Source of the DNA: Lachnospiraceae bacterium
GTDB lineage: Bacteria > Bacillota > Clostridia > Lachnospirales > Lachnospiraceae
Direction of reading: 5' to 3'
Assembly (NCBI GenBank): GCA_021771695.1
Contig: JAETON010000001.1
Span: 62,001-126,000 of the forward strand
DNA length: 64,000 nt
The notes under the pieces were generated by a model. The model was given only the letters and a program-made list of their open reading frames with translations. It did not search any database and was not told where the DNA came from. Below, in pieces: positions 1 through 64,000 of the stretch. Numbering within the stretch: the first letter of the stretch is position 1; each line of letters opens with the position of its first letter. The position numbers and the translations under genes are program-made.

Positions 1-1729
1 TTAGTTTCGGTCTTACATAATGATTCCGTTCTGCCACATAAGCTAAAGATGCCAGTACATCAATTTGTGCGATTACATGAGCAGTTTTTGCAATTCTCTC
101 CATTTCGCCTGCTAACGTTTCTCGAATCGTCACAAACGCTTCATATTCCAGTGCATACAATTTATCCTCTGAACCAAGAATCGTATCTGCCAATTGATCT
201 AATTCCTCTGTGGTATAACGTTCTGAATTGGCAAGAGTCTGCTTTCTTATGTAATGCTCTGGTACTAAATCTTTATAAGAATTGGTAACATCCAGATAAT
301 ATCCAAATACTCGGTTAAACTTTACTTTTAGCTTTTTAATTCCGGTGGCTTGGCGTTCCCTTTCTTCCAAATCCATCAGCCACTGTTTTCCTTCAGTTTT
401 TGCACGTTTCAGCTGGTCAATATCCTCTTTAAATCCATCTTTGATAATACCGCCTTCTTTGATGGCAATGGGAGGTTCTTCCACAATCGAAGCTTCCAGC
501 AGCTGATAAATATCTTCCAATGTATCCAGTTCTTCTTTCAAACGAGTCAACAGCGGATCATGACATTCTTCCAAAATTGTACGAATTGGCGGCAGCCATT
601 GCAAAGAAGTCTTAAATGCTATCATATCTCTTGGATTGGCCGTCTTATAACTGACCTTTGTCATCAACCGCTCCAAATCATAAATTGGATTTAAATATTC
701 CCGCAATTCTTCCCTTACAATTGCCTGTTTCGTCAAAGAAGTCAGTGCATCATAGCGTTCTTCAATTTTACTTTTATCTACCAAAGGCTGTTCCAGCATA
801 TTTCTTAACATTCTGGCACCCATGGCTGTTTTGGTCTTATCCAGCACCCATAAAAGAGAACCCTTTTTTTGCTTATCTCTTAACGTCTCACAAAGCTCCA
901 GATTTCTCCGGCTGGAACTGTCAATCACCATAAATTCACTGGTTTCATAAGGTATAATATGCATCAAATGATCCAATGAACTCTTTTGCGTTTCATGCAG
1001 ATAGCCAAGAAGTGCACCTGTTGCAATCACTCCCATCGGGTAATCCGCAAGTCCTAATCCTTCCAGATTTCCAACTTTAAACTGCTGTTTTATCCGCGCA
1101 ATTCCCTGCTCCTCATCAAAATAATAATGATCAATCGAAGAAACTGCCACGGACATCTTATCTCTTAAATAATCCAAGTCAATTCCACTAATAAGAAAAG
1201 CATCGTTGCAAATAATCTCTGCAGGCTCGAATTTAAAAATTTCATCCTGCACCTTGGAAAGGCTGTCCATAGAGGTTGTACGAAAATCTCCAGTTGTAAC
1301 ATCAACCATAGAAATCCCATAACTTCCATCGTTACAGAAAATACACATCAAATAATTATTCTTCTCATCATCCAGACTTTGCTGGGAAATGTTTGTTCCG
1401 GGAGTTACAATTCTTACAATCTCTCTTTTTACAATTCCTTTGGCTTGTCCGGGATCTTCTACCTGTTCACAAATTCCAACTTTGTATCCTTTTTCCACCA
1501 ATTTATTTAAATAGGAATCTGCAGCATGATACGGAACCCCGCACATTGGCGCCCGTTCTTCCAAACCACAGTTCTTCCCTGTCAGTGTAATTTCCAGTTC
1601 TTTTGATGCAACCAATGCATCTTCAAAAAACATTTCATAAAAATCCCCTAAACGGTAAAACAGAATACAGTCTTGGTTCTCCTCTTTAATTTTCATATAT
1701 TGCTGCATCATTGGTGTTAATTTAGCCAT
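1..1729 (-). CDS. mutS: DNA mismatch repair protein MutS, N-terminal part (runs off window start)
   Basis: Minus-strand translation MAKLTPMMQQYMKIKEENQDCILFYRLGDFYEMFFEDA... is the canonical MutS N-terminus. ORF is open to position 1, so it is absent from the ORF track. Start overlaps the miaB stop by 8 nt. Confidence 0.96.
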   Translation of the reverse strand, partial: MAKLTPMMQQYMKIKEENQDCILFYRLGDFYEMFFEDALVASKELEITLTGKNCGLEERAPMCGVPYHAADSYLNKLVEKGYKVGICEQVEDPGQAKGIVKREIVRIVTPGTNISQQSLDDEKNNYLMCIFCNDGSYGISMVDVTTGDFRTTSMDSLSKVQDEIFKFEPAEIICNDAFLISGIDLDYLRDKMSVAVSSIDHYYFDEEQGIARIKQQFKVGNLEGLGLADYPMGVIATGALLGYLHETQKSSLDHLMHIIPYETSEFMVIDSSSRRNLELCETLRDKQKKGSLLWVLDKTKTAMGARMLRNMLEQPLVDKSKIEERYDALTSLTKQAIVREELREYLNPIYDLERLMTKVSYKTANPRDMIAFKTSLQWLPPIRTILEECHDPLLTRLKEELDTLEDIYQLLEASIVEEPPIAIKEGGIIKDGFKEDIDQLKRAKTEGKQWLMDLEERERQATGIKKLKVKFNRVFGYYLDVTNSYKDLVPEHYIRKQTLANSERYTTEELDQLADTILGSEDKLYALEYEAFVTIRETLAGEMERIAKTAHVIAQIDVLASLAYVAERNHYVRPKL

Positions 1730-3134
1730 TGACCTGTTCTCCCATATAATAAAAACCTTTTTCTTCTGTAATTTTTACATTTACCATAGAACCAATCTGC
1801 TCCCTGCATCCTTTAAAATGCACTAAAAGATTGTTTTCCAAACGTCCTGTTACCATACCTTCTTCATGTGAATTCATTTCTTCAATCAAAACTTTTTCGG
1901 TTGCTCCCACTTTTTTCTTGCAGTTTTTGGCAGAAGTTTCTTTTAAAAGTGCCAGCAGACGGTCAAAACGCTTTTTAATTACATCTTTATCCACCTGATT
2001 TTCCATAGAAGCTGCTGGTGTACCCGTACGTTTAGAATACACATACGTATATGCACTATCAAACCCTACTTTTCTTACTACATCCAAAGTATCCTCAAAA
2101 TCTTCCTCTGTTTCTCCCGGAAAACCTACAATAATATCTGTCGTAAAAGACACTCCCGGAATCTGATCTTTGATTTTCTGAGCCAGAGCAAGATACTGTT
2201 CTTTTGTATAATGACGATTCATTTCCTTTAACAGTCTGCTGCTTCCAGACTGCATCGGCAGATGCATGTGGCTGCAGACTTTTTTAGATTCTGCCATGAC
2301 TTGAATCAGCTCATCCGATAAATCCTTTGGATGAGGCGTCATAAAACGAATTCTCTCTAACCCTTCTATTTTTTCAACTTCTTTTAACAATTGGGCAAAA
2401 GTCATCGGATTTTCCAATGTTTTTCCATAAGAATTAACATTTTGTCCAAGCAGCATCACTTCTTTTACCCCTTCGGACACCACCTGCTTAATTTCTTTGA
2501 TAATATCCTCCGGTTTGCGGCTTCTTTCTCTTCCCCTTACATATGGTACGATGCAATAACTGCAGAAATTATTACATCCATACATAATATTTACACCACA
2601 TTTAAAAGAAAATTTACGATCACTTGGCAGATCCTCCACAATGTGACTGGTATCCTTCCAAATATCCACAATCATACTGCCGGAATCCACACGAGCTTTT
2701 AACAGCTCTGCCAGCTTAAAAATATTATGTGTTCCAAAAATCAAGTCTACAAAACGGTAACTGGCACGGATTTTTTCAATCACATGAGGTTCCTGCATCA
2801 TGCACCCGCAAAGTCCAATTATCATCTGTGGATTTTTCTCTTTCATTTTCTTCACCTGTCCCAGATGCCCGTATAACTTTGTATTGGCATTTTCACGAAC
2901 CGTACATGTGTTGTAAAGCAGTAAATCTGCCTCCTCTGTATCCACTTCTTGATAACCCATCGTTTCTAAAATTCCAAGAAGTTTTTCCGAATCTTTTTCA
3001 TTCATCTGACATCCGAAGGTTGTGACATGGCAAGTTAATGGGCTCCCCTTTTCCTTTGATTTTTTCGATACCCATAATTTCATTTGTTCCATATAATCAT
3101 ACTGTCTTTCTGACTCGTTTTTAAATTCCTGCAT
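1722..3134 (-). CDS. miaB: tRNA-2-methylthio-N6-dimethylallyladenosine synthase MiaB
   Basis: Radical SAM motif CNNFCSYCIVPYVRGRERSR and UPF0004 N-terminal cysteines (TFGCQMNEKDSE). Start at MQEFKNE has GGAGAATATAG upstream. Confidence 0.95.
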   Translation of the reverse strand: MQEFKNESERQYDYMEQMKLWVSKKSKEKGSPLTCHVTTFGCQMNEKDSEKLLGILETMGYQEVDTEEADLLLYNTCTVRENANTKLYGHLGQVKKMKEKNPQMIIGLCGCMMQEPHVIEKIRASYRFVDLIFGTHNIFKLAELLKARVDSGSMIVDIWKDTSHIVEDLPSDRKFSFKCGVNIMYGCNNFCSYCIVPYVRGRERSRKPEDIIKEIKQVVSEGVKEVMLLGQNVNSYGKTLENPMTFAQLLKEVEKIEGLERIRFMTPHPKDLSDELIQVMAESKKVCSHMHLPMQSGSSRLLKEMNRHYTKEQYLALAQKIKDQIPGVSFTTDIIVGFPGETEEDFEDTLDVVRKVGFDSAYTYVYSKRTGTPAASMENQVDKDVIKKRFDRLLALLKETSAKNCKKKVGATEKVLIEEMNSHEEGMVTGRLENNLLVHFKGCREQIGSMVNVKITEEKGFYYMGEQVNG

Positions 3135-3220
3135 TCTATATTCTCCTAAAATAAATATCATAATCTCAAGTTTGCATACAGATTTAATTATACATGATTG
3201 TCCGAAATTCGTCCAGCCTG

Positions 3221-3262
3221 AAAGAACCTAAGAAAACGGTTCCCTGCCTTCTTAGGTTCTTT
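3221..3262 (-). terminator. Rho-independent terminator of glf
   Basis: aaagaacctaagaa...ttcttaggttcttt perfect 14-bp stem just downstream of the glf stop. Confidence 0.8.
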
Positions 3263-3279
3263 GTAAATTCCTGATACTT

Positions 3280-4380
3280 TTATAATAATTTTTCTTTCAC
3301 AAACTTCAATGCAGACTCAATAACTTTGTCCATATCATAATATTTATATTCTCCAAGCCGTCCGCCGAATAATACTTTTTCTTCTTTTTCCCCTAATTCT
3401 TTATATTTTTCAAACAACCGGCTGTTCTTCTTATCATTCACCGGATAATATGGTTCCATACCATCTTCCCATTCTGCAGAATATTCTTTTGTTACAACAG
3501 TTTTTTCCTGAGTTCCAAATTCAAAATGTTTATGTTCAATTTTTCTAGTGTATGGAGTTTCTCCATCTGTATAATTCATCACTGCAACACCTTGATGATT
3601 TTCCTCATCCAGCAGTTCATGTTCAAAACGAAGGCTTCGATATTCCAGTTTTCCATAACAATAATCATAGAACGAATCAATGGTTCCTGTATAGATGACT
3701 TTATCTGCCATATTCAAATATGTTTCTTTATCTTCTAAGAAATCTGTTCCCAGTTTCACATCACAACCTTCGTACAATTTCTCAATTAAAACATTATAAC
3801 CGCCCTTTGGAATTCCTTGATGAGGATCATTAAAATAATTGTTATCATAAATATAGCGAACCGGAAGCCGTTTAATAATAGATGCTGGAAGGTCTTTACA
3901 CTCCCGCCCCCATTGTTTCATCGTGTATCCTTTAATCAGTTTTTCGTAAACATCTGTTCCCACCAGACTGATTGCCTGCTCTTCCAAATTTTGAGGTTCT
4001 CCAGTAATTTCTTTCCGTTGTTCCTCAATTATTTTTTTCGCCTCTTCCGGTTTAGAAATTCCCCACATTTTACTGAATGTATTCATATTAAATGGAAGGT
4101 TGTAAGTTTCTCCATGATAATTGGCAACCGGGCAGTTAATATAATGATTAAATTCTGCTAAATCATTCACATATTTCCATACTTCTTCATTACTGGTGTG
4201 GAAAATGTGTGCGCCATATTCATGCACCATAATTCCTTCTACTTCTCTGCAATAAATATTTCCCCCTAGAACATCTCTTTTCTCTATTACAAGACAGGTT
4301 TTCCCCTTTTTTCTTGCTTCATTGGCAATAACTCCATTAAATAGACCACCGCCAACCAGCAAAAAATCATATTTTTTCAT
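3280..4380 (-). CDS. glf: UDP-galactopyranose mutase
   Basis: MKKYDFLLVGGGLFNGVIANEARKKGKTCLVIEKRDVLGGNIYC... with EYGAHIFHT and GGRLGEYKYYDMD motifs of Glf. Confidence 0.96.
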   Translation of the reverse strand: MKKYDFLLVGGGLFNGVIANEARKKGKTCLVIEKRDVLGGNIYCREVEGIMVHEYGAHIFHTSNEEVWKYVNDLAEFNHYINCPVANYHGETYNLPFNMNTFSKMWGISKPEEAKKIIEEQRKEITGEPQNLEEQAISLVGTDVYEKLIKGYTMKQWGRECKDLPASIIKRLPVRYIYDNNYFNDPHQGIPKGGYNVLIEKLYEGCDVKLGTDFLEDKETYLNMADKVIYTGTIDSFYDYCYGKLEYRSLRFEHELLDEENHQGVAVMNYTDGETPYTRKIEHKHFEFGTQEKTVVTKEYSAEWEDGMEPYYPVNDKKNSRLFEKYKELGEKEEKVLFGGRLGEYKYYDMDKVIESALKFVKEKLL

Positions 4381-4484
4381 GATATTCTCCTTTATACTGC
4401 TTTCTGTTACATATTATTGTAATTTATTATACTGAATATCCAAAAAAATAACAATCTTTTCCTTGTATCCTTTATCAAGTTAAA

Positions 4485-4528
4485 GTAAAATATAAGTAAA
4501 GTTTATGTTAAATAAACGTTAATAACGT
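4485..4528. promoter_or_regulatory. Four tandem 11-bp-phased GTWAA repeats (PhoP/PhoB-like box candidate)
   Basis: GTAAA at 4485 and 4496, GTTAA at 4507 and 4518, all exactly 11 bp apart; upstream of a phosphate transporter gene. Confidence 0.5.
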
Positions 4529-4547
4529 GCAAAGGAGAATAAGCATT

Positions 4548-6212
4548 ATGGATTACAAGCTTGTACTATCGATGATGGGCGGCCTTGGGCTCTTTCTTTA
4601 TGGAATGACCTTAATGAGCAACGGAATCGAAAAAGCCGCCGGTGAAAAATTACGCGAAATTTTGGAACGTCTTACAACAAACCGTTTCACTGGTATGCTG
4701 GTTGGTATCGTTTTTACAGGAATCATCCAATCATCTAGTGCTGCAACTGTTATGGTTGTTAGTTTCGTTAACGCAGGACTTATGAATTTAAGTCAAGCTG
4801 CCGGAGTTATTTTAGGTGCCAATATTGGTACTACAGTCACCTCCCAATTGGTATCTTTTAATCTCTCAGAAGTTGCACCAGTCTTTTTACTGGGCGGAGT
4901 TATTATGGTTATGTTCATTGATAATCCGACCATTAAACGATATGGTGAAGTAGTTTTAGGTTTTGGTGTCCTATTTATGGGATTGACTACCATGTCAAAT
5001 GCTATGGGTACGCTGAAATCATCTCCATTGATTATGAATACTCTTGCTAACTTGAATAATCATTTCTTTGGAGTATTATTTGGTTTTGCCTGTACTGCTA
5101 TTTTACAAAGTTCTTCTGTTACTGTCAGTATTGTTCTTTTGATGGCATCACAAGGACTTTTAGAACTGCCGATCTGCTTCTTTATTATTCTTGGATGTAA
5201 CATTGGAGCCTGTGTATCTGCAATTCTTGCCTGCTTGGGCGGTAACAAAAATGCAAAACGCGCAGCATTAATTCACTTTTTATTCAATGTCTTTGGAAGT
5301 ATTTTAACTTTCATTGTGTTGACCATTGCACTGCCGCAAATTACAAATTTCTTTATAACGATTTCCAACGGAGATTTAGGACGCTGTGTTGCAAATGCCC
5401 ATACGATATTTAAGATTTCACAGGTTATCATTTTCTTCCCATTCATGCAGTTTATTATTGCTCTTACAAATATTATTGTATCAGGGACAGATGAAGAGGA
5501 ACATGTACATCATAACGAACTTCAGTTTATCGGAGAACATAGTGTATCTACTGCTACCACTGCAATTCCTCAAGCAAAACAGGAAATTAAACGTCTCGCT
5601 AAAATGGCAAAAGATAACTTGGAAATGTCTATGGAAGGATTTTTGGACGCCGATGACAAGAATCTGCCAAAGATTTATAAAAGGGAAGAAGATATTAATT
5701 TTATCAGCCATGCAGTCACTGATTATCTTGTAAAATCTAATCAAATGACGCTTCCAGTTGCCGACCGTGCAATTCTTGGTTCTATGTTCCATGTAGTAAA
5801 TGATATCGAACGTATTGGCGACCATGCAGAGAATTTTGCAAACTTTACACGAACAGAAATTAAGCACAATGCCACATTAAGCGAAGATGCAAAAGAAGAA
5901 ATAATTATGATGTATAGTTCTGTTGCTGAACTTCTTAATTTGTCAATCAAAGCATTTGTAACAGATGATGCAGAACAATATTTTCCAAAGCTCAATGAAC
6001 TGGAGAACTCCATTGATAAAATGGAACGCAAATATCAAAAACATCATATCAAACGAATGGCAAAAGGTGTCTGTGATCCACATGCTGGTCTTCTATTCTC
6101 TGATATGCTGTCCGCTTTGGAACGTATCGCAGATCATGCAATGAATATTGCATTCTCTATCAATGATAATTATGAATCTGATGATGAAGATGAGGATGAA
6201 AACAGCATTTAA
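4548..6212 (+). CDS. Na/Pi cotransporter family protein with C-terminal PhoU-like domain
   Basis: Duplicated QSSSA(A/V)TV motifs (IIQSSSAATVMVVSF, ILQSSSVTVSIVLLM) and PhoU-like helices. ATG at 4548 preceded by AAAGGAG; the ORF-track start at 4527 is an upstream GTG. Confidence 0.92.
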   Translation: MDYKLVLSMMGGLGLFLYGMTLMSNGIEKAAGEKLREILERLTTNRFTGMLVGIVFTGIIQSSSAATVMVVSFVNAGLMNLSQAAGVILGANIGTTVTSQLVSFNLSEVAPVFLLGGVIMVMFIDNPTIKRYGEVVLGFGVLFMGLTTMSNAMGTLKSSPLIMNTLANLNNHFFGVLFGFACTAILQSSSVTVSIVLLMASQGLLELPICFFIILGCNIGACVSAILACLGGNKNAKRAALIHFLFNVFGSILTFIVLTIALPQITNFFITISNGDLGRCVANAHTIFKISQVIIFFPFMQFIIALTNIIVSGTDEEEHVHHNELQFIGEHSVSTATTAIPQAKQEIKRLAKMAKDNLEMSMEGFLDADDKNLPKIYKREEDINFISHAVTDYLVKSNQMTLPVADRAILGSMFHVVNDIERIGDHAENFANFTRTEIKHNATLSEDAKEEIIMMYSSVAELLNLSIKAFVTDDAEQYFPKLNELENSIDKMERKYQKHHIKRMAKGVCDPHAGLLFSDMLSALERIADHAMNIAFSINDNYESDDEDEDENSI

Positions 6213-6230
6213 ATAGAAAAATTCATACAT

Positions 6231-6275
6231 AAAAAAAGACTTCAATTGCCAATACAATCAATTGAAGTCTTTTTT
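6231..6275. terminator. Bidirectional rho-independent terminator
   Basis: aaaaaaagacttcaattg...caattgaagtctttttt between convergent genes. Confidence 0.88.
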
Positions 6276-6283
6276 ATATTTGA

Positions 6284-8209
6284 TTATTTTAATTCTAATA
6301 CTTTATAATCAAATGGATCTATTTCTTCTTGAACAGCAGTATCTGTTAAATACTGCATCAATGCATGATGCATCTTTTCTGGAACACCTTCTTTTTTCGT
6401 CCGTAAATCGAAAATAGCTTTTTCCTTTTGATTGGTTGGATTTACCAGCATTAATAATGTTTTATTTCCACATTTTTCACCAAAAACATCTTTTTGATCT
6501 GACACGAAACGAACAATTGCTAAAACCTTTTCATTCGCAGCAAAATATAATGCATAACCTGTCTGTAAAACTTTTTCTCTCGTTCTCAGATTCGTCATTT
6601 CCATTAAATCATTGTAGGTTTGTTTATCATTTTTATAAAAGGTTCCCCGATTAAATGGATCCATAAATCCGTGCATTCCATATTCATCTCCATAATAAAT
6701 ACACGGTATTCCCGGAATAAAGAACTGCATCGCCATTGCAAGGCGGGCAAGACGGGCACCTCTTCGATCCATCTCAGAAGTAATAACATAATCCACCTGT
6801 TTTTCCCTGGATGGAAGTGTTTCATTCATTTTTGATGCAAAAGTTGTCCGGATTCTTGGTATATCGTGAGAAGATAACAGATTCATCACCGCATAATAAA
6901 ATGGCTTTGGATAATTACACTGTTGTCCCAACAGGAATTCCTGCATTGCATAAGCATTTTTATATCCAAGCAAATAATTGGTAACATTTACCTTAAATGG
7001 ATAATTCATCGCACTATCCAATCCATTTCCTAAGGCATACTTTCTTTTTACGCCGTAACTTTCCTTGGTTGTTACGTCCTCCCAAACTTCTCCAAGCAGC
7101 ACATAATTTTTAAACAAATCCTTTAATGTCTTACGCATGATAAAAATAAATTCATCTGGAAGCTCATCTGCCACATCCAAACGGAAACCGGATGCACCTA
7201 AGGAAAGCCAGTGTTTTAAAACAGACTCTTTTCCATTGATAATATAATTAATGAACTTTTCATTCATTTCATTTACTTCTGGTAAAGATTGGAATCCCCA
7301 CCAGCTCTCATAATTTCCATCCTCATCAAAATGATACCAGTCATAATATGGTGATTCAGGTCCTTGGAATGCACCTGGCCGTGGATAATTTCCTTTCTTA
7401 TTGAAGTAAACACTATCATCTCCTGTATGAGAATATACACCATCCAAAATAACATGAATTCTCTTTTCTTTCGCAATTTTGCACAAACGTTTAAAATCTT
7501 CATTCGTTCCCAAAAAAGGATCTACTTTTTTATAATCCGAAGTATTATAACGATGATTCGAAGCTGCTTCGCCAATTGGATTTAAATAAATACAAGTAAC
7601 GCCGAGCTTTTTCAATTCATCCAATTTAGAAATAATGCCTTCTAAATCGCCTCCAAAATAATCACATGGATCATAAAACTGTTTCCCCGGTAATGGTCCA
7701 AATAAAGGACGTTCTTCCCAATCATTATGGATATAAACATCTCTGCCCATTTTCTTATGGTATCGTTCTCCCCGTTCTACATTCCGCGGATTCCCTTTAC
7801 AAAAGCGGTCCGGAAAAATCTGATACATAATTCCTTTGGACATCCACCTTGGTGTATCAAAATCCGTTTCATATACGGTAATTTGAAAAGCAGACGGCTC
7901 ATCACCGACAACCCTTCCTTCTCCTTGAGATACACCCGGTCTTGCACCATAGAAATAGCAATGGTCGCCTTCCCATATACGGAAATAATACCAGACAACA
8001 CAACATTTGTCCGGCATATGCAACACCCTTTCACAAGTTTCCCCTTTTTGTTTCATCTTATGCTCTCTATGGAAATCCTCAGAATAAACCACAACGTCCA
8101 CACTGGTTGTACTCTCAGGTAAGCCAAAAAGGCGAAGTGTTACCTCTTCGCCTTTTTGGACTGCACCAATAGGAGCTCTGTATTTTTCTATCGAAGCATT
8201 ATGAATCAT
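6284..8209 (-). CDS. GH13 family alpha-glucosidase/neopullulanase-like (maltodextrin hydrolase)
   Basis: GH13 motifs: DGVYSHTGD, GFRLDVADE, LGEVWED, LLSSHDIPR; N-terminal beta-domain as in neopullulanase/cyclomaltodextrinase. Confidence 0.9.
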   Translation of the reverse strand: MIHNASIEKYRAPIGAVQKGEEVTLRLFGLPESTTSVDVVVYSEDFHREHKMKQKGETCERVLHMPDKCCVVWYYFRIWEGDHCYFYGARPGVSQGEGRVVGDEPSAFQITVYETDFDTPRWMSKGIMYQIFPDRFCKGNPRNVERGERYHKKMGRDVYIHNDWEERPLFGPLPGKQFYDPCDYFGGDLEGIISKLDELKKLGVTCIYLNPIGEAASNHRYNTSDYKKVDPFLGTNEDFKRLCKIAKEKRIHVILDGVYSHTGDDSVYFNKKGNYPRPGAFQGPESPYYDWYHFDEDGNYESWWGFQSLPEVNEMNEKFINYIINGKESVLKHWLSLGASGFRLDVADELPDEFIFIMRKTLKDLFKNYVLLGEVWEDVTTKESYGVKRKYALGNGLDSAMNYPFKVNVTNYLLGYKNAYAMQEFLLGQQCNYPKPFYYAVMNLLSSHDIPRIRTTFASKMNETLPSREKQVDYVITSEMDRRGARLARLAMAMQFFIPGIPCIYYGDEYGMHGFMDPFNRGTFYKNDKQTYNDLMEMTNLRTREKVLQTGYALYFAANEKVLAIVRFVSDQKDVFGEKCGNKTLLMLVNPTNQKEKAIFDLRTKKEGVPEKMHHALMQYLTDTAVQEEIDPFDYKVLELK

Positions 8210-8230
8210 AGTTTTGTCTCTACACTTTTC

Positions 8231-10681
8231 CTATTTTACAGTTTCAAGTTTCCAAATCTTGTCATTGTACTCAGCAATGGTTCTATCAGAAGAGAAGAAT
8301 CCAGATTTCGCAGTATTTACAATTGCCATCTTTGTCCACTCATCATGATGATTTACATAAGTATCATAAACTCTGTCAAATACTTCAATATAAGACGGTA
8401 AATCGTATAATACGAAATACTGGTCCGGCTGTCCATATTCACCGAATAATAAGGACTGGTAAATATCAGAATATTTTCTTCTTCCATATCTTGGAAGATC
8501 ACCATCAACCAGGCAGTTACATACATCACGAATGTATGGGTTCTTTTCAAAAATTGTACCTGGATTATAAGTATGGTAATGTTTCATATTGTTGATTTCA
8601 TCAACGACTGCACCAAAGATAAAGATGTTATCTTCTCCAACCTGTTCATAAATCTCAACATTTGCACCATCCATAGTTCCCAGTGTAATGGCACCATTCA
8701 TCATGAACTTCATATTTCCTGTTCCTGATGCTTCCAAACCTGCAGTAGACAACTGCTCACTAATATCAGCTGCCGGAATTAACATTTCTGCAACAGATAC
8801 AGAGTAGTTTTCCACAAAGACAACCTGCATTTTATCTTTTACTGCTGGATCGCTGTTTACCATATCACTAATAGAATTAATCAAACGGATAATATCTTTT
8901 GCTCTTGCATATCCAGGAGCTGCTTTTGCACCAAAAATAAATGTAATTGGTGTGCTAATGTAATCAGGATTTTTCTTAACCTGCTGATACATATAAATAA
9001 TATGCAGACATTTCAAAAGCTGACGTTTATATTCATGCAGTCTCTTACACTGTACATCAAAAATAGAATTTGGATTAATCTTAACTCCCTGTTTTTCTTC
9101 CAGATATTTTGCAAAACGAACTTTGTTCTTCTGCTTGATTTCATCATATTTTTTACAGAAATCTTTGTCATCTTTCATTGGAAGCACTTTCTCAAACAAT
9201 CTGTAATCTTTCAGAATATCACCTTTTACATGCTTCTGTACCAATTCACACAATTCCGGATTTGCCAGTGCAAACCATCTTCTATGTGTAATACCATTAG
9301 TAATTGCAAGATATTTCTGAGGGTATAGATTATATGAGTCATGGAACAACTGCTGTTTGATAATATCTCCATGCAGCTGTGATACGCCATTTACTCTATG
9401 ACAGACAGCTACACATAAGTTAGCCATACGAATCTGCCCGTTTCCAATAATGGACATATATGCAATCTTTCCTTCGTCATTCCCATAGTAAGTGCGGAGT
9501 TTATTGCAGTATTTCTCATTCATGATACAGATAATCTGATAAATTCGTGGAAGCAGAAGCTTGAACATATTTTCATCCCAGCATTCCAATGCTTCAGACA
9601 TAATTGTATGGTTTGTATAGTTAAATACTTTGCTTACAACATCATAAGCTTCTTCCCATCCAAAACCTTCTTCATCCATAAGAATCCTCATTAATTCCGG
9701 AATTGCCAAAGTTGGATGTGTATCATTGATCTGTACAACTGCGTAATCAGGAAGAGTGTGTAAATCTCCTCTTCGTTCTTTATGATGTTTCACTGCCAGC
9801 TGCATTGTTGCAGATGTCAGGAAATAGAACTGTTTTAATCGCAGCATTTTTCCCTGCATATGATCGTCTGCAGGATACAGCACTTTAGAAATAACCTCAG
9901 CAAATGCCTGATCTGCCATCGCTTTGTCATAAATTCCTTCATTGAAAGAATGAAGGTCAAAGCGCTGTTTGCTTCTTGCACTCCATAAACGTAATGTTGC
10001 CGGTGTATGACTCTTATAACCAATAACTGGCACATCGTATGGAACTGCTACAACTGTATTGTAATCTTTATGAACAATCTTTAATCCTTCATCTGTCCAA
10101 TTTTCTTCGATTGTTCCATTGAAATGTACTTCTACACTTAATTCCGGACGTTCCACTTCCCACATATGTCCATCACGAAGCCAGTCATCTTCCACTTCAA
10201 TCTGAGTTCCGTCAATAATTTTCTGTTTAAATAAACCAAATTCGTAACGAATACCACATCCAATTACCGGAAGATCCAAGGTTGCTAAAGATTCAAGGAA
10301 ACATGCTGCAAGTCTACCCAGACCTCCATTTCCTAATCCTGCATCCTGCTCTTCATCTGCGATTGCATCAAAGTCAATTCCCATATAGGCAAATGCTTCT
10401 TTGTAATCTTTATACATTCCTTCATTAATTAAATTGTTAGAAAATGCACGGCCCATTAAAAACTCTGCAGACATATAATATAACTTCTTTACACCTTCGT
10501 CTTCTACCTGCTTACGGCTTGAGGTCCACTGTGCCATAATATCATCACGGATACATCCTGCTGCTGCTTTATAAATCTCATCATTGGTAGCATCTTCCAA
10601 AGTTGTACCATAACCATTAATCAGCTTATTCTCTATTTCACTAACAATACTTTTTACCTTATTGCTGCTAAACGCTTTCAT
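8231..10681 (-). CDS. glgP: Glycogen/maltodextrin phosphorylase
   Basis: AEFLMGRAF, NGGLGRLAACFLESLA and the PLP-site segment EASGTGNMKFMMNGAITLGTMDGANVEI. Confidence 0.96.
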   Translation of the reverse strand: MKAFSSNKVKSIVSEIENKLINGYGTTLEDATNDEIYKAAAGCIRDDIMAQWTSSRKQVEDEGVKKLYYMSAEFLMGRAFSNNLINEGMYKDYKEAFAYMGIDFDAIADEEQDAGLGNGGLGRLAACFLESLATLDLPVIGCGIRYEFGLFKQKIIDGTQIEVEDDWLRDGHMWEVERPELSVEVHFNGTIEENWTDEGLKIVHKDYNTVVAVPYDVPVIGYKSHTPATLRLWSARSKQRFDLHSFNEGIYDKAMADQAFAEVISKVLYPADDHMQGKMLRLKQFYFLTSATMQLAVKHHKERRGDLHTLPDYAVVQINDTHPTLAIPELMRILMDEEGFGWEEAYDVVSKVFNYTNHTIMSEALECWDENMFKLLLPRIYQIICIMNEKYCNKLRTYYGNDEGKIAYMSIIGNGQIRMANLCVAVCHRVNGVSQLHGDIIKQQLFHDSYNLYPQKYLAITNGITHRRWFALANPELCELVQKHVKGDILKDYRLFEKVLPMKDDKDFCKKYDEIKQKNKVRFAKYLEEKQGVKINPNSIFDVQCKRLHEYKRQLLKCLHIIYMYQQVKKNPDYISTPITFIFGAKAAPGYARAKDIIRLINSISDMVNSDPAVKDKMQVVFVENYSVSVAEMLIPAADISEQLSTAGLEASGTGNMKFMMNGAITLGTMDGANVEIYEQVGEDNIFIFGAVVDEINNMKHYHTYNPGTIFEKNPYIRDVCNCLVDGDLPRYGRRKYSDIYQSLLFGEYGQPDQYFVLYDLPSYIEVFDRVYDTYVNHHDEWTKMAIVNTAKSGFFSSDRTIAEYNDKIWKLETVK

Positions 10682-10721
10682 CTTGTGTTTCTCTCCTTTC
10701 AAAACTCATGTCCTTTCTATT

Positions 10722-12167
10722 CTACAAGATGCTTTTGTACATTTCAAGATATTTTTTTGCAGAATTTGCAAAACTATTGTCAGATTCCATTGCCCTTTGA
10801 ATCAAGCCTTGCTTTCTTTCCGGATCTTCGATTGCCCATAATGCATAACGAATTGCACCTAACATTTCATGTGCATTGTAATTTACAAAGGAGAATCCAT
10901 TTCCTGTATTTTCATACTCATTATAGCCTTGCACCGTATCACGGAGACCGCCTGTCTCACGGACAATCGGCAAGGTTCCATAACGAAGGGCAATCATCTG
11001 AGAGATACCGCAAGGTTCAAATTTTGACGGCATCAAAAACAGATCACTTGCTGCATATATCTTATGGGCAATTGTATTATCATATGCAATATAAGAACAA
11101 ACTCTTCCTTTATATTTTCCTTCCATATAGCGGAAAAATTCTTCATATTCATGATCACCGGTTCCAAGAATTACCATGGCAGCATTTTCTGTACACATGA
11201 TTTCATCCATCATGTATTTTACAAGATCTAACCCTTTTTGTGCTGTCAATCTTGTTACCATACCAATTATCGGTACATCCGGATCAATTGTAAGTCCAAG
11301 ACTCTCTATTAACTCTGCCTTATTCTTTTCTTTACCAGACAGGTCATCTTTACTAAAATGATATGGAATCAATGGATCTGTCTCTGGATTAAATTCTTCC
11401 ACATTCATTCCATTTAAAATTCCCCATGTATCACCGGCTCTTGCATTCAAAATGCCTTCCTGACGATATGCAAATTCCGGACTTCTGATTTCCTGTGCAT
11501 AACTTGGGCTGACAGTGCTCAATTGATCTGCAAATACCAATGCTGCTTTCATAAAACTTGCACATTCATAATTATGCATAAATTCCGGAGTATCATAACG
11601 TGGATCGATTCCAAGCCATTGCTGGAACCATTCAAATCCGAATTCTCCTTGATACATCATATTATGAATTGTAAAAATCGTCTTAGAACGCCCGATTTCC
11701 CAATGTCCATACTGAGTTCTCAATAAAATCGGAATCAAACCTGTCTGCCAGTCATTACAGTGAAGTATGTCTGGAATAAATCCAATACGGCTTGCGGCTT
11801 CAATGACGGCACGGCAGAAGAAAGCATACTGCTCTCCTTCTGCAAGTCCGCCTCTGTATACAGCGTCTCCAAAATAATCTTCATTATCAATCAAATAATA
11901 AGTTACATCATTATATACAAGTTCTTCAACTCCTACATAAGCTTCTCCGCCGTTAAATCCGATATAAAAATCTGCAAGATGTTTCGTCTGCTCTGCGTAT
12001 TTCCATTTCATCTGACTATGAAAAGGCATCATTACTCTCGCATCTGCTCCAATTTTATTTAATTCTTTCGGAAGAGTTCCCATAACATCGGCCAGCCCCC
12101 CAAGTTTTACAAATGGAGCACATTCTGCTGCTACTAATAATACGTCCAATACGCTTTCTTTACTCAT
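10722..12167 (-). CDS. glgA: Glycogen synthase (ADP-glucose)
   Basis: VLLVAAECAPFVKLGGLADVMGTLPKEL (KxGGL motif), HCNDWQTGLIP, MPSKFEPCGISQMIALRYGTLPIVRETGGLRDTV. Start MSKESVLD. Confidence 0.96.
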   Translation of the reverse strand: MSKESVLDVLLVAAECAPFVKLGGLADVMGTLPKELNKIGADARVMMPFHSQMKWKYAEQTKHLADFYIGFNGGEAYVGVEELVYNDVTYYLIDNEDYFGDAVYRGGLAEGEQYAFFCRAVIEAASRIGFIPDILHCNDWQTGLIPILLRTQYGHWEIGRSKTIFTIHNMMYQGEFGFEWFQQWLGIDPRYDTPEFMHNYECASFMKAALVFADQLSTVSPSYAQEIRSPEFAYRQEGILNARAGDTWGILNGMNVEEFNPETDPLIPYHFSKDDLSGKEKNKAELIESLGLTIDPDVPIIGMVTRLTAQKGLDLVKYMMDEIMCTENAAMVILGTGDHEYEEFFRYMEGKYKGRVCSYIAYDNTIAHKIYAASDLFLMPSKFEPCGISQMIALRYGTLPIVRETGGLRDTVQGYNEYENTGNGFSFVNYNAHEMLGAIRYALWAIEDPERKQGLIQRAMESDNSFANSAKKYLEMYKSIL

Positions 12168-13293
12168 TAATACTTGCTCCTTTCGGAATGAATACCGGAT
12201 GGTTAGAAGATCCTGCCAAATGAGCATTTGAGTACACTTTTACATGGCGATCCAAAATTGTATGATCAATATCTGCACCTTGCGCAATAAATCCTTCTGC
12301 CATGACAATAGAATTTTTCACAACTGCACCTTCATCAATCTTAGATTCACGGAAAATAATAGAGTTTTCAACAGTTCCATTAATTTCACATCCACTGGAA
12401 ATCAAGCTGTTGCTGACGCTTGCATTTGATCCATATTTTGCTGGAGATCCATCGGCAGTTTTTGTATAAATCGGACGATCACCACAGAATAATTCTTCTG
12501 TAACTTCACTTTTCAATAAATCCATATTTACATTATAATATGCTTCCACAGAAGTAATACATCCCACATATCCTTTGAATTCATATCCTTGAATTTTCAG
12601 ACGGTCAAAGTTTGGAATGATTACATCAAAGAAGAAATGCTTCTTATTATGTGCTACTGCATCTTCAATTAAATCAATCAGCAGTGTCCGTTTCATAATG
12701 TACACATCCATATTCTTTTTATTAGAACGATGTTTTACTTCAGAATAGCACATATTTGTAATTGTATCGTCTTCATCTGTCTTCATATATACACCATCGA
12801 AATCAACATTTGTTTCATCTCCGGTTACATCGTAATACATCACTGTAATATCTGCATCTGCTTTGATATGTTTTTTCAGCATATCATTAAAATCTGCATT
12901 AAACACAACATAGGAACGTCCAAGCAGCACATATTCTTCTTTTGCTTTTTTCAAGAAATTCAAAGTTCCTCGAAGTCCATCCATAACACTTGCATATTCT
13001 CCTGTTGGAGATGATCCTGTGATATATGGCGGGAAGATATATAACCCATCATTTTTTCTGCTCAGTCCATATGCTTTTCCAGAACCAACATGGCTTAAAA
13101 GAGAATCATAATTTCTTCTTGTCAAAAGACCAATGTTTTTTATTCCAGCATTGACCATATTACTCAATAAAAAGTCTACTGCACGATAACGTCCGCCCAC
13201 TGGCAGTGCAGACAAACTTCTGGAACGAACCAAATCTCTTAATTTTCTATTTTCTTCACCTGCATTAATAATGCCTAACATACGATTATTCAT
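12160..13293 (-). CDS. glgD: Glucose-1-phosphate adenylyltransferase subunit GlgD
   Basis: GlgC-like nucleotidyltransferase with diverged N-terminus (MLGIINAGEENRKLRDLVRSRSLSALPVGGRYRAVDFLLSNMVNAGI). Confidence 0.93.
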   Translation of the reverse strand: MNNRMLGIINAGEENRKLRDLVRSRSLSALPVGGRYRAVDFLLSNMVNAGIKNIGLLTRRNYDSLLSHVGSGKAYGLSRKNDGLYIFPPYITGSSPTGEYASVMDGLRGTLNFLKKAKEEYVLLGRSYVVFNADFNDMLKKHIKADADITVMYYDVTGDETNVDFDGVYMKTDEDDTITNMCYSEVKHRSNKKNMDVYIMKRTLLIDLIEDAVAHNKKHFFFDVIIPNFDRLKIQGYEFKGYVGCITSVEAYYNVNMDLLKSEVTEELFCGDRPIYTKTADGSPAKYGSNASVSNSLISSGCEINGTVENSIIFRESKIDEGAVVKNSIVMAEGFIAQGADIDHTILDRHVKVYSNAHLAGSSNHPVFIPKGASINE

Positions 13294-13305
13294 ATTTCAA
13301 TCCTC

Positions 13306-14490
13306 CTAATGTAAGATGGTGTCCGGGTAAACCATTGCACCGTCTTCAACAACTGCTTTTTCCAGTGCTACACTATGATATCCAATCACAGTAACTTCCT
13401 GTCCTTCTCCAACAGTACATTCTTTTTCAATTACTACTTCTTCGTCAATCAAAGCTTTGTCAATCTTACAATTTTCACGAACAACTGTATTCGACATGAT
13501 TACACTGTTTTTCACAACGCTTCCTTTTCCAATCTTAACGCCAGGATGGATAACACAGTTTTCAACTTCACCTTCAATCAGACAGCCGTCTGCAAGAATG
13601 CTGTTTTTCACACTAGCTTCTTTTGTTACAAAATGAGGCGGCAATGCATAGTTTCTTGTGTAAATTTTCATTCTCTCGTCATTTAAATCTACCGGGGAAT
13701 TTGGATCTAACAATTCCATATTTGCTTCCCATAAACTATCAATTGTTCCTACATCTCTCCAGTATCCTTCAAAGTCGTAAGCATACATCTTCTTACCTTC
13801 TTCTAACAGACGAGGAATGATATTCATACCAAAGTCATGAGAAGAATCCGGATCATTTGCATCGTCAATTAAATACTGACGGATTAATTTGTAATTGAAG
13901 ATATACAGACCCATAGAAGCTTTTGTACTCTTAGGTTCTGCTGGTTTTTCTTCAAACTCATAAATACGGTTATCATCATCTGTATTCATGATACCAAAAC
14001 GTTTTGCTTCTTCATAAGTTACATTTAATACAGAGATTGTACAATCTGCACCCTTTTCTTTATGGTACTGGAGCATCTTTTCATAGTCCATTGTACAAAT
14101 CTGGTCACCTGATAAAACAATAATATAATCAGGATCATAATTGTCGATAAAGTTAATGTTCTGATAAATTGCATCTGCTGTTCCACGATACCAGTTTCCT
14201 GTTTCCCCGCGTACATAAGGCGGCAGTACATACGCTCCGCCAGTCAAACTGTCCAAATCCCATGGGCCGCCGGTTCCAATATAAGAATTCAGTTCCAATG
14301 GTTCATACTGTGTCAAAACACCAACTGTATCAATTCCTGAGTTGGAACAGTTTGATAGTGGAAAATCAATAATTTTATACTTTCCACCATAGGACACTGC
14401 AGGTTTTGCCTTCTTCTGAGTCAAAGCATACAGTCTGCTTCCCTGCCCTCCAGCAAGGAGCATTGCAACAATCTCTTTTTTGTTAATCAT
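13306..14490 (-). CDS. glgC: Glucose-1-phosphate adenylyltransferase GlgC
   Basis: [56 protein letters not shown]. Confidence 0.97.
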
Positions 14491-14618
14491 AACTCTTTTT
14501 CCTCCTAATTTTTTGATCTTTGATCATTATTATTTATTTTTACTTCTTTATGAGTAGGCGTTTTATTTTCCGTTTTCTCCTTTTCTATTCAAATCTTGTT
14601 TCCAGTTCCCTTTATATT

Positions 14619-16691
14619 TCAGGCTTTTGGCTTTGTTTCTGCTTTTTTCTTCGTTCCCGCCTTTGCCTTCATTGTCTTTTCTGTTTTTTTCTCTGCTGCC
14701 TTCTTTTCTGCTGCTTTTTTTGTTGTGGTTTTCTTCGCAGCTGCTGTCTTTTTCTTTGGTTTCTCTTCTACTTCTTCCACTTTATAGTACACAACACTTA
14801 ATGGTTTCAAAGAAACAGCCGCTACTGTCTGATATGCAGCTTTTCCCTTTCCGCCTTTGACTCTGACACGTTTTGTTCTGATTTTATTTTCACTGAGATC
14901 ACCGTCTCCGCCGAATTCCAGTTCATTGCTGTCCAGAATCTTTGTAAGCTTTGCCTTCTTGTCCATCGGTATCGGATATTTTTCCCGTTCTACCGGTGTA
15001 AAATTGCAGACACACAGAATTTCATCCTGCTTTTTCCCACGGCGTTTTTTTGCTTTTCTCACAAAGGCTACCACGCTGTGATCTGCATCTCTTTGCAGCC
15101 TCCACTCAAATCCTTCCGGTTTCATATCCTGTTCATAAAATGCCGGCTCATTTTTATAAAGCTCATTTAATCTTGCTACATAGCTGTTAAAAGAACGATG
15201 CATTTCATAATCATCGATTAAGAACCAATCCAATTGTTCTTTATCACGCCACTCTACGAACTGAGCAAATTCACCGCCCATAAACAGAAGTTTCTTTCCA
15301 GGATGAGCATATGTGAATCCATACAGAGCTCTAAGTGAAGAGAATTTTTCTTCATAAGATCCACTCATTTTATTAATCATAGAACCTTTTCCATGAACAA
15401 CCTCATCATGAGAATATGGAAGAATATAATTTTCGCTGTATGCATAATCCATAGAAAATGTAATTGCTCCATGATTATCTTTTCGATACAATGGGTCCAA
15501 TTCCATATAATAAAGGGTATCATGCATATATCCCATATTCCATTTATATACAAATCCTAATCCATCGGGATCATTAATATCACTTGTAACTTTTGGGAAT
15601 GCTGTAGATTCTTCAGCAATTGTCAAAAATCCTTCATAAGTAGAACGAAGTGCAGTATTTAAATTCTTTAGGAAATTAATTGATTCATAATTGATATTGG
15701 TTCCGTCTTCATTTGGAATAAATTCTCCTTGCTGTTTTCCAAAATCCAAATACAACATGGCACTGACTGCATCAATGCGGATTCCATCCACATGATAAAC
15801 ATCCGCAAAGAATATCGCACTGGATACTAAGAAACTTTGTACTTCCGGTTTTCCATAATTAAACAGCAAGGTTCCCCAGTCCGGCTGACTTCCTTTTCGT
15901 GGATCTTCATGATCATAAATATGTGTTCCATCAAACATTGCCAGACCATGTTCATCTCTTGGAAAATGTGCAGGTACCCAGTCTAAAATAACGCCGATGC
16001 CTGCTTTATGCATCTCATTGACAAAGTAATTAAAATCTTCCGGCGTTCCGTATCTTGAAGTAACAGAATAATATCCTGTCACCTGATATCCCCATGAAAG
16101 ATCATATGGATACTCTGTAATCGGCATTAACTCTACATGGGTATATCCCATCTTATGCAAATACGGAATCAGCATGTCTGCAATTTCACGATAATTATAA
16201 AATTCCCGTTCTTCCTCTTCCGGCATTCTCCATGTTCCAAGATGAATTTCATAGATGGACATCGGCTGGTCTAATGCCTGCCTTTTCTTTCTCTGGTTCA
16301 CAAACCTTTTATCTGCCCACTTAAAATCATCAAAGTCCCAAACCCTAGAAGCAGTGTCCGGGCGGCACTCTGAACAAAAAGCAAAAGGATCACTCTTATA
16401 ACGGCATTTTCCGTCATACCCTTCTACATGATATTTGTACAAATCACCTTTTTTGAGGCCCGCTATTTCAATCGTATATATTCCGTCTTTGTCACTTTTC
16501 ATCGGATGTGATAATGGATTCCAGAAATTAAAATCCCCTACCAGACTAACTGACTTTGCATTCGGTGCCCATACAGTGAATCGATGGGTTTTCGTCTCTT
16601 TCTGGTAATGGCACCCAAAAGTAAGATAAGCTTTTCGTGCTTTTCCCGTCTGAAACAAATACAAGTCATCACGATTTATAGCTTCATTCAT
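14619..16691 (-). CDS. glgB: 1,4-alpha-glucan branching enzyme with Lys/Ala-rich C-terminal tail
   Basis: GlgB motifs (GVILDWVPAHFPRDEHGLAMFDGTHIYDH, GIRIDAVSAMLYLDFG, LPYSHDEVVHGKGSM). Start MNEAINRD with GGAGGA upstream. Confidence 0.96.
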   Translation of the reverse strand: MNEAINRDDLYLFQTGKARKAYLTFGCHYQKETKTHRFTVWAPNAKSVSLVGDFNFWNPLSHPMKSDKDGIYTIEIAGLKKGDLYKYHVEGYDGKCRYKSDPFAFCSECRPDTASRVWDFDDFKWADKRFVNQRKKRQALDQPMSIYEIHLGTWRMPEEEEREFYNYREIADMLIPYLHKMGYTHVELMPITEYPYDLSWGYQVTGYYSVTSRYGTPEDFNYFVNEMHKAGIGVILDWVPAHFPRDEHGLAMFDGTHIYDHEDPRKGSQPDWGTLLFNYGKPEVQSFLVSSAIFFADVYHVDGIRIDAVSAMLYLDFGKQQGEFIPNEDGTNINYESINFLKNLNTALRSTYEGFLTIAEESTAFPKVTSDINDPDGLGFVYKWNMGYMHDTLYYMELDPLYRKDNHGAITFSMDYAYSENYILPYSHDEVVHGKGSMINKMSGSYEEKFSSLRALYGFTYAHPGKKLLFMGGEFAQFVEWRDKEQLDWFLIDDYEMHRSFNSYVARLNELYKNEPAFYEQDMKPEGFEWRLQRDADHSVVAFVRKAKKRRGKKQDEILCVCNFTPVEREKYPIPMDKKAKLTKILDSNELEFGGDGDLSENKIRTKRVRVKGGKGKAAYQTVAAVSLKPLSVVYYKVEEVEEKPKKKTAAAKKTTTKKAAEKKAAEKKTEKTMKAKAGTKKKAETKPKA

Positions 16692-16821
16692 AGTACAATT
16701 CCTCCTTCTCATTTTTATTTACATCACAATTCAAATCACTGATGTTCATGGAAATGCTGACTCCCCGCAAAGCATTATTTCTCTCATAAGATTCATAAGA
16801 AAAACTTTCGCCAGATAAATA

Positions 16822-16873
16822 AAAGCGTAAATATACCCTTTACATATCTCTTGTAAAGGGTCATTTACGCTTT
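16822..16873 (-). terminator. Strong hairpin terminator/attenuator in the ilvA-glgB intergenic region
   Basis: aaagcgtaaat-ata-ccctttaca...tgtaaaggg-tc-atttacgcttt (11 + 9 bp stems), followed on the minus strand by TTTTATTTAT. Confidence 0.75.
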
Positions 16874-16969
16874 CTAATTCTATCCATTATTACCATGATG
16901 TATAGCAAAGAACGTGGCATGCTGTCCAATTACAAGACGCTCATATTTTTTTATCATTTCCATATCTTT

Positions 16970-16998
16970 ACTATACCAAATTTCAGAGAATAATTCAA
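16970..16998 (-). promoter_or_regulatory. Predicted sigma-A promoter upstream of the short ORF and glgB
   Basis: Minus strand TTGAAT (16993-16998) - 17 nt - TATAGT (16970-16975). Confidence 0.6.
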
Positions 16999-17057
16999 CA
17001 AATTGCACAAAATTTAATACATTAAACGTAAGTTATTTTGTCAAAAAGCCAATAAAT

Positions 17058-18275
17058 TTAAAACACGGATTTTGAATCTCTGATTTGCGGGTCATAGCCG
17101 TTATCTTTTAGTGCTTTTATAATCTTTTCTTTATGTTCTGTTCCAAAGGCTTCCATTGTAATGGTAAGTTCCACTGCACTATTTCGATTAATACTTACAA
17201 ACTGGTTATGTTCCAGTTTAATAATATTTCCCTGTGTCTTGGCAATTACCTGTGATACTCTAGTTAACTCTCCCGGTTTATCTGGAAGGAATACGGAAAT
17301 CGTGAAAATACGGTCTCTGATAATCAATCCATGCTGTACTAAAGAAGCAATGGTAATTACATCCATATTACCGCCGCTGATGATTGAAACAACCTTTTTA
17401 TTTTTTACATTCAGATGTTTCAACGCTGCAATCGTCAAAAGCCCTGAATTCTCTGCCAGCATTTTATGATTTTCTAACAAATCCAAAAAGCATGGAATCA
17501 GTTCTTCATCATCCACAGTAATGATTTCATCCAGATTTTCTTTAATATATGGGAAAATCAGTTTTCCCGGAGTCTGTACGGCAGTACCGTCAGCAATCGT
17601 ATTTACATGTTCACAGGAAACTACTTTTCCTGCCTTCATGGACGCTTTCATACATGCTGCCCCTGCCGGTTCCACACCAATGACTTTAATTTTAGGATTC
17701 AAAAGTTTTGCCAAAGTTGAAACACCTGTGGCAAGACCCCCGCCGCCAATTGGCACTAAAATATAATCAACTGTTGGAAGTTCTTTGAAAATATCCATTG
17801 CGATGGTTCCCTGTCCGGTAGCTACCGTCAAGTCATCAAACGGATGTACAAAAGTATACCCTTTTTCAGATGCCAATGCAAGAGCGTGTTCGCACGCTTC
17901 ATCATAAACATTTCCATGAAGAACGACCTGTGCTCCTAAATCTTTGGTACGGTTTACTTTCAACAATGGAGTAGTTGTCGGCATAACAATGGTTGCTTTT
18001 ACCCCCTGTTTCACTGCTGCTAAAGCTACTCCCTGTGCATGATTTCCCGCAGAAGCCGTAATTAATCCTTTTTCTTTTTCTTCTTCGGAAAGTTTACTAA
18101 TCTTGTAATATGCCCCGCGGATTTTATAAGCCCCGGTAAGCTGCATATTCTCCGGTTTTAAATAAATCTGATTTCCTGTCTGTTCAGAAAAATAATCACT
18201 CTTTATCAACTTTGTCGGCAGAACTACTTCCTGCACTTTTTCATATGCTTCTTCAAAATCACGTAATGTTAACAT
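17058..18275 (-). CDS. ilvA: Threonine ammonia-lyase (biosynthetic/catabolic IlvA-TdcB type with ACT domain)
   Basis: PLP motif LTGAYKIRGAYYKI, GGGGLATGV, C-terminal ACT domain. Start MLTLRDFEEAY. Confidence 0.93.
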   Translation of the reverse strand: MLTLRDFEEAYEKVQEVVLPTKLIKSDYFSEQTGNQIYLKPENMQLTGAYKIRGAYYKISKLSEEEKEKGLITASAGNHAQGVALAAVKQGVKATIVMPTTTPLLKVNRTKDLGAQVVLHGNVYDEACEHALALASEKGYTFVHPFDDLTVATGQGTIAMDIFKELPTVDYILVPIGGGGLATGVSTLAKLLNPKIKVIGVEPAGAACMKASMKAGKVVSCEHVNTIADGTAVQTPGKLIFPYIKENLDEIITVDDEELIPCFLDLLENHKMLAENSGLLTIAALKHLNVKNKKVVSIISGGNMDVITIASLVQHGLIIRDRIFTISVFLPDKPGELTRVSQVIAKTQGNIIKLEHNQFVSINRNSAVELTITMEAFGTEHKEKIIKALKDNGYDPQIRDSKSVF

Positions 18276-18276
18276 T

Positions 18277-19209
18277 TTACTCTTCTCCTCTTTCAAACAA
18301 GGCATTGACAAACATGTCTGAATCAAATTCCTGAAGATCATCAATCTGTTCGCCAATTCCTATATATTTTACCGGGATTCCTAACTCAGACTGAATCGCA
18401 ATTGCAATTCCTCCCTTTGCAGTTCCATCCAGTTTCGTTAAAATAATCCCTGAAATATCCGTTGCTTCTTTAAACTGTTTCGCCTGTGACAAGGCATTTT
18501 GTCCTGTTGTTCCATCCAATACAATTAATGTCTCTAAATATGCGTCACTATATTCTTTCTGAATGATCCGGTTAATTTTGCTTAACTCATTCATCAAATT
18601 CTTTTTGTTATGAAGACGTCCTGCAGTATCACAAAGAAGGATATCCACGTCTCTGGCTTTTGCCGCTGCAACTGCGTCATAAACAACAGCCGCAGGATCT
18701 GCACCTTCTGACTGGCTGATAATATCAACCCCTGCACGGTTTGCCCATTCTTTTAATTGTTCAATAGCACCTGCACGAAATGTATCTGCCGCTGCCAGAA
18801 GAACTTTCTTTCCCTGTCCTTTCAAAATAGACGCCAGTTTTCCAACAGATGTTGTTTTTCCAACTCCATTGACTCCAATGACTAAAACTACACTTTTTTT
18901 ATCTTGATACTCATAAGCACTGTCATCTAGTTTCATCTGTTCTTTGATAGAATCAATCAGCAATTGACGGCATTCTTCCGGCTCTTTTATCTTTTGTTCT
19001 TTTACTTTTACTTTTAAATCTTCAATAATGTTCATGGTTGTATCAATTCCCATATCACTCATAATTAAGATTTCTTCCAATTCTTCATAAAAGTCATCAT
19101 CAATACCCGAAAATCCGCTGAAGATAGAATCAAATCCAGCAGAAATATTGTTTCTAGTTTTGGTCAAACCCTGTGCCAGCCTGCTAAAGAATCCCTTTTT
19201 TTCACTCAT
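18277..19209 (-). CDS. ftsY: Signal recognition particle receptor FtsY
   Basis: [46 protein letters not shown]. Confidence 0.97.
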
Positions 19210-19223
19210 TTCCCTTCCTCCTG

Positions 19224-22200
19224 TTATTCATCTAAATCATTTTCAATTAAATTTACAGAAACCTGTGTAGAAACACCTTTTTCCTGCATGGTAATTCCAT
19301 ACAATACATCTGCTGCCATCATCGTACCTCTTCGGTGCGTAATTACGATAAACTGTGTATCCTTCGTCAGCTTATGTAAATATTGTGCAAATCTTGTGAC
19401 ATTGGAATCATCCAGTGCAGCCTCAATTTCATCCAAAAGACAAAATGGAGAAGGTTTCAAATTCTGAATTGCAAACAGCAGTGCAATCGCTGTTAATGCC
19501 TTTTCTCCTCCGGATAACTGCATCATATTCTGCAGCTTTTTCCCCGGCGGCTGAGCAATAATGCGGATTCCTGATTCTAAGACATCATCCTCTGTAAGCT
19601 CCAGTCTGGCAACACCGCCCCCAAATAATTCCACAAACACCTTCTGGAACATCTCCCGGATATCATGAAATTTCTCATCAAACTGTCTGCGCATAGCATC
19701 TTCTAATTCATCAATCAGACCTGTTAAATGAGCTTCTGCTTTTACAATATCCTCATACTGTTTTTTCATAAACTCATATCGTTCCGAAATTGCTTTATAA
19801 TCTTCTATTGCGTTAACATTCACCGGTCCAAGCTTTCTAATATTGCTTTTTATTTCAGAAATTTCTTCTTTTAATGTAGAAAGGCTTTCTGTAATTTCTT
19901 CACCCATGCGGCTCCTTGCCTGATTATAGGTAATCTCATAGTTTTCCCACATATAATCCAGAAGTTCCTGCTGTCTTTCTTCCTGTTTTTCTTTTGCACT
20001 ACTTAAACGGAAAACTTCTTTGTCAAAACCATTGGCACGTTCCATAATTTCTTCTCGTTCCTTCATGGTTTCTTTATAAATCTCTGTCCGGCTTTCCACT
20101 TCCTTCTGCATTTCAAGAAGATCTTTTGTCTGTTTTTGAATATTATCTGTACCATCTTGTATATCAGCTTTTCGTTTCACAATTTGTGCCTCAATATATT
20201 TCACGGCACCGCTGACATCTTCTGCATTTTCCAGATTCTGCTTCAATTCTGTTTGAAGTTTTTCCAGTTCAAAATGAATCCGGTCATAATTACTGTCTTC
20301 AAACTCCAGTTTCTGTTTCAACTGCCCTGCCTGCATATGAATGTCTCCAATGGCACGAGACTCTTCCTCCGCCTGCCGGTGGATATGATTAAGTTTTTCT
20401 TCAATATCCTGCATCTTCTGCTCATCTGTTTTGTTTGCCACCTCCAAATCAGATTTTTTATCAAGCAATACCGATGCATCATCTTTTGCTGTTTCTTTTT
20501 CCTGTTTTAAGGCTTCTATCTGCTGATTCAGCATATCTTTCCGTTCAATCATACCTTTTGCCTGATTACATAAAGCAGCGAAAGACATTTCCTGTGTATT
20601 TAAACCTAGAGAAATCTGCTGATATTCTCCATTTAATTTTACCACAGTTTCTTGATATTCTTTGATTTTTTTTGTATTTTCTTTCCACTTTTCTTCATCC
20701 GCTTGAATTTTTATCCGAATCTGCTCTAATTTATTCTCCAGTTCTTTCACTTCACGGTTTCTTCCCAAAAGATTACTTTTATTTTTAAAAGCACCTCCTG
20801 ACATAGAACCGCCGCGGTTTAATGCATCCCCGTCTAAAGTCACAATACGAATGGAATGATGATATTTATTCGCAATCGCAATTCCTGCATTCATATCTTT
20901 TACGACCAAAACTTGTCCCAGAAGCGAAGCAAACAGGCCGCTGTATCGTTCCTCAAAAGATACCAGTTCATTGGCAGGACCAATAACTCCCGGTTCTATC
21001 AACACCTCTTTTCTGGAAAACATTTTTCCTTTGACTGCATCTAACGGAAGAAACGTCACTCTTCCATAACGGTTTTGCTTTAGAAATTCTATCATCTGTT
21101 TTGCTGTATTCTGGGTATCCGTTACAATATTTTGAATACTTCCACCCAAAGCAGTTTCAATGGCTGATTCATATCTTTGATCTACTTTTATAATATCTGC
21201 AACTGCGCCAATTATCCCCGAAACTATCGGTTTCTGCTCCATGACTTTCTTGATTCCAAAACCATAACCGTCATACCGCTCCGCCATATTCCGCAAAGTT
21301 TCGTAATTGGAATGCATCCGATGATATTTTTCTTTCTTTCCAGATAAAATCTGATCTAGTTCCTGACGTTCACTCTGCAGTTTTTCTATAATTCTTTGCC
21401 TATTCCGAATCTGGATTTCCAAGGTCTGTTTTGTCTCTTTTAACTCTGTAATTTTACTTTTCAAATTTTGTTGATCAGCCTGCCCTGCTGATAATTCCTT
21501 CTCTAATGTCTGTTTTTGATGCTCTAACCCGGCAATTCGGACATTTAGCTGTTCCTCTACTGTATGAAATCGTTCCAACTGGCTGGCAACTTTCATCTGA
21601 CTGTTGTTAAAGTCGCTTAGCTGCTGCTGTAAAACAGAAAGTTCCTCTTCCAGTTCCTGCATTTCTTTTTGAAAAAAGGCGACTTCACTTTCTTTTTCCA
21701 CACGTACTTTTTTGATATTTTCATATTGTCTGCGGATTTTTGCAGCTTCTTGTTGAATTTCCTGTATCTGCTGCTGCTTTTCTTTTATTTCACGTTCCAA
21801 ACGTTCACGCTCAGAAATATGATGGTCTTCCTTGGTCTTTTCCGTATTAATTTGTTCTTCCAGAACTTTAATTTCACCTTCCTGGCGCTGTATCGCAACC
21901 TTTCCTTCAGAAATCTGTTCTGTCACACTGGAAATTGTTTCTTTCAACGCATTTAAACGGCGGTCTTCTTCTTCATATTTTGCCTTTGCCGCCTCCATTT
22001 TAGCATTGGCCTCTTTCATTTCTCTTACTGCAATTTCAATTTTTTCATCCAGAGTTTCCAATTCTGCCGCTAATTTATTATTTTCCAGCAAAAAGAGTTT
22101 CATATCTCTTTCTTTTAGTTGGTCTCTGTAAATGAAATATTCTTTTGCCTTCTCTGACTGCCTCTTTAATGGTCCAACCTGACGATCCAATTCTGTTAAA

Positions 22201-22787
22201 ATATCTGTAACTCTCGTTAAGTTTTCCCTTTCTGCATCCAGTGACTTTTGTGTTTCACTTTTGTTTTTTTTGTACTTTACAATTCCGGCAGCTTCATCAA
22301 ATAATTCTCTGCGGTCCTCTGGTTTTCCACTTAAAATCTGGTCAATCTGGCCTTGTCCAATAATGGAATACCCTTCTTTTCCCACACCGGTATCAAAAAA
22401 TAATTCTACAATATCTTTCCTTCGGCAAGGACTTCCATTCATTAAATATTCACTTTCACCGGAACGGTAAACTCTTCTTGCCACCGTCACTTCCCCAAAC
22501 TGAATGGGCAGACTTCCATCACTATTATCCAAAGTAATTGCTACATAAGCCGAACCCATAGGCTTTCTAAGCTCTGTTCCTGAAAATATAACGTCTTCCA
22601 TTTTGGCACCGCGCAGCTGTTTGGCACTCTGCTCTCCAAGCACCCACCGGACAGCATCTGCAACATTACTCTTTCCGCTTCCATTTGGACCTACAATTCC
22701 AGTAATTCCGTTGTCAAATTTAAATATCATCTTATGGGCAAAAGATTTAAAACCATTGACTTCAATACTTTTTAAATACATGTCCAT
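19224..22787 (-). CDS. smc: Chromosome segregation protein SMC
   Basis: GPNGSGKSNVADAVRWVLGEQSAKQLRG N-terminus, coiled coils and hinge, C-terminal LSGGEKALTAIALLFAI. Confidence 0.97.
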   Translation of the reverse strand: MDMYLKSIEVNGFKSFAHKMIFKFDNGITGIVGPNGSGKSNVADAVRWVLGEQSAKQLRGAKMEDVIFSGTELRKPMGSAYVAITLDNSDGSLPIQFGEVTVARRVYRSGESEYLMNGSPCRRKDIVELFFDTGVGKEGYSIIGQGQIDQILSGKPEDRRELFDEAAGIVKYKKNKSETQKSLDAERENLTRVTDILTELDRQVGPLKRQSEKAKEYFIYRDQLKERDMKLFLLENNKLAAELETLDEKIEIAVREMKEANAKMEAAKAKYEEEDRRLNALKETISSVTEQISEGKVAIQRQEGEIKVLEEQINTEKTKEDHHISERERLEREIKEKQQQIQEIQQEAAKIRRQYENIKKVRVEKESEVAFFQKEMQELEEELSVLQQQLSDFNNSQMKVASQLERFHTVEEQLNVRIAGLEHQKQTLEKELSAGQADQQNLKSKITELKETKQTLEIQIRNRQRIIEKLQSERQELDQILSGKKEKYHRMHSNYETLRNMAERYDGYGFGIKKVMEQKPIVSGIIGAVADIIKVDQRYESAIETALGGSIQNIVTDTQNTAKQMIEFLKQNRYGRVTFLPLDAVKGKMFSRKEVLIEPGVIGPANELVSFEERYSGLFASLLGQVLVVKDMNAGIAIANKYHHSIRIVTLDGDALNRGGSMSGGAFKNKSNLLGRNREVKELENKLEQIRIKIQADEEKWKENTKKIKEYQETVVKLNGEYQQISLGLNTQEMSFAALCNQAKGMIERKDMLNQQIEALKQEKETAKDDASVLLDKKSDLEVANKTDEQKMQDIEEKLNHIHRQAEEESRAIGDIHMQAGQLKQKLEFEDSNYDRIHFELEKLQTELKQNLENAEDVSGAVKYIEAQIVKRKADIQDGTDNIQKQTKDLLEMQKEVESRTEIYKETMKEREEIMERANGFDKEVFRLSSAKEKQEERQQELLDYMWENYEITYNQARSRMGEEITESLSTLKEEISEIKSNIRKLGPVNVNAIEDYKAISERYEFMKKQYEDIVKAEAHLTGLIDELEDAMRRQFDEKFHDIREMFQKVFVELFGGGVARLELTEDDVLESGIRIIAQPPGKKLQNMMQLSGGEKALTAIALLFAIQNLKPSPFCLLDEIEAALDDSNVTRFAQYLHKLTKDTQFIVITHRRGTMMAADVLYGITMQEKGVSTQVSVNLIENDLDE

Positions 22788-22796
22788 CCTCTACTT

Positions 22797-23483
22797 TTAT
22801 TTTTTATATTTTTTAATAGCTTCAAATGCTGCATGCTGCTGGGCTGTTTTCTTACTTCTTCCAACGCCCATACCAATTACTTCATCACCCAGTCTTGCCT
22901 CTACCGTAAATTGTTTTTGATGATCCGGTCCTTCTTCTTTTACAAGTACATAATGAAGCGTCTCATTTCCTTCTCCCTGCACAATTTCCTGCAGCTGTGT
23001 CTTGGCATCAAAAAACAAAACTTTATTTTCTACATCTTTCAGCAGATAGGTTTCCACAAATTTTCTGGCAGATTCCAGCCCTTGATCCAAATAAACAGCA
23101 CCAATTACAGCTTCAAAAGCATCAGACAAAATAGAATCTCTCTCTCTTCCGCCTGTCATATCTTCTCCTTTGCTTAACAAAAGATATTCTCCCAATGCAA
23201 TATCTTTTGCACACATGGCTAACGTCGGCTCACACACTAAACTTGCTCTGAGTTTTGTAAGTTTCCCTTCTGGTTCCCTTTTATAAGTGCGGAATAAATA
23301 GTCACTAGTTACCAGTTCCAACACGGCATCTCCTAAAAATTCCAAACGTTCATTATTTTTCTCTTTACTCATTTTTCGTTCGTTTGCGTAAGAACTGTGA
23401 ATCAATGCATGATGAAGTAGTTTTGGATTCTGAAATGAAATTCCAATTTTCTTCTGGAATTCTTCTATATTTCTTTCTTTCAT
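22797..23483 (-). CDS. rnc: Ribonuclease III
   Basis: NERLEFLGDAVLELVTSDYL signature and C-terminal dsRBD (GVGRSKKTAQQHAAFEAI). Confidence 0.96.
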   Translation of the reverse strand: MKERNIEEFQKKIGISFQNPKLLHHALIHSSYANERKMSKEKNNERLEFLGDAVLELVTSDYLFRTYKREPEGKLTKLRASLVCEPTLAMCAKDIALGEYLLLSKGEDMTGGRERDSILSDAFEAVIGAVYLDQGLESARKFVETYLLKDVENKVLFFDAKTQLQEIVQGEGNETLHYVLVKEEGPDHQKQFTVEARLGDEVIGMGVGRSKKTAQQHAAFEAIKKYKK

Positions 23484-24487
23484 TACTTCTTTTCCTTTTC
23501 CTTTGAAATTCCTGCTTTAATTTTTTGATTAATTTCCTGCTCTGTAAATGTAATACATTGGATAATGGCATTTTTCATTTCTTTTGCCGTTGCAGAACCA
23601 TGAACTTTCACAACTAAGCCGTTTAAACCAAGCAGAGGTGCTCCGCCGTATTCTGATGCATCAAAGCGCTTCAATGTTTTTTTCAATGCAGGTTTTGCTA
23701 AAAGTGCACCGATTTTACTCTTTAGGGAACTCATCATTCCTGCCTTAATTTCTTTTACAAGAACTGCAGACAATCCTTCTGATAATTTTAAAATTACATT
23801 TCCCACAAATGCATCACATACAACAACATCTGCTGCTCCATAAGGTACATCTCTTGGCTCAATGCTGCCGGTAAAATTTAAATCTTCACATGCACGAAGC
23901 AAAGGTGCTGTTGCTTTTACCAGTTGATTGCCTTTTGCTTCTTCCATTCCAATATTAACCAAAGCAACTTTCGGAGAAGGAACTCCAATGACATGTTCCA
24001 TATATAGAGAACCCATCTTTGCAAATTCAACCAGATATTCTGGTTTTGCATCCATGTTTGCTCCTGCATCAATTAAAAGCATAACACCTTTTGCTGTTGG
24101 CATAATTGCCCCAAGAGGTGCTCTTTTAATTCCCTTGATTCGTCCTACGACAAATTGTCCGCCTACAAGAATTGCCCCGGAACTTCCTGCGGAAACAAAT
24201 GCATCTGCGGTTTGATCCTTCACCATCTTCATGGCAACCACCATGGAAGAATCTTTCTTCTTACGAATCGCTTCTACAGGAGATTCGTCACAAGAAATTT
24301 CTTCTTCTGCATTTACCACTTCAATCTGTTCACTTTTGTATTGATATTTTTTCAATTCTTCATGTATTCTTCCTGCTTTTCCTACAAGAAATACTTTGAT
24401 GTCATTTCTTTCATTTACTGCATCAATCGCACCTTTTACAATTTCTTCAGGAGCATTATCTCCACCCATTGCATCTAAGGCTACTTT
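23483..24487 (-). CDS. plsX: Phosphate acyltransferase PlsX
   Basis: MKVALDAMGGDNAPEEIVKGA..., VVCDAFVGNVILKLSEGL. Confidence 0.96.
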   Translation of the reverse strand, partial: KVALDAMGGDNAPEEIVKGAIDAVNERNDIKVFLVGKAGRIHEELKKYQYKSEQIEVVNAEEEISCDESPVEAIRKKKDSSMVVAMKMVKDQTADAFVSAGSSGAILVGGQFVVGRIKGIKRAPLGAIMPTAKGVMLLIDAGANMDAKPEYLVEFAKMGSLYMEHVIGVPSPKVALVNIGMEEAKGNQLVKATAPLLRACEDLNFTGSIEPRDVPYGAADVVVCDAFVGNVILKLSEGLSAVLVKEIKAGMMSSLKSKIGALLAKPALKKTLKRFDASEYGGAPLLGLNGLVVKVHGSATAKEMKNAIIQCITFTEQEINQKIKAGISKEKEKK

Positions 24488-24557
24488 CATTAATTTTTCC
24501 ATAAGTAACTCCTTTCTATTTGAGTTTCTCCATAATTAAAATTTCTTATGATATAAA

Positions 24558-24594
24558 GGAAAGCACCATACGTCTAAACGCATGATGCTTCCAA
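24558..24594 (-). terminator. Hairpin downstream of rpmF
   Basis: ggaaagcaccatacg...cgcatgatgcttcc stem with G-U pairs on the minus strand. Confidence 0.55.
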
Positions 24595-24616
24595 CAAATG
24601 TACGTCCCTCGTACAA

Positions 24617-24802
24617 TTATTCAGCGTGTGCTGAAACAATTTCTTTTTTATTGTAAGATCCGCAGGCTTTACATACTCTGTGAGGCATCATCAGTGCACC
24701 ACATTTGCTGCATTTCACAAGTGTTGGAGCAGTCATCTTCCAGTTTGCTCTACGTTTGTTTCTTCTTCCTTTGGATGATTTATTCTTTGGACAAATTGAC
24801 AT
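24617..24802 (-). CDS. rpmF: 50S ribosomal protein L32
   Basis: MSICPKNKSSKGRRNKRRANWKM... CSKCGALMMPHRVCKACGSY. The ORF-track start is upstream of the true start. Confidence 0.96.
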   Translation of the reverse strand: MSICPKNKSSKGRRNKRRANWKMTAPTLVKCSKCGALMMPHRVCKACGSYNKKEIVSAHAE

Positions 24803-24806
24803 TGGT

Positions 24807-25322
24807 TTACACCTCCTTAAAATTCTTAAAAATATCCTGAATCGCTGCCATACGCGGGTCTGCCACCGTACGATCGCAGCCACACTCTTTCTCATTCAGA
24901 TTTGTTCCGCATACCGGGCAAAGCCCTTTACAGTCTTCTCTGCAAAGGAGTTTTGACGGAAGTTTCGGAACAACTTCATCGAAGATAAGCACGTCCAGAT
25001 CCAGAGACTTATCGTCCAGATAAGAAAATTCTCCGTCTGTCTTGTCCAGATGTTCAAAATCCACTTCTTCCATAACATTCAAAATTACAGCATATGACAC
25101 CTCGTTAAGGCATCGGTCACATGGAATTCCCAGAGTAATCTCTGTCTGAAATTCCCATGATACTGTGTTCTTCCCTGTATTTTTCAGCACCAGTGGAAAT
25201 GTCTCTTTCTTACGGATGGGATAAGACACACCTCTAAGCTTAATCTCCTCCATATCAATGGATGCTTCCACTGTCTCTGTATAATTCATGGCTGAAATAA
25301 ATTTTGATAACTGAATCTTCAT
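24807..25322 (-). CDS. YceD/DUF177 family protein
   Basis: CRENCKGLCPVCGTNLNEKECGC-type motif; directly upstream of rpmF as commonly seen. Confidence 0.9.
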   Translation of the reverse strand: MKIQLSKFISAMNYTETVEASIDMEEIKLRGVSYPIRKKETFPLVLKNTGKNTVSWEFQTEITLGIPCDRCLNEVSYAVILNVMEEVDFEHLDKTDGEFSYLDDKSLDLDVLIFDEVVPKLPSKLLCREDCKGLCPVCGTNLNEKECGCDRTVADPRMAAIQDIFKNFKEV

Positions 25323-25350
25323 ACTATCTCCTAAAAAATCATACCGTACT

Positions 25351-25379
25351 ATTATACGAATGCCTCAGCAGTTTGTCAA
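25351..25379 (-). promoter_or_regulatory. Consensus sigma-A promoter for the yceD-rpmF-plsX-rnc-smc-ftsY-ilvA operon
   Basis: Minus strand TTGACA - 17 nt - TATAAT, perfect consensus, about 30 nt upstream of the yceD start. Confidence 0.85.
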
Positions 25380-25397
25380 GAAATTTCCCTTACTTTT

Positions 25398-26591
25398 TTA
25401 TTTTACCAGTGCAACCGTATCTCGTGCAATCATCAGTTCTTCATTGGTTGGAACACAAAGCAATGCAACCTTAGAATCTTCTGTTGAAATCACTGCTGCT
25501 TCCCCATGAACATCATTCTTTTCATCATCAATCTTGGCACCAAGATATCCCAGATACTCACAAATTGCAGCTCGTGTAAGATTATCATTTTCTCCAAGTC
25601 CTGCAGTAAATGCAATCGCATCTACACCATTCATAGCGGCTGTATAAGCTCCAATATATTTTGCAACACGGTAAGCATATGCATCTAATGCTGCTGCAGC
25701 TGCTTTATTTCCTTCGTCCTTAGCTGCTTTTACATCTCTAAAGTCAGAAGATACACCGCCGGACAAACCATATACACCAGATTCCTTATTTAAAATATTT
25801 AATACTTCTGATGCAGTCTTGTTTTCTTTATTTGCAATAAATTCAATAATTGCAGGGTCCATATCTCCAGAACGTGTTCCCATAATTAAACCTTCTAATG
25901 GTGTTAGTCCCATAGAAGTATCGACAGATTTTCCTCCCTTAACAGCTGTAACGCTGGCACCATTTCCAAGATGACAGACAATGATTTTTAAATCTTTGAT
26001 ATCTTTTCCAAGCATTTTTGCTGCTTCTGAGGAAACAAACTGATGAGAAGTTCCATGGAATCCATAACGGCGGATTCCGTCTTCATCATAATATTTGCGT
26101 GGAATTCCATATAAATATGCTTTTTCCGGCATTGTCTGATGGAATGCTGTATCAAATACTGCTGCCATCGGAAGATTCGGCATCAGTTCCTGACATGCAC
26201 GCACACCAATTAATCCTGCCGGATTATGAAGCGGTGCAAACACGCTGCATTCTTCTACTTCTTTTATAACTTCTTCTGTAATAATACAGGATTTTGTAAA
26301 TTTCTCGCCGCCATGCACGATACGGTGTCCCACTGCACCGATCTCATCCAAGCTTTCTACTACACCGTTTTCCTTATCTGTTAACTGTTCCAGTACAATT
26401 CCAATGGCCGTTTTGTGATCCGGCATTGCAGGTGTTGTCTGAATCTTATCTTTTCCTGCCGGCTGATGTGTTAATGCACCATCGATTCCAATTCTTTCAC
26501 ATAATCCCTTTGCCAGAACTTCTTCTGTCTGAGAATCAATCAACTGATATTTTAAAGATGAGCTTCCGCAATTAATAACTAAAACTTTCAT
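25398..26591 (-). CDS. ackA: Acetate kinase
   Basis: MKVLVINCGSSSLKYQLID, TRSGDMDPAI. Confidence 0.97.
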   Translation of the reverse strand: MKVLVINCGSSSLKYQLIDSQTEEVLAKGLCERIGIDGALTHQPAGKDKIQTTPAMPDHKTAIGIVLEQLTDKENGVVESLDEIGAVGHRIVHGGEKFTKSCIITEEVIKEVEECSVFAPLHNPAGLIGVRACQELMPNLPMAAVFDTAFHQTMPEKAYLYGIPRKYYDEDGIRRYGFHGTSHQFVSSEAAKMLGKDIKDLKIIVCHLGNGASVTAVKGGKSVDTSMGLTPLEGLIMGTRSGDMDPAIIEFIANKENKTASEVLNILNKESGVYGLSGGVSSDFRDVKAAKDEGNKAAAAALDAYAYRVAKYIGAYTAAMNGVDAIAFTAGLGENDNLTRAAICEYLGYLGAKIDDEKNDVHGEAAVISTEDSKVALLCVPTNEELMIARDTVALVK

Positions 26592-26622
26592 TCTTCCTAT
26601 ATTCCTTTCATCCCGATTCTTT

Positions 26623-27633
26623 TTACGCTTCTGCTTCTAACGCTGCTGCCTGTACTGCTGTGATTGCAACCGCACCTACAATATCAGATGCGCTGCATCC
26701 TCTGGACAAGTCATTGATTGGTTTTGCAATTCCCTGTGTAATTGGTCCATAAGCCTGTGCATTTCCCAGTCTTTGAACCAGTTTGTATCCAATATTACCG
26801 GCATCCAAATCCGGGAACACTAATACATTTGCTTTCCCCGCTACCTGACTGTCTCTAGGCGCTTTGGAAGCTGCTACTTCCGGAACGATAGCTGCATCTA
26901 ACTGCAATTCACCGCAAATCAAATACTGCGGATATTTTTCTTTTGCAATCTCTGTAGCTTCTACAACCTTTGTTACATCATCATGTTTTGCACTTCCGCA
27001 GGTTGAATGAGATAACATTGCAACTCTTGCAGTTTCCCCAATTAACTGTTCAAATGTTTTTGCAGAACTTGAAGCAATGGCTGCCAGCTGCTCTGGATTT
27101 GGATTCTGATTCAATCCGCAGTCTGCAAATACAAAACATCCATTGGCTCCCATCTCTTTCACCTGTGTATCCATCAGCATAAATGCAGAAACAATTTCTG
27201 TATTTGGAGCAGTCTTTACAACCTGCAATGCTGCACGAAGTACATTTGCTGATGAATTAATAGCACCTGCTACCATTCCATCTGCATCTCCGACACGTAC
27301 CATCGTTGCTCCAAAGAATAATGGATTGGACAAAAGAATCTCTTTTGCATCTTCCGGCAAAAGTCCTTTACTCTTTCTTGCCTCACATAAAGATGCAATA
27401 TATGTATTCAGATTTCCACACTCTGCAGGATTCACAAAAGATGCACCAGAAATATCCAGTCCTTCCGCTTTTGCTTTAATTTCATCCTCTTTTCCAACCA
27501 AAATAATATCTGCAAGTTCTTCTTTCAATATGTCTGCTGCTGCTGTCAATGTTCTGATGTCGCTTGTCTCAGGCAAAACAACCGTTTTCTTATTTGCCTT
27601 TGCTTTCTCTTTAATCTCATCAATAAAACTCAT
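26623..27633 (-). CDS. pta: Phosphate acetyltransferase
   Basis: MSFIDEIKEKAKANKKTVVLPE..., VFPDLDAGNIGYKLVQRLGNAQAYGPITQG. Confidence 0.96.
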   Translation of the reverse strand: MSFIDEIKEKAKANKKTVVLPETSDIRTLTAAADILKEELADIILVGKEDEIKAKAEGLDISGASFVNPAECGNLNTYIASLCEARKSKGLLPEDAKEILLSNPLFFGATMVRVGDADGMVAGAINSSANVLRAALQVVKTAPNTEIVSAFMLMDTQVKEMGANGCFVFADCGLNQNPNPEQLAAIASSSAKTFEQLIGETARVAMLSHSTCGSAKHDDVTKVVEATEIAKEKYPQYLICGELQLDAAIVPEVAASKAPRDSQVAGKANVLVFPDLDAGNIGYKLVQRLGNAQAYGPITQGIAKPINDLSRGCSASDIVGAVAITAVQAAALEAEA

Positions 27634-27682
27634 TTACGTTGCTCCTTTCAACTTTCTCAAAAGATGAATTTAATCCACTTGA

Positions 27683-27711
27683 ATTATACAACATCCTCGC
27701 CTTGTATACAA
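27683..27711 (-). promoter_or_regulatory. Predicted sigma-A promoter for pta-ackA
   Basis: Minus strand TTGTAT - 17 nt - TATAAT upstream of pta. Confidence 0.65.
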
Positions 27712-27966
27712 TATTGCATTTGTATTTTTCGTTATACATTTCGCCCAAATCACCCTAAAAATAATGATTTGAAACTATCACAAAACTATATATATTCTAC
27801 ATTCTTTTGTCGTATATGACAAGATGCTCTTTCCCTATTTTTCATTTTTTGTGCAGTTTTACTTTTTTTTCATTCTCGTTTATAATATTTTTACCGAAAA
27901 AAATCAGAAAAGAATTTCATTCTATGGAATTCTCTTCTCAAATCACAGAAAGGATGCTTTCATTTT

Positions 27967-29181
27967 ATGAAAATTGCTGCAATTATTTGCGAGTATAACC
28001 CGTTTCATAACGGACATGCATATCATATCAAAAAGACAAAAGAAGAAACCGGTGCAGATTATATCATCGCACTGATGAGTGGAAATTATGTGCAAAGAGG
28101 TACACCGGCTGTTATGGAAAAACACCTGCGTGCTAAAATGGCTTTAGAAAACGGCGCTGATTTAGTGATCGAACTCCCTCTATATTTTGCCTGTGCATCG
28201 GCACCTTACTTTGCTCTTGGCAGTGCAGCACTTTTAAATCAACTGGGTATTGTGGACATACTTTCTTTTGGCAGTGAATGCGGCAGCACAGATCTCTTAT
28301 ATGAAATCGCTTCCTTCCTCTATTACCACGAAGAAGATATTGCTGCAAAAACTGCATATTATACAAGTTTGGGACATCCTTATCCTAAAGCACGGGAAAC
28401 AGCCCTCCGAGACCTTTGTTCCAATAACAGATGGACTGCTGTTTTAAAAGAGCCAAATAATATTCTGGGATTAGAATATATCAAAGCACTGATCCGCTTA
28501 AATAGTTCCATACAGCCTTTTTGCATTTCCAGAAAAGAAAGCAGCCATCACGAAAACTATTTACGCACATCCATCAGTTCTGCCAGCTCTATACGAAATG
28601 AATTGGAAAAACAGCCAGATTTAACTTCTGTATTTCCACAAATTCCAGATAACTGCCACAGTCTATTATCAGAACACTTTCAAAAAGATTTTCCGATTTT
28701 ACTTGATGATTTTTCTACAGTTTTGAAAACAGCCCTGATTCAAAATAATACCTTTACTGATTTTTGGGAAATTTCCCTGGATTTTCAAAACAGTATTCAA
28801 AAACATTACCGTCCGGACCTATCTTTTACAGAATACATCACTTCCTGCAAAAGCCGGAATTTAACTTGGACACGCATCAGCCGGAATCTGCTGCATATTA
28901 TGCTTGGAATTACTGAAAAACACCGGAATATTATTAAAAATCTTGATTTCCTGCCTTATTACCAGATTTTGGGGTTCCAAGAAGATGCCTCCTTTTTAAT
29001 CTCCAAAATCAAAGAAAATTGTCCGCTTCCTATGGTCCGTCATCTGCGCCCGTGGAAAGATTCTCTTTCTGCGCAGCAGTTATATCTTTTAGATACAGAG
29101 CAAAAAGCAAATCAATTGTATCGTATGATTCTTGGCGAAAAATTCGGTTGTATTTGGAAAGATGAACAAATTATCGTCTAG
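27967..29181 (+). CDS. tmcAL: tRNA(Met) cytidine acetate ligase-like nucleotidyltransferase (TmcAL/YlbM)
   Basis: MKIAAIICEYNPFHNGHAYHIKKTKEETGADYIIALMSGNYVQRGTPA. Confidence 0.92.
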   Translation: MKIAAIICEYNPFHNGHAYHIKKTKEETGADYIIALMSGNYVQRGTPAVMEKHLRAKMALENGADLVIELPLYFACASAPYFALGSAALLNQLGIVDILSFGSECGSTDLLYEIASFLYYHEEDIAAKTAYYTSLGHPYPKARETALRDLCSNNRWTAVLKEPNNILGLEYIKALIRLNSSIQPFCISRKESSHHENYLRTSISSASSIRNELEKQPDLTSVFPQIPDNCHSLLSEHFQKDFPILLDDFSTVLKTALIQNNTFTDFWEISLDFQNSIQKHYRPDLSFTEYITSCKSRNLTWTRISRNLLHIMLGITEKHRNIIKNLDFLPYYQILGFQEDASFLISKIKENCPLPMVRHLRPWKDSLSAQQLYLLDTEQKANQLYRMILGEKFGCIWKDEQIIV

Positions 29182-29187
29182 ATTTCT

Positions 29188-29230
29188 CTCCCGGCACATA
29201 AAATAATAGCAGTTATTTTGATGCCGGGAG
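29188..29230 (+). promoter_or_regulatory. Hairpin overlapping the Shine-Dalgarno of the ylbJ-like gene
   Basis: CTCCCGGCA (29188-29196) pairs with TGCCGGGAG (29222-29230); inner AAAATAA/TTATTTT pairing; SD GGGAGG lies at 29226-29231. Confidence 0.6.
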
Positions 29231-29236
29231 GTTTTT

Positions 29237-30148
29237 ATGAAAAAAATACAATATCAGCTTTTTCTTCTGTTTTTCACCGGAATTCTTCTTGCGTTTCCAC
29301 AATATTCTGTAGAAGGAGCCAGAAATGGGCTTTTTCTTTGGTCTGGGACAATTGTCCCGACACTTCTTCCCTTTTTACTTCTGACCGGTTTCATGAATAA
29401 ATACCAAACACTCCACTACGTGTCTTGGCTGTTTTTTCCAATATACCGGAAATTCCCCGCTCTCAACAAAAATCTTGCTTACACACTGGTTTTAGGTTTC
29501 TTTTGCGGATATCCTCTTGGAGGAAAAATTATCAATGACTTGGTTTTGTCTGGTTCTTACACAAAAAAAGAAGGGCAAAGCCTTCTTGCAGTATGCAATA
29601 ACGTAAGTCCTATGTTCACCATTGGATATACGATTACTTTGATCCTTCATTCAAAAATTTCTGTTCCACGATTCCTTTTCTGCCTTTATGCGCCAAATAT
29701 TTGTTACTTTTTTTTGATACTCCGACTTCACCGCAATCAAGGGTTTTTCCACACCCATCAAAAAAAGCAGCTGATTTCTCTACAAAAGACAATCGATGAA
29801 ATTATTTTTGACAGCCTCCGCTCCATTTTTACCATCGGAATCTATATTATGATTTTTTCCATTGGTGCAAACCTGCTCACTGCAGTTCATTCATTCCCTT
29901 TGATTACGAATCTTTCCATTGGTTGTTTAGAAATCACCACTGGAATCACTCACTTTGGAACCTTAGCACTTTCTTTTCCCCAAAAAATCTCTGCACTTTG
30001 TGCCATCAGCTCCTTTGGAGGTCTGTGCAGTATCGCACAGACCGGAAGTGTCTGTCAAAAAAGCGGCCTGTCCATGGTTTCTTACACAATCACCAAAGCT
30101 TTTTTTGCCTGCATCAGTGGATTTTTGGCTTTCTTTTTATTCTCCTGA
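29237..30148 (+). CDS. ylbJ: Sporulation integral membrane protein YlbJ-like (nucleoside-recognition membrane protein)
   Basis: Multi-TM protein with GTIVPTLLPFLLLTGFM and GFFCGYPLGGKI motifs of the YlbJ/SpmA family. Confidence 0.8.
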   Translation: MKKIQYQLFLLFFTGILLAFPQYSVEGARNGLFLWSGTIVPTLLPFLLLTGFMNKYQTLHYVSWLFFPIYRKFPALNKNLAYTLVLGFFCGYPLGGKIINDLVLSGSYTKKEGQSLLAVCNNVSPMFTIGYTITLILHSKISVPRFLFCLYAPNICYFFLILRLHRNQGFFHTHQKKQLISLQKTIDEIIFDSLRSIFTIGIYIMIFSIGANLLTAVHSFPLITNLSIGCLEITTGITHFGTLALSFPQKISALCAISSFGGLCSIAQTGSVCQKSGLSMVSYTITKAFFACISGFLAFFLFS

Positions 30149-30742
30149 AATAAAATCTTCCACAGTTCTTGTTTTGGCCCGTGTCATAGAAACACCGGAA
30201 AGCTGGTCATCAATTTCTTTTGCATTGACACCAATAGATTCCAAATCAGAATCCAGCATATGAATCAATTGACCGAAAACACTTTGCTGTGCTTCTTTTA
30301 CGCTTTCTACATATCCCTGCACATCTTCCATAATTTCTCTGGCATACTGCAATGCTCCCACGCGGATCTGATCTGCCTCTTCATTGGCGTTATGTATTAA
30401 GCCCTGTGCATGATTTTGTGCTGTATTTTCAATATCTTCCGCACGCATCTTTGCCATTTCAACAATTTCATTCTGATCAATCAATGTTCCCGCTTCTGCA
30501 GCTGCCTGGTTCACCATTTCCTGTGCTTTGATTCTGGCTTCTTCCAAAATAGATTCCTTACTCATAATAATCTTATGGCTTCGTTCTACTTCCCCCGGAA
30601 TCTGTTTTCTCAATTCCTCAATCACTGTCAACAATACATCTTTATCAATCACAATCTTCCCTGGACTGAACCTTGCCGGCTTCGCCTCATCAATCAAAAC
30701 CTCAATATCATCTATCATTTCGTGTAAATACTTTTCACTCAT
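30137..30742 (-). CDS. Coiled-coil protein (ATPase subunit-like/DivIVA-like)
   Basis: Long heptad-rich helix (ILEEARIKAQEMVNQAAAEAGTLIDQNEIVEMAKMRAEDIENTAQNHAQG); no clear catalytic motif. Confidence 0.6.
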   Translation of the reverse strand: MSEKYLHEMIDDIEVLIDEAKPARFSPGKIVIDKDVLLTVIEELRKQIPGEVERSHKIIMSKESILEEARIKAQEMVNQAAAEAGTLIDQNEIVEMAKMRAEDIENTAQNHAQGLIHNANEEADQIRVGALQYAREIMEDVQGYVESVKEAQQSVFGQLIHMLDSDLESIGVNAKEIDDQLSGVSMTRAKTRTVEDFISGE

Positions 30743-30754
30743 GCTCCGGGCCTC

Positions 30755-31234
30755 CTATTTCCCAAATTTTTTCTTAAGGCATTCTTCCACATATGGAGGC
30801 ACCATATCTGATACATCTCCCCCATAGGAAGCAATCTCTTTTACAATCGTTGAACTTACATATGCATATTCAATGCTTGTCGTAAAAAACATCGTATCCA
30901 GTTGTTTGTTCAGCTTACTATTGATTTGTGCGATTTGAAGTTCATATTCAAAATCTGTCACTGCTCGAAGTCCCCGCACAGACACATTGGCATTCTGCTC
31001 TCTGGCAAAATCCACTAAAAGTCCCGAAAAAGAAGTCACCTCCACATTATTTAAATGTTTCGTTGTCTCCCGGATCATGTCTACTTTCTCTTCTGTCGTA
31101 AACAACGGGGTTTTCGCACTATTCACAAGAACCGCAATCACCAATTTATTAAATACTTTTGCAGATCTTTCAATAATATCTAAATGTCCGGCAGTGACCG
31201 GATCAAAACTTCCCGGATACACGGCAATACTCAT
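30755..31234 (-). CDS. coaD: Phosphopantetheine adenylyltransferase
   Basis: [40 protein letters not shown]. Confidence 0.97.
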
Positions 31235-31246
31235 CTTACTATCCTC

Positions 31247-31795
31247 CTAAGCTTTCCTCAAAAATGTATGTTTATTGGTCTTATATTTTTTGACACGTAC
31301 AATCTGAAGGTGTTTAAACCATGCTTCTTCAATCTCTGTATCCAAAGCTGATTCTACAATCACTGTCGTGTCCGGACCGCAGATGGAAGACTGATCCAGC
31401 AAAGTCAAAATCTTTTCTTCAAATCCTTTCCTGTAGGGAGGGTCCATAAAAATAAAATCAAATACATTTCCATTTAGTTTCTGTATGGCAGAGACAGCAT
31501 CCATTGCCAGAACTCTGGCTCGTCCGCCCAAATGGGTATGTCCAAGATTCTCTCGAATACATCTTAGCGGCTTTCCTGCACTTTCTACAAAATATGCCTG
31601 TGCGGCACCTCTGCTCAGTGCTTCGATTCCTATTCCTCCGCTTCCTGCAAATATATCCAAAAACAAGCAGCCGGGAATATCATATTGGATCATATTAAAC
31701 AATGTTTCTTTGATCCGATCCTGCGTCGGTCTGGTTTCCATACCTTCAATCGTCTTTAATTTTAAACTTTTTGCACTTCCAGCTATGACTCTCAT
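31247..31795 (-). CDS. rsmD: 16S rRNA (guanine966-N2)-methyltransferase RsmD
   Basis: MRVIAGSAKSLKLKTIEGMETRPTQDRIKETLFN, DIFAGSGGIGIEALSRGA, FMDPPY. Confidence 0.95.
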   Translation of the reverse strand: MRVIAGSAKSLKLKTIEGMETRPTQDRIKETLFNMIQYDIPGCLFLDIFAGSGGIGIEALSRGAAQAYFVESAGKPLRCIRENLGHTHLGGRARVLAMDAVSAIQKLNGNVFDFIFMDPPYRKGFEEKILTLLDQSSICGPDTTVIVESALDTEIEEAWFKHLQIVRVKKYKTNKHTFLRKA

Positions 31796-31869
31796 ACACA
31801 AACATTCCTTATTTTTTACTTTTCTTTATTTTATTATATATAGAAATTTTGTCAACCAAATAAGGAAAA

Positions 31870-31895
31870 AGCAGCGAAACTTTCTTTTCGCTGCT
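31870..31895 (-). terminator. Terminator of the SASP gene
   Basis: AGCAGCGAAA..TTTCGCTGCT, 10-bp perfect stem followed on the minus strand by TTTTTCC. Confidence 0.8.
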
Positions 31896-31942
31896 CCTTC
31901 CGGTATGATTGTTATTTTATCTTTTGTACTTTCTTTTGTGAA

Positions 31943-32164
31943 CTATCGAGACATTTCCTCTTCCTGTCTGCGGATCATTTTACGAACCATTTCTCCTCCG
32001 ACAGAACCTGCCTGTGCAGTTGTCAGATGTCCGTTGTATCCTTCTTTTAAGTCTACTCCGATTTCATTTGCAACCTCAAACTTAAATCTGTCTAATGCAC
32101 CTCTTGCTTCTGGTACCTCGACTCTGTTTGTTCCTTTGCTTCTTGCTGAAGTTCGTTCTTCCAT
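31943..32164 (-). CDS. Alpha/beta-type small acid-soluble spore protein
   Basis: LDRFKFEVANEIGVDLKEGYNGHLTTAQAGSVGGEMVRKMI is the SASP alpha/beta signature. Confidence 0.95.
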   Translation of the reverse strand: MEERTSARSKGTNRVEVPEARGALDRFKFEVANEIGVDLKEGYNGHLTTAQAGSVGGEMVRKMIRRQEEEMSR

Positions 32165-32305
32165 GTTGAAAGTCCTCCATTTCTTTTGTGTTTTTTTGTT
32201 ACGCACATAGTATATGCGAATCAAAAAAAGATACACTAGGAGTTTTTACATGAACTAGCATTTTTTTCAAATTTCATTTTCTAACAAAAATTTTGTAATT
32301 TCACT

Positions 32306-32578
32306 CTAATAACGAACTCTAAATCCTTTTTCATCTTCTTCCAAAGGACACTCTTTTGCTTCCACATCTGTGACATGCACAAAACGATTTCCATTTTTCG
32401 TAATTTCTAAAAATTGTTTTACTTGAAGTTTTGTACCCTGTACCTCTGCCGTAACAGAACCATCATACATATTTTTCACCCATCCGGTTACATGGCATCT
32501 TTCTGCATTCATACTTACAAAAAAGCGAAATCCAACTCCTTGAACTCTCCCGGTAAACCGAAAATAATAACGTACCAT
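32306..32578 (-). CDS. Acylphosphatase
   Basis: FTGRVQGVGFRFFVSMNAERCHVTGWVKNMYDGSVTAEVQG. Confidence 0.95.
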   Translation of the reverse strand: MVRYYFRFTGRVQGVGFRFFVSMNAERCHVTGWVKNMYDGSVTAEVQGTKLQVKQFLEITKNGNRFVHVTDVEAKECPLEEDEKGFRVRY

Positions 32579-32590
32579 ATTAAAACCTCC

Positions 32591-34621
32591 TTACAAATTG
32601 TGCGCAAGACTGATTTGCTTCTCCAATCGACTGTTTTTTATCGTTGAAAAGTCAAAATTCTCATCCTCCAGCCATTTCACTGCATCCGCAGCCTGTTTCA
32701 TAATATCTGCGTTGGTGTAAATATCCGCCAGCACAAAATCCATCATTCCACTTTGACGGACTCCAAAGAAATCTCCGGGACCTCGCAATTTTAAATCCTC
32801 ATTGGCAATATAAAATCCGTCATTGGATTTATTTAACACTTCCAAACGCTGCATTGTTTCTTTCTTTTTGGAACCTGTCATAAAAATGCAGTAAGACTGA
32901 TGTTCTCCGCGTCCTACACGTCCTCTCAGCTGATGAAGCTGTGCAAGTCCAAAACGCTCTGCATTTTCCACCATCATTACCGTTGCATTGGGAACATTCA
33001 CTCCAACTTCTATCACCGTAGTTGAAACCAGAACATCTATATTCCCTGCCGAAAAATCATCCATAATTTTCTGCTTTTCTACAGATTTCATTCTTCCATG
33101 GAGATGTCCAATCCGTACAGACGGCGATAAATTATTCCGAAGCATCTGTGCATACTGGATGACATTTTCTCCTTCCATTGCTTCACTTTCTTCTACCATC
33201 GGACAAATCACATACACCTGCCGTCCCTCGTTCACCTGCTTTTCCATAAAACGATATGCCGTCGGACGGTAACTGGTATTTACCACACAGTTTTTGATTG
33301 GAAGCCGGTTTGCAGGCACCTCATCAATCAAAGATACATCTAAGTCGCCATACAAAATGATTGCTAATGTTCTTGGAATCGGTGTCGCACTCATAACAAG
33401 GACATGCGGCTTTTTACCTTTTAATGAAAGTTTTTCCCGTTGTCTGACGCCAAACCGATGCTGCTCATCTGTAATAACTAATGCCAGTTTATCATATTCT
33501 ACCTGATCTTGAATCAATGCATGGGTTCCAATGACAATATCCACTTGATGTTTTTTTATTTGCTCATAAATTTCCCGTTTTTCTTTTGCTTTTGTGGAAC
33601 CTGTCAGCAAAGCTGTATGCACGCCAAATGGATATAACAGTTCATGAAAAGTTTCATAATGCTGGCTTGCCAAAACCTCGGTTGGTGCCATCAAAACTCC
33701 TTGAAACCCCGCCTTTGCACACATCAAAAGCAAAATCACCGCAAGGATTGTTTTTCCAGAGCCGACATCTCCTTGTACCAACCGGTTCATTACCTTTCCA
33801 GAAGCTAAATCCCTCTTCATTTCCTCCAGTGCACGCTTCTGTGCCCCAGTCAGTTCATACGGAAGGTTCTTTACCAAACATTCGGCCTCCCTGCACTCTC
33901 TGATCACATAGCTGCTCTTTTTTCCTTCTTCTTCATTGGAAATCATATGCATTGCAGATATAAAAATAAAAAATTCATCAAAAATCAACCGTTTTTTTGC
34001 TTCGATTAACTTTTCCTTAGATTCTGGAAAATGAATATTCCAAATGGCCTCACTATAATCCATTGGATGATATTTTAACAAAATCTGTTTTGGAAGATAT
34101 TCTGGAATATTTTCTATATAATCCTGCGTCTGCTTTACCGCCTTAGAAATCACTTTATTGGTTAATCCTGTTGTCAGCGGGTACACTGGCTGCAGAGTTT
34201 TCTGCTGTGCCTCATAAGATTCCTCTGTAAATATCTCTGGATGTTCCATTGTCATTCGTCCATTCTTAAATACCGGAGTCCCTGTAAAAATATAATCCTG
34301 TCCCCGGTGAAGCTGTTTCTTCAAGTACGGCATATTATACCATGTCAAAGTTAAAGTCCCTGTAGAATCTTTCCCCAAACACGTAACAATCTTCATCCGC
34401 CGAATATAACGGATATTTATATCCGAGCTGATTCTTACAGCTGCAGAGGCTCTCTGCCCCGCTTCCAATTCATGAATAGAAATCGGCTCTTCATAAGTCA
34501 GATAATATCTTGGATACATTGTAATCAAACTGTCTATACTCCGAATACCAAGTCTTCCAAAAGCTGACGCTGTTTTTTCCCCGATTCCTTTTAATTCTAA
34601 AATACTTGTTGATCCATCCAT
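32591..34621 (-). CDS. recG: ATP-dependent DNA helicase RecG
   Basis: LVQGDVGSGKT, TDEQHRFGVRQRE, MSATPIPRTLA, QLRGRVGRGEHQSYCI. Confidence 0.97.
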   Translation of the reverse strand: MDGSTSILELKGIGEKTASAFGRLGIRSIDSLITMYPRYYLTYEEPISIHELEAGQRASAAVRISSDINIRYIRRMKIVTCLGKDSTGTLTLTWYNMPYLKKQLHRGQDYIFTGTPVFKNGRMTMEHPEIFTEESYEAQQKTLQPVYPLTTGLTNKVISKAVKQTQDYIENIPEYLPKQILLKYHPMDYSEAIWNIHFPESKEKLIEAKKRLIFDEFFIFISAMHMISNEEEGKKSSYVIRECREAECLVKNLPYELTGAQKRALEEMKRDLASGKVMNRLVQGDVGSGKTILAVILLLMCAKAGFQGVLMAPTEVLASQHYETFHELLYPFGVHTALLTGSTKAKEKREIYEQIKKHQVDIVIGTHALIQDQVEYDKLALVITDEQHRFGVRQREKLSLKGKKPHVLVMSATPIPRTLAIILYGDLDVSLIDEVPANRLPIKNCVVNTSYRPTAYRFMEKQVNEGRQVYVICPMVEESEAMEGENVIQYAQMLRNNLSPSVRIGHLHGRMKSVEKQKIMDDFSAGNIDVLVSTTVIEVGVNVPNATVMMVENAERFGLAQLHQLRGRVGRGEHQSYCIFMTGSKKKETMQRLEVLNKSNDGFYIANEDLKLRGPGDFFGVRQSGMMDFVLADIYTNADIMKQAADAVKWLEDENFDFSTIKNSRLEKQISLAHNL

Positions 34622-34664
34622 ATCATACTCCTGTCTTTCTATCAGAAATTTCTCTAATTCAACA

Positions 34665-34690
34665 AAAAAGGAGCATAACTGCTCCTTTTT
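34665..34690 (-). terminator. Terminator downstream of the FakA-like gene
   Basis: aaaaaggagca-taac-tgctccttttt. Confidence 0.85.
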
Positions 34691-34698
34691 CTTAGATT

Positions 34699-36342
34699 TT
34701 ATTCTACAGATAACAGGAAATAGTAAATTGGCTGTCCGCCGTATTCCAGTTGTACGTCGCAGTCTTCGTATTTTTCTTCTACTCTGCTAAGAAGTGCTTG
34801 TGCATCTTCTTCTTTCATATCCTGTCCATAATAAATACAGATTAATTCACTGTCTTCGTCCACCATATCATCAATCAAATCCATCGTGACACCTTCAATA
34901 CTGCTGCCAACTTCTTGAATTCCATCATCATCAATTCCCATAATATCGTCAATTTTAATTTCTTTTCCATTAATGGATGTGTCTCTGACTGCATAAGTGA
35001 CTTCTCCTGTTTTTACATATTCGATGATTTCTTTCATATTTTCTTCATTGGTTTCAACATCTGCTTCTGCTTCAAAACCAATAAATGCAGAAATACCCTG
35101 TGGAACAGTGGTGGTTGGAATAATAACGATCTCTTTATCTTCTACCAAAGACTGTGCCTGTGTTGCTGCTAAAATAATATTCTTATTATTCGGCAGAATG
35201 AAAACCGTATCTGCATTTACCTGATCAATGGCATTTAGCATATCTTCTGTACTTGGATTCATCGTCTGCCCGCCTTCAATCAGATAATCGACTCCCAATC
35301 CGCGGAAAATGTCATTTAAACCTTCCCCAATGGAAACAGCAACAAATCCGTACGGCTTTCTCGGTTCTTCCTTCTTAGAAACTTGTGCTTCTTCCTGGGT
35401 TAATGCAAGACGTTCCTGATGTTCTTCTCTCATATTGTCAATCTTCATGCTGGTCAAGGCACCATAAGAAAGCCCTTTTTCAATAGCTTTTCCCGGATGA
35501 TTTGTATGCACATGCACTTTTACAATATCTTCATCTCCTACTACGACAACACAATCACCAATGCCGGATAAATACTTCTTAAAGTCTAATTCATTTTCCT
35601 CGGTCCATTCTTTTTCCGTCATAACAATAAATTCTGTACAATATCCAAACTTAATATCTTCTTCAGATGTTACTGCATCGGATACGGTCACTTTCTTTGC
35701 AGGTTTTGGCACATCGGATAAATCAATCTCCTTGCCAAGAAGCACATCCACAGCTCCCTGCAGGAATTCTACCAATCCTTGTCCTCCGGAATCCACAACT
35801 CCAGCTTCTTTTAATACCGGCAGCATCTCCGGCGTACGTTTCAAAACTGCATTTGCTTCCTCCATAACAATCTCTGCAAATTTTTCAAATTCTTCTTCTT
35901 TTCTTGCAGTTCTGACAGCCATCTCTGCAGTCCCTTTGGCTACGGTAAGAATCGTTCCTTCTTTCGGCTTCATAACAGCTTTGTATGCAGTATCTACCGC
36001 ATGTTTAAATCCAACTGCCGCTGCCTTTGTATCCAATACTTCCTGAGTTTTCACTCCTTTATAAAATCCACGGAATAACTGTGATAAAATAACTCCAGAA
36101 TTTCCTCTGGCTCCACGAAGTGAACCGCCTGATAATCCTCTCGTTACTTCCTTAATCGTCAGTTCCGGTGCATTTCCAACTTCTTTGGCAGCCGCCATCG
36201 CTGTCATCGTCATATTGGTTCCTGTATCTCCATCAGGAACCGGAAATACATTCAGTTCATTAATATATTCTTTGTGCGCCTCCAAACGTTTCGCACCGCC
36301 TATTAACATCTTTTGCAATAAAGACGCGTCTATCTGTTTCAT
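34699..36342 (-). CDS. DAK2/DegV-type fatty acid kinase FakA-like protein
   Basis: N-terminal DhaL domain (LNVFPVPDGDTGTNMTMTM, GARGNSGVILSQLFRG) and C-terminal DegV-like domain. Confidence 0.93.
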   Translation of the reverse strand: MKQIDASLLQKMLIGGAKRLEAHKEYINELNVFPVPDGDTGTNMTMTAMAAAKEVGNAPELTIKEVTRGLSGGSLRGARGNSGVILSQLFRGFYKGVKTQEVLDTKAAAVGFKHAVDTAYKAVMKPKEGTILTVAKGTAEMAVRTARKEEEFEKFAEIVMEEANAVLKRTPEMLPVLKEAGVVDSGGQGLVEFLQGAVDVLLGKEIDLSDVPKPAKKVTVSDAVTSEEDIKFGYCTEFIVMTEKEWTEENELDFKKYLSGIGDCVVVVGDEDIVKVHVHTNHPGKAIEKGLSYGALTSMKIDNMREEHQERLALTQEEAQVSKKEEPRKPYGFVAVSIGEGLNDIFRGLGVDYLIEGGQTMNPSTEDMLNAIDQVNADTVFILPNNKNIILAATQAQSLVEDKEIVIIPTTTVPQGISAFIGFEAEADVETNEENMKEIIEYVKTGEVTYAVRDTSINGKEIKIDDIMGIDDDGIQEVGSSIEGVTMDLIDDMVDEDSELICIYYGQDMKEEDAQALLSRVEEKYEDCDVQLEYGGQPIYYFLLSVE

Positions 36343-36360
36343 ATTCCTCTGCCTCCATTA

Positions 36361-36717
36361 TTATCCAATATCTTTTACGCCTTCAACGTATATATTAATC
36401 TGTTCTACTTCCAAACTTGTAAATTCTTCCACTCTGTATTTTACAGATTCCATTAAATTATTCGCAACTGTGGAAATAGACACACCATAAGAAACAATAA
36501 TATGAAACTCAATAGTGATCTTGTTGTTCTTAACAGAAACAAACACGCCTTTTCTGATATTATCCCTAGTAAGTAATTTTACAATTCCGTCTTTTACATT
36601 GACCATTGCCATTCCGATAATGCCAAAACATCCAAGGGCACAAATTCCTGCATATTTTGCAATCACTTGATTTTCAATGGAAATTTCTCCATTCTTCGTA
36701 TTCATATGTCCTTTCAT
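36361..36717 (-). CDS. Asp23/Gls24 family envelope stress response protein
   Basis: ISIENQVIAKYAGICALGCFGIIGMA..., Asp23 fold; adjacent to fakA as is typical. Confidence 0.93.
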   Translation of the reverse strand: MKGHMNTKNGEISIENQVIAKYAGICALGCFGIIGMAMVNVKDGIVKLLTRDNIRKGVFVSVKNNKITIEFHIIVSYGVSISTVANNLMESVKYRVEEFTSLEVEQINIYVEGVKDIG

Positions 36718-36794
36718 AAATTATTACCTCCAACCGAGAATTCATATATTCTGATTATACTATTTATCGTTCAAAAAGAAAAGCAAATTTATTC

Positions 36795-36823
36795 TTGATT
36801 TTTATAAATCAATCTGTTAGAAT
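36795..36823 (+). promoter_or_regulatory. Predicted sigma-A promoter for rpmB
   Basis: TTGATT - 17 nt - TAGAAT upstream of rpmB. Confidence 0.6.
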
Positions 36824-36882
36824 GAAATAGTTGTCGAGCCCGGAACGAAAAAGGGAAAAGATTTGAAGAAGGAGGTGCTAAC

Positions 36883-37068
36883 ATGGCAAAATGTGCTATT
36901 TGTGGAAAAGGCGCTCATTTTGGAAATGCAGTCAGTCACTCACATAGAAGATCAAACAAAATGTGGAAATCAAATATTAAATCCGTAAGAGTTAAAGTAG
37001 ACGGCGGAGCAAAGAAAATGTACGTTTGTACTTCTTGCTTAAGATCCGGTAAGGTTGAACGCGCTTAA
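36883..37068 (+). CDS. rpmB: 50S ribosomal protein L28
   Basis: MAKCAICGKGAHFGNAVSHSHRRSNKMWKSNIKSVRV with AGGAGG SD. Confidence 0.97.
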   Translation: MAKCAICGKGAHFGNAVSHSHRRSNKMWKSNIKSVRVKVDGGAKKMYVCTSCLRSGKVERA

Positions 37069-37099
37069 TCTATTACGATTTATTTAATATAGAACCACT

Positions 37100-37127
37100 A
37101 AGAACTGGACATGTCCAGTTCTTTTTT
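37100..37127 (+). terminator. Terminator of rpmB
   Basis: aagaactggacatgtccagttctttttt perfect palindrome plus T-run. Confidence 0.88.
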
Positions 37128-37263
37128 ATTGAAAAAACAAACAGTAACCCAATACCCAGCTTACCATGCACATCATTATTTTTGTAAATTCATGATCTAT
37201 AAATAATCCCGTCAAAAGTCCGATTCCAAAAAAGAAAAAAGCAATTGCGCATACTCGTTTCAT
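37126..37263 (-). CDS. Small 45-aa membrane protein (below ORF-track cutoff)
   Basis: Minus-strand ORF MKRVCAIAFFFFGIGLLTGLFIDHEFTKIMMCMVSWVLGYCLFFQ* with upstream AAGGAAGAG SD-like sequence; two hydrophobic segments. Confidence 0.6.
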   Translation of the reverse strand: MKRVCAIAFFFFGIGLLTGLFIDHEFTKIMMCMVSWVLGYCLFFQ

Positions 37264-37312
37264 CGTCTCTTCCTTTCAGCTATTATTATATAGTTTATGC
37301 CGGAAAAGAAAA

Positions 37313-37339
37313 AAAGGACCAAATACTTTTAGGTCCTTT
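37313..37339 (-). terminator. Terminator of the gerW-type operon
   Basis: aaaggacc...ggtcctttc stem downstream of the 37359 stop. Confidence 0.7.
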
Positions 37340-37358
37340 CATCAAAATTACTTTTTCT

Positions 37359-37739
37359 TTATGGTTCTTCTTTTTCTAAGTCTTCTACAATATCTTCCAG
37401 TGTTTCTTCCTTTTTGGTAAATTTATCAATCACATCCGGCACCATATCCAAAAGTTTTACAATGGTTTCCTGATTCTTTACATTCACCAGTTTTGTTTGT
37501 CCATTTTGAATGACCAAAACTGCACTTGGTATCAATTTTCCGCCGATACCGCCGCCGCTTTTATTCTTTTTATCTGCTTCAAAAGCTCCGGCTCCCATTC
37601 CAAAAGATACATCTACCAATGGCAGAATGATCGTATCCTTAATATAAATCGGCTCTCCTACAACTGTTTTGGATGTTAAAAATCCTTCCATTCCGTTAAA
37701 TAAAGAGCTGACGGTTTCATTAAAATTTTCTTTGCTCAT
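37359..37739 (-). CDS. GerW/YtfJ family sporulation protein
   Basis: TVVGEPIYIKDTIILPLVDVSFGMGAGAF...GGGIGGKLIPSAVLVI. Confidence 0.92.
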   Translation of the reverse strand: MSKENFNETVSSLFNGMEGFLTSKTVVGEPIYIKDTIILPLVDVSFGMGAGAFEADKKNKSGGGIGGKLIPSAVLVIQNGQTKLVNVKNQETIVKLLDMVPDVIDKFTKKEETLEDIVEDLEKEEP

Positions 37740-37743
37740 ATGA

Positions 37744-38703
37744 CTAACCTCCTATCATTTCTGCCACACGGTCTTTTTGCTTTAATAAATCTTTATCCCG
37801 GTAAACATTCCATGCAAGTTTTAAAAGCTGATATCTTCGGATTCTCCCTGCCGCAAGAATATGTCCTTTCAAAACACTTCGCTGAAAATCCGGTGTAATA
37901 TCTAAATGACTTCCGTAAATCGGCATTGTCATTGCAAGACATCCAAGAACTTTTCCAGTAAGTGCGGGATCTTCCAGCCCAAATACCAGATTCCCCTCCA
38001 ATCTCTGGGGAAACAAATATTTCAGCCCATCCATCCCGTATTTTCTTAATCTAGACAATGCAGCACGTAATTCATCATCTTCCAGCAGTTCCTTAAAGTC
38101 CTTTGCTTTTTTTGATATTTCCCTAAGCTTTCCAATAATCTCTCTGCACTTATTATAACATTTTTTTAAAAAACCTACGATTCTTTTTCCCGGAAATTCT
38201 CTTTTTTTCTCTTTTTTCTCTTTAAATGCCATATGTTCTGCTGATATTTCTTCTGATTCATCCCAAGAAAAATCCAGTACATCCTGTGATTCTTCTTTTT
38301 TTTCCTGCACCGGTCCTATTTTAAAATTATCCGGCTTTTCTATGTGATTTTGAACCGGATCTTTCATCTCTGTTTTTGAATTCTTTGATTTTGAAGCTGA
38401 TCGTTCTTCCACTACAGATTCTTTCACTTCTTTACCGCCAAGCAGCGACCATTTCTTGGCGTCTGTCCGATATACCGGAAACCCAAAAACTTTGACTGTT
38501 AAATCGATATCCTCTTCATAGGCAGCTTTCATACGTAAGAATATCAATGCCCATGAGACTTTCACCTTAAAATGCGGACTTTTCCCATCAAAATCCCCTT
38601 CCAGCCGATAAGCAATAGGACAAATGAGCAGAATCAATAACATTATAACCGGAATCAGCAAAAGGATTCCAAGTGTTTTTAAAATCAAAAATACAATGCT
38701 CAT
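37744..38703 (-). CDS. DUF2953 domain protein
   Basis: N-terminal TM plus C-terminal FGLEDPALTGKVLGCLAMTMPIYGSHLDITPDFQRSVLKGHILAAGRIRRYQLLKLAW typical of DUF2953; next to gerW. Confidence 0.8.
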   Translation of the reverse strand: MSIVFLILKTLGILLLIPVIMLLILLICPIAYRLEGDFDGKSPHFKVKVSWALIFLRMKAAYEEDIDLTVKVFGFPVYRTDAKKWSLLGGKEVKESVVEERSASKSKNSKTEMKDPVQNHIEKPDNFKIGPVQEKKEESQDVLDFSWDESEEISAEHMAFKEKKEKKREFPGKRIVGFLKKCYNKCREIIGKLREISKKAKDFKELLEDDELRAALSRLRKYGMDGLKYLFPQRLEGNLVFGLEDPALTGKVLGCLAMTMPIYGSHLDITPDFQRSVLKGHILAAGRIRRYQLLKLAWNVYRDKDLLKQKDRVAEMIGG

Positions 38704-39017
38704 GCCTTCTCTCCACAAAAGTATTCTTCTACACGCTCTATCATTTGACATTCTGCCATATCATCCACCATCCGCTGTAAAATTACAAGAGCATCTTTTC
38801 TGCCTGCTGCCAGCCCAACAATGATGATATTGCAGGATTCATAAAAATCGGAAAGTAAATCCTCATAAGAATAAATTTCTAAAATCCCGGATCCCCATTG
38901 CGGTAATGTAATACAATATAATCCCGGTATTCTTTTCCTCTTCTGAATTCTTTTTCTCAGAATATTTCTCTCCGGTTTTAATATTTCAGATATGTACACA
39001 CCTTCTGCAATTTTCAT
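38700..39017 (-). CDS. Conserved hypothetical protein in the gerW operon
   Basis: MKIAEGVYISEILKPERNILRKRIQKRKRIPGLYCITLP...; stop/start ATGA overlap with the DUF2953 gene. Confidence 0.7.
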   Translation of the reverse strand: MKIAEGVYISEILKPERNILRKRIQKRKRIPGLYCITLPQWGSGILEIYSYEDLLSDFYESCNIIIVGLAAGRKDALVILQRMVDDMAECQMIERVEEYFCGEKA

Positions 39018-39115
39018 GATTCCCTCCTGCAATCGAAACAAAGCGGACGAATCCGCTCTCAAATAAGAACGGGGATGCATCGCTACATCCCCATTTTATC
39101 ATATATTTCTGTCGA

Positions 39116-40549
39116 TTATTCACCAATCTTAACGACTTTAATCATATTTGTCACACCTTTTCCACGGTGGTCAGCCGGTCCTCCTCCAGTCAATACCAAA
39201 ATATCATCCTGATTTGCAAGACCTGCATCTAATACGATGTCTGTAGCTTCATCCAAAATATCTTTGGTGGTTTCCGCTTTATGGGATTTAAACGGACGAA
39301 CTCCCCAATATAACTGCATTTTACGAACTGCTGCCTCATCTGGTGACAATCCGATAATCTGTGCATCAGGTTTAAATTTGGATACAATTCTTGCTGTAAA
39401 TCCAGACATACTGGAAGCCAAAATACATTTTGCATTCAAATTATGTGCAGTCTGTACTGCAGAATAAGCAACTGCTGCGGAAATTCCGCGGCTTACATAA
39501 GCAAAACGATAATCTCTTACTTTTGTATCCAAATGAATCTCTGTAGAAATCGCAATCTGATGCATCATACGAACTGCTTCTACCGGATGTTTTCCTTTTG
39601 CAGTTTCACCAGATAACATAATTGCATCTGTTCCATCATAAATGGCATTGGCAACGTCCGTAACTTCCGCTCTCGTTGGACGAGGGTTACGAATCATAGA
39701 ATCCAGCATCTGTGTTGCGGTTACAACCGGCTTAAATGCTTTGTTACATTTCTTGATAATTGCTTTCTGTAAGAATGGTACTTCTTCTGCCGGAATTTCA
39801 ACGCCTAAGTCTCCACGTGCAATCATAACACCTTCGGATGCTTCAATAATCGCATCAATATTTTCTACGCCTTCGATATTTTCAATCTTAGAAATAACAC
39901 CTGCATGAGAATCATGTGCAGCAATAATATCATTAATTTCATTTACAGCATCTGCATTACGAATAAAAGAAGCCGCAATAAAATCAATTCCGTTTTCCAA
40001 ACCAAATTCAATATCCGCTTTATCTTTTTCTGTAATAGAAGGAAGATTTACTTTTACATTTGGTACATTCACACCTTTACGGCTTCCAAGCAGTCCGCCG
40101 TTTACAACTTCACATACGATATCTGTTCCATCTTTAATTTCTTTTACGCGTAATTCAATCAAACCATCATCAATTAAGATTGTATTTCCTGCTTCCACAT
40201 CCTCTGGAAGTTCAGCATATGTAATGCTGACAATTGCATCACTGCCTTCCACTTCTCTGGTTGTCAATACAAATTCCTGATTTTCTTTTAGTTCAACATC
40301 ATCACCGCCTGCAAGTAATCCTGTACGGATTTCCGGACCCTTTGTATCCAGTAAAATAGCAATCGGTAAGCCAAGTTCCTCTCTAAATTTCTTAATTCTT
40401 TTAATTCTTCCTAACTGCTCCTCGTGGTCTCCATGAGAAAAGTTCAGGCGGGCAATGTCCATTCCTTCCAGCATCAGCTGCTTTAATACAGCATCGTCAT
40501 CTGTTGCTGGTCCCATAGTACAAATAATTTTAGTCTTTTTCGTTAGCAT
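39116..40549 (-). CDS. pyk: Pyruvate kinase
   Basis: TKIICTMGPATDD, MIARGDLGVEIPAEEVPFLQK, TATQMLDSMIRNPRPTRAEVTDVANAI. Confidence 0.97.
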   Translation of the reverse strand: MLTKKTKIICTMGPATDDDAVLKQLMLEGMDIARLNFSHGDHEEQLGRIKRIKKFREELGLPIAILLDTKGPEIRTGLLAGGDDVELKENQEFVLTTREVEGSDAIVSITYAELPEDVEAGNTILIDDGLIELRVKEIKDGTDIVCEVVNGGLLGSRKGVNVPNVKVNLPSITEKDKADIEFGLENGIDFIAASFIRNADAVNEINDIIAAHDSHAGVISKIENIEGVENIDAIIEASEGVMIARGDLGVEIPAEEVPFLQKAIIKKCNKAFKPVVTATQMLDSMIRNPRPTRAEVTDVANAIYDGTDAIMLSGETAKGKHPVEAVRMMHQIAISTEIHLDTKVRDYRFAYVSRGISAAVAYSAVQTAHNLNAKCILASSMSGFTARIVSKFKPDAQIIGLSPDEAAVRKMQLYWGVRPFKSHKAETTKDILDEATDIVLDAGLANQDDILVLTGGGPADHRGKGVTNMIKVVKIGE

Positions 40550-40585
40550 AGTGTTCTCCTTTAAAATTCATATAATATTAATAAC

Positions 40586-41455
40586 TCACCTTTTTACATG
40601 CTTATGGGTAAACAAATGATCTTGACAGTATTCGTAATCCCCATCGCATTTGGAACAATAACGGAATTCCAGTGCTGGATCGTCAAGTTCCGTACGGTGG
40701 CATATTGCACATTCATGTACAGCACCGTTTTTCTTATGCCCTCTGGAAGCTTTGGTCTGAAAATCTTTCCGCCGTCTCTTTCCTGATACTTTCCCGGCAA
40801 AAGACGCCCCCCGGCTTTTTATTTTCTTCATAGAAAAGAAAAATAATAAAAAATTCAACAAAGCCACTATAATAGATACTTTAACTGAAATTCCAGGAAC
40901 TGTAAAGCCTGATTTCAAAAAAATGCACGTAAGGTACAAACCGTCTAAATATGCCAGCCACTTTACACGAATCGGAAGTATCATATAAAGATACACCTGC
41001 ATATCCGGAAACATCATGGCATATGCCAGAAACAACGTAATATTCAGATAAAAAGTATCCATATATACTGCGGCTCCTGCCAGTTCTCCTCCAGAAAAAG
41101 CAAGTGCTGCATATGTAAGGAACGCTCCTAAAATAGTTCCTAACACTCCAATAAAATAATACATGTTAAACCGAAAGCTTCCCCATACCTGTTCTAAAGA
41201 AGATGCAATCGAATAATAAAACAGTAAAACAAAAATAATAAAAAACAGACTGGTATTCGGACCTATCAGCAAAAATGTAACTAAACGCCATACCTGTCCA
41301 TGAAGAATCAAATAAGGATTCAAATTCAGCATAAAGTACAATTCCGGTGAAACTCTCTGAATTACATAACCAATTGCATATAAAAGTACAATTATTTTCG
41401 GAAGATTGGGGATCGCATATTTCCCAAACTTCTCTTCCAATCTATTCAGCCACAT
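40586..41455 (-). CDS. Rhomboid-fold membrane protein with C-terminal zinc-binding tail
   Basis: Rhomboid-like topology (SSLEQVWGSFRFNMYYFIGVLGTILGAFLTY) and C-terminal CAICHRTELDDPALEFRYCSKCDGDYEYCQDHLFTHKH. Confidence 0.75.
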   Translation of the reverse strand: MWLNRLEEKFGKYAIPNLPKIIVLLYAIGYVIQRVSPELYFMLNLNPYLILHGQVWRLVTFLLIGPNTSLFFIIFVLLFYYSIASSLEQVWGSFRFNMYYFIGVLGTILGAFLTYAALAFSGGELAGAAVYMDTFYLNITLFLAYAMMFPDMQVYLYMILPIRVKWLAYLDGLYLTCIFLKSGFTVPGISVKVSIIVALLNFLLFFFSMKKIKSRGASFAGKVSGKRRRKDFQTKASRGHKKNGAVHECAICHRTELDDPALEFRYCSKCDGDYEYCQDHLFTHKHVKR

Positions 41456-41473
41456 AACAAACCTTTCTTAATC

Positions 41474-42406
41474 TCAAAACATTTTTTTCTTTCCTAAAAT
41501 AATACCACCAATAACAGTGAAAATTAAAGAAGAAATCACCAAAACAGCAAATCCATAAGGCGATTTTGCCAAAGGAACCGGTACATTCATTCCCCAAAAG
41601 CTGGCAATCATCGTTGGTATGGACATGACAATCGTAATAACCGCCAATACTTTCATGACAATATTTAGATTATTGGAAATAACAGAGGCATATGCATCCA
41701 TGGTCCCGCTTAAAATGTTGCTGTAAATATCCGCCATTTCAATTGCCTGCTTGTTCTCAATAATAACATCATCCAGCAGTTCTTCATCTTCCGGATACTG
41801 TTTGATTCTATCATTCTTTAACAATTTTTCCAAAACCAATTCATTTCCCCGTAATGATGTAGAAAAATACACCAAACTCTTTTCCAGCTCTAAAAGTTCA
41901 ATCAGTTCTTGATTTTTCGTAGAAATATGGAGCTGCTTTTCTACCTCATCACTTTTCTTATCAATAGAACGCAGATACTGAAGATATAAGGAAGCATTTC
42001 GATAAAGAATCTGTAAAATAAATCTTGTACGCTTAAATGTCCAAAAGTTCCGCACCCTGCCGTCACGAAAATCAGATAAAACCGGAGTATCCATCAGACA
42101 AACGGTAATAATCACGTCTTGTCCTAAAATAATGCCGCACGGAATTGTTAGAAAATATTCTTTTTCTTTTCTTTCTTCTGTTACCGGAATATCCACGATA
42201 ATCAATGTATAATCATCTTCTACCTCAATACGTGATCGTTCTTCTTCATCCAAAGGAGCTTTCAAATGATCAAGCTCAATCTTATGGTCTCTGGCTACTT
42301 GAACCAATTCTGATGCCGTAGGATGGATCAAAGATACCCATGTACCTTCCATAGGCTCACTGATTTCATTGATTTGATGATCCATTGTACGATAATACTT
42401 AATCAT
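41474..42406 (-). CDS. corA: CorA family magnesium/divalent cation transporter
   Basis: C-terminal TM1 with GMN motif (SFWGMNVPVP) and cytosolic domain. Start MIKYYRTMDH. Confidence 0.94.
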   Translation of the reverse strand: MIKYYRTMDHQINEISEPMEGTWVSLIHPTASELVQVARDHKIELDHLKAPLDEEERSRIEVEDDYTLIIVDIPVTEERKEKEYFLTIPCGIILGQDVIITVCLMDTPVLSDFRDGRVRNFWTFKRTRFILQILYRNASLYLQYLRSIDKKSDEVEKQLHISTKNQELIELLELEKSLVYFSTSLRGNELVLEKLLKNDRIKQYPEDEELLDDVIIENKQAIEMADIYSNILSGTMDAYASVISNNLNIVMKVLAVITIVMSIPTMIASFWGMNVPVPLAKSPYGFAVLVISSLIFTVIGGIILGKKKMF

Positions 42407-42423
42407 AACTGCCTCCTTTTTGC

Positions 42424-42450
42424 AGCGGTGCCAAATCCCTGCCGGCATCA
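42424..42450 (-). terminator. Hairpin between the LysM gene and corA
   Basis: gcggtgc...gcaccgc stem followed by TGCAAAAAGG on the minus strand; weak T-run. Confidence 0.4.
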
Positions 42451-42490
42451 TGCACCGCTCTTTTGCATATCTTATTTTATTATAAATAAC

Positions 42491-42835
42491 TCATTTTGCT
42501 TTGTCAATTAACACTACTGTACCAACCGGCAAGGACAAATCCCTTATTTTTTTGTTAGATTTTGCCAAATTTTCCACTGTAGTTTTGTTAGATTTTGCTA
42601 TACCAAGTACCGTATCTCCTTTTTTTACAACATAAGGCACAAATGCTCCAGATACCACTGGCGTAAATCCCGGTATACAAAGTTCATCCCCCGGCTGTAA
42701 ATTGTACACATTGACATATGGATTCCGAAGCATAATATCTTTCACTCGGATTCCATAAGTAACTGCAATCTGATAAAGCGTATCTTTTTCTTTTACTACA
42801 TAAATACTTCCATTACATTTTTTCTGGTCTGCCAT
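42491..42835 (-). CDS. Double LysM-domain protein without obvious signal peptide
   Basis: Two LysM units: YVVKEKDTLYQIAVTYGIRVKDIMLRNPYVNVYNLQPGDELCIP and YVVKKGDTVLGIAKSNKTTVENLAKSNKKI..PVGTVVLI. Confidence 0.88.
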   Translation of the reverse strand: MADQKKCNGSIYVVKEKDTLYQIAVTYGIRVKDIMLRNPYVNVYNLQPGDELCIPGFTPVVSGAFVPYVVKKGDTVLGIAKSNKTTVENLAKSNKKIRDLSLPVGTVVLIDKAK

Positions 42836-42922
42836 GCTGCTTCCCCTGCTTTTTTATTAGATTATGCCGTTCTTCCTTTTTGTTTCCATTATTTTCACCA
42901 AAAAAAATAATTATATTCCTAT

Positions 42923-42950
42923 TTGCAAATATATTATTTTCGATTATAAT
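42923..42950 (+). promoter_or_regulatory. Predicted sigma-A promoter
   Basis: TTGCAA - 16 nt - TATAAT upstream of 42994. Confidence 0.55.
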
Positions 42951-42993
42951 AAGGAATAATGTTCATGCAAATTAGAAAGAGGTATACGAAAAG

Positions 42994-45900
42994 ATGAAAC
43001 GATTAGGAATTGATATTGGCTCTACAACAGTCAAAGTCGCTGTGATTGACGAACAGCATAATATACTTTTCTCAGATTACCAAAGACATTTTGCAAAAAT
43101 TCAGGAAACTTTAGCTTCCTTATTAAAAAAAGCAAAAGACCAAATCGGAGAAACTGATTTTGCTCCAACCGTTACCGGTTCAGGTGGTCTTTCTATTTCA
43201 TCCTATTTAGAAATTCCTTTCTGTCAGGAAGTTGTTTGTGTATCCACTGCACTGCAGGATTATGCACCTCGTACTGATGTGGCAATCGAGCTTGGCGGAG
43301 AAGATGCAAAAATTATTTATTTTACCAATGGAATTGACCAGAGAATGAATGGTGTCTGTGCCGGAGGAACCGGATCATTTATTGACCAGATGGCTTCCTT
43401 ATTACAGACCGATGTTTCCGGTTTAAACGAATATGCAAAGGGATATGATACCATTTACCCAATTGCAGCCCGCTGTGGTGTATTTGCCAAATCTGATATT
43501 CAGCCTCTCATTAATGAAGGGGCAACCAAAGAAAATCTTGCTGCTTCTATTTTTCAGGCAGTTGTTAATCAGACCATCAGCGGTCTGGCATGTGGGAAAC
43601 CAATCCGTGGAAACGTCGCTTTCCTTGGAGGGCCGCTGCATTTTCTATCTGAATTAAAAGAGGCATTTATTCGTACTTTGGAGCTAAAAGACGAAGAAAT
43701 AATTGCACCGACACATTCTCATTTATTTGCAGCTGTCGGCGCCGCACTAAATGCAAAAGAAGATGTCACAACCAATTTTGAAGATTTATTAAAACACTTT
43801 GATAATAAAATTCAATTACAGCAGGAAGTTGACCGCTTGGAACCTTTGTTTGCCAGCAAGCAGGAATACCAAAGTTTTACCAAAGAACATAACCGCCACA
43901 TTGTAAAACGAGGCAGCTTATCTACATATAAAGGAAACTGCTATCTTGGAATTGATGCCGGATCAACTACAACAAAAGTTGCTTTAGCCGGAGAAGACGG
44001 AGAATTATTATACAGCTATTACAACAACAATAACGGAAGTCCGTTACATGCTGTCATTGAAGCTCTCCACGAAATTAATGAACAAATGCCGGAAACTGCG
44101 AAAATTGTATGTTCCTGCTCTACCGGATATGGAGAACACTTGATCAAAGCCGCCTTAAATTTGGATTATGGCGAAGTTGAAACAATCGCACATTATTATG
44201 CAGCCGCATTTTTTGATCCGGAAGTTGACTGTATCTTAGATATCGGCGGACAGGATATGAAGTGTATCCAGATTAAAAACGGCGTTGTCGATAATGTACT
44301 ATTGAATGAAGCATGTTCTTCCGGATGCGGTTCTTTCATCGAAACTTTTGCAAAATCTTTAAATCACTCGGTAGAAGAATTCGCAAAAGTTGCTTTAACT
44401 GCACCAAATCCAATTGATCTTGGTTCCCGCTGCACCGTATTTATGAATTCAAAAGTAAAACAGGCACAAAAAGAAGGTGCCAGCGTCGGTGATATTTCTG
44501 CCGGCCTCGCCTATTCTGTTATCAAAAATGCTTTATATAAAGTAATTAAGCTGACAGATCCAAGCGATCTTGGAAAACATATCGTTGTACAAGGCGGTAC
44601 TTTTTATAATGATGCTGTTTTGCGTAGTTTTGAACGTATTTCCGGCTGTCATGCAGTACGTCCGGATATTGCCGGAATTATGGGAGCTTTTGGTTCTGCA
44701 TTAATTGCAAGAGAACGTTACGAAAAAGGTATGAAAACTTCTATGCTTCCATTGGAAGAAATTTTTGCAATGAGCGTGGATACATCCATGACAAGATGTA
44801 AAGGATGCACCAATCATTGTCTTTTAACCATTAACAAATTCTCCAATGGTCGGCGTTATATTACCGGAAACCGCTGCGAACGCGGCATTGGAAAAGAACC
44901 AAATGCAGAACATGTACCAAATTTATATGATTACAAACTCCATCGTACCTTTGATTATGAACCGCTGTCCAAAGAGCAGGCATCCCGCGGCATGATTGGT
45001 ATTCCAAGAGTTTTAAACATTTACGAAAACTATCCGTTCTGGTATACATTCTTCACAGAACTTGGATTCCAAGTTATCATTTCCCCGGAATCTTCCCGTA
45101 AGATTTATGAATTGGGAATTGAATCCATTCCAAGCGAATCTGAATGTTATCCGGCAAAACTTGCACACGGTCATGTCATGTGGCTGATCAAGCAGGGAAT
45201 TAAAGATATTTTCTATCCATGTATTCCATATGAACGTGATGAAACAGCTGATGCTAACAATCACTATAATTGTCCGATTGTTACTTCTTATGCTGAAAAC
45301 ATCAAAAACAACATGGAAGAATTGGAAACTGAACAGATTAATTTCATGAATCCATTCTTAGCACTGGATAATGAAGACGCATTAAAATCCCGCCTGTTGG
45401 AAGAAATGCAGAAATATTTTGAAGTAACTTCAGACGAAGTAGAACATGCTGTTACTTTAGCTTATAAAGAACTGAATCAAGCAAGAATTGATATTCAAAA
45501 TAAGGGCGAAGAAGTTCTGGCTTATTTAGCAGAAACCGGACGTACCGGTATCGTTTTATGCGGACGGCCTTACCATATTGATCCTGAAATCAACCATGGT
45601 ATTCCAGAATTAATTAATTCTTACGGAATTGCTGTTTTAACAGAGGACTCTATTTCACATTTATCCAAAGTGGAACGTCCGATCAATGTTTCCGACCAGT
45701 GGATGTATCATTCCAGATTATACTCTGCTGCTAATTATGCCAAGGGAAATAAACAATTAGAAGTCATTCAATTAAATTCCTTTGGATGCGGATTAGATGC
45801 CGTTACCACCGATACCGTCAAAGACATTTTGACAAAATCAGGCCGTATCTATACTGTATTAAAGATTGATGAAGTCAACAACTTAGGAGCTGCAAGAATT

Positions 45901-47211
45901 CGTATCCGCTCTTTGATTAGTGCGGTCCGTGTTCGTAAAAAACATAAAATCGAACCAAAACCGGTTTCCGCTGCCATTAAGCGTGTAGAATTTACCAAAG
46001 AAATGCGGAAAGATTACACCCTTTTAGTTCCGCAGATGTCTCCGATTCATTTTGAATTTTTAGAACCTGCTCTAAAAGCCTGCGGTTATAACGTCAAAGT
46101 ACTAAAACAAGGCGGTATGGATGATGTAAACACCGGATTAAAATATGTAAATAATGATGCCTGCTATCCTTCTTTAATTGTCATTGGACAGCTGATGAAT
46201 GCATTATTATCTGGAAAATATGACACAAACAAAGTTGCTTTAGTTATTTCCCAGACTGGCGGCGGATGCCGTGCAACCAACTATATCAGCTTTATCCGCC
46301 GTGCTTTAGAAAAAGCCGGATTCGGACATATTCCAGTGGTCGGATTAAGTGCACAGGGAATTGAAAAAAACAGCGGTTTCAAATTCACACCTGGTCTTTT
46401 GAACCGTGCCGTGCAGGCAGTTGTATATGGCGACGTCTTTATGCGTGTGGTATACCGCACCCGCCCATATGAAGCGAAAAAAGGCTCCGTCAATAAATTA
46501 CACAGACAATGGGCAGCAAAATGTAAACGTGACGTCGCCAAAGGAAACTTCTTAACATTCCAGAAAAACATCCGCGGCATTATTCGAGATTTTGACCGTA
46601 TTCCGTTAAAAGACATTAAGAAACCCCGTGTTGGTATTGTAGGTGAAATTCTCGTAAAATTCCTTCCGGATGCAAACAACCATTTAGTTGAACTTCTGGA
46701 AAGAGAAGGTGCGGAAGCTGTTGTACCAGATTTGTTAGACTTCTTTATGTACAGCTTTTACAACAGCAACTTTAAATACCGCTATCTTGGAAAACCAAAG
46801 AAAACGGCTGTTATTTCCAATTCCGCCATTTGGATTGTAGAACGTTACCGCCAGACTTTAAGAAAAGAACTGGCAAAGAGTAAACGTTTTGAAGCACCTG
46901 CATATATTAAAGATTTGGCTGCTTATGCAAATCCATTTGTTTCCATTGGAAACCAAACCGGAGAAGGATGGTTCCTGACTGGAGAAATGATTGAGTTGAT
47001 ACACAGCGGTGCTCCAAACATCGTATGTACTCAGCCGTTTGCCTGCCTGCCAAACCACGTGGTAGGAAAAGGAGTAATCAAAGAACTCCGTCAGTCCTTC
47101 CCAGAAGCAAACATCGTAGCCATCGACTATGACCCGGGGGCCAGCGAAGTTAACCAGATCAACCGAATCAAATTAATGCTATCTGCAGCAGAAAAGAATT
47201 TAGAATCATAA
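42994..47211 (+). CDS. 2-hydroxyacyl-CoA dehydratase activase-related fusion protein (1405 aa; two BcrAD/BadFG ATPase domains plus DUF2229/HgdB-like region)
   Basis: Two ASKHA-type P-loops ([28 protein letters not shown]), two CxxG(T/C)GSFI cluster motifs, and C-terminal [19 protein letters not shown] / DNDACYPS-like dehydratase motifs. Confidence 0.9.
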
Positions 47212-47220
47212 AAAATATAG

Positions 47221-47293
47221 AAAAACACATGTTCCACAACCACTTCCTTCGCCTAACGGCTTGGTCTGGATGGTTTGTGGCCCATGTGTTTTT
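47221..47293. terminator. Long complex hairpin downstream of the activase fusion
   Basis: AAAAACACATG...CATGTGTTTTT outer stem, CCACAA-CCA/TGGTTTGTGG middle stem, GCC-TAAC-GGC inner hairpin. Confidence 0.6.
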
Positions 47294-47445
47294 GTTTTCC
47301 ACTTTTTCTATTTGAAGCGGTATAAATATTTCTAATGCATAATTTTTATATTCTAATATAAATGCAATGAAAGACTCTTATTTATCTCAAAAAACTCGTA
47401 TATTTATTTAATTGATTATCCATACTGATTTTGAGGTGATAACAA

Positions 47446-47637
47446 ATGAATCAAAACAACGAAATGCCCATAGGACTTGCTATGGAATTAGCAAAAAACT
47501 CGAAAGCTATGGAACAATTTTCCTCCCTCTCCAAATCTGAACAAAACTCCGTTATTGAACATGCCCGCCATGTTCACAGCCAAAAAGAAATGCAGAATTT
47601 TATATCCACATTCCTGCTTTTTGACCGTTATAGTTAA
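47446..47637 (+). CDS. Small 63-aa protein of unknown function
   Basis: GAGGTGATAAC SD then MNQNNEMPIGLAMELAKNSKAMEQFSSLSKSEQNSVIEHARHVHSQKEMQNFISTF. Confidence 0.7.
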   Translation: MNQNNEMPIGLAMELAKNSKAMEQFSSLSKSEQNSVIEHARHVHSQKEMQNFISTFLLFDRYS

Positions 47638-47736
47638 ATTTATTTCTCCATGGTATACTATCTTTTTATAATTTAATACATTTTATCTTTTTGCTAAAAT
47701 TTCTGCCAAAATAGTTGCGGCATCTTCAATAAATTC

Positions 47737-48498
47737 TTATCTGCGGACACTGATTCCACGCTCTGCCAGATAATCTTTTAAATCAGAAATTTTTAATTCA
47801 TTAAAATGGAACAAAGAAGCTGCCAATGCGGCATCTGCTTTTCCTTCCGTTAAAGTATCATAAAAATGTTCTTTTGTTCCCGCACCGCCAGATGCGATTA
47901 CCGGAATATCTACATTATCCGCAATGATTCTCGTCAATTCATTATCATATCCGGCTTTCGTTCCGTCACAGTCCATACTGGTTAAAAGAATCTCTCCGGC
48001 ACCCCGCCGATTTGCTTCCATAGCCCATTCAACTGCATCCAAACCTACGTCAATTCGTCCGCCGTTTTTATAAACATTCCAACCAGAACCATCTGCCCGT
48101 CTTTTGGCATCAATAGCTACCACTACGCACTGGCTTCCAAATTTATCTGCTGCATCACTGATTAAATCCGGCGTATTAATGGCAGAAGAATTAATAGAAA
48201 TCTTATCTGCCCCTTCTCTTAAAATTGCTTTAAAATCATCAACCGTGCGAATTCCGCCGCCTACCGTAAATGGGATAAATACAGTCTCTGCTACCTTTCG
48301 CACCATATCAATCATAATATTTCTAGCATCGGAAGACGCTGTAATGTCCAAGAATACCAATTCATCCGCTCCTGCTTTATCATAAGCTGCGCCAATAGCT
48401 ACCGGATCTCCGGCATCAATTAAATTCACAAAATTTACACCCTTTACAACACGTCCGCCTTTTACATCCAAACATGGAATAATTCTCTTTGTATGCAT
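47737..48498 (-). CDS. hisF: Imidazole glycerol phosphate synthase subunit HisF
   Basis: [48 protein letters not shown]. Confidence 0.97.
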
Positions 48499-48508
48499 AC
48501 CGTCCCTC

Positions 48509-49114
48509 CTATAGTGCAACGAAATTCTTGAGTATCTGAAGTCCTACTGTACTGCTTTTTTCCGGGTGGAACTGACACGCAAATACATTATCTTTTTCCA
48601 CTGATGCGTGAATAGTTACTCCATATTCTGTTGTCGCTGCCACAATACTCTCATCATCTGCTTTCAAAAAATAAGAATGAACAAAATATACATAAGGATC
48701 TGCTTCTAAGCCTTGAAACAGTTTTGCCCCTTCTTTTATTTTGATATTATTCCATCCCATATGCGGAATTTTTAAATCTCCTTGTTTGGGAATTCTTACA
48801 ATCTTCCCCGGCAGAAGTCCAAGCCCTTTCACTCCCGGTGCCTCATCACTGCTTTCAAACATTAGTTGCAGTCCAAGACATATTCCAAGAAACGGAATTT
48901 TCTTTTCCACAACTTCATGAATCGTATCCACCAGTCCATACTGATGCAGCTTTTCCATAGCATCTCCAAAAGCACCCACTCCCGGAAGAATCACTTTATC
49001 ACTCTTTAATATTTCCTCACGATCTCTGGTTATTACTGCTTTTTCGCCCAGAAAATTCAAAGCTTTCTCTACGCTTTTAATATTCCCGGCATCATAATCA
49101 ATGATTGCAATCAT
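48509..49114 (-). CDS. hisH: Imidazole glycerol phosphate synthase subunit HisH
   Basis: [44 protein letters not shown]. Confidence 0.96.
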
Positions 49115-49155
49115 ACGCTGTCTCCTCTTCCACTTTTGTTCTTCCATCAGAATTC

Positions 49156-49947
49156 CTATAGACCTATAAACTCCCTGCTGTCCATCTGCACTGCCGCACC
49201 TTTTCCTTTTAATTCTTTTCCCATCTGATAAAGTGATTTATGAACTCTTACAAATACTGCCTTTTCATTATAAAAAGCAATTTTTTCAAAAGGCCAGCGG
49301 AACAGGCTTGGTGTTTCAAATCCTTCTCCTAATTCTAATATAAAAATCTTTTTATTTAAAGTGTTTTGCAGCCATTTTGTATAATTTGCCCATGAAGATA
49401 AATAAGCTCCTTCAATATAAACAGATTTTGTATCCTCTGTACGGACATTAAAAATGAATTGTCCGCCACATTTGGGACATTCCAGCGTTTCAATTTCGCC
49501 CGTTGTTTCGTAATGTGCAATCAAATCATCCAGACCTAATTTTGCCGGATACAACTGCTCACTGCACGGCTTGCTGCATTGAAAAAAGTCACCGTTTCCA
49601 CAAGGTGCTGTAATACATTCCTTTTTCAAACCAGAATGATAAATCAGACCATCATCATTGCTGGTAATCACAAAATAATTTTTATCTGACAATACTTCTT
49701 CCAACTCTTTAAAATAATCTACTGTATCCAGCGATAACAAGTATTGCCTTTCATAAACTGTCCGCATCCACAAAGATTTCTCATCTTCTTGTCCAAGAAG
49801 CTTCTGATAATGCTCATTTTTTATTTCTTTGGAATAATCCACCAGCCGATTGGCATGAAGTTCTTTTCCAATTCCAACTAACACTAAATCTGCTTCCTTT
49901 ATTTTTTCCTTATAATCTTTTAACATCATACTTTTCCTATCCTTCAT
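49156..49947 (-). CDS. Sir2-fold protein, divergent active site
   Basis: Sirtuin-like layout TSNDDGLIYHSGLKKECITAPCGNGDFFQCSKPC...ECPKCGGQF; Zn cysteines kept. Confidence 0.7.
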   Translation of the reverse strand: MKDRKSMMLKDYKEKIKEADLVLVGIGKELHANRLVDYSKEIKNEHYQKLLGQEDEKSLWMRTVYERQYLLSLDTVDYFKELEEVLSDKNYFVITSNDDGLIYHSGLKKECITAPCGNGDFFQCSKPCSEQLYPAKLGLDDLIAHYETTGEIETLECPKCGGQFIFNVRTEDTKSVYIEGAYLSSWANYTKWLQNTLNKKIFILELGEGFETPSLFRWPFEKIAFYNEKAVFVRVHKSLYQMGKELKGKGAAVQMDSREFIGL

Positions 49948-51415
49948 TTGTTTTCTTATCTAATTCTACTTCAAAATAGAATTCCACACCACCCAAAACA
50001 TTCGCAACACCATAATCTTTCCCATGGGCTTTCATTGTTGCTTCCACAATCGACAGTCCAACTCCGCTGCCGCCATACTCTCTGGTGCGTGCTTTATCGA
50101 CTTTATAAAATTTCACCCAAAGTTTATCTAAATCTTCTTCTGGAATATGCTTTCCACTATTGTATACTTTGACACGAAGATTATCCCCATGCCTTTCATA
50201 TCGAATCCAAATGATTCCTTGACTGCTGACATGATTCCTTGCATTACTTAAATAATTGCTGACAACTTCCTCGATCATAAATTCGTCTGCCCATACATTC
50301 ATGGAAGGTTCTTCAAATTTTACTTGTATCTGCTCTTTCTCCAGTAAAATCCGATTGGCATCCAACATATTTTGAATCAATTCCGTTATGTCAAAACGTT
50401 CCATTTCCACTTGGTCATTTCCAAATTCAATTTGATTCAGTGTCATAAGTTTCTGAACCATCCGGTTCATCTTTTTCGCTTCATCTGCAATAACATCGCA
50501 GTAAAAATCTTTGCTTTCCTCATCATCAAAAATATTATCTTTCAACCCTTCGGAATATCCTTGAATTAATGCGATCGGCGTTTTTAATTCATGGGAAACA
50601 TGAGAAAGAAATTCTTTCCGCATCTCATCAATCTGCACTTTTTGTTCTATATCTTTTTGCAGCTGATTATTGGCTGTTTTTAATTCTGATATTGTCATTT
50701 CCAATTTTCCTGACAATTCATTTAAACTCTCCCCAAGTTTACCGATCTCATCTTCTCCGTATTTTTTTACTTTAACATCAAAATCCAGATTGGACATACG
50801 GTTAGCTGCCCCTGCCATTTCTTCAATCGGCCCCGTAAAACGTTTGCTGTATACATACATAGCAATTCCTCCGCCAAAAATCAGAAAAATTCCCACATAT
50901 GCTGTAAATCTCCCGGATAATCTGGCACTGCTTTGAATACTTTCCATCGGCGTACTAATAATTACCGTATATTGTTCATCCAAATATCCCACAAGATTCA
51001 TACTTGTGCCCGAATTTTTTTTGCTGGTAGTTATAATTCCATAACCTTTTTGATTCATCTGGAATTGAATTTTATCAATATTCTGCAGGATATTTTTCAT
51101 ATCCTTATACATGATTCCTTGTTCACTTTCCGAACTATAAACCATTTGATTTGTCATATCTGTAATTAAAATACGGTAATCATAATTCCTTACAATTTGA
51201 TCTATTTCTGCTTTTTGAACTGTATCCTGTTGAAAAACCTGCTGAATTTCTTTATATGCTGCTTTAATATACTTTTTTTCCTGCATAACATAATAAGGCT
51301 TCAGCATCGTTACATTAATAAAAACAGACAACAGAATCGTTGATGTCATAATAATGATGAGCATCAATGTCATCTTTACTTGTATGGATTGATTTTTTAA
51401 AAATATTTTTTTCAA
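49937..51415 (-). CDS. Sensor histidine kinase (HAMP, HisKA, HATPase)
   Basis: FLSHVSHELKTPIALIQGYSEGL, N-box EEVVSNYLSNARNHV, GSGVGLSIVEATMKAHG. Confidence 0.95.
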   Translation of the reverse strand: MKKIFLKNQSIQVKMTLMLIIIMTSTILLSVFINVTMLKPYYVMQEKKYIKAAYKEIQQVFQQDTVQKAEIDQIVRNYDYRILITDMTNQMVYSSESEQGIMYKDMKNILQNIDKIQFQMNQKGYGIITTSKKNSGTSMNLVGYLDEQYTVIISTPMESIQSSARLSGRFTAYVGIFLIFGGGIAMYVYSKRFTGPIEEMAGAANRMSNLDFDVKVKKYGEDEIGKLGESLNELSGKLEMTISELKTANNQLQKDIEQKVQIDEMRKEFLSHVSHELKTPIALIQGYSEGLKDNIFDDEESKDFYCDVIADEAKKMNRMVQKLMTLNQIEFGNDQVEMERFDITELIQNMLDANRILLEKEQIQVKFEEPSMNVWADEFMIEEVVSNYLSNARNHVSSQGIIWIRYERHGDNLRVKVYNSGKHIPEEDLDKLWVKFYKVDKARTREYGGSGVGLSIVEATMKAHGKDYGVANVLGGVEFYFEVELDKKTNEG

Positions 51416-51418
51416 TTT

Positions 51419-52093
51419 CTACTCAACCTCAAACTTGTATCCCATTCCCCATATCGTATGAATATAGCTGCCTTTGTTTCCCAGTTTATTTCTAAGTTTC
51501 TTTACATGAGTATCAATGGTACGGGCATCTCCAAAATAGTCATAATTCCATACTTGGTTCAATATATTTTCTCTGGTAAGTGCACGTCCTTCATTGGTCA
51601 TAAAAAACTGCAGCAATTCAAATTCTTTAAAACTTAAATCAATACCTTTTCCATCAATGCTGACATGATGAGCCCCCACATCCATAAGAATGCCGCCCAG
51701 TTCAATATTTTCTCCTTCTAATTGGTTTGTTCTTCTTAAAATGGCTCCAATTCTGGCAACCAATATTTTCGGACTGAATGGTTTGGAAATATATTCATCT
51801 ACTCCTAATTCAAAACCCTGCAGCTCATCTTGTTCCTGATCTTTGGCTGTCAGCATAATAATCGGAACTTTGGAAACTTTACGTATCTCTTTGACAACTT
51901 CCCATCCATCCATCTTGGGCATCATAACATCCAGCACCAAAAGATCAATTCCTTTGGTACTAAAGAAAACATCCACAGCTTCTTCACCATCTGCTGCCTC
52001 CAGTACCTGATATCCCGCTCTAGTCAAAAAATCTTTTACCAGTTTCCGCATTCTGCTTTCATCATCAACAACTAATATTTTCAAATCATTCAT
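51419..52093 (-). CDS. OmpR-family response regulator
   Basis: MNDLKILVVDDESRMRKL receiver domain and winged-helix C-terminus (YDYFGDARTIDTHVKKLRNKLG). Confidence 0.96.
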   Translation of the reverse strand: MNDLKILVVDDESRMRKLVKDFLTRAGYQVLEAADGEEAVDVFFSTKGIDLLVLDVMMPKMDGWEVVKEIRKVSKVPIIMLTAKDQEQDELQGFELGVDEYISKPFSPKILVARIGAILRRTNQLEGENIELGGILMDVGAHHVSIDGKGIDLSFKEFELLQFFMTNEGRALTRENILNQVWNYDYFGDARTIDTHVKKLRNKLGNKGSYIHTIWGMGYKFEVE

Positions 52094-52218
52094 GACTTTT
52101 CCTCCTAATTTACTGCATTCAAGAATCATTCCGTATTCTGATTCATCTTGAGATAACAATTATTTTAGCATAGGAATATGTCAAAATTGTGAAAGTTCTA
52201 TCTATATAAAAGAAAAGA

Positions 52219-52243
52219 GAACCGCATAACAATCATGCGGTTC
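52219..52243 (-). terminator. Terminator after the isomerase pseudogene
   Basis: gaaccgcat-aacaatc-atgcggttc followed on the minus strand by TCTTTTCTTTT. Confidence 0.8.
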
Positions 52244-52272
52244 CCAATCAGTTATTTGATACATGGTTATTT

Positions 52273-53422
52273 TTATACAAATGGATTTTCTGTTGGATAC
52301 AGCATACCTTTTGGCTGGTTAAATCCGATTTCATGAACATCCACGCCAATATATTTAAAGACCTCAAACAATGTTTTTCCAAAATGCCCAAATGCGACTG
52401 CTCCGTGATGCGGGAAGTTTTTCTCAATCAACACATGGCGGTAGAATCTTCCCATCTCAGGAATTGCAAAAACTCCAATGGAGCCAAAAGATTTTGCTGC
52501 AACCGGAAGAACTTCTCCTTGTGCTATATAAGCACGAAGTTCTGAATCCGCTGTACTTTGGAGACGGAAGAAGGTGATATCTCCTGGTACAATGTCTCCC
52601 TCTAAAGTTCCTTGTGTGGATTTCTCTGGCAGTGTTCTTGCCATAATTCTCTGATATTTCATCTCACAGGAAGATAGCTTTCCTGCAGCTGTATTGCCGC
52701 AATGGAATCCCATGAATGTTTCTTTATGTGTATAATTGTATTGATCCTTAATATCTTCTTTATACATATCTGCTGGAACTGTATTATTAATATCCAACAA
52801 CGTTACTGTGTCCTGACTGACAACTGTTCCGATAAATTCACTTAATGCTCCATAAATATCTACTTCACAGGATACTGGTATTCCCTGTGCTGCCAGCCGT
52901 CCATTGACATAACATGGTACAAATCCAAATTGTGTCTGGAACGCAGGCCAGCATTTTCCCGCAATGGTTACATATTTGCGGTATCCTTTATGATCGCGTA
53001 CCCAGTCTTTCAATGTTAATTCATATTGAGCAAGTTTTGCAAGAATTTCCGGTTTCTTATTTCCTTCTCCCAGCTCTGCTTCCATTTCTTTGACAAGTCC
53101 TGGGATTCTTTCATCTCCTGCATGATAATTGAAAGCTTCAAATAAATCTAATTCAGAATTTTCTTCAATTTCAATTCCTAAATTGTACAATGATTTTATC
53201 GGTGCATTACATGCAAGAAAACTTTTTAATATCTTCCAGTGCCTGTACCATATGAATTTCACTTTCTACAATACAGATAGGGCATTCATAAATGTCCGCT
53301 TCATCATATTTTGCCTTATAAGCTTCTACTAAAGCCTTCCGCCGGTTCACAGACAGACTTTCCGGAAAACAGTCACGGCTGACCGCTACGATTCCAACTT
53401 TTATCTTCGGTATGTTATTCAT
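52273..53422 (-). pseudogene. L-fucose/L-arabinose isomerase family protein, disrupted by internal out-of-frame deletion
   Basis: N-terminal fragment (53207-53422, MNNIPKIKVGIVAVSRDCFPESLSVNRR...ALEDIKK) and C-terminal fragment (from ...FLACNAPIKSLYNLGIEIEENSELDLFEAF to FNQPKGMLYPTENPFV) lie in different frames, joining near 53215-53225. Confidence 0.85.
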
Positions 53423-53436
53423 TTTCCATTTCTATG

Positions 53437-54051
53437 CTATATTTCGTACCTTGGTACATTTAATTTATCTTTTTCAGAAATTTTCCGGACAACCCTGCAT
53501 GGATTTCCCATTGCAACGGCGCCTGCCGGAATATCTTTCGTGACAACACTGCCAGCACCGATTACACTGCCCTCTCCGATGGTTACTCCGCCGAGAACTG
53601 TTGCATTTGCCCCAATCCATACTTTATCTTCAATAGTAATAGGAGCAGAAACTCGTACTCCTTCCACTCTCTGCCAAGGATCAATGGCATGACTTGCACA
53701 AGATATACAGACTCCCGGTGCAATCATAACACCCTCACCTATATGAATCGGTGAAGTGTCCAGCAGACTGCAATTATAATTTATCAACGCAGCCCCTTTA
53801 AAATGAATATTGATTCCGCAGTCACAATGAAACTGCGGCTCAATGCGGATCTTAGGGTTCCATGTTCCCAAAAGTTTTTTTAAAATTTCATTTCTTTTTT
53901 CACTCCGAGTATCCACTTGATTATATTCCCAACACAATTCCCTTGTAGAAAATGACCGTGGACTCTGTTTAAGTAATTTCATGAAATCTTCTTCATATAT
54001 GGTGTATGCTTCTTCCTTTGTAATCAATTCTATAAAATCCGTCTCAAACAC
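53437..54051 (-). CDS. Maltose/galactoside O-acetyltransferase-like (hexapeptide repeat)
   Basis: MAT-type N-terminus and left-handed beta-helix IGEGVMIAPGVCI..GGVTIGEGSVIGAGSVVTKDIPAGAVAMGNPCRVVRKI. Confidence 0.92.
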   Translation of the reverse strand: MFETDFIELITKEEAYTIYEEDFMKLLKQSPRSFSTRELCWEYNQVDTRSEKRNEILKKLLGTWNPKIRIEPQFHCDCGINIHFKGAALINYNCSLLDTSPIHIGEGVMIAPGVCISCASHAIDPWQRVEGVRVSAPITIEDKVWIGANATVLGGVTIGEGSVIGAGSVVTKDIPAGAVAMGNPCRVVRKISEKDKLNVPRYEI

Positions 54052-54055
54052 CTCC

Positions 54056-54943
54056 CTAATGATTCTCTGATACTGCTTTTATCTTCTCCAATCCAAAAAT
54101 AATCACTGCACCTATTACAAAGAATACTGGTTTAAATGTATGAATATCCATTGCCGGTTTCATATGTTCCAAAGTTGTTGGTCCCATAATAATTGCATAT
54201 AAAGAACCAATCATCATTCCGATAATAAAATAAATCATCTGAGACCTATGTTTATCCAAAGCATTCTTAATTGTTTTAATAATCAAAGCAATTCCTGTCA
54301 GCACCCCAAGTCCAAAGACAGCAATCACTGGCAGATAAGAAAGATTGAAATGCATCAATTCTTTCAATGCAGAAATCACAGGTACATACAATCCGAAAAT
54401 CAACAGCATCGTAGACCCTGAAATTCCCGGTAAAACCATAGCTGAAATAGCAATCATCGCCACAAAAAAGATATATAGTACCAACGTGAAATTTAAATGT
54501 TCCACACTGACACTCATTCCTTTTCCAGAAACCGGATTAAAATAAGTAATCGCTGCCACCAGCACAATTCCAACCGCTGTCCATGGAATGTTTTGATATT
54601 TCCCTTTTAAGCAATCCTTTTCTTCTTTCCAAATAATCGGAATCGCAAAAATAATCAACCCAAGAAATATGGAGCTGATCTCATAAATCCGCTCATCAAA
54701 AATACTTGCCAGCACAGAAACAGCTGCACCCATCCCGACAATCCATCCAATGCCGATCTTTATCAAAAATTTAATTGCTTTCATTCGCTCACTCTTATTC
54801 CCAGACATTAAATCATCCAGTGAAGTAATAAATTTGTCATAAAACCCAAGCAAAAACGCAATCGTTCCTCCAGATACCCCGGGCACACTATCCGCAAGTG
54901 CCATGCAAAAACCTCTAATAAAGTTTAATATCATAATTTTCAT
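54056..54943 (-). CDS. DUF368 family membrane protein
   Basis: RGFCMALADSVPGVSGGTIAFLLGFYDKFI and VLPGISGSTMLLIFGLY are DUF368 signatures. Confidence 0.92.
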   Translation of the reverse strand: MKIMILNFIRGFCMALADSVPGVSGGTIAFLLGFYDKFITSLDDLMSGNKSERMKAIKFLIKIGIGWIVGMGAAVSVLASIFDERIYEISSIFLGLIIFAIPIIWKEEKDCLKGKYQNIPWTAVGIVLVAAITYFNPVSGKGMSVSVEHLNFTLVLYIFFVAMIAISAMVLPGISGSTMLLIFGLYVPVISALKELMHFNLSYLPVIAVFGLGVLTGIALIIKTIKNALDKHRSQMIYFIIGMMIGSLYAIIMGPTTLEHMKPAMDIHTFKPVFFVIGAVIIFGLEKIKAVSENH

Positions 54944-55036
54944 TCTCCTGCTATGTCAATTTTTATAACTTTTTTATTGTATCACACCTTTCTTCAATAG
55001 AAAAGTAGAAAATCAGGATAAGCTAAACATTGTAAA

Positions 55037-55093
55037 GAAGACGTGCTGCAAAGTTTGATTAAAACCACCTTCTGCAGCACGCCTTCTTTTTCT
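55037..55093 (-). terminator. Hairpin terminator at the end of the surface-protein operon
   Basis: aagaagacgtgctgca...tctgcagcacgccttctttttct; long GC-rich stem. Confidence 0.75.
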
Positions 55094-55118
55094 GTGATAA
55101 TTCAGCATTCTCGATTCA

Positions 55119-55526
55119 CTATAAATCCTTCGATTTGAACATCTGAATTTCTTTTTTTAATTGCTCATTCTCTGTTTTTAGCTTTTCAATTTCCTTCAAA
55201 TATTGGTTCTGATGTTTATAAATTTTCTTTCCTTCCATAACTTTTAAACGGCTGACTGAACCATCATCATATTTTCCAATAGAACCAGCAGCATAGGATT
55301 CCCGCCATCTTGCAGCTGCACGCTCTATTCTTTTTGAGCCAAGAATTTTAGGATCAAAATCGGCTTCTGCAAAAATCTGCGTAGGTCCTTTTCCAGACAG
55401 ATACTCTTTCATAAAATACTCTTTAAATTCACTAGTATAAATAATACGATTATTATCTACCTGTAGGACGAAAGAATTTTTCAGCAGTATTTTTATCTCC
55501 TCCTGTGTAAGATTTCCACGCCCCAT
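55119..55526 (-). CDS. IS3-family OrfA-like HTH/coiled-coil protein (orphan; no OrfB seen)
   Basis: YTSEFKEYFMKEYLSGKGPTQIFAEADFDPKILGSKRIERAAARWRESYAAGS followed by a leucine-zipper-like helix resembles OrfA of IS3 elements. Confidence 0.65.
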   Translation of the reverse strand: MGRGNLTQEEIKILLKNSFVLQVDNNRIIYTSEFKEYFMKEYLSGKGPTQIFAEADFDPKILGSKRIERAAARWRESYAAGSIGKYDDGSVSRLKVMEGKKIYKHQNQYLKEIEKLKTENEQLKKEIQMFKSKDL

Positions 55527-55550
55527 ATCATTCCTCCTATTACACTTTAT

Positions 55551-58500
55551 TTATTTTTCAAATTTTCTCTTTCGTCTCATTCCAATAACAACAGCCAACA
55601 CTCCGCCAGATAAGGCAAAGAAAGAAATCCACAATCCCATTCCTGCATTATCTCCAGTTTTAGGGGTATTTACAGATATTTCCTTATCTGTATCTTTTAA
55701 TTCCTTATTTGTTTTTGACTTCTTATTTGTTCCAGATTCATTATTATCTGGTTTCTTATTATTATCTGTTGCAGTATTTTCTATTTTCTTTTCCTTTACA
55801 GTAACTGTAATAGTCTTTACACAGGAAGCACCTTGACTGTCAGTTACTTTATAAGTTACTTCATAAACACCAGCTTTTGATGTGTCTACATTGCTGTGTA
55901 ATACTTCGATTTTATCTGTAAGGTCGCCATCTTCCTTATCAAAAGCTGTTACATCTTTTAATGGGTCAAATATATCTCCCACAATCAACATCTTATCTGT
56001 TGCAATGATTGATGGAACTTCGTTAATTACACTTGCATTTGAACTAAATGCCCAAGTACCTATAAATTTAACATTGCCTTTGCTATCCGCATTTGTCGCT
56101 TTGGCTTCTTTTTTATCAGCGTCATAGCCTTTAAATGTCCATACGCCGTCAGATACTTTTATTGTTGTTTCATCTGGCTGAATTGCAGTAATCGTTGAAC
56201 CCTCAAAATATTTTTTATTGTCAGTAGGAAGAAGATCTGTAATATTATCAATCAATTCTTTATCCGCAGTTTCGCTCTTAAATTCATAGAGGACATGATA
56301 ACTTTCTTTTTTCGCCACCTGCCACATAAAGTATTTTTCTTTATCAGCTGGGTCTGCCAGTCGTTTTAAATAATAACCTTTATCCACAGCATCCTTATTC
56401 CCTAATACGAAGGTATCTTGTATTGGTGTTGATTTATCTGCTGTAAAACCAGTAATGTAATTATCACCTAAAGTCGGATTTTGTAACTGTTTCCAATCAT
56501 CAACCTTCACTGTGTTAACAGTTGTTTTTTCTGTTGCCAGACCATCAATATTGAGTGCAATGGTTCCTCCATTATCTGTACCATCATAGTTCTCACCTTT
56601 GGCAACAGCAGGCACTCTTAGTAATGAATTGCCACCTTTCCAATTTCCTGAAACATTAACAGGACACATAAATACTAAATCACTCTTATCTAGTTCTACG
56701 TTTCCATAAAATTTCCCGGTATATCCGGATTTCAAAGCAACGAATTCATCATTCTTACTTAAAAAGGCAGTGTGAGCAGTTAGATTATTATCGTTTCTAT
56801 GCTTGTAACCAATAGCAAAATAGTTGTTAAAGAAAATGTGGCCATTCTGGCTTTCCATCTTTTCATCGACATACACATAGCCTAGTGCAGTCCATGTACC
56901 GTCGTCAATCTTTACTGAATCTTGGACATTTGTACTAGAATCACGTGTAGTCAATCCACAATCCTTGCTAATTTCCAGATCTTTGACGGTATAGAATGGT
57001 TTTTGCACACTTTCAAACTGAGAAAAATTCTCTGAATCCACTAAAACTTGTGCATTATTTTGCAATATTATCTTGCCAAAACGATATAAATACCCTGTCT
57101 TTTGCGGCGCATCTTTTGTTCCGCATCCATCGTAAATCGCCAGACTTTTTTCTGCCATATTAGCATCAATATGCTTTTTGTTACCCTGCACTTGTGCAAT
57201 ATTGGTGTTCGCACTGATACGAACAGTCGCTATACCGTCAATGGTACAATATCCAAAAGATTCATTATCCAAAACAACAAAATCCATATCACCGTGTTGA
57301 GCTTCAATCAAAACATTGCCATTAATCATAGTTGGAATATCATCCTTACTCCCTGCATTGACTCCATCCGAGTTGTCAGACGGCTTATAAGAAATGTGCA
57401 GCGCATACTGCTCTTTGCTCTCGTTCAAAATCTCAACCGGGCCATAATCATCACCCATATAAGGATAATTGTCATCGCCACCGCCATACACACGATCATT
57501 TGATAAGTCAGCACCATCTACAACGATGCGCACAGTTCCACGGACCGTATCGCGATAACCGCAGCCAAAATAACTACGAGAAGTATGCTTTTTATCGCTC
57601 CACGCACCGTCTAGCATCTGGAAATTAACATTTCCAACTGTAGAATGCCAAGAACCACCATATGCGAACATTGCCGTACCAAACTCTATAGTGTGAGCGG
57701 GGGCACCATCATAACCAACGATTACATTTGCCGTTCCTGCTACACTTGCAGGCTCACGAGCGCCCTCAGCGTTATCTTTAGAATACTCATTCATTCCACC
57801 ACCAAACAAAAATGCATTAACACCTTTTCTGAGGGATACATTAGTATTGCCACTGACCTTGCCATTTCTTGTACTTTTCGCATGACCGCCGCCATATACA
57901 TTGCCGGCAAGAACATTAGTTCCATCGACCAGAACAGTCGTATCTCCGTTGACATTGCCATCAAAACCGCCGCCATATACATTGCTTACTGAAATGTTTC
58001 CTCTTAAAATGATATTAGTATCACCCTTTACATCTGTTTGGTTGCCTCCGCCGTAAATCGTACCAACTTTGCCCCCGCCAAAATTTTCTGTCGTTTCAAA
58101 TTTATAACCATTGGCATAGATGAGTTCATCATTCTTGGGCAGCTTTATATTATCCATCGTAACGTCACCCTGAAGCACAGATTCACCATCCACATTCAAA
58201 GTGAAGTCGTTGTTTTCTGTGCTTTTTATGGTAACATGTTTTCCTGAAATCCCGATAGGACTCTTCCACTTAATGTTGTCTTTCCCCAAAATAATCGTTA
58301 CGTCTGTTGTGGCACTCTCCTCTTTAATCGCATCCAGCGTGCTATTTAAGTCAGCATCTGAAAACACCTCCCAGGTGTTTTTATCTGTGGACAAAGCATC
58401 TGCATTTTCATTGACAGGATGAGTTTCCGCTGTCTGCTCGGTTGCAGCTTCCTGTTCGATTCCTGTTACTTTCTCCTTTATGGTTTCTTCTTTACTCTCA

Positions 58501-58802
58501 TCACCAGCTCTATAGTACACTTTAAAATTATATATACCGTTTTCTGTCACACTGTATGTGACGGTTTCAAGGTTCTCCGTGACTTCTTTGCCATCCGGTA
58601 ATTTTATTTTTTCCGGCAATACATTCTCTTGTTCCTTCAAGGTTAAAGTAATGCTACTCTGTGTCTTATCTTTTCTTATGTCTTGGCAGATTTTATATTG
58701 CAACCGTGATGTACCATTTTCCTCCGCAAACACTGTAGGAAATGAGCATAACGAAAATACCAGTACCGTCACTAGAAGAAAAGACATGATTTTTTTCCTC
58801 AT
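55551..58802 (-). CDS. Large sortase-type surface protein: signal peptide, YGGG beta-solenoid repeats, SHIRT-like domain, Ig-like (DUF5011) domain, PKTG anchor
   Basis: MRKKIMSFLLVTVLVFSLCSFPTVFA signal; NTPKTGD-TM-RRKRKFEK C-terminus; repeated (V/I)YGGG..GDT motifs; FKSETADKELIDNITDLLPTDNKKYFEGSTITAIQPDETTIKVSDGVWTFKGYDADKKEA resembles SHIRT. Confidence 0.88.
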   Translation of the reverse strand: MRKKIMSFLLVTVLVFSLCSFPTVFAEENGTSRLQYKICQDIRKDKTQSSITLTLKEQENVLPEKIKLPDGKEVTENLETVTYSVTENGIYNFKVYYRAGDESKEETIKEKVTGIEQEAATEQTAETHPVNENADALSTDKNTWEVFSDADLNSTLDAIKEESATTDVTIILGKDNIKWKSPIGISGKHVTIKSTENNDFTLNVDGESVLQGDVTMDNIKLPKNDELIYANGYKFETTENFGGGKVGTIYGGGNQTDVKGDTNIILRGNISVSNVYGGGFDGNVNGDTTVLVDGTNVLAGNVYGGGHAKSTRNGKVSGNTNVSLRKGVNAFLFGGGMNEYSKDNAEGAREPASVAGTANVIVGYDGAPAHTIEFGTAMFAYGGSWHSTVGNVNFQMLDGAWSDKKHTSRSYFGCGYRDTVRGTVRIVVDGADLSNDRVYGGGDDNYPYMGDDYGPVEILNESKEQYALHISYKPSDNSDGVNAGSKDDIPTMINGNVLIEAQHGDMDFVVLDNESFGYCTIDGIATVRISANTNIAQVQGNKKHIDANMAEKSLAIYDGCGTKDAPQKTGYLYRFGKIILQNNAQVLVDSENFSQFESVQKPFYTVKDLEISKDCGLTTRDSSTNVQDSVKIDDGTWTALGYVYVDEKMESQNGHIFFNNYFAIGYKHRNDNNLTAHTAFLSKNDEFVALKSGYTGKFYGNVELDKSDLVFMCPVNVSGNWKGGNSLLRVPAVAKGENYDGTDNGGTIALNIDGLATEKTTVNTVKVDDWKQLQNPTLGDNYITGFTADKSTPIQDTFVLGNKDAVDKGYYLKRLADPADKEKYFMWQVAKKESYHVLYEFKSETADKELIDNITDLLPTDNKKYFEGSTITAIQPDETTIKVSDGVWTFKGYDADKKEAKATNADSKGNVKFIGTWAFSSNASVINEVPSIIATDKMLIVGDIFDPLKDVTAFDKEDGDLTDKIEVLHSNVDTSKAGVYEVTYKVTDSQGASCVKTITVTVKEKKIENTATDNNKKPDNNESGTNKKSKTNKELKDTDKEISVNTPKTGDNAGMGLWISFFALSGGVLAVVIGMRRKRKFEK
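55800..56005 (-). repeat. Ig-like/DUF5011 module, copy 1 of 3
   Basis: VGDIFDPLKDVTAFDKEDGDLTDKIEVLHSNVDTSKAGVYEVTYKVTDSQGASCVKTITVTV; near-identical DNA recurs at about 59070 and about 59320. Confidence 0.85.
58470..58802 (-). repeat. Paralogous N-terminal module (shared with 60670-61010)
   Basis: LQYKICQDIRKDKTQSSITLTLKEQENVLPEKIKLPDGKEVTENLETVTY.. closely matches LQYEICQDMRKDRTQSSITLTLKKQENVLLEKVKLPDGKEVTENLETITY.. Confidence 0.85.
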
Positions 58803-58844
58803 TTTAATTATTTCTCCTTTCAGACCTTGCTCTTCTCACACTAT

Positions 58845-61010
58845 TTATCCTCTTTTTCTTCTTCTAAACACTGTCAAAACAGACGTCATACATCCAGAAA
58901 TAACGACAAGTCCAATCCACAATACCATATCTACATTATCACCAGTTTTTGGATTATCCGTTGACGTCCTTTTAACAGTATTCGTTGGTTTTTTATTGGT
59001 ATCCGTTCCATTAGTATTTGGTTTTTTGTTATCATCAGTAGCCGGATTATTTATTTTCTTTTCCTTTACAGTAACCATAATCGTCTTTGTACAGGAAGCA
59101 CCCTGACCGTCAGTTACCTTATAGGTCACTTCATAAACACCAGCTTTTGATGTGTCTACATTGCTGTGTAATACTTCGACTTTATCTGTAAGGTTGCCAT
59201 CTTCCTTATCAGAAGCTGTTACATCCTTCAATGGGTCAAATGTATCTCCCACAGTCAACGTCTTATCTGTTGCACTGATTAATGGAACTTCGTTCAGTGT
59301 TTCCATCTTTGGATTGACAATGACCGCAATTGTCTTTGTGCAGCAAGCACCTTGACTGTCAGTTACTTTATAGGTCACTTCATAAACACCAGCTTTTGAA
59401 GTATTCACATTGCTATTTAATACTTCAATCTTATCTGTAAGATTACCATCTTCCTTATCAGAAGCTGTTACATCTTTCAATGGGTCAAATGTATCTCCCA
59501 CAGTCAACGTCTTATCCTCTGCAAGGATAACTGGTATTTCATTATTGCTAAAGCCTATTTTTAAATCTTCTCCTTCTATTTTAGGAATCGAAAACTTTAT
59601 ACTTGACGCTTTAGCGACTCCATCAATATATCCAGTCATCAACAGGTTGTCTCCTGTACGAGCTAGTTCTTGCGCAGTTTGTTTTGATATGGTAAAGTTA
59701 CTTGAATCGCCCTGAGTCAAATACATAGGTTCTAATACTATTTGAGATGTTGTTTGAATACGATCATGTGTTCTTAGTTTTACACGTAGGATAAAATTAT
59801 TCTTACCCTTACTTGCAAATGAGAATGTTGAAGTTGGATTTCCGGTTTCAACACTATTTGAAACATCTGCTATTAAATTATAATCTTCATCCAAGATGTA
59901 TAGGGGCTCAAATGAATAGCTTGTAAAACTCCAATTCTTTAATTCATCAGCAACTTTCACACGTGAATCTATATTTATATGCAAATCAACATGACTATAA
60001 GATGCCCCTTTTTTTGTTCCATCATCCATAATTCCACTATTTGTTAAAACGCCACCGGGATTCAAATAAGTTAAATGGCCTAGCGCTTTTTGATTAAATT
60101 CAAAATTAGTAGACAAATTCAGCTGATAATTGTCCTTTGATTCATCAAAATAGACAATTGCTGATTTATCACTGCCATTAATGTCAAATCCTGAATTTTC
60201 CTTGATATTACCATCAATTGTGTCTGCTGCCGACATATCTGGGTTAATTGTAATTGTTCCAGTCGCACTAGACATATTAATTACTCCAACATATATCGCA
60301 TATAGTTTAATTGGCCCAGAAGTACTTTCATATGTAACATCTGAAACTTTTTGGGTTGAGTAATACAATTGAGCACTATCATCGGTCAGATAACTCTTTG
60401 ATGTCGACCAGCCGATAAAATATTTTTTTGAAAGGAATGTTCCTGTAGCATACAATCCGCAATTTCCCAACTCTTCGTTAGGATCATTAAATGTTTTGTC
60501 TATGATTCCTTGGTTGCCATCAGTTGTATCAAACTGTATGACTTGATTATACATATTTTGCTTTAAATCATCAGAATTATCATCTGTGTTCAGTGAAAAT
60601 CCCTTGTTCCCCTTATCAGCTTTTTCGTCTTGAGACGTCTCTGTTTTGCTTTCCTCTTTCTCCCCGATTTCCGTTACTTCTGCCTGTATGGTTTCTTCCT
60701 TGCTTTCACCATTAACACAATAACACACCTTGAAATTATATGTACCATTTTTTGACACTCTGTATGTAATAGTCTCAAGATTCTCCGTGACTTCTTTTCC
60801 ATCCGGCAATTTTACCTTTTCCAGCAATACATTCTCTTGTTTCTTCAAGGTTAAAGTAATGCTACTCTGTGTCCTATCTTTTCTCATGTCTTGGCAAATT
60901 TCATATTGCAACTGTGATATATCATTTTCCTCCGCAAACACTGTGGGGATTTGTAATAATGAAAACACCAAAAGTAACACAAAAAAAAACGGCATGACTC
61001 TTTTTCTCAT
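58845..61010 (-). CDS. Paralogous sortase-type surface protein with two Ig-like (DUF5011) domains and PKTG anchor
   Basis: MRKRVMPFFFVLLLVFSLLQIPTVFA signal; two TVGDTFDPLKDVTASDKEDGNLTDK modules; DNPKTGD-TM-RRRKRG C-terminus. SD AAAGGAG upstream of the ATG at 61010. Confidence 0.88.
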   Translation of the reverse strand: MRKRVMPFFFVLLLVFSLLQIPTVFAEENDISQLQYEICQDMRKDRTQSSITLTLKKQENVLLEKVKLPDGKEVTENLETITYRVSKNGTYNFKVCYCVNGESKEETIQAEVTEIGEKEESKTETSQDEKADKGNKGFSLNTDDNSDDLKQNMYNQVIQFDTTDGNQGIIDKTFNDPNEELGNCGLYATGTFLSKKYFIGWSTSKSYLTDDSAQLYYSTQKVSDVTYESTSGPIKLYAIYVGVINMSSATGTITINPDMSAADTIDGNIKENSGFDINGSDKSAIVYFDESKDNYQLNLSTNFEFNQKALGHLTYLNPGGVLTNSGIMDDGTKKGASYSHVDLHINIDSRVKVADELKNWSFTSYSFEPLYILDEDYNLIADVSNSVETGNPTSTFSFASKGKNNFILRVKLRTHDRIQTTSQIVLEPMYLTQGDSSNFTISKQTAQELARTGDNLLMTGYIDGVAKASSIKFSIPKIEGEDLKIGFSNNEIPVILAEDKTLTVGDTFDPLKDVTASDKEDGNLTDKIEVLNSNVNTSKAGVYEVTYKVTDSQGACCTKTIAVIVNPKMETLNEVPLISATDKTLTVGDTFDPLKDVTASDKEDGNLTDKVEVLHSNVDTSKAGVYEVTYKVTDGQGASCTKTIMVTVKEKKINNPATDDNKKPNTNGTDTNKKPTNTVKRTSTDNPKTGDNVDMVLWIGLVVISGCMTSVLTVFRRRKRG
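59068..59275 (-). repeat. Ig-like/DUF5011 module, copy 2 of 3
   Basis: TLTVGDTFDPLKDVTASDKEDGNLTDKVEVLHSNVDTSKAGVYEVTYKVTDGQGASCTKTIMVTV. Confidence 0.85.
59318..59520 (-). repeat. Ig-like/DUF5011 module, copy 3 of 3
   Basis: TLTVGDTFDPLKDVTASDKEDGNLTDKIEVLNSNVNTSKAGVYEVTYKVTDSQGACCTKTIAVIV. Confidence 0.85.
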
Positions 61011-61062
61011 CTTTGTTTTCTCCTTTACTATCATCATTTTTTGATAGTGCATCATCACAGGC

Positions 61063-61087
61063 GTGAGGAAAAGCAGACTTTTTCTCC
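61063..61087. repeat. Direct repeat A (5' UTR of surface gene)
   Basis: GTGAGGAAAAGCAGACTTTTTCTCC; partner at 61167-61192. Confidence 0.6.
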
Positions 61088-61166
61088 GTATCGTTGTATA
61101 CTAGATATGGTAGTGTATTTATACTTTTTCAAAGTGAAATCGTTAAAATCATAGGCATTTTTGACT

Positions 61167-61192
61167 GTGAGGAAAAGTCTACCTTTTTTCCC
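61167..61192. repeat. Direct repeat B (overlaps recombinase stop codon)
   Basis: GTGAGGAAAAGTCTACCTTTTTTCCC; first 11 nt identical to repeat A, similar T-rich end. Confidence 0.6.
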
Positions 61193-61823
61193 ATTTTGAT
61201 ATATTGGACTTATTTGCAAAACTAAATTCCACCCCTAAATCATCTGCCCATGAAGAAAACGTGTGATGGCTGACCCCTGCTCTACGGGAAGCCTCTCTTA
61301 AGCTGATTTTCCCTTCTTTCCATAAATTATAGATGACATCAAAATCCTTTGGCTTCTTCTTTTTAGGTCGTCCGAATCGAATCCCTTTTTCTTTTGCAAT
61401 CTTGATTCCCTCTGCCTGTCTTTGTTTGATATTCTCTCTTTCGATTTGCGCAACATAAGAAAGAATCTGTAATACCAAATCCGCAATAAACTTTCCCGTA
61501 ATACCATTGACCTGCTTTCGTGTATCAAGCAAGGGAAAATCCAGTACAATTAAATCAATATTTTTTACCCTTGTCAGATAACGCCATTGTTCTATAATTT
61601 CTTCATAATCACGTCCCAGCCGGTCAATGGACTTGATATAAAGCTCATCTCCAGCCCTGATAATTTTAATTAATTTCTGGTAATTTTTACGGTTGAAATC
61701 TTTTCCCGATTGTTTATCAATAAACATCTGCCTTGAACACAGCCCAATATGCTGCATTGCTTCTACTTGCCTTGCAACATTCTGATCTTTACTGGACACT
61801 CTGATATACGCATATTTCTTCAT
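61179..61823 (-). CDS. Serine recombinase (small resolvase/invertase family)
   Basis: YAYIRVSSKDQNVARQVEAM, IKSIDRLGRDYEEI, ERENIKQRQAEGIKIAKEKGIRFGRPK and C-terminal HTH (KISLREASRRAGVSHHTFSSWADD). Confidence 0.94.
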   Translation of the reverse strand: MKKYAYIRVSSKDQNVARQVEAMQHIGLCSRQMFIDKQSGKDFNRKNYQKLIKIIRAGDELYIKSIDRLGRDYEEIIEQWRYLTRVKNIDLIVLDFPLLDTRKQVNGITGKFIADLVLQILSYVAQIERENIKQRQAEGIKIAKEKGIRFGRPKKKKPKDFDVIYNLWKEGKISLREASRRAGVSHHTFSSWADDLGVEFSFANKSNISKWEKR

Positions 61824-61923
61824 ATAATTACCTCCTCATTGCGTAAAAATATCAAAAAAAATTATACTAAAGCCATATAAAAATCATTAACCATATCCAT
61901 GCAAATTATGAAAAAACTTTATA

Positions 61924-61955
61924 AAAAAAGAGCCTGCCATACAGACTCTTTTTTC
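61924..61955. terminator. Rho-independent terminator upstream of the recombinase operon
   Basis: aaaaaagagcctgccatacagactctttttt. Confidence 0.75.
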
Positions 61956-62006
61956 ATATCATAGTATATCTATTCAATATTAACTTTCATCAAAGTTCCA
62001 TTGCTT

Positions 62007-62852
62007 TTATTTTCTTTTATCAAATTTACTTTTCATATAACGGAACACTTCCTGATGGGATTTGGGATCTAAATGTGGGAAAGCCTCCAGCAATCGGCGG
62101 TTTTTCATTTGGATCGTCTCTGCAATCTCATGATATTTATCAAGCAATTCATTTCTGCGCTGCTGCATTTCCTCCATAAGCTGTCTTTTGCGATGTTCTG
62201 CTTCCTCCGTAAATTCTTTGGATTTCTGCAGCATTTCATCCCGGCTTTCCATAGCTTCCATAACATTCTCAAAAATATTTTCTCCAATTTCATCGGAAAT
62301 ATCATGCAGCTTCTCTGCAATCTCATGCATTGCAGCCAGACGTTTATTCATCTTCAAAATAGAAGAAGCCGTCACATATAAATCCGCTGTCATTCCAATC
62401 ATAAGCACAGCTAAACATACTGAACCAATCAAAAACGGAATCATAGAAAGCAATTTAAAAATCAAAGGATGAATAAAATCTACAATCAATACGCAGGCCG
62501 CACCCCAAATCAGTGAAAACAATACACAAACATATCCCCCAATATTCAATGGCATATCCGAATAGTCCCACCATCTGGCATGGAAAATCTTTTCCATAAG
62601 ATAACCAGTGATACCCTCCAGCACAGTAACCAAAACGACAGAAGTTACATAAAGTAAAACGAAGTTCCCCTTAAAACCCGACAAGAGAACTACCACTGAA
62701 GTAACACCTAATCCATAGATTGGACAAATCGGACCATTTAAAAATCCTCGGTTTACAAAATGCTGTTCTTTCACTGCTGCAAATGCAACTTCGGTACACC
62801 ACCCAAGAAATCCATATGTAAAAAATGATAATAATACAAAATAGAACGACAT
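62007..62852 (-). CDS. Putative ABC-transporter-permease-like (CmpB family) membrane protein with C-terminal coiled coil
   Basis: FFTYGFLGWCTEVAFAAVKEQHFVNRGFLNGPICPIYGLG is characteristic of this family. Confidence 0.82.
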   Translation of the reverse strand: MSFYFVLLSFFTYGFLGWCTEVAFAAVKEQHFVNRGFLNGPICPIYGLGVTSVVVLLSGFKGNFVLLYVTSVVLVTVLEGITGYLMEKIFHARWWDYSDMPLNIGGYVCVLFSLIWGAACVLIVDFIHPLIFKLLSMIPFLIGSVCLAVLMIGMTADLYVTASSILKMNKRLAAMHEIAEKLHDISDEIGENIFENVMEAMESRDEMLQKSKEFTEEAEHRKRQLMEEMQQRRNELLDKYHEIAETIQMKNRRLLEAFPHLDPKSHQEVFRYMKSKFDKRK

Positions 62853-62874
62853 ATCATCCCCCGCTTTCGGTTCA

Positions 62875-63945
62875 TCAAAGAATTGTTGCGCCTCCTACAA
62901 CGGTGTCATCATGATAAAATACCACTGCCTGTCCGGGTGTTACCGCACGCTGCGGCTGTTCAAAAACCACTTTAATTTTATCATTTTCTGCCATAGTAAT
63001 CCTGCATGGAACTTCCGGACTATTATATCTGATTTTCGCATTCACATTCATTTCCCCATCAATTTGAGAAACAGACATAAGATTCACCTGATTCCCATAT
63101 AAAACATCTGAAAATAGATCATCCTTTGTCCCAATGACAACTTCATTGGTATTTTTATCTACTCTCACCACATATCCCGGCTGTTTTAATGATAACCCAA
63201 GTCCTCTTCTTTGTCCAACCGTATAATAAATAATTCCTTTATGCTGACCTAAAATATTTCCTTCGGTATCTACAAAATTTCCCTTTGGAACCGCAATTCC
63301 CGTATTTTCTTCAATAAATTTTCCATAGTCGTCTTCTACAAAACAAATATCCTGACTGTCAGGCTTCTTTGCAACCAAAAGACCTATCTGCTCTGCTATT
63401 TTTCGTATTTCCTCTTTGGAATACTGTCCTACCGGCATTAATGTTTTCGACAGCTGGTTTTGTGTCAAATTATATAATGCATATGTTTGATCTTTTGCCA
63501 AGGTTTTGGACCGTTTCAGAGAATATCTTCCATTGTCCAATTTTACAATTTGAGCATAGTGGCCGGTTGCAATATAATCTGCTCCAATATCTAAGCAGCG
63601 TTTCAGTAAAGACTCCCACTTCACATAACGATTACATGCAATGCAGGGATTCGGCGTTCTGGCATTTAAATATTCCTCACAAAAATAATCAATAACTTTT
63701 TCTTTAAAATCCTTTCGGAAATTCATCACATAATATGGAATTCCCAAAGTCTGCGCCACTCTTCTGGCATCATCTACTGCAGACAATCCGCAGCACCCGC
63801 CGTTTTCTTCCTGAATGGCTTCCTTCTCTTCCTGCCATATCTGCATGGTAACTCCTATAACATCATATCCCTGCTCCTTTAGTAAATAGGCTGCCACGGA
63901 GGAATCGACTCCTCCGGACATTCCAACCACTACCTTTTCCTTCAC
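62875..63945 (-). CDS. mnmA: tRNA-specific 2-thiouridylase MnmA
   Basis: VVVGMSGGVDSSVAAYLLKEQGYDVIGVTMQIW, NPCIACNRYVKW, SQDICFV. Confidence 0.97.
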   Translation of the reverse strand: MKEKVVVGMSGGVDSSVAAYLLKEQGYDVIGVTMQIWQEEKEAIQEENGGCCGLSAVDDARRVAQTLGIPYYVMNFRKDFKEKVIDYFCEEYLNARTPNPCIACNRYVKWESLLKRCLDIGADYIATGHYAQIVKLDNGRYSLKRSKTLAKDQTYALYNLTQNQLSKTLMPVGQYSKEEIRKIAEQIGLLVAKKPDSQDICFVEDDYGKFIEENTGIAVPKGNFVDTEGNILGQHKGIIYYTVGQRRGLGLSLKQPGYVVRVDKNTNEVVIGTKDDLFSDVLYGNQVNLMSVSQIDGEMNVNAKIRYNSPEVPCRITMAENDKIKVVFEQPQRAVTPGQAVVFYHDDTVVGGATIL

Positions 63946-63954
63946 AACAGCCTC

Positions 63955-64000
63955 CTAATATTCTTCCTCTTCTTCCTCTTCACTAATATCTGATTTTGGT
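63955..64000 (-). CDS. C-terminus of an upstream gene (acidic tail; product not identifiable)
   Basis: Minus-strand frame ...PKSDISEEEEEEEY* ends 10 nt before the mnmA start; open to window end. Confidence 0.5.
   Translation of the reverse strand, partial: PKSDISEEEEEEEY

Follow-up and report, generated by a model that had tools for sequence, protein, structure and literature searches.

A candidate invertible-promoter switch between a small serine recombinase gene and a surface operon in a Lachnospiraceae bacterium

Two short, similar repeats lie between a serine recombinase gene and a surface operon in this Lachnospiraceae genome, which raises the question of whether they are recombination sites and, if so, what recombination between them would do to the operon. 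We addressed this in a window of 64,000 nucleotides, the whole stretch of DNA analyzed here, to which all coordinates refer unless otherwise indicated. We put at roughly 0.88 the probability that the repeats serve as the pair of crossover sites in a phase-variation switch with an invertible promoter, in which inversion of a 104-bp segment would turn the surface operon ON or OFF. This reading is drawn from four features of the sequence: site geometry, conservation across a recombinase family, flipped homologues, and the spacing of a -10 box.

The two copies were found where the preliminary description of this locus had placed them, at 61063-61088 (GTGAGGAAAAGCAGACTTTTTCTCCG) and 61167-61192 (GTGAGGAAAAGTCTACCTTTTTTCCC), with 78 bp between them. 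A degenerate 26-mer pattern, allowing up to three mismatches, matched these two copies alone in the window (0.00 expected from shuffled sequences), and none of 150 local shuffles gave a pair with at least 20 of 25 matching positions. The repeats are thus real and beyond chance, while the 11-mer that they share is by itself unremarkable (2.08 occurrences expected in the window with one mismatch). Read along the minus strand, on which all genes here are coded, the recombinase comes first, followed by the left site, the segment, the right site and the surface gene. The left site (61167..61192, minus strand; GGGAAAAAAGGT-AG-ACTTTTCCTCAC, core AG at 61180-61179) overlaps the 3' end of the recombinase gene, the stop codon of which (TAG, 61181-61179) consists of the core AG and the preceding T. 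The right site (61063..61088, minus strand; CGGAGAAAAAGT-CT-GCTTTTCCTCAC, core CT at 61076-61075) lies in the leader of surface gene 1, and is followed by the leader end and start codon of that gene (61008..61062, minus strand), with an RBS-like AAAGGAG at ~61026-61020 and a probable ATG at 61010-61008. The overlap of one copy with the recombinase stop codon and the position of the other in the next gene's leader therefore stand as first reported. Within each 26-bp copy the two halves form an imperfect palindrome (8 of 13 pairs), a dyad symmetry that had been missed; the "identical 11-bp start" that had been noted instead is present, and reflects dyad-symmetric half-sites, not functional direct repeats.

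The adjacent gene (61179..61823, minus strand) encodes a small serine recombinase of 214 amino acids, the predicted invertase of both sites. It has a Resolvase N-terminal catalytic domain (PF00239, E=3.9e-28) with the serine nucleophile, Ser10 and the RLGR motif aligning with Sin and gamma-delta resolvase, and a C-terminal helix-turn-helix that was judged by eye alone. By sequence, its closest solved relatives are Sin (E=1.1e-31) and gamma-delta resolvase (E=5.8e-22). The earlier proposal that the repeats are candidate recombination sites of this enzyme is supported: both are very probably its sites.

The preliminary description also took the repeats as direct, with the recombinase deleting, or integrating at, the 104-bp leader, and identity over the 26-mers is indeed slightly higher in the direct sense (20/26) than in the inverted sense (18/26). 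However, the central 8 bp of the two copies agree in the inverted sense only (GGTAGACT vs AGCAGACT), and the asymmetric centre dinucleotides, AG and CT, mismatch in the direct sense, so that the pair is inverted at the likely position of strand exchange. Given that AG and CT are one dinucleotide on opposite strands, religation would invert the segment rather than delete it. In Hin, ligation requires paired core bases (PMC3798978, PMC4513852), and core mispairing blocks ligation in the recombinant configuration (PMC4513852); by this rule, the inverted AG/CT cores support inversion, not deletion. The locus thus combines inverted repeats around a short intergenic segment, as in invertons (inverted at the core, 18/26, and enriched family-wide), with two 26-bp dyad sites that have matching 2-bp cores in inverted orientation, as in Hin-type systems.

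The same anatomy was found in about 50 relatives, mostly Lachnospiraceae, and in a second cassette of this genome: a first site that coincides with the recombinase stop codon or directly follows it, a short segment, an inverted second site and a target gene. We scanned the regions downstream of 145 recombinase genes for site pairs, and counted cores, with no orientation assumed, in 133 distinct recombinase loci. Of the 133 loci, 21 had convergent AG/CT cores (shuffled mean 0.15) and 3 had direct ones, while cores of the GT/AC class (GTGTAC/GTACAC) were inverted in 28 (shuffled mean ≤0.05) and direct in 1. Core class changed 7 times on the recombinase phylogeny, compared to 23.5 times when shuffled; it therefore tracks the recombinase tree, and this ties every recombinase to the sites beside it. 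Many family members have more perfect sites than the window, where the pair score of 27.5 lies above the shuffled 99% level (25.1) and below the shuffled maximum (28.5). Among more distant recombinase relatives, about half had no recognisable site pair behind the gene, and a pattern search of 397 family genomes, for which the pattern was too strict, matched four, one alone having real switches. Sites overlapped the stop codon in seven loci (the window, L005, L010, L154, L173, L155 and L142). Behind the recombinase of L010 (Hespellia stercorisuis), a third core in direct orientation was present besides the inverted pair, and more complex rearrangements may be possible there.

Core-to-core distances clustered at ~94, 105, 115 and 125 bp and upward, with a period of ~10.4 bp and a phase near 0 (Rayleigh P=1.7e-7, 53 loci; jitter control 0/5000, and 0.002 for the AG/CT class alone); these phasing statistics, like the spacer statistics given below, use related loci, and nominal P values overstate significance. 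The predicted invertible segment of the window (61075..61180), delimited on the basis of the inverted site pair, flipped homologues and spacing phase, measures 104 bp from centre to centre, or ~9.9 helical turns. Such helical spacing fits a synapse in which both sites face the same side of a short DNA stretch. The segment was also sought in viral contigs and plasmids, with no match.

Both orientations of the segment were found between species in four homologous pairs elsewhere in the family. In the actinomycetotal pair L046/L037, the segment was 94% identical when flipped and 38% when direct, between co-linear flanks (95% identical upstream and 92% downstream). The corresponding values were 70% vs 33% for L070/L043 and 69% vs 40% for L043/L047. 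The genus mates L105/L106, of the AG/CT class, aligned with a score of 31.5 flipped vs 12.5 direct and shared, when flipped, a 21-base exact match beginning at the core; their overall identities (63% vs 60%) are less decisive, so that this pair gives weaker support. While flipped alleles exist, the relatives included no recognisable allele reduced to a single site by deletion. Together with the near absence of direct core pairs (3 and 1 vs 21 and 28 inverted), this makes deletion or integration between direct repeats barely credible. In a further locus, L107 (G006:C27), the outer half of the right site appears to have been lost along with the start of the target gene, the deletion beginning at the crossover core, and the recombinase frame contained a stop; L107 has the look of a switch locked in one state, possibly through abortive recombination.

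The predicted invertible segment appears to carry only part of a promoter. Over 31 AG/CT loci, the mean -10 score peaked at a spacer of 17 inward of the core hexamer (7.81 vs ~4.4 elsewhere, z=5.8), the hexamer at this peak being TAGAC(T/A) or CAGAC(T/A), and the -10 box usually lay on one side alone. Given this -10 box at a 17-bp spacer, the crossover core seems to double as the -35 box. Against this, TAGACT and CAGACT are 4/6 or weaker as -35 boxes, and a standard promoter scan detected no promoter in the leader or in either cassette. On the plus strand of the window, the predicted promoter of the present OFF orientation (61074..61102), CAGACT-TTTTCTCCGTATCGTTG-TATACT, has its -35 CAGACT (61074-61079) in the core and, after a 17-bp spacer, its -10 TATACT at 61097-61102, and points towards the recombinase. 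In silico inversion turned it into TAGACT-TTTTCTCCGTATCGTTG-TATACT, which points into the surface operon, and made the surface-gene-side site a perfect palindrome with 11-bp arms, GTGAGGAAAAG-TCTG-CTTTTCCTCAC. A perfect right-site palindrome in the ON state was rejected as a family rule, given that the right site of L102 is, by eye, near-perfect in the OFF state. By the rule of core plus 17 bp, most sequenced AG/CT loci are OFF, while L173, L017, L155, L160 and L053 are ON.

We also considered whether the sites could be inverted crossover sites with no core-linked promoter, so that inversion would move a terminator or leader structure while the operon promoter lies elsewhere. This alternative is unlikely. 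The -35 box is indeed weak, and the segment also contains TTAACG-17-TATAAA, which faces the surface gene as the segment now lies. However, the -10 enrichment at spacer 17 is strong and specific, covers 31 loci and normally falls on one side, and little room is left for another promoter between the recombinase stop and the gene.

It is very improbable that the dyads act as RNA hairpins, as terminators or attenuators of the recombinase and surface operon. The palindromes do sit where a gene ends and within a leader, and in the second cassette the left site is scored, on one strand, as a terminator. Nevertheless, the present copies folded as RNA showed no extra stability over shuffles (z -0.05 and -1.09), and a standard terminator scan found none in the window and one terminator-like dyad in the second cassette. 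Hairpins would also leave unexplained the conservation of inverted asymmetric cores, the flipped homologues and the helical spacing.

For the invertible-promoter switch, we envisage that a dimer of the adjacent recombinase would bind each 26-bp dyad-symmetric site and cut around the central dinucleotide, and that religation would then invert the 104-bp segment. With the -10 box near one segment end and the crossover core itself (TAGACT/CAGACT) as the -35 box, inversion would switch the promoter between facing the surface operon (ON) and facing the recombinase (OFF). The orientation sequenced here would be OFF, and its inversion would direct TAGACT-17-TATACT into the operon, with predicted junctions TAGACTTTTTCTCCGTATCG at the left site and GACTGTGAGGAAAAGTCTGC at the right site. 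Since the stop codon is made of the core and the preceding T, the recombinase protein would be unchanged by inversion. Recombinase binding and catalysis, promoter activity and switching in this strain are what we infer from the features above, and the earlier suggestion that the repeats bracket the surface-operon promoter, so that recombination would toggle the operon, is supported.

The putative target, surface gene 1 (58845..61010, or up to 61058, minus strand), encodes a signal peptide, Ig-like domains (PF16403 and PF07523) and a C-terminal sorting-type tail (NPKTG, a hydrophobic stretch and RRRKR). Surface gene 2 (55551..58802, minus strand), presumably in the same operon, has SHIRT and Ig-like domains and a TPKTG sorting-type tail. 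The N-terminal ~110 residues of the two proteins, comprising the signal peptide and first domain, are similar before the sequences diverge, which suggests duplication or domain shuffling. The cassette ends with an HTH_Tnp_2-domain gene (55119..55526, minus strand; PF20310, E=3.3e-11; 63% identical to L005:8060-8443). A protein of this type, of 135-139 amino acids, closes both cassettes of the genome (in the second, L005:8060-8479, plus strand) and was found in none of the other relative loci examined; it is possibly a cassette-specific regulator.

A search of the genome (2.85 Mb) for further copies of the repeat, as had been proposed, found one more, in the second cassette, beside another member of this recombinase family (~76% identical) on contig C39. 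The layout there is the same: the left site overlaps the stop codon, 106 bp separate the AG and CT cores, a sortase-type surface gene follows, and the HTH_Tnp_2 gene closes the cassette. This cassette bears on whether the window holds a degenerate remnant, a former invertible promoter fixed OFF by site drift. The imperfect sites (8 palindromic pairs each), a recombinase C-terminus that runs past the conserved part, and the homologous switch L107 without the outer half of its right site would be consistent with such locking. We consider it improbable, given that the recombinase frame is intact, with no stops and with conserved catalytic residues, and that each of the two cassettes retains both cores and the 17-bp spacing of the -10 box.

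Compared with known systems, the switch resembles Hin/hix of Salmonella (and Gin, Cin and Pin) in that a serine recombinase gene adjoins two 26-bp dyad-symmetric sites and inversion turns a promoter. Hin, in contrast, inverts ~1 kb in which hin itself and a Fis-bound enhancer lie, whereas the segment here is 104 bp, excludes the recombinase, has hardly any space for an enhancer and places the -35 box in the crossover core. To our knowledge, Fis is not known from Bacillota. The window recombinase is closer in sequence to Sin and gamma-delta resolvase than to Gin; those resolvases, however, resolve directly repeated multi-subsite res sites, whereas we found two single 26-bp sites with inverted cores in place of directly repeated res sites with accessory subsites. 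Mpi and other Bacteroides serine invertases likewise combine a serine recombinase with short invertible promoters placed ahead of surface genes. Mpi serves many loci in trans, unlike the recombinases here, each of which lies directly beside its site, and the NCBIfam Mpi model PRK13413.1 gave the window recombinase 46 bits against a cut-off of 272. The Clostridioides difficile switches (flg, cwpV, cmr and pdcB/pdcC) and inverton group 139 of gut Clostridia are similar in inverting a promoter or leader upstream of surface or c-di-GMP genes in Clostridia. In C. difficile, the switches depend on the tyrosine recombinase RecV. Group 139 is linked to a tyrosine-type family (PMC11892184), and we rejected it on that account as the identity of the window switch. 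The predicted switch belongs to a known kind, the serine-invertase promoter switches, of which it is probably a new form. The literature searched held no description of this recombinase or switch family, the inverton catalogue of Jiang et al. (2019), where a prior description is possible, lying outside that search.

Across the family, the targets are for the most part surface proteins, capsule genes and diguanylate cyclases. Surface proteins of the LPXTG-like or Cna_B type follow the switch in the window, L005, L102, L103 and L013; capsule targets are CpsB/CapC in L131 and a weak Wzy_C match in L159; GGDEF proteins are the targets in L105/L106 and L031, which suggests phase-variable c-di-GMP signalling in Anaerostipes and Longibaculum. 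Further targets are small proteins of unknown function. In L104, L109-L111, L135, L155, L158 and L160, the first gene past the right site encodes a protein of 82-95 amino acids, most of these with a C-x(2-4)-SDLR-type motif, and Pfam gave nothing above the cut-off for the three examined. We tentatively propose, at somewhat short of even odds, that these small serine invertases form a distinct class, widespread in gut Bacillota and present in some Actinomycetota, with miniature segments of ~94-210 bp that span whole helical turns and are too short to hold a Hin-type enhancer. Within the AG/CT subclass, the core would serve as the -35 box, and in several members, this one included, also as part of the recombinase stop codon, so that strand exchange would assemble or disassemble the promoter while the fixed half-site tunes its strength (TAGACT ON, CAGACT OFF).

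Sites this degenerate and palindromic may be called direct repeats by repeat searches, or be missed. The rule of core plus 17 bp, together with helical spacing, could be used to find switches and to read their ON or OFF state from assemblies. If the proposed reading is true, butyrate-producing gut bacteria would carry a compact, recognisable phase-variation module, consisting of a recombinase, a site in or behind its stop codon, a half-promoter of ~100 bp and a surface, capsule or c-di-GMP gene, for which we found no counterpart in the literature searched. It would also offer a testable case of enhancer-free serine-invertase synapsis on very short DNA.
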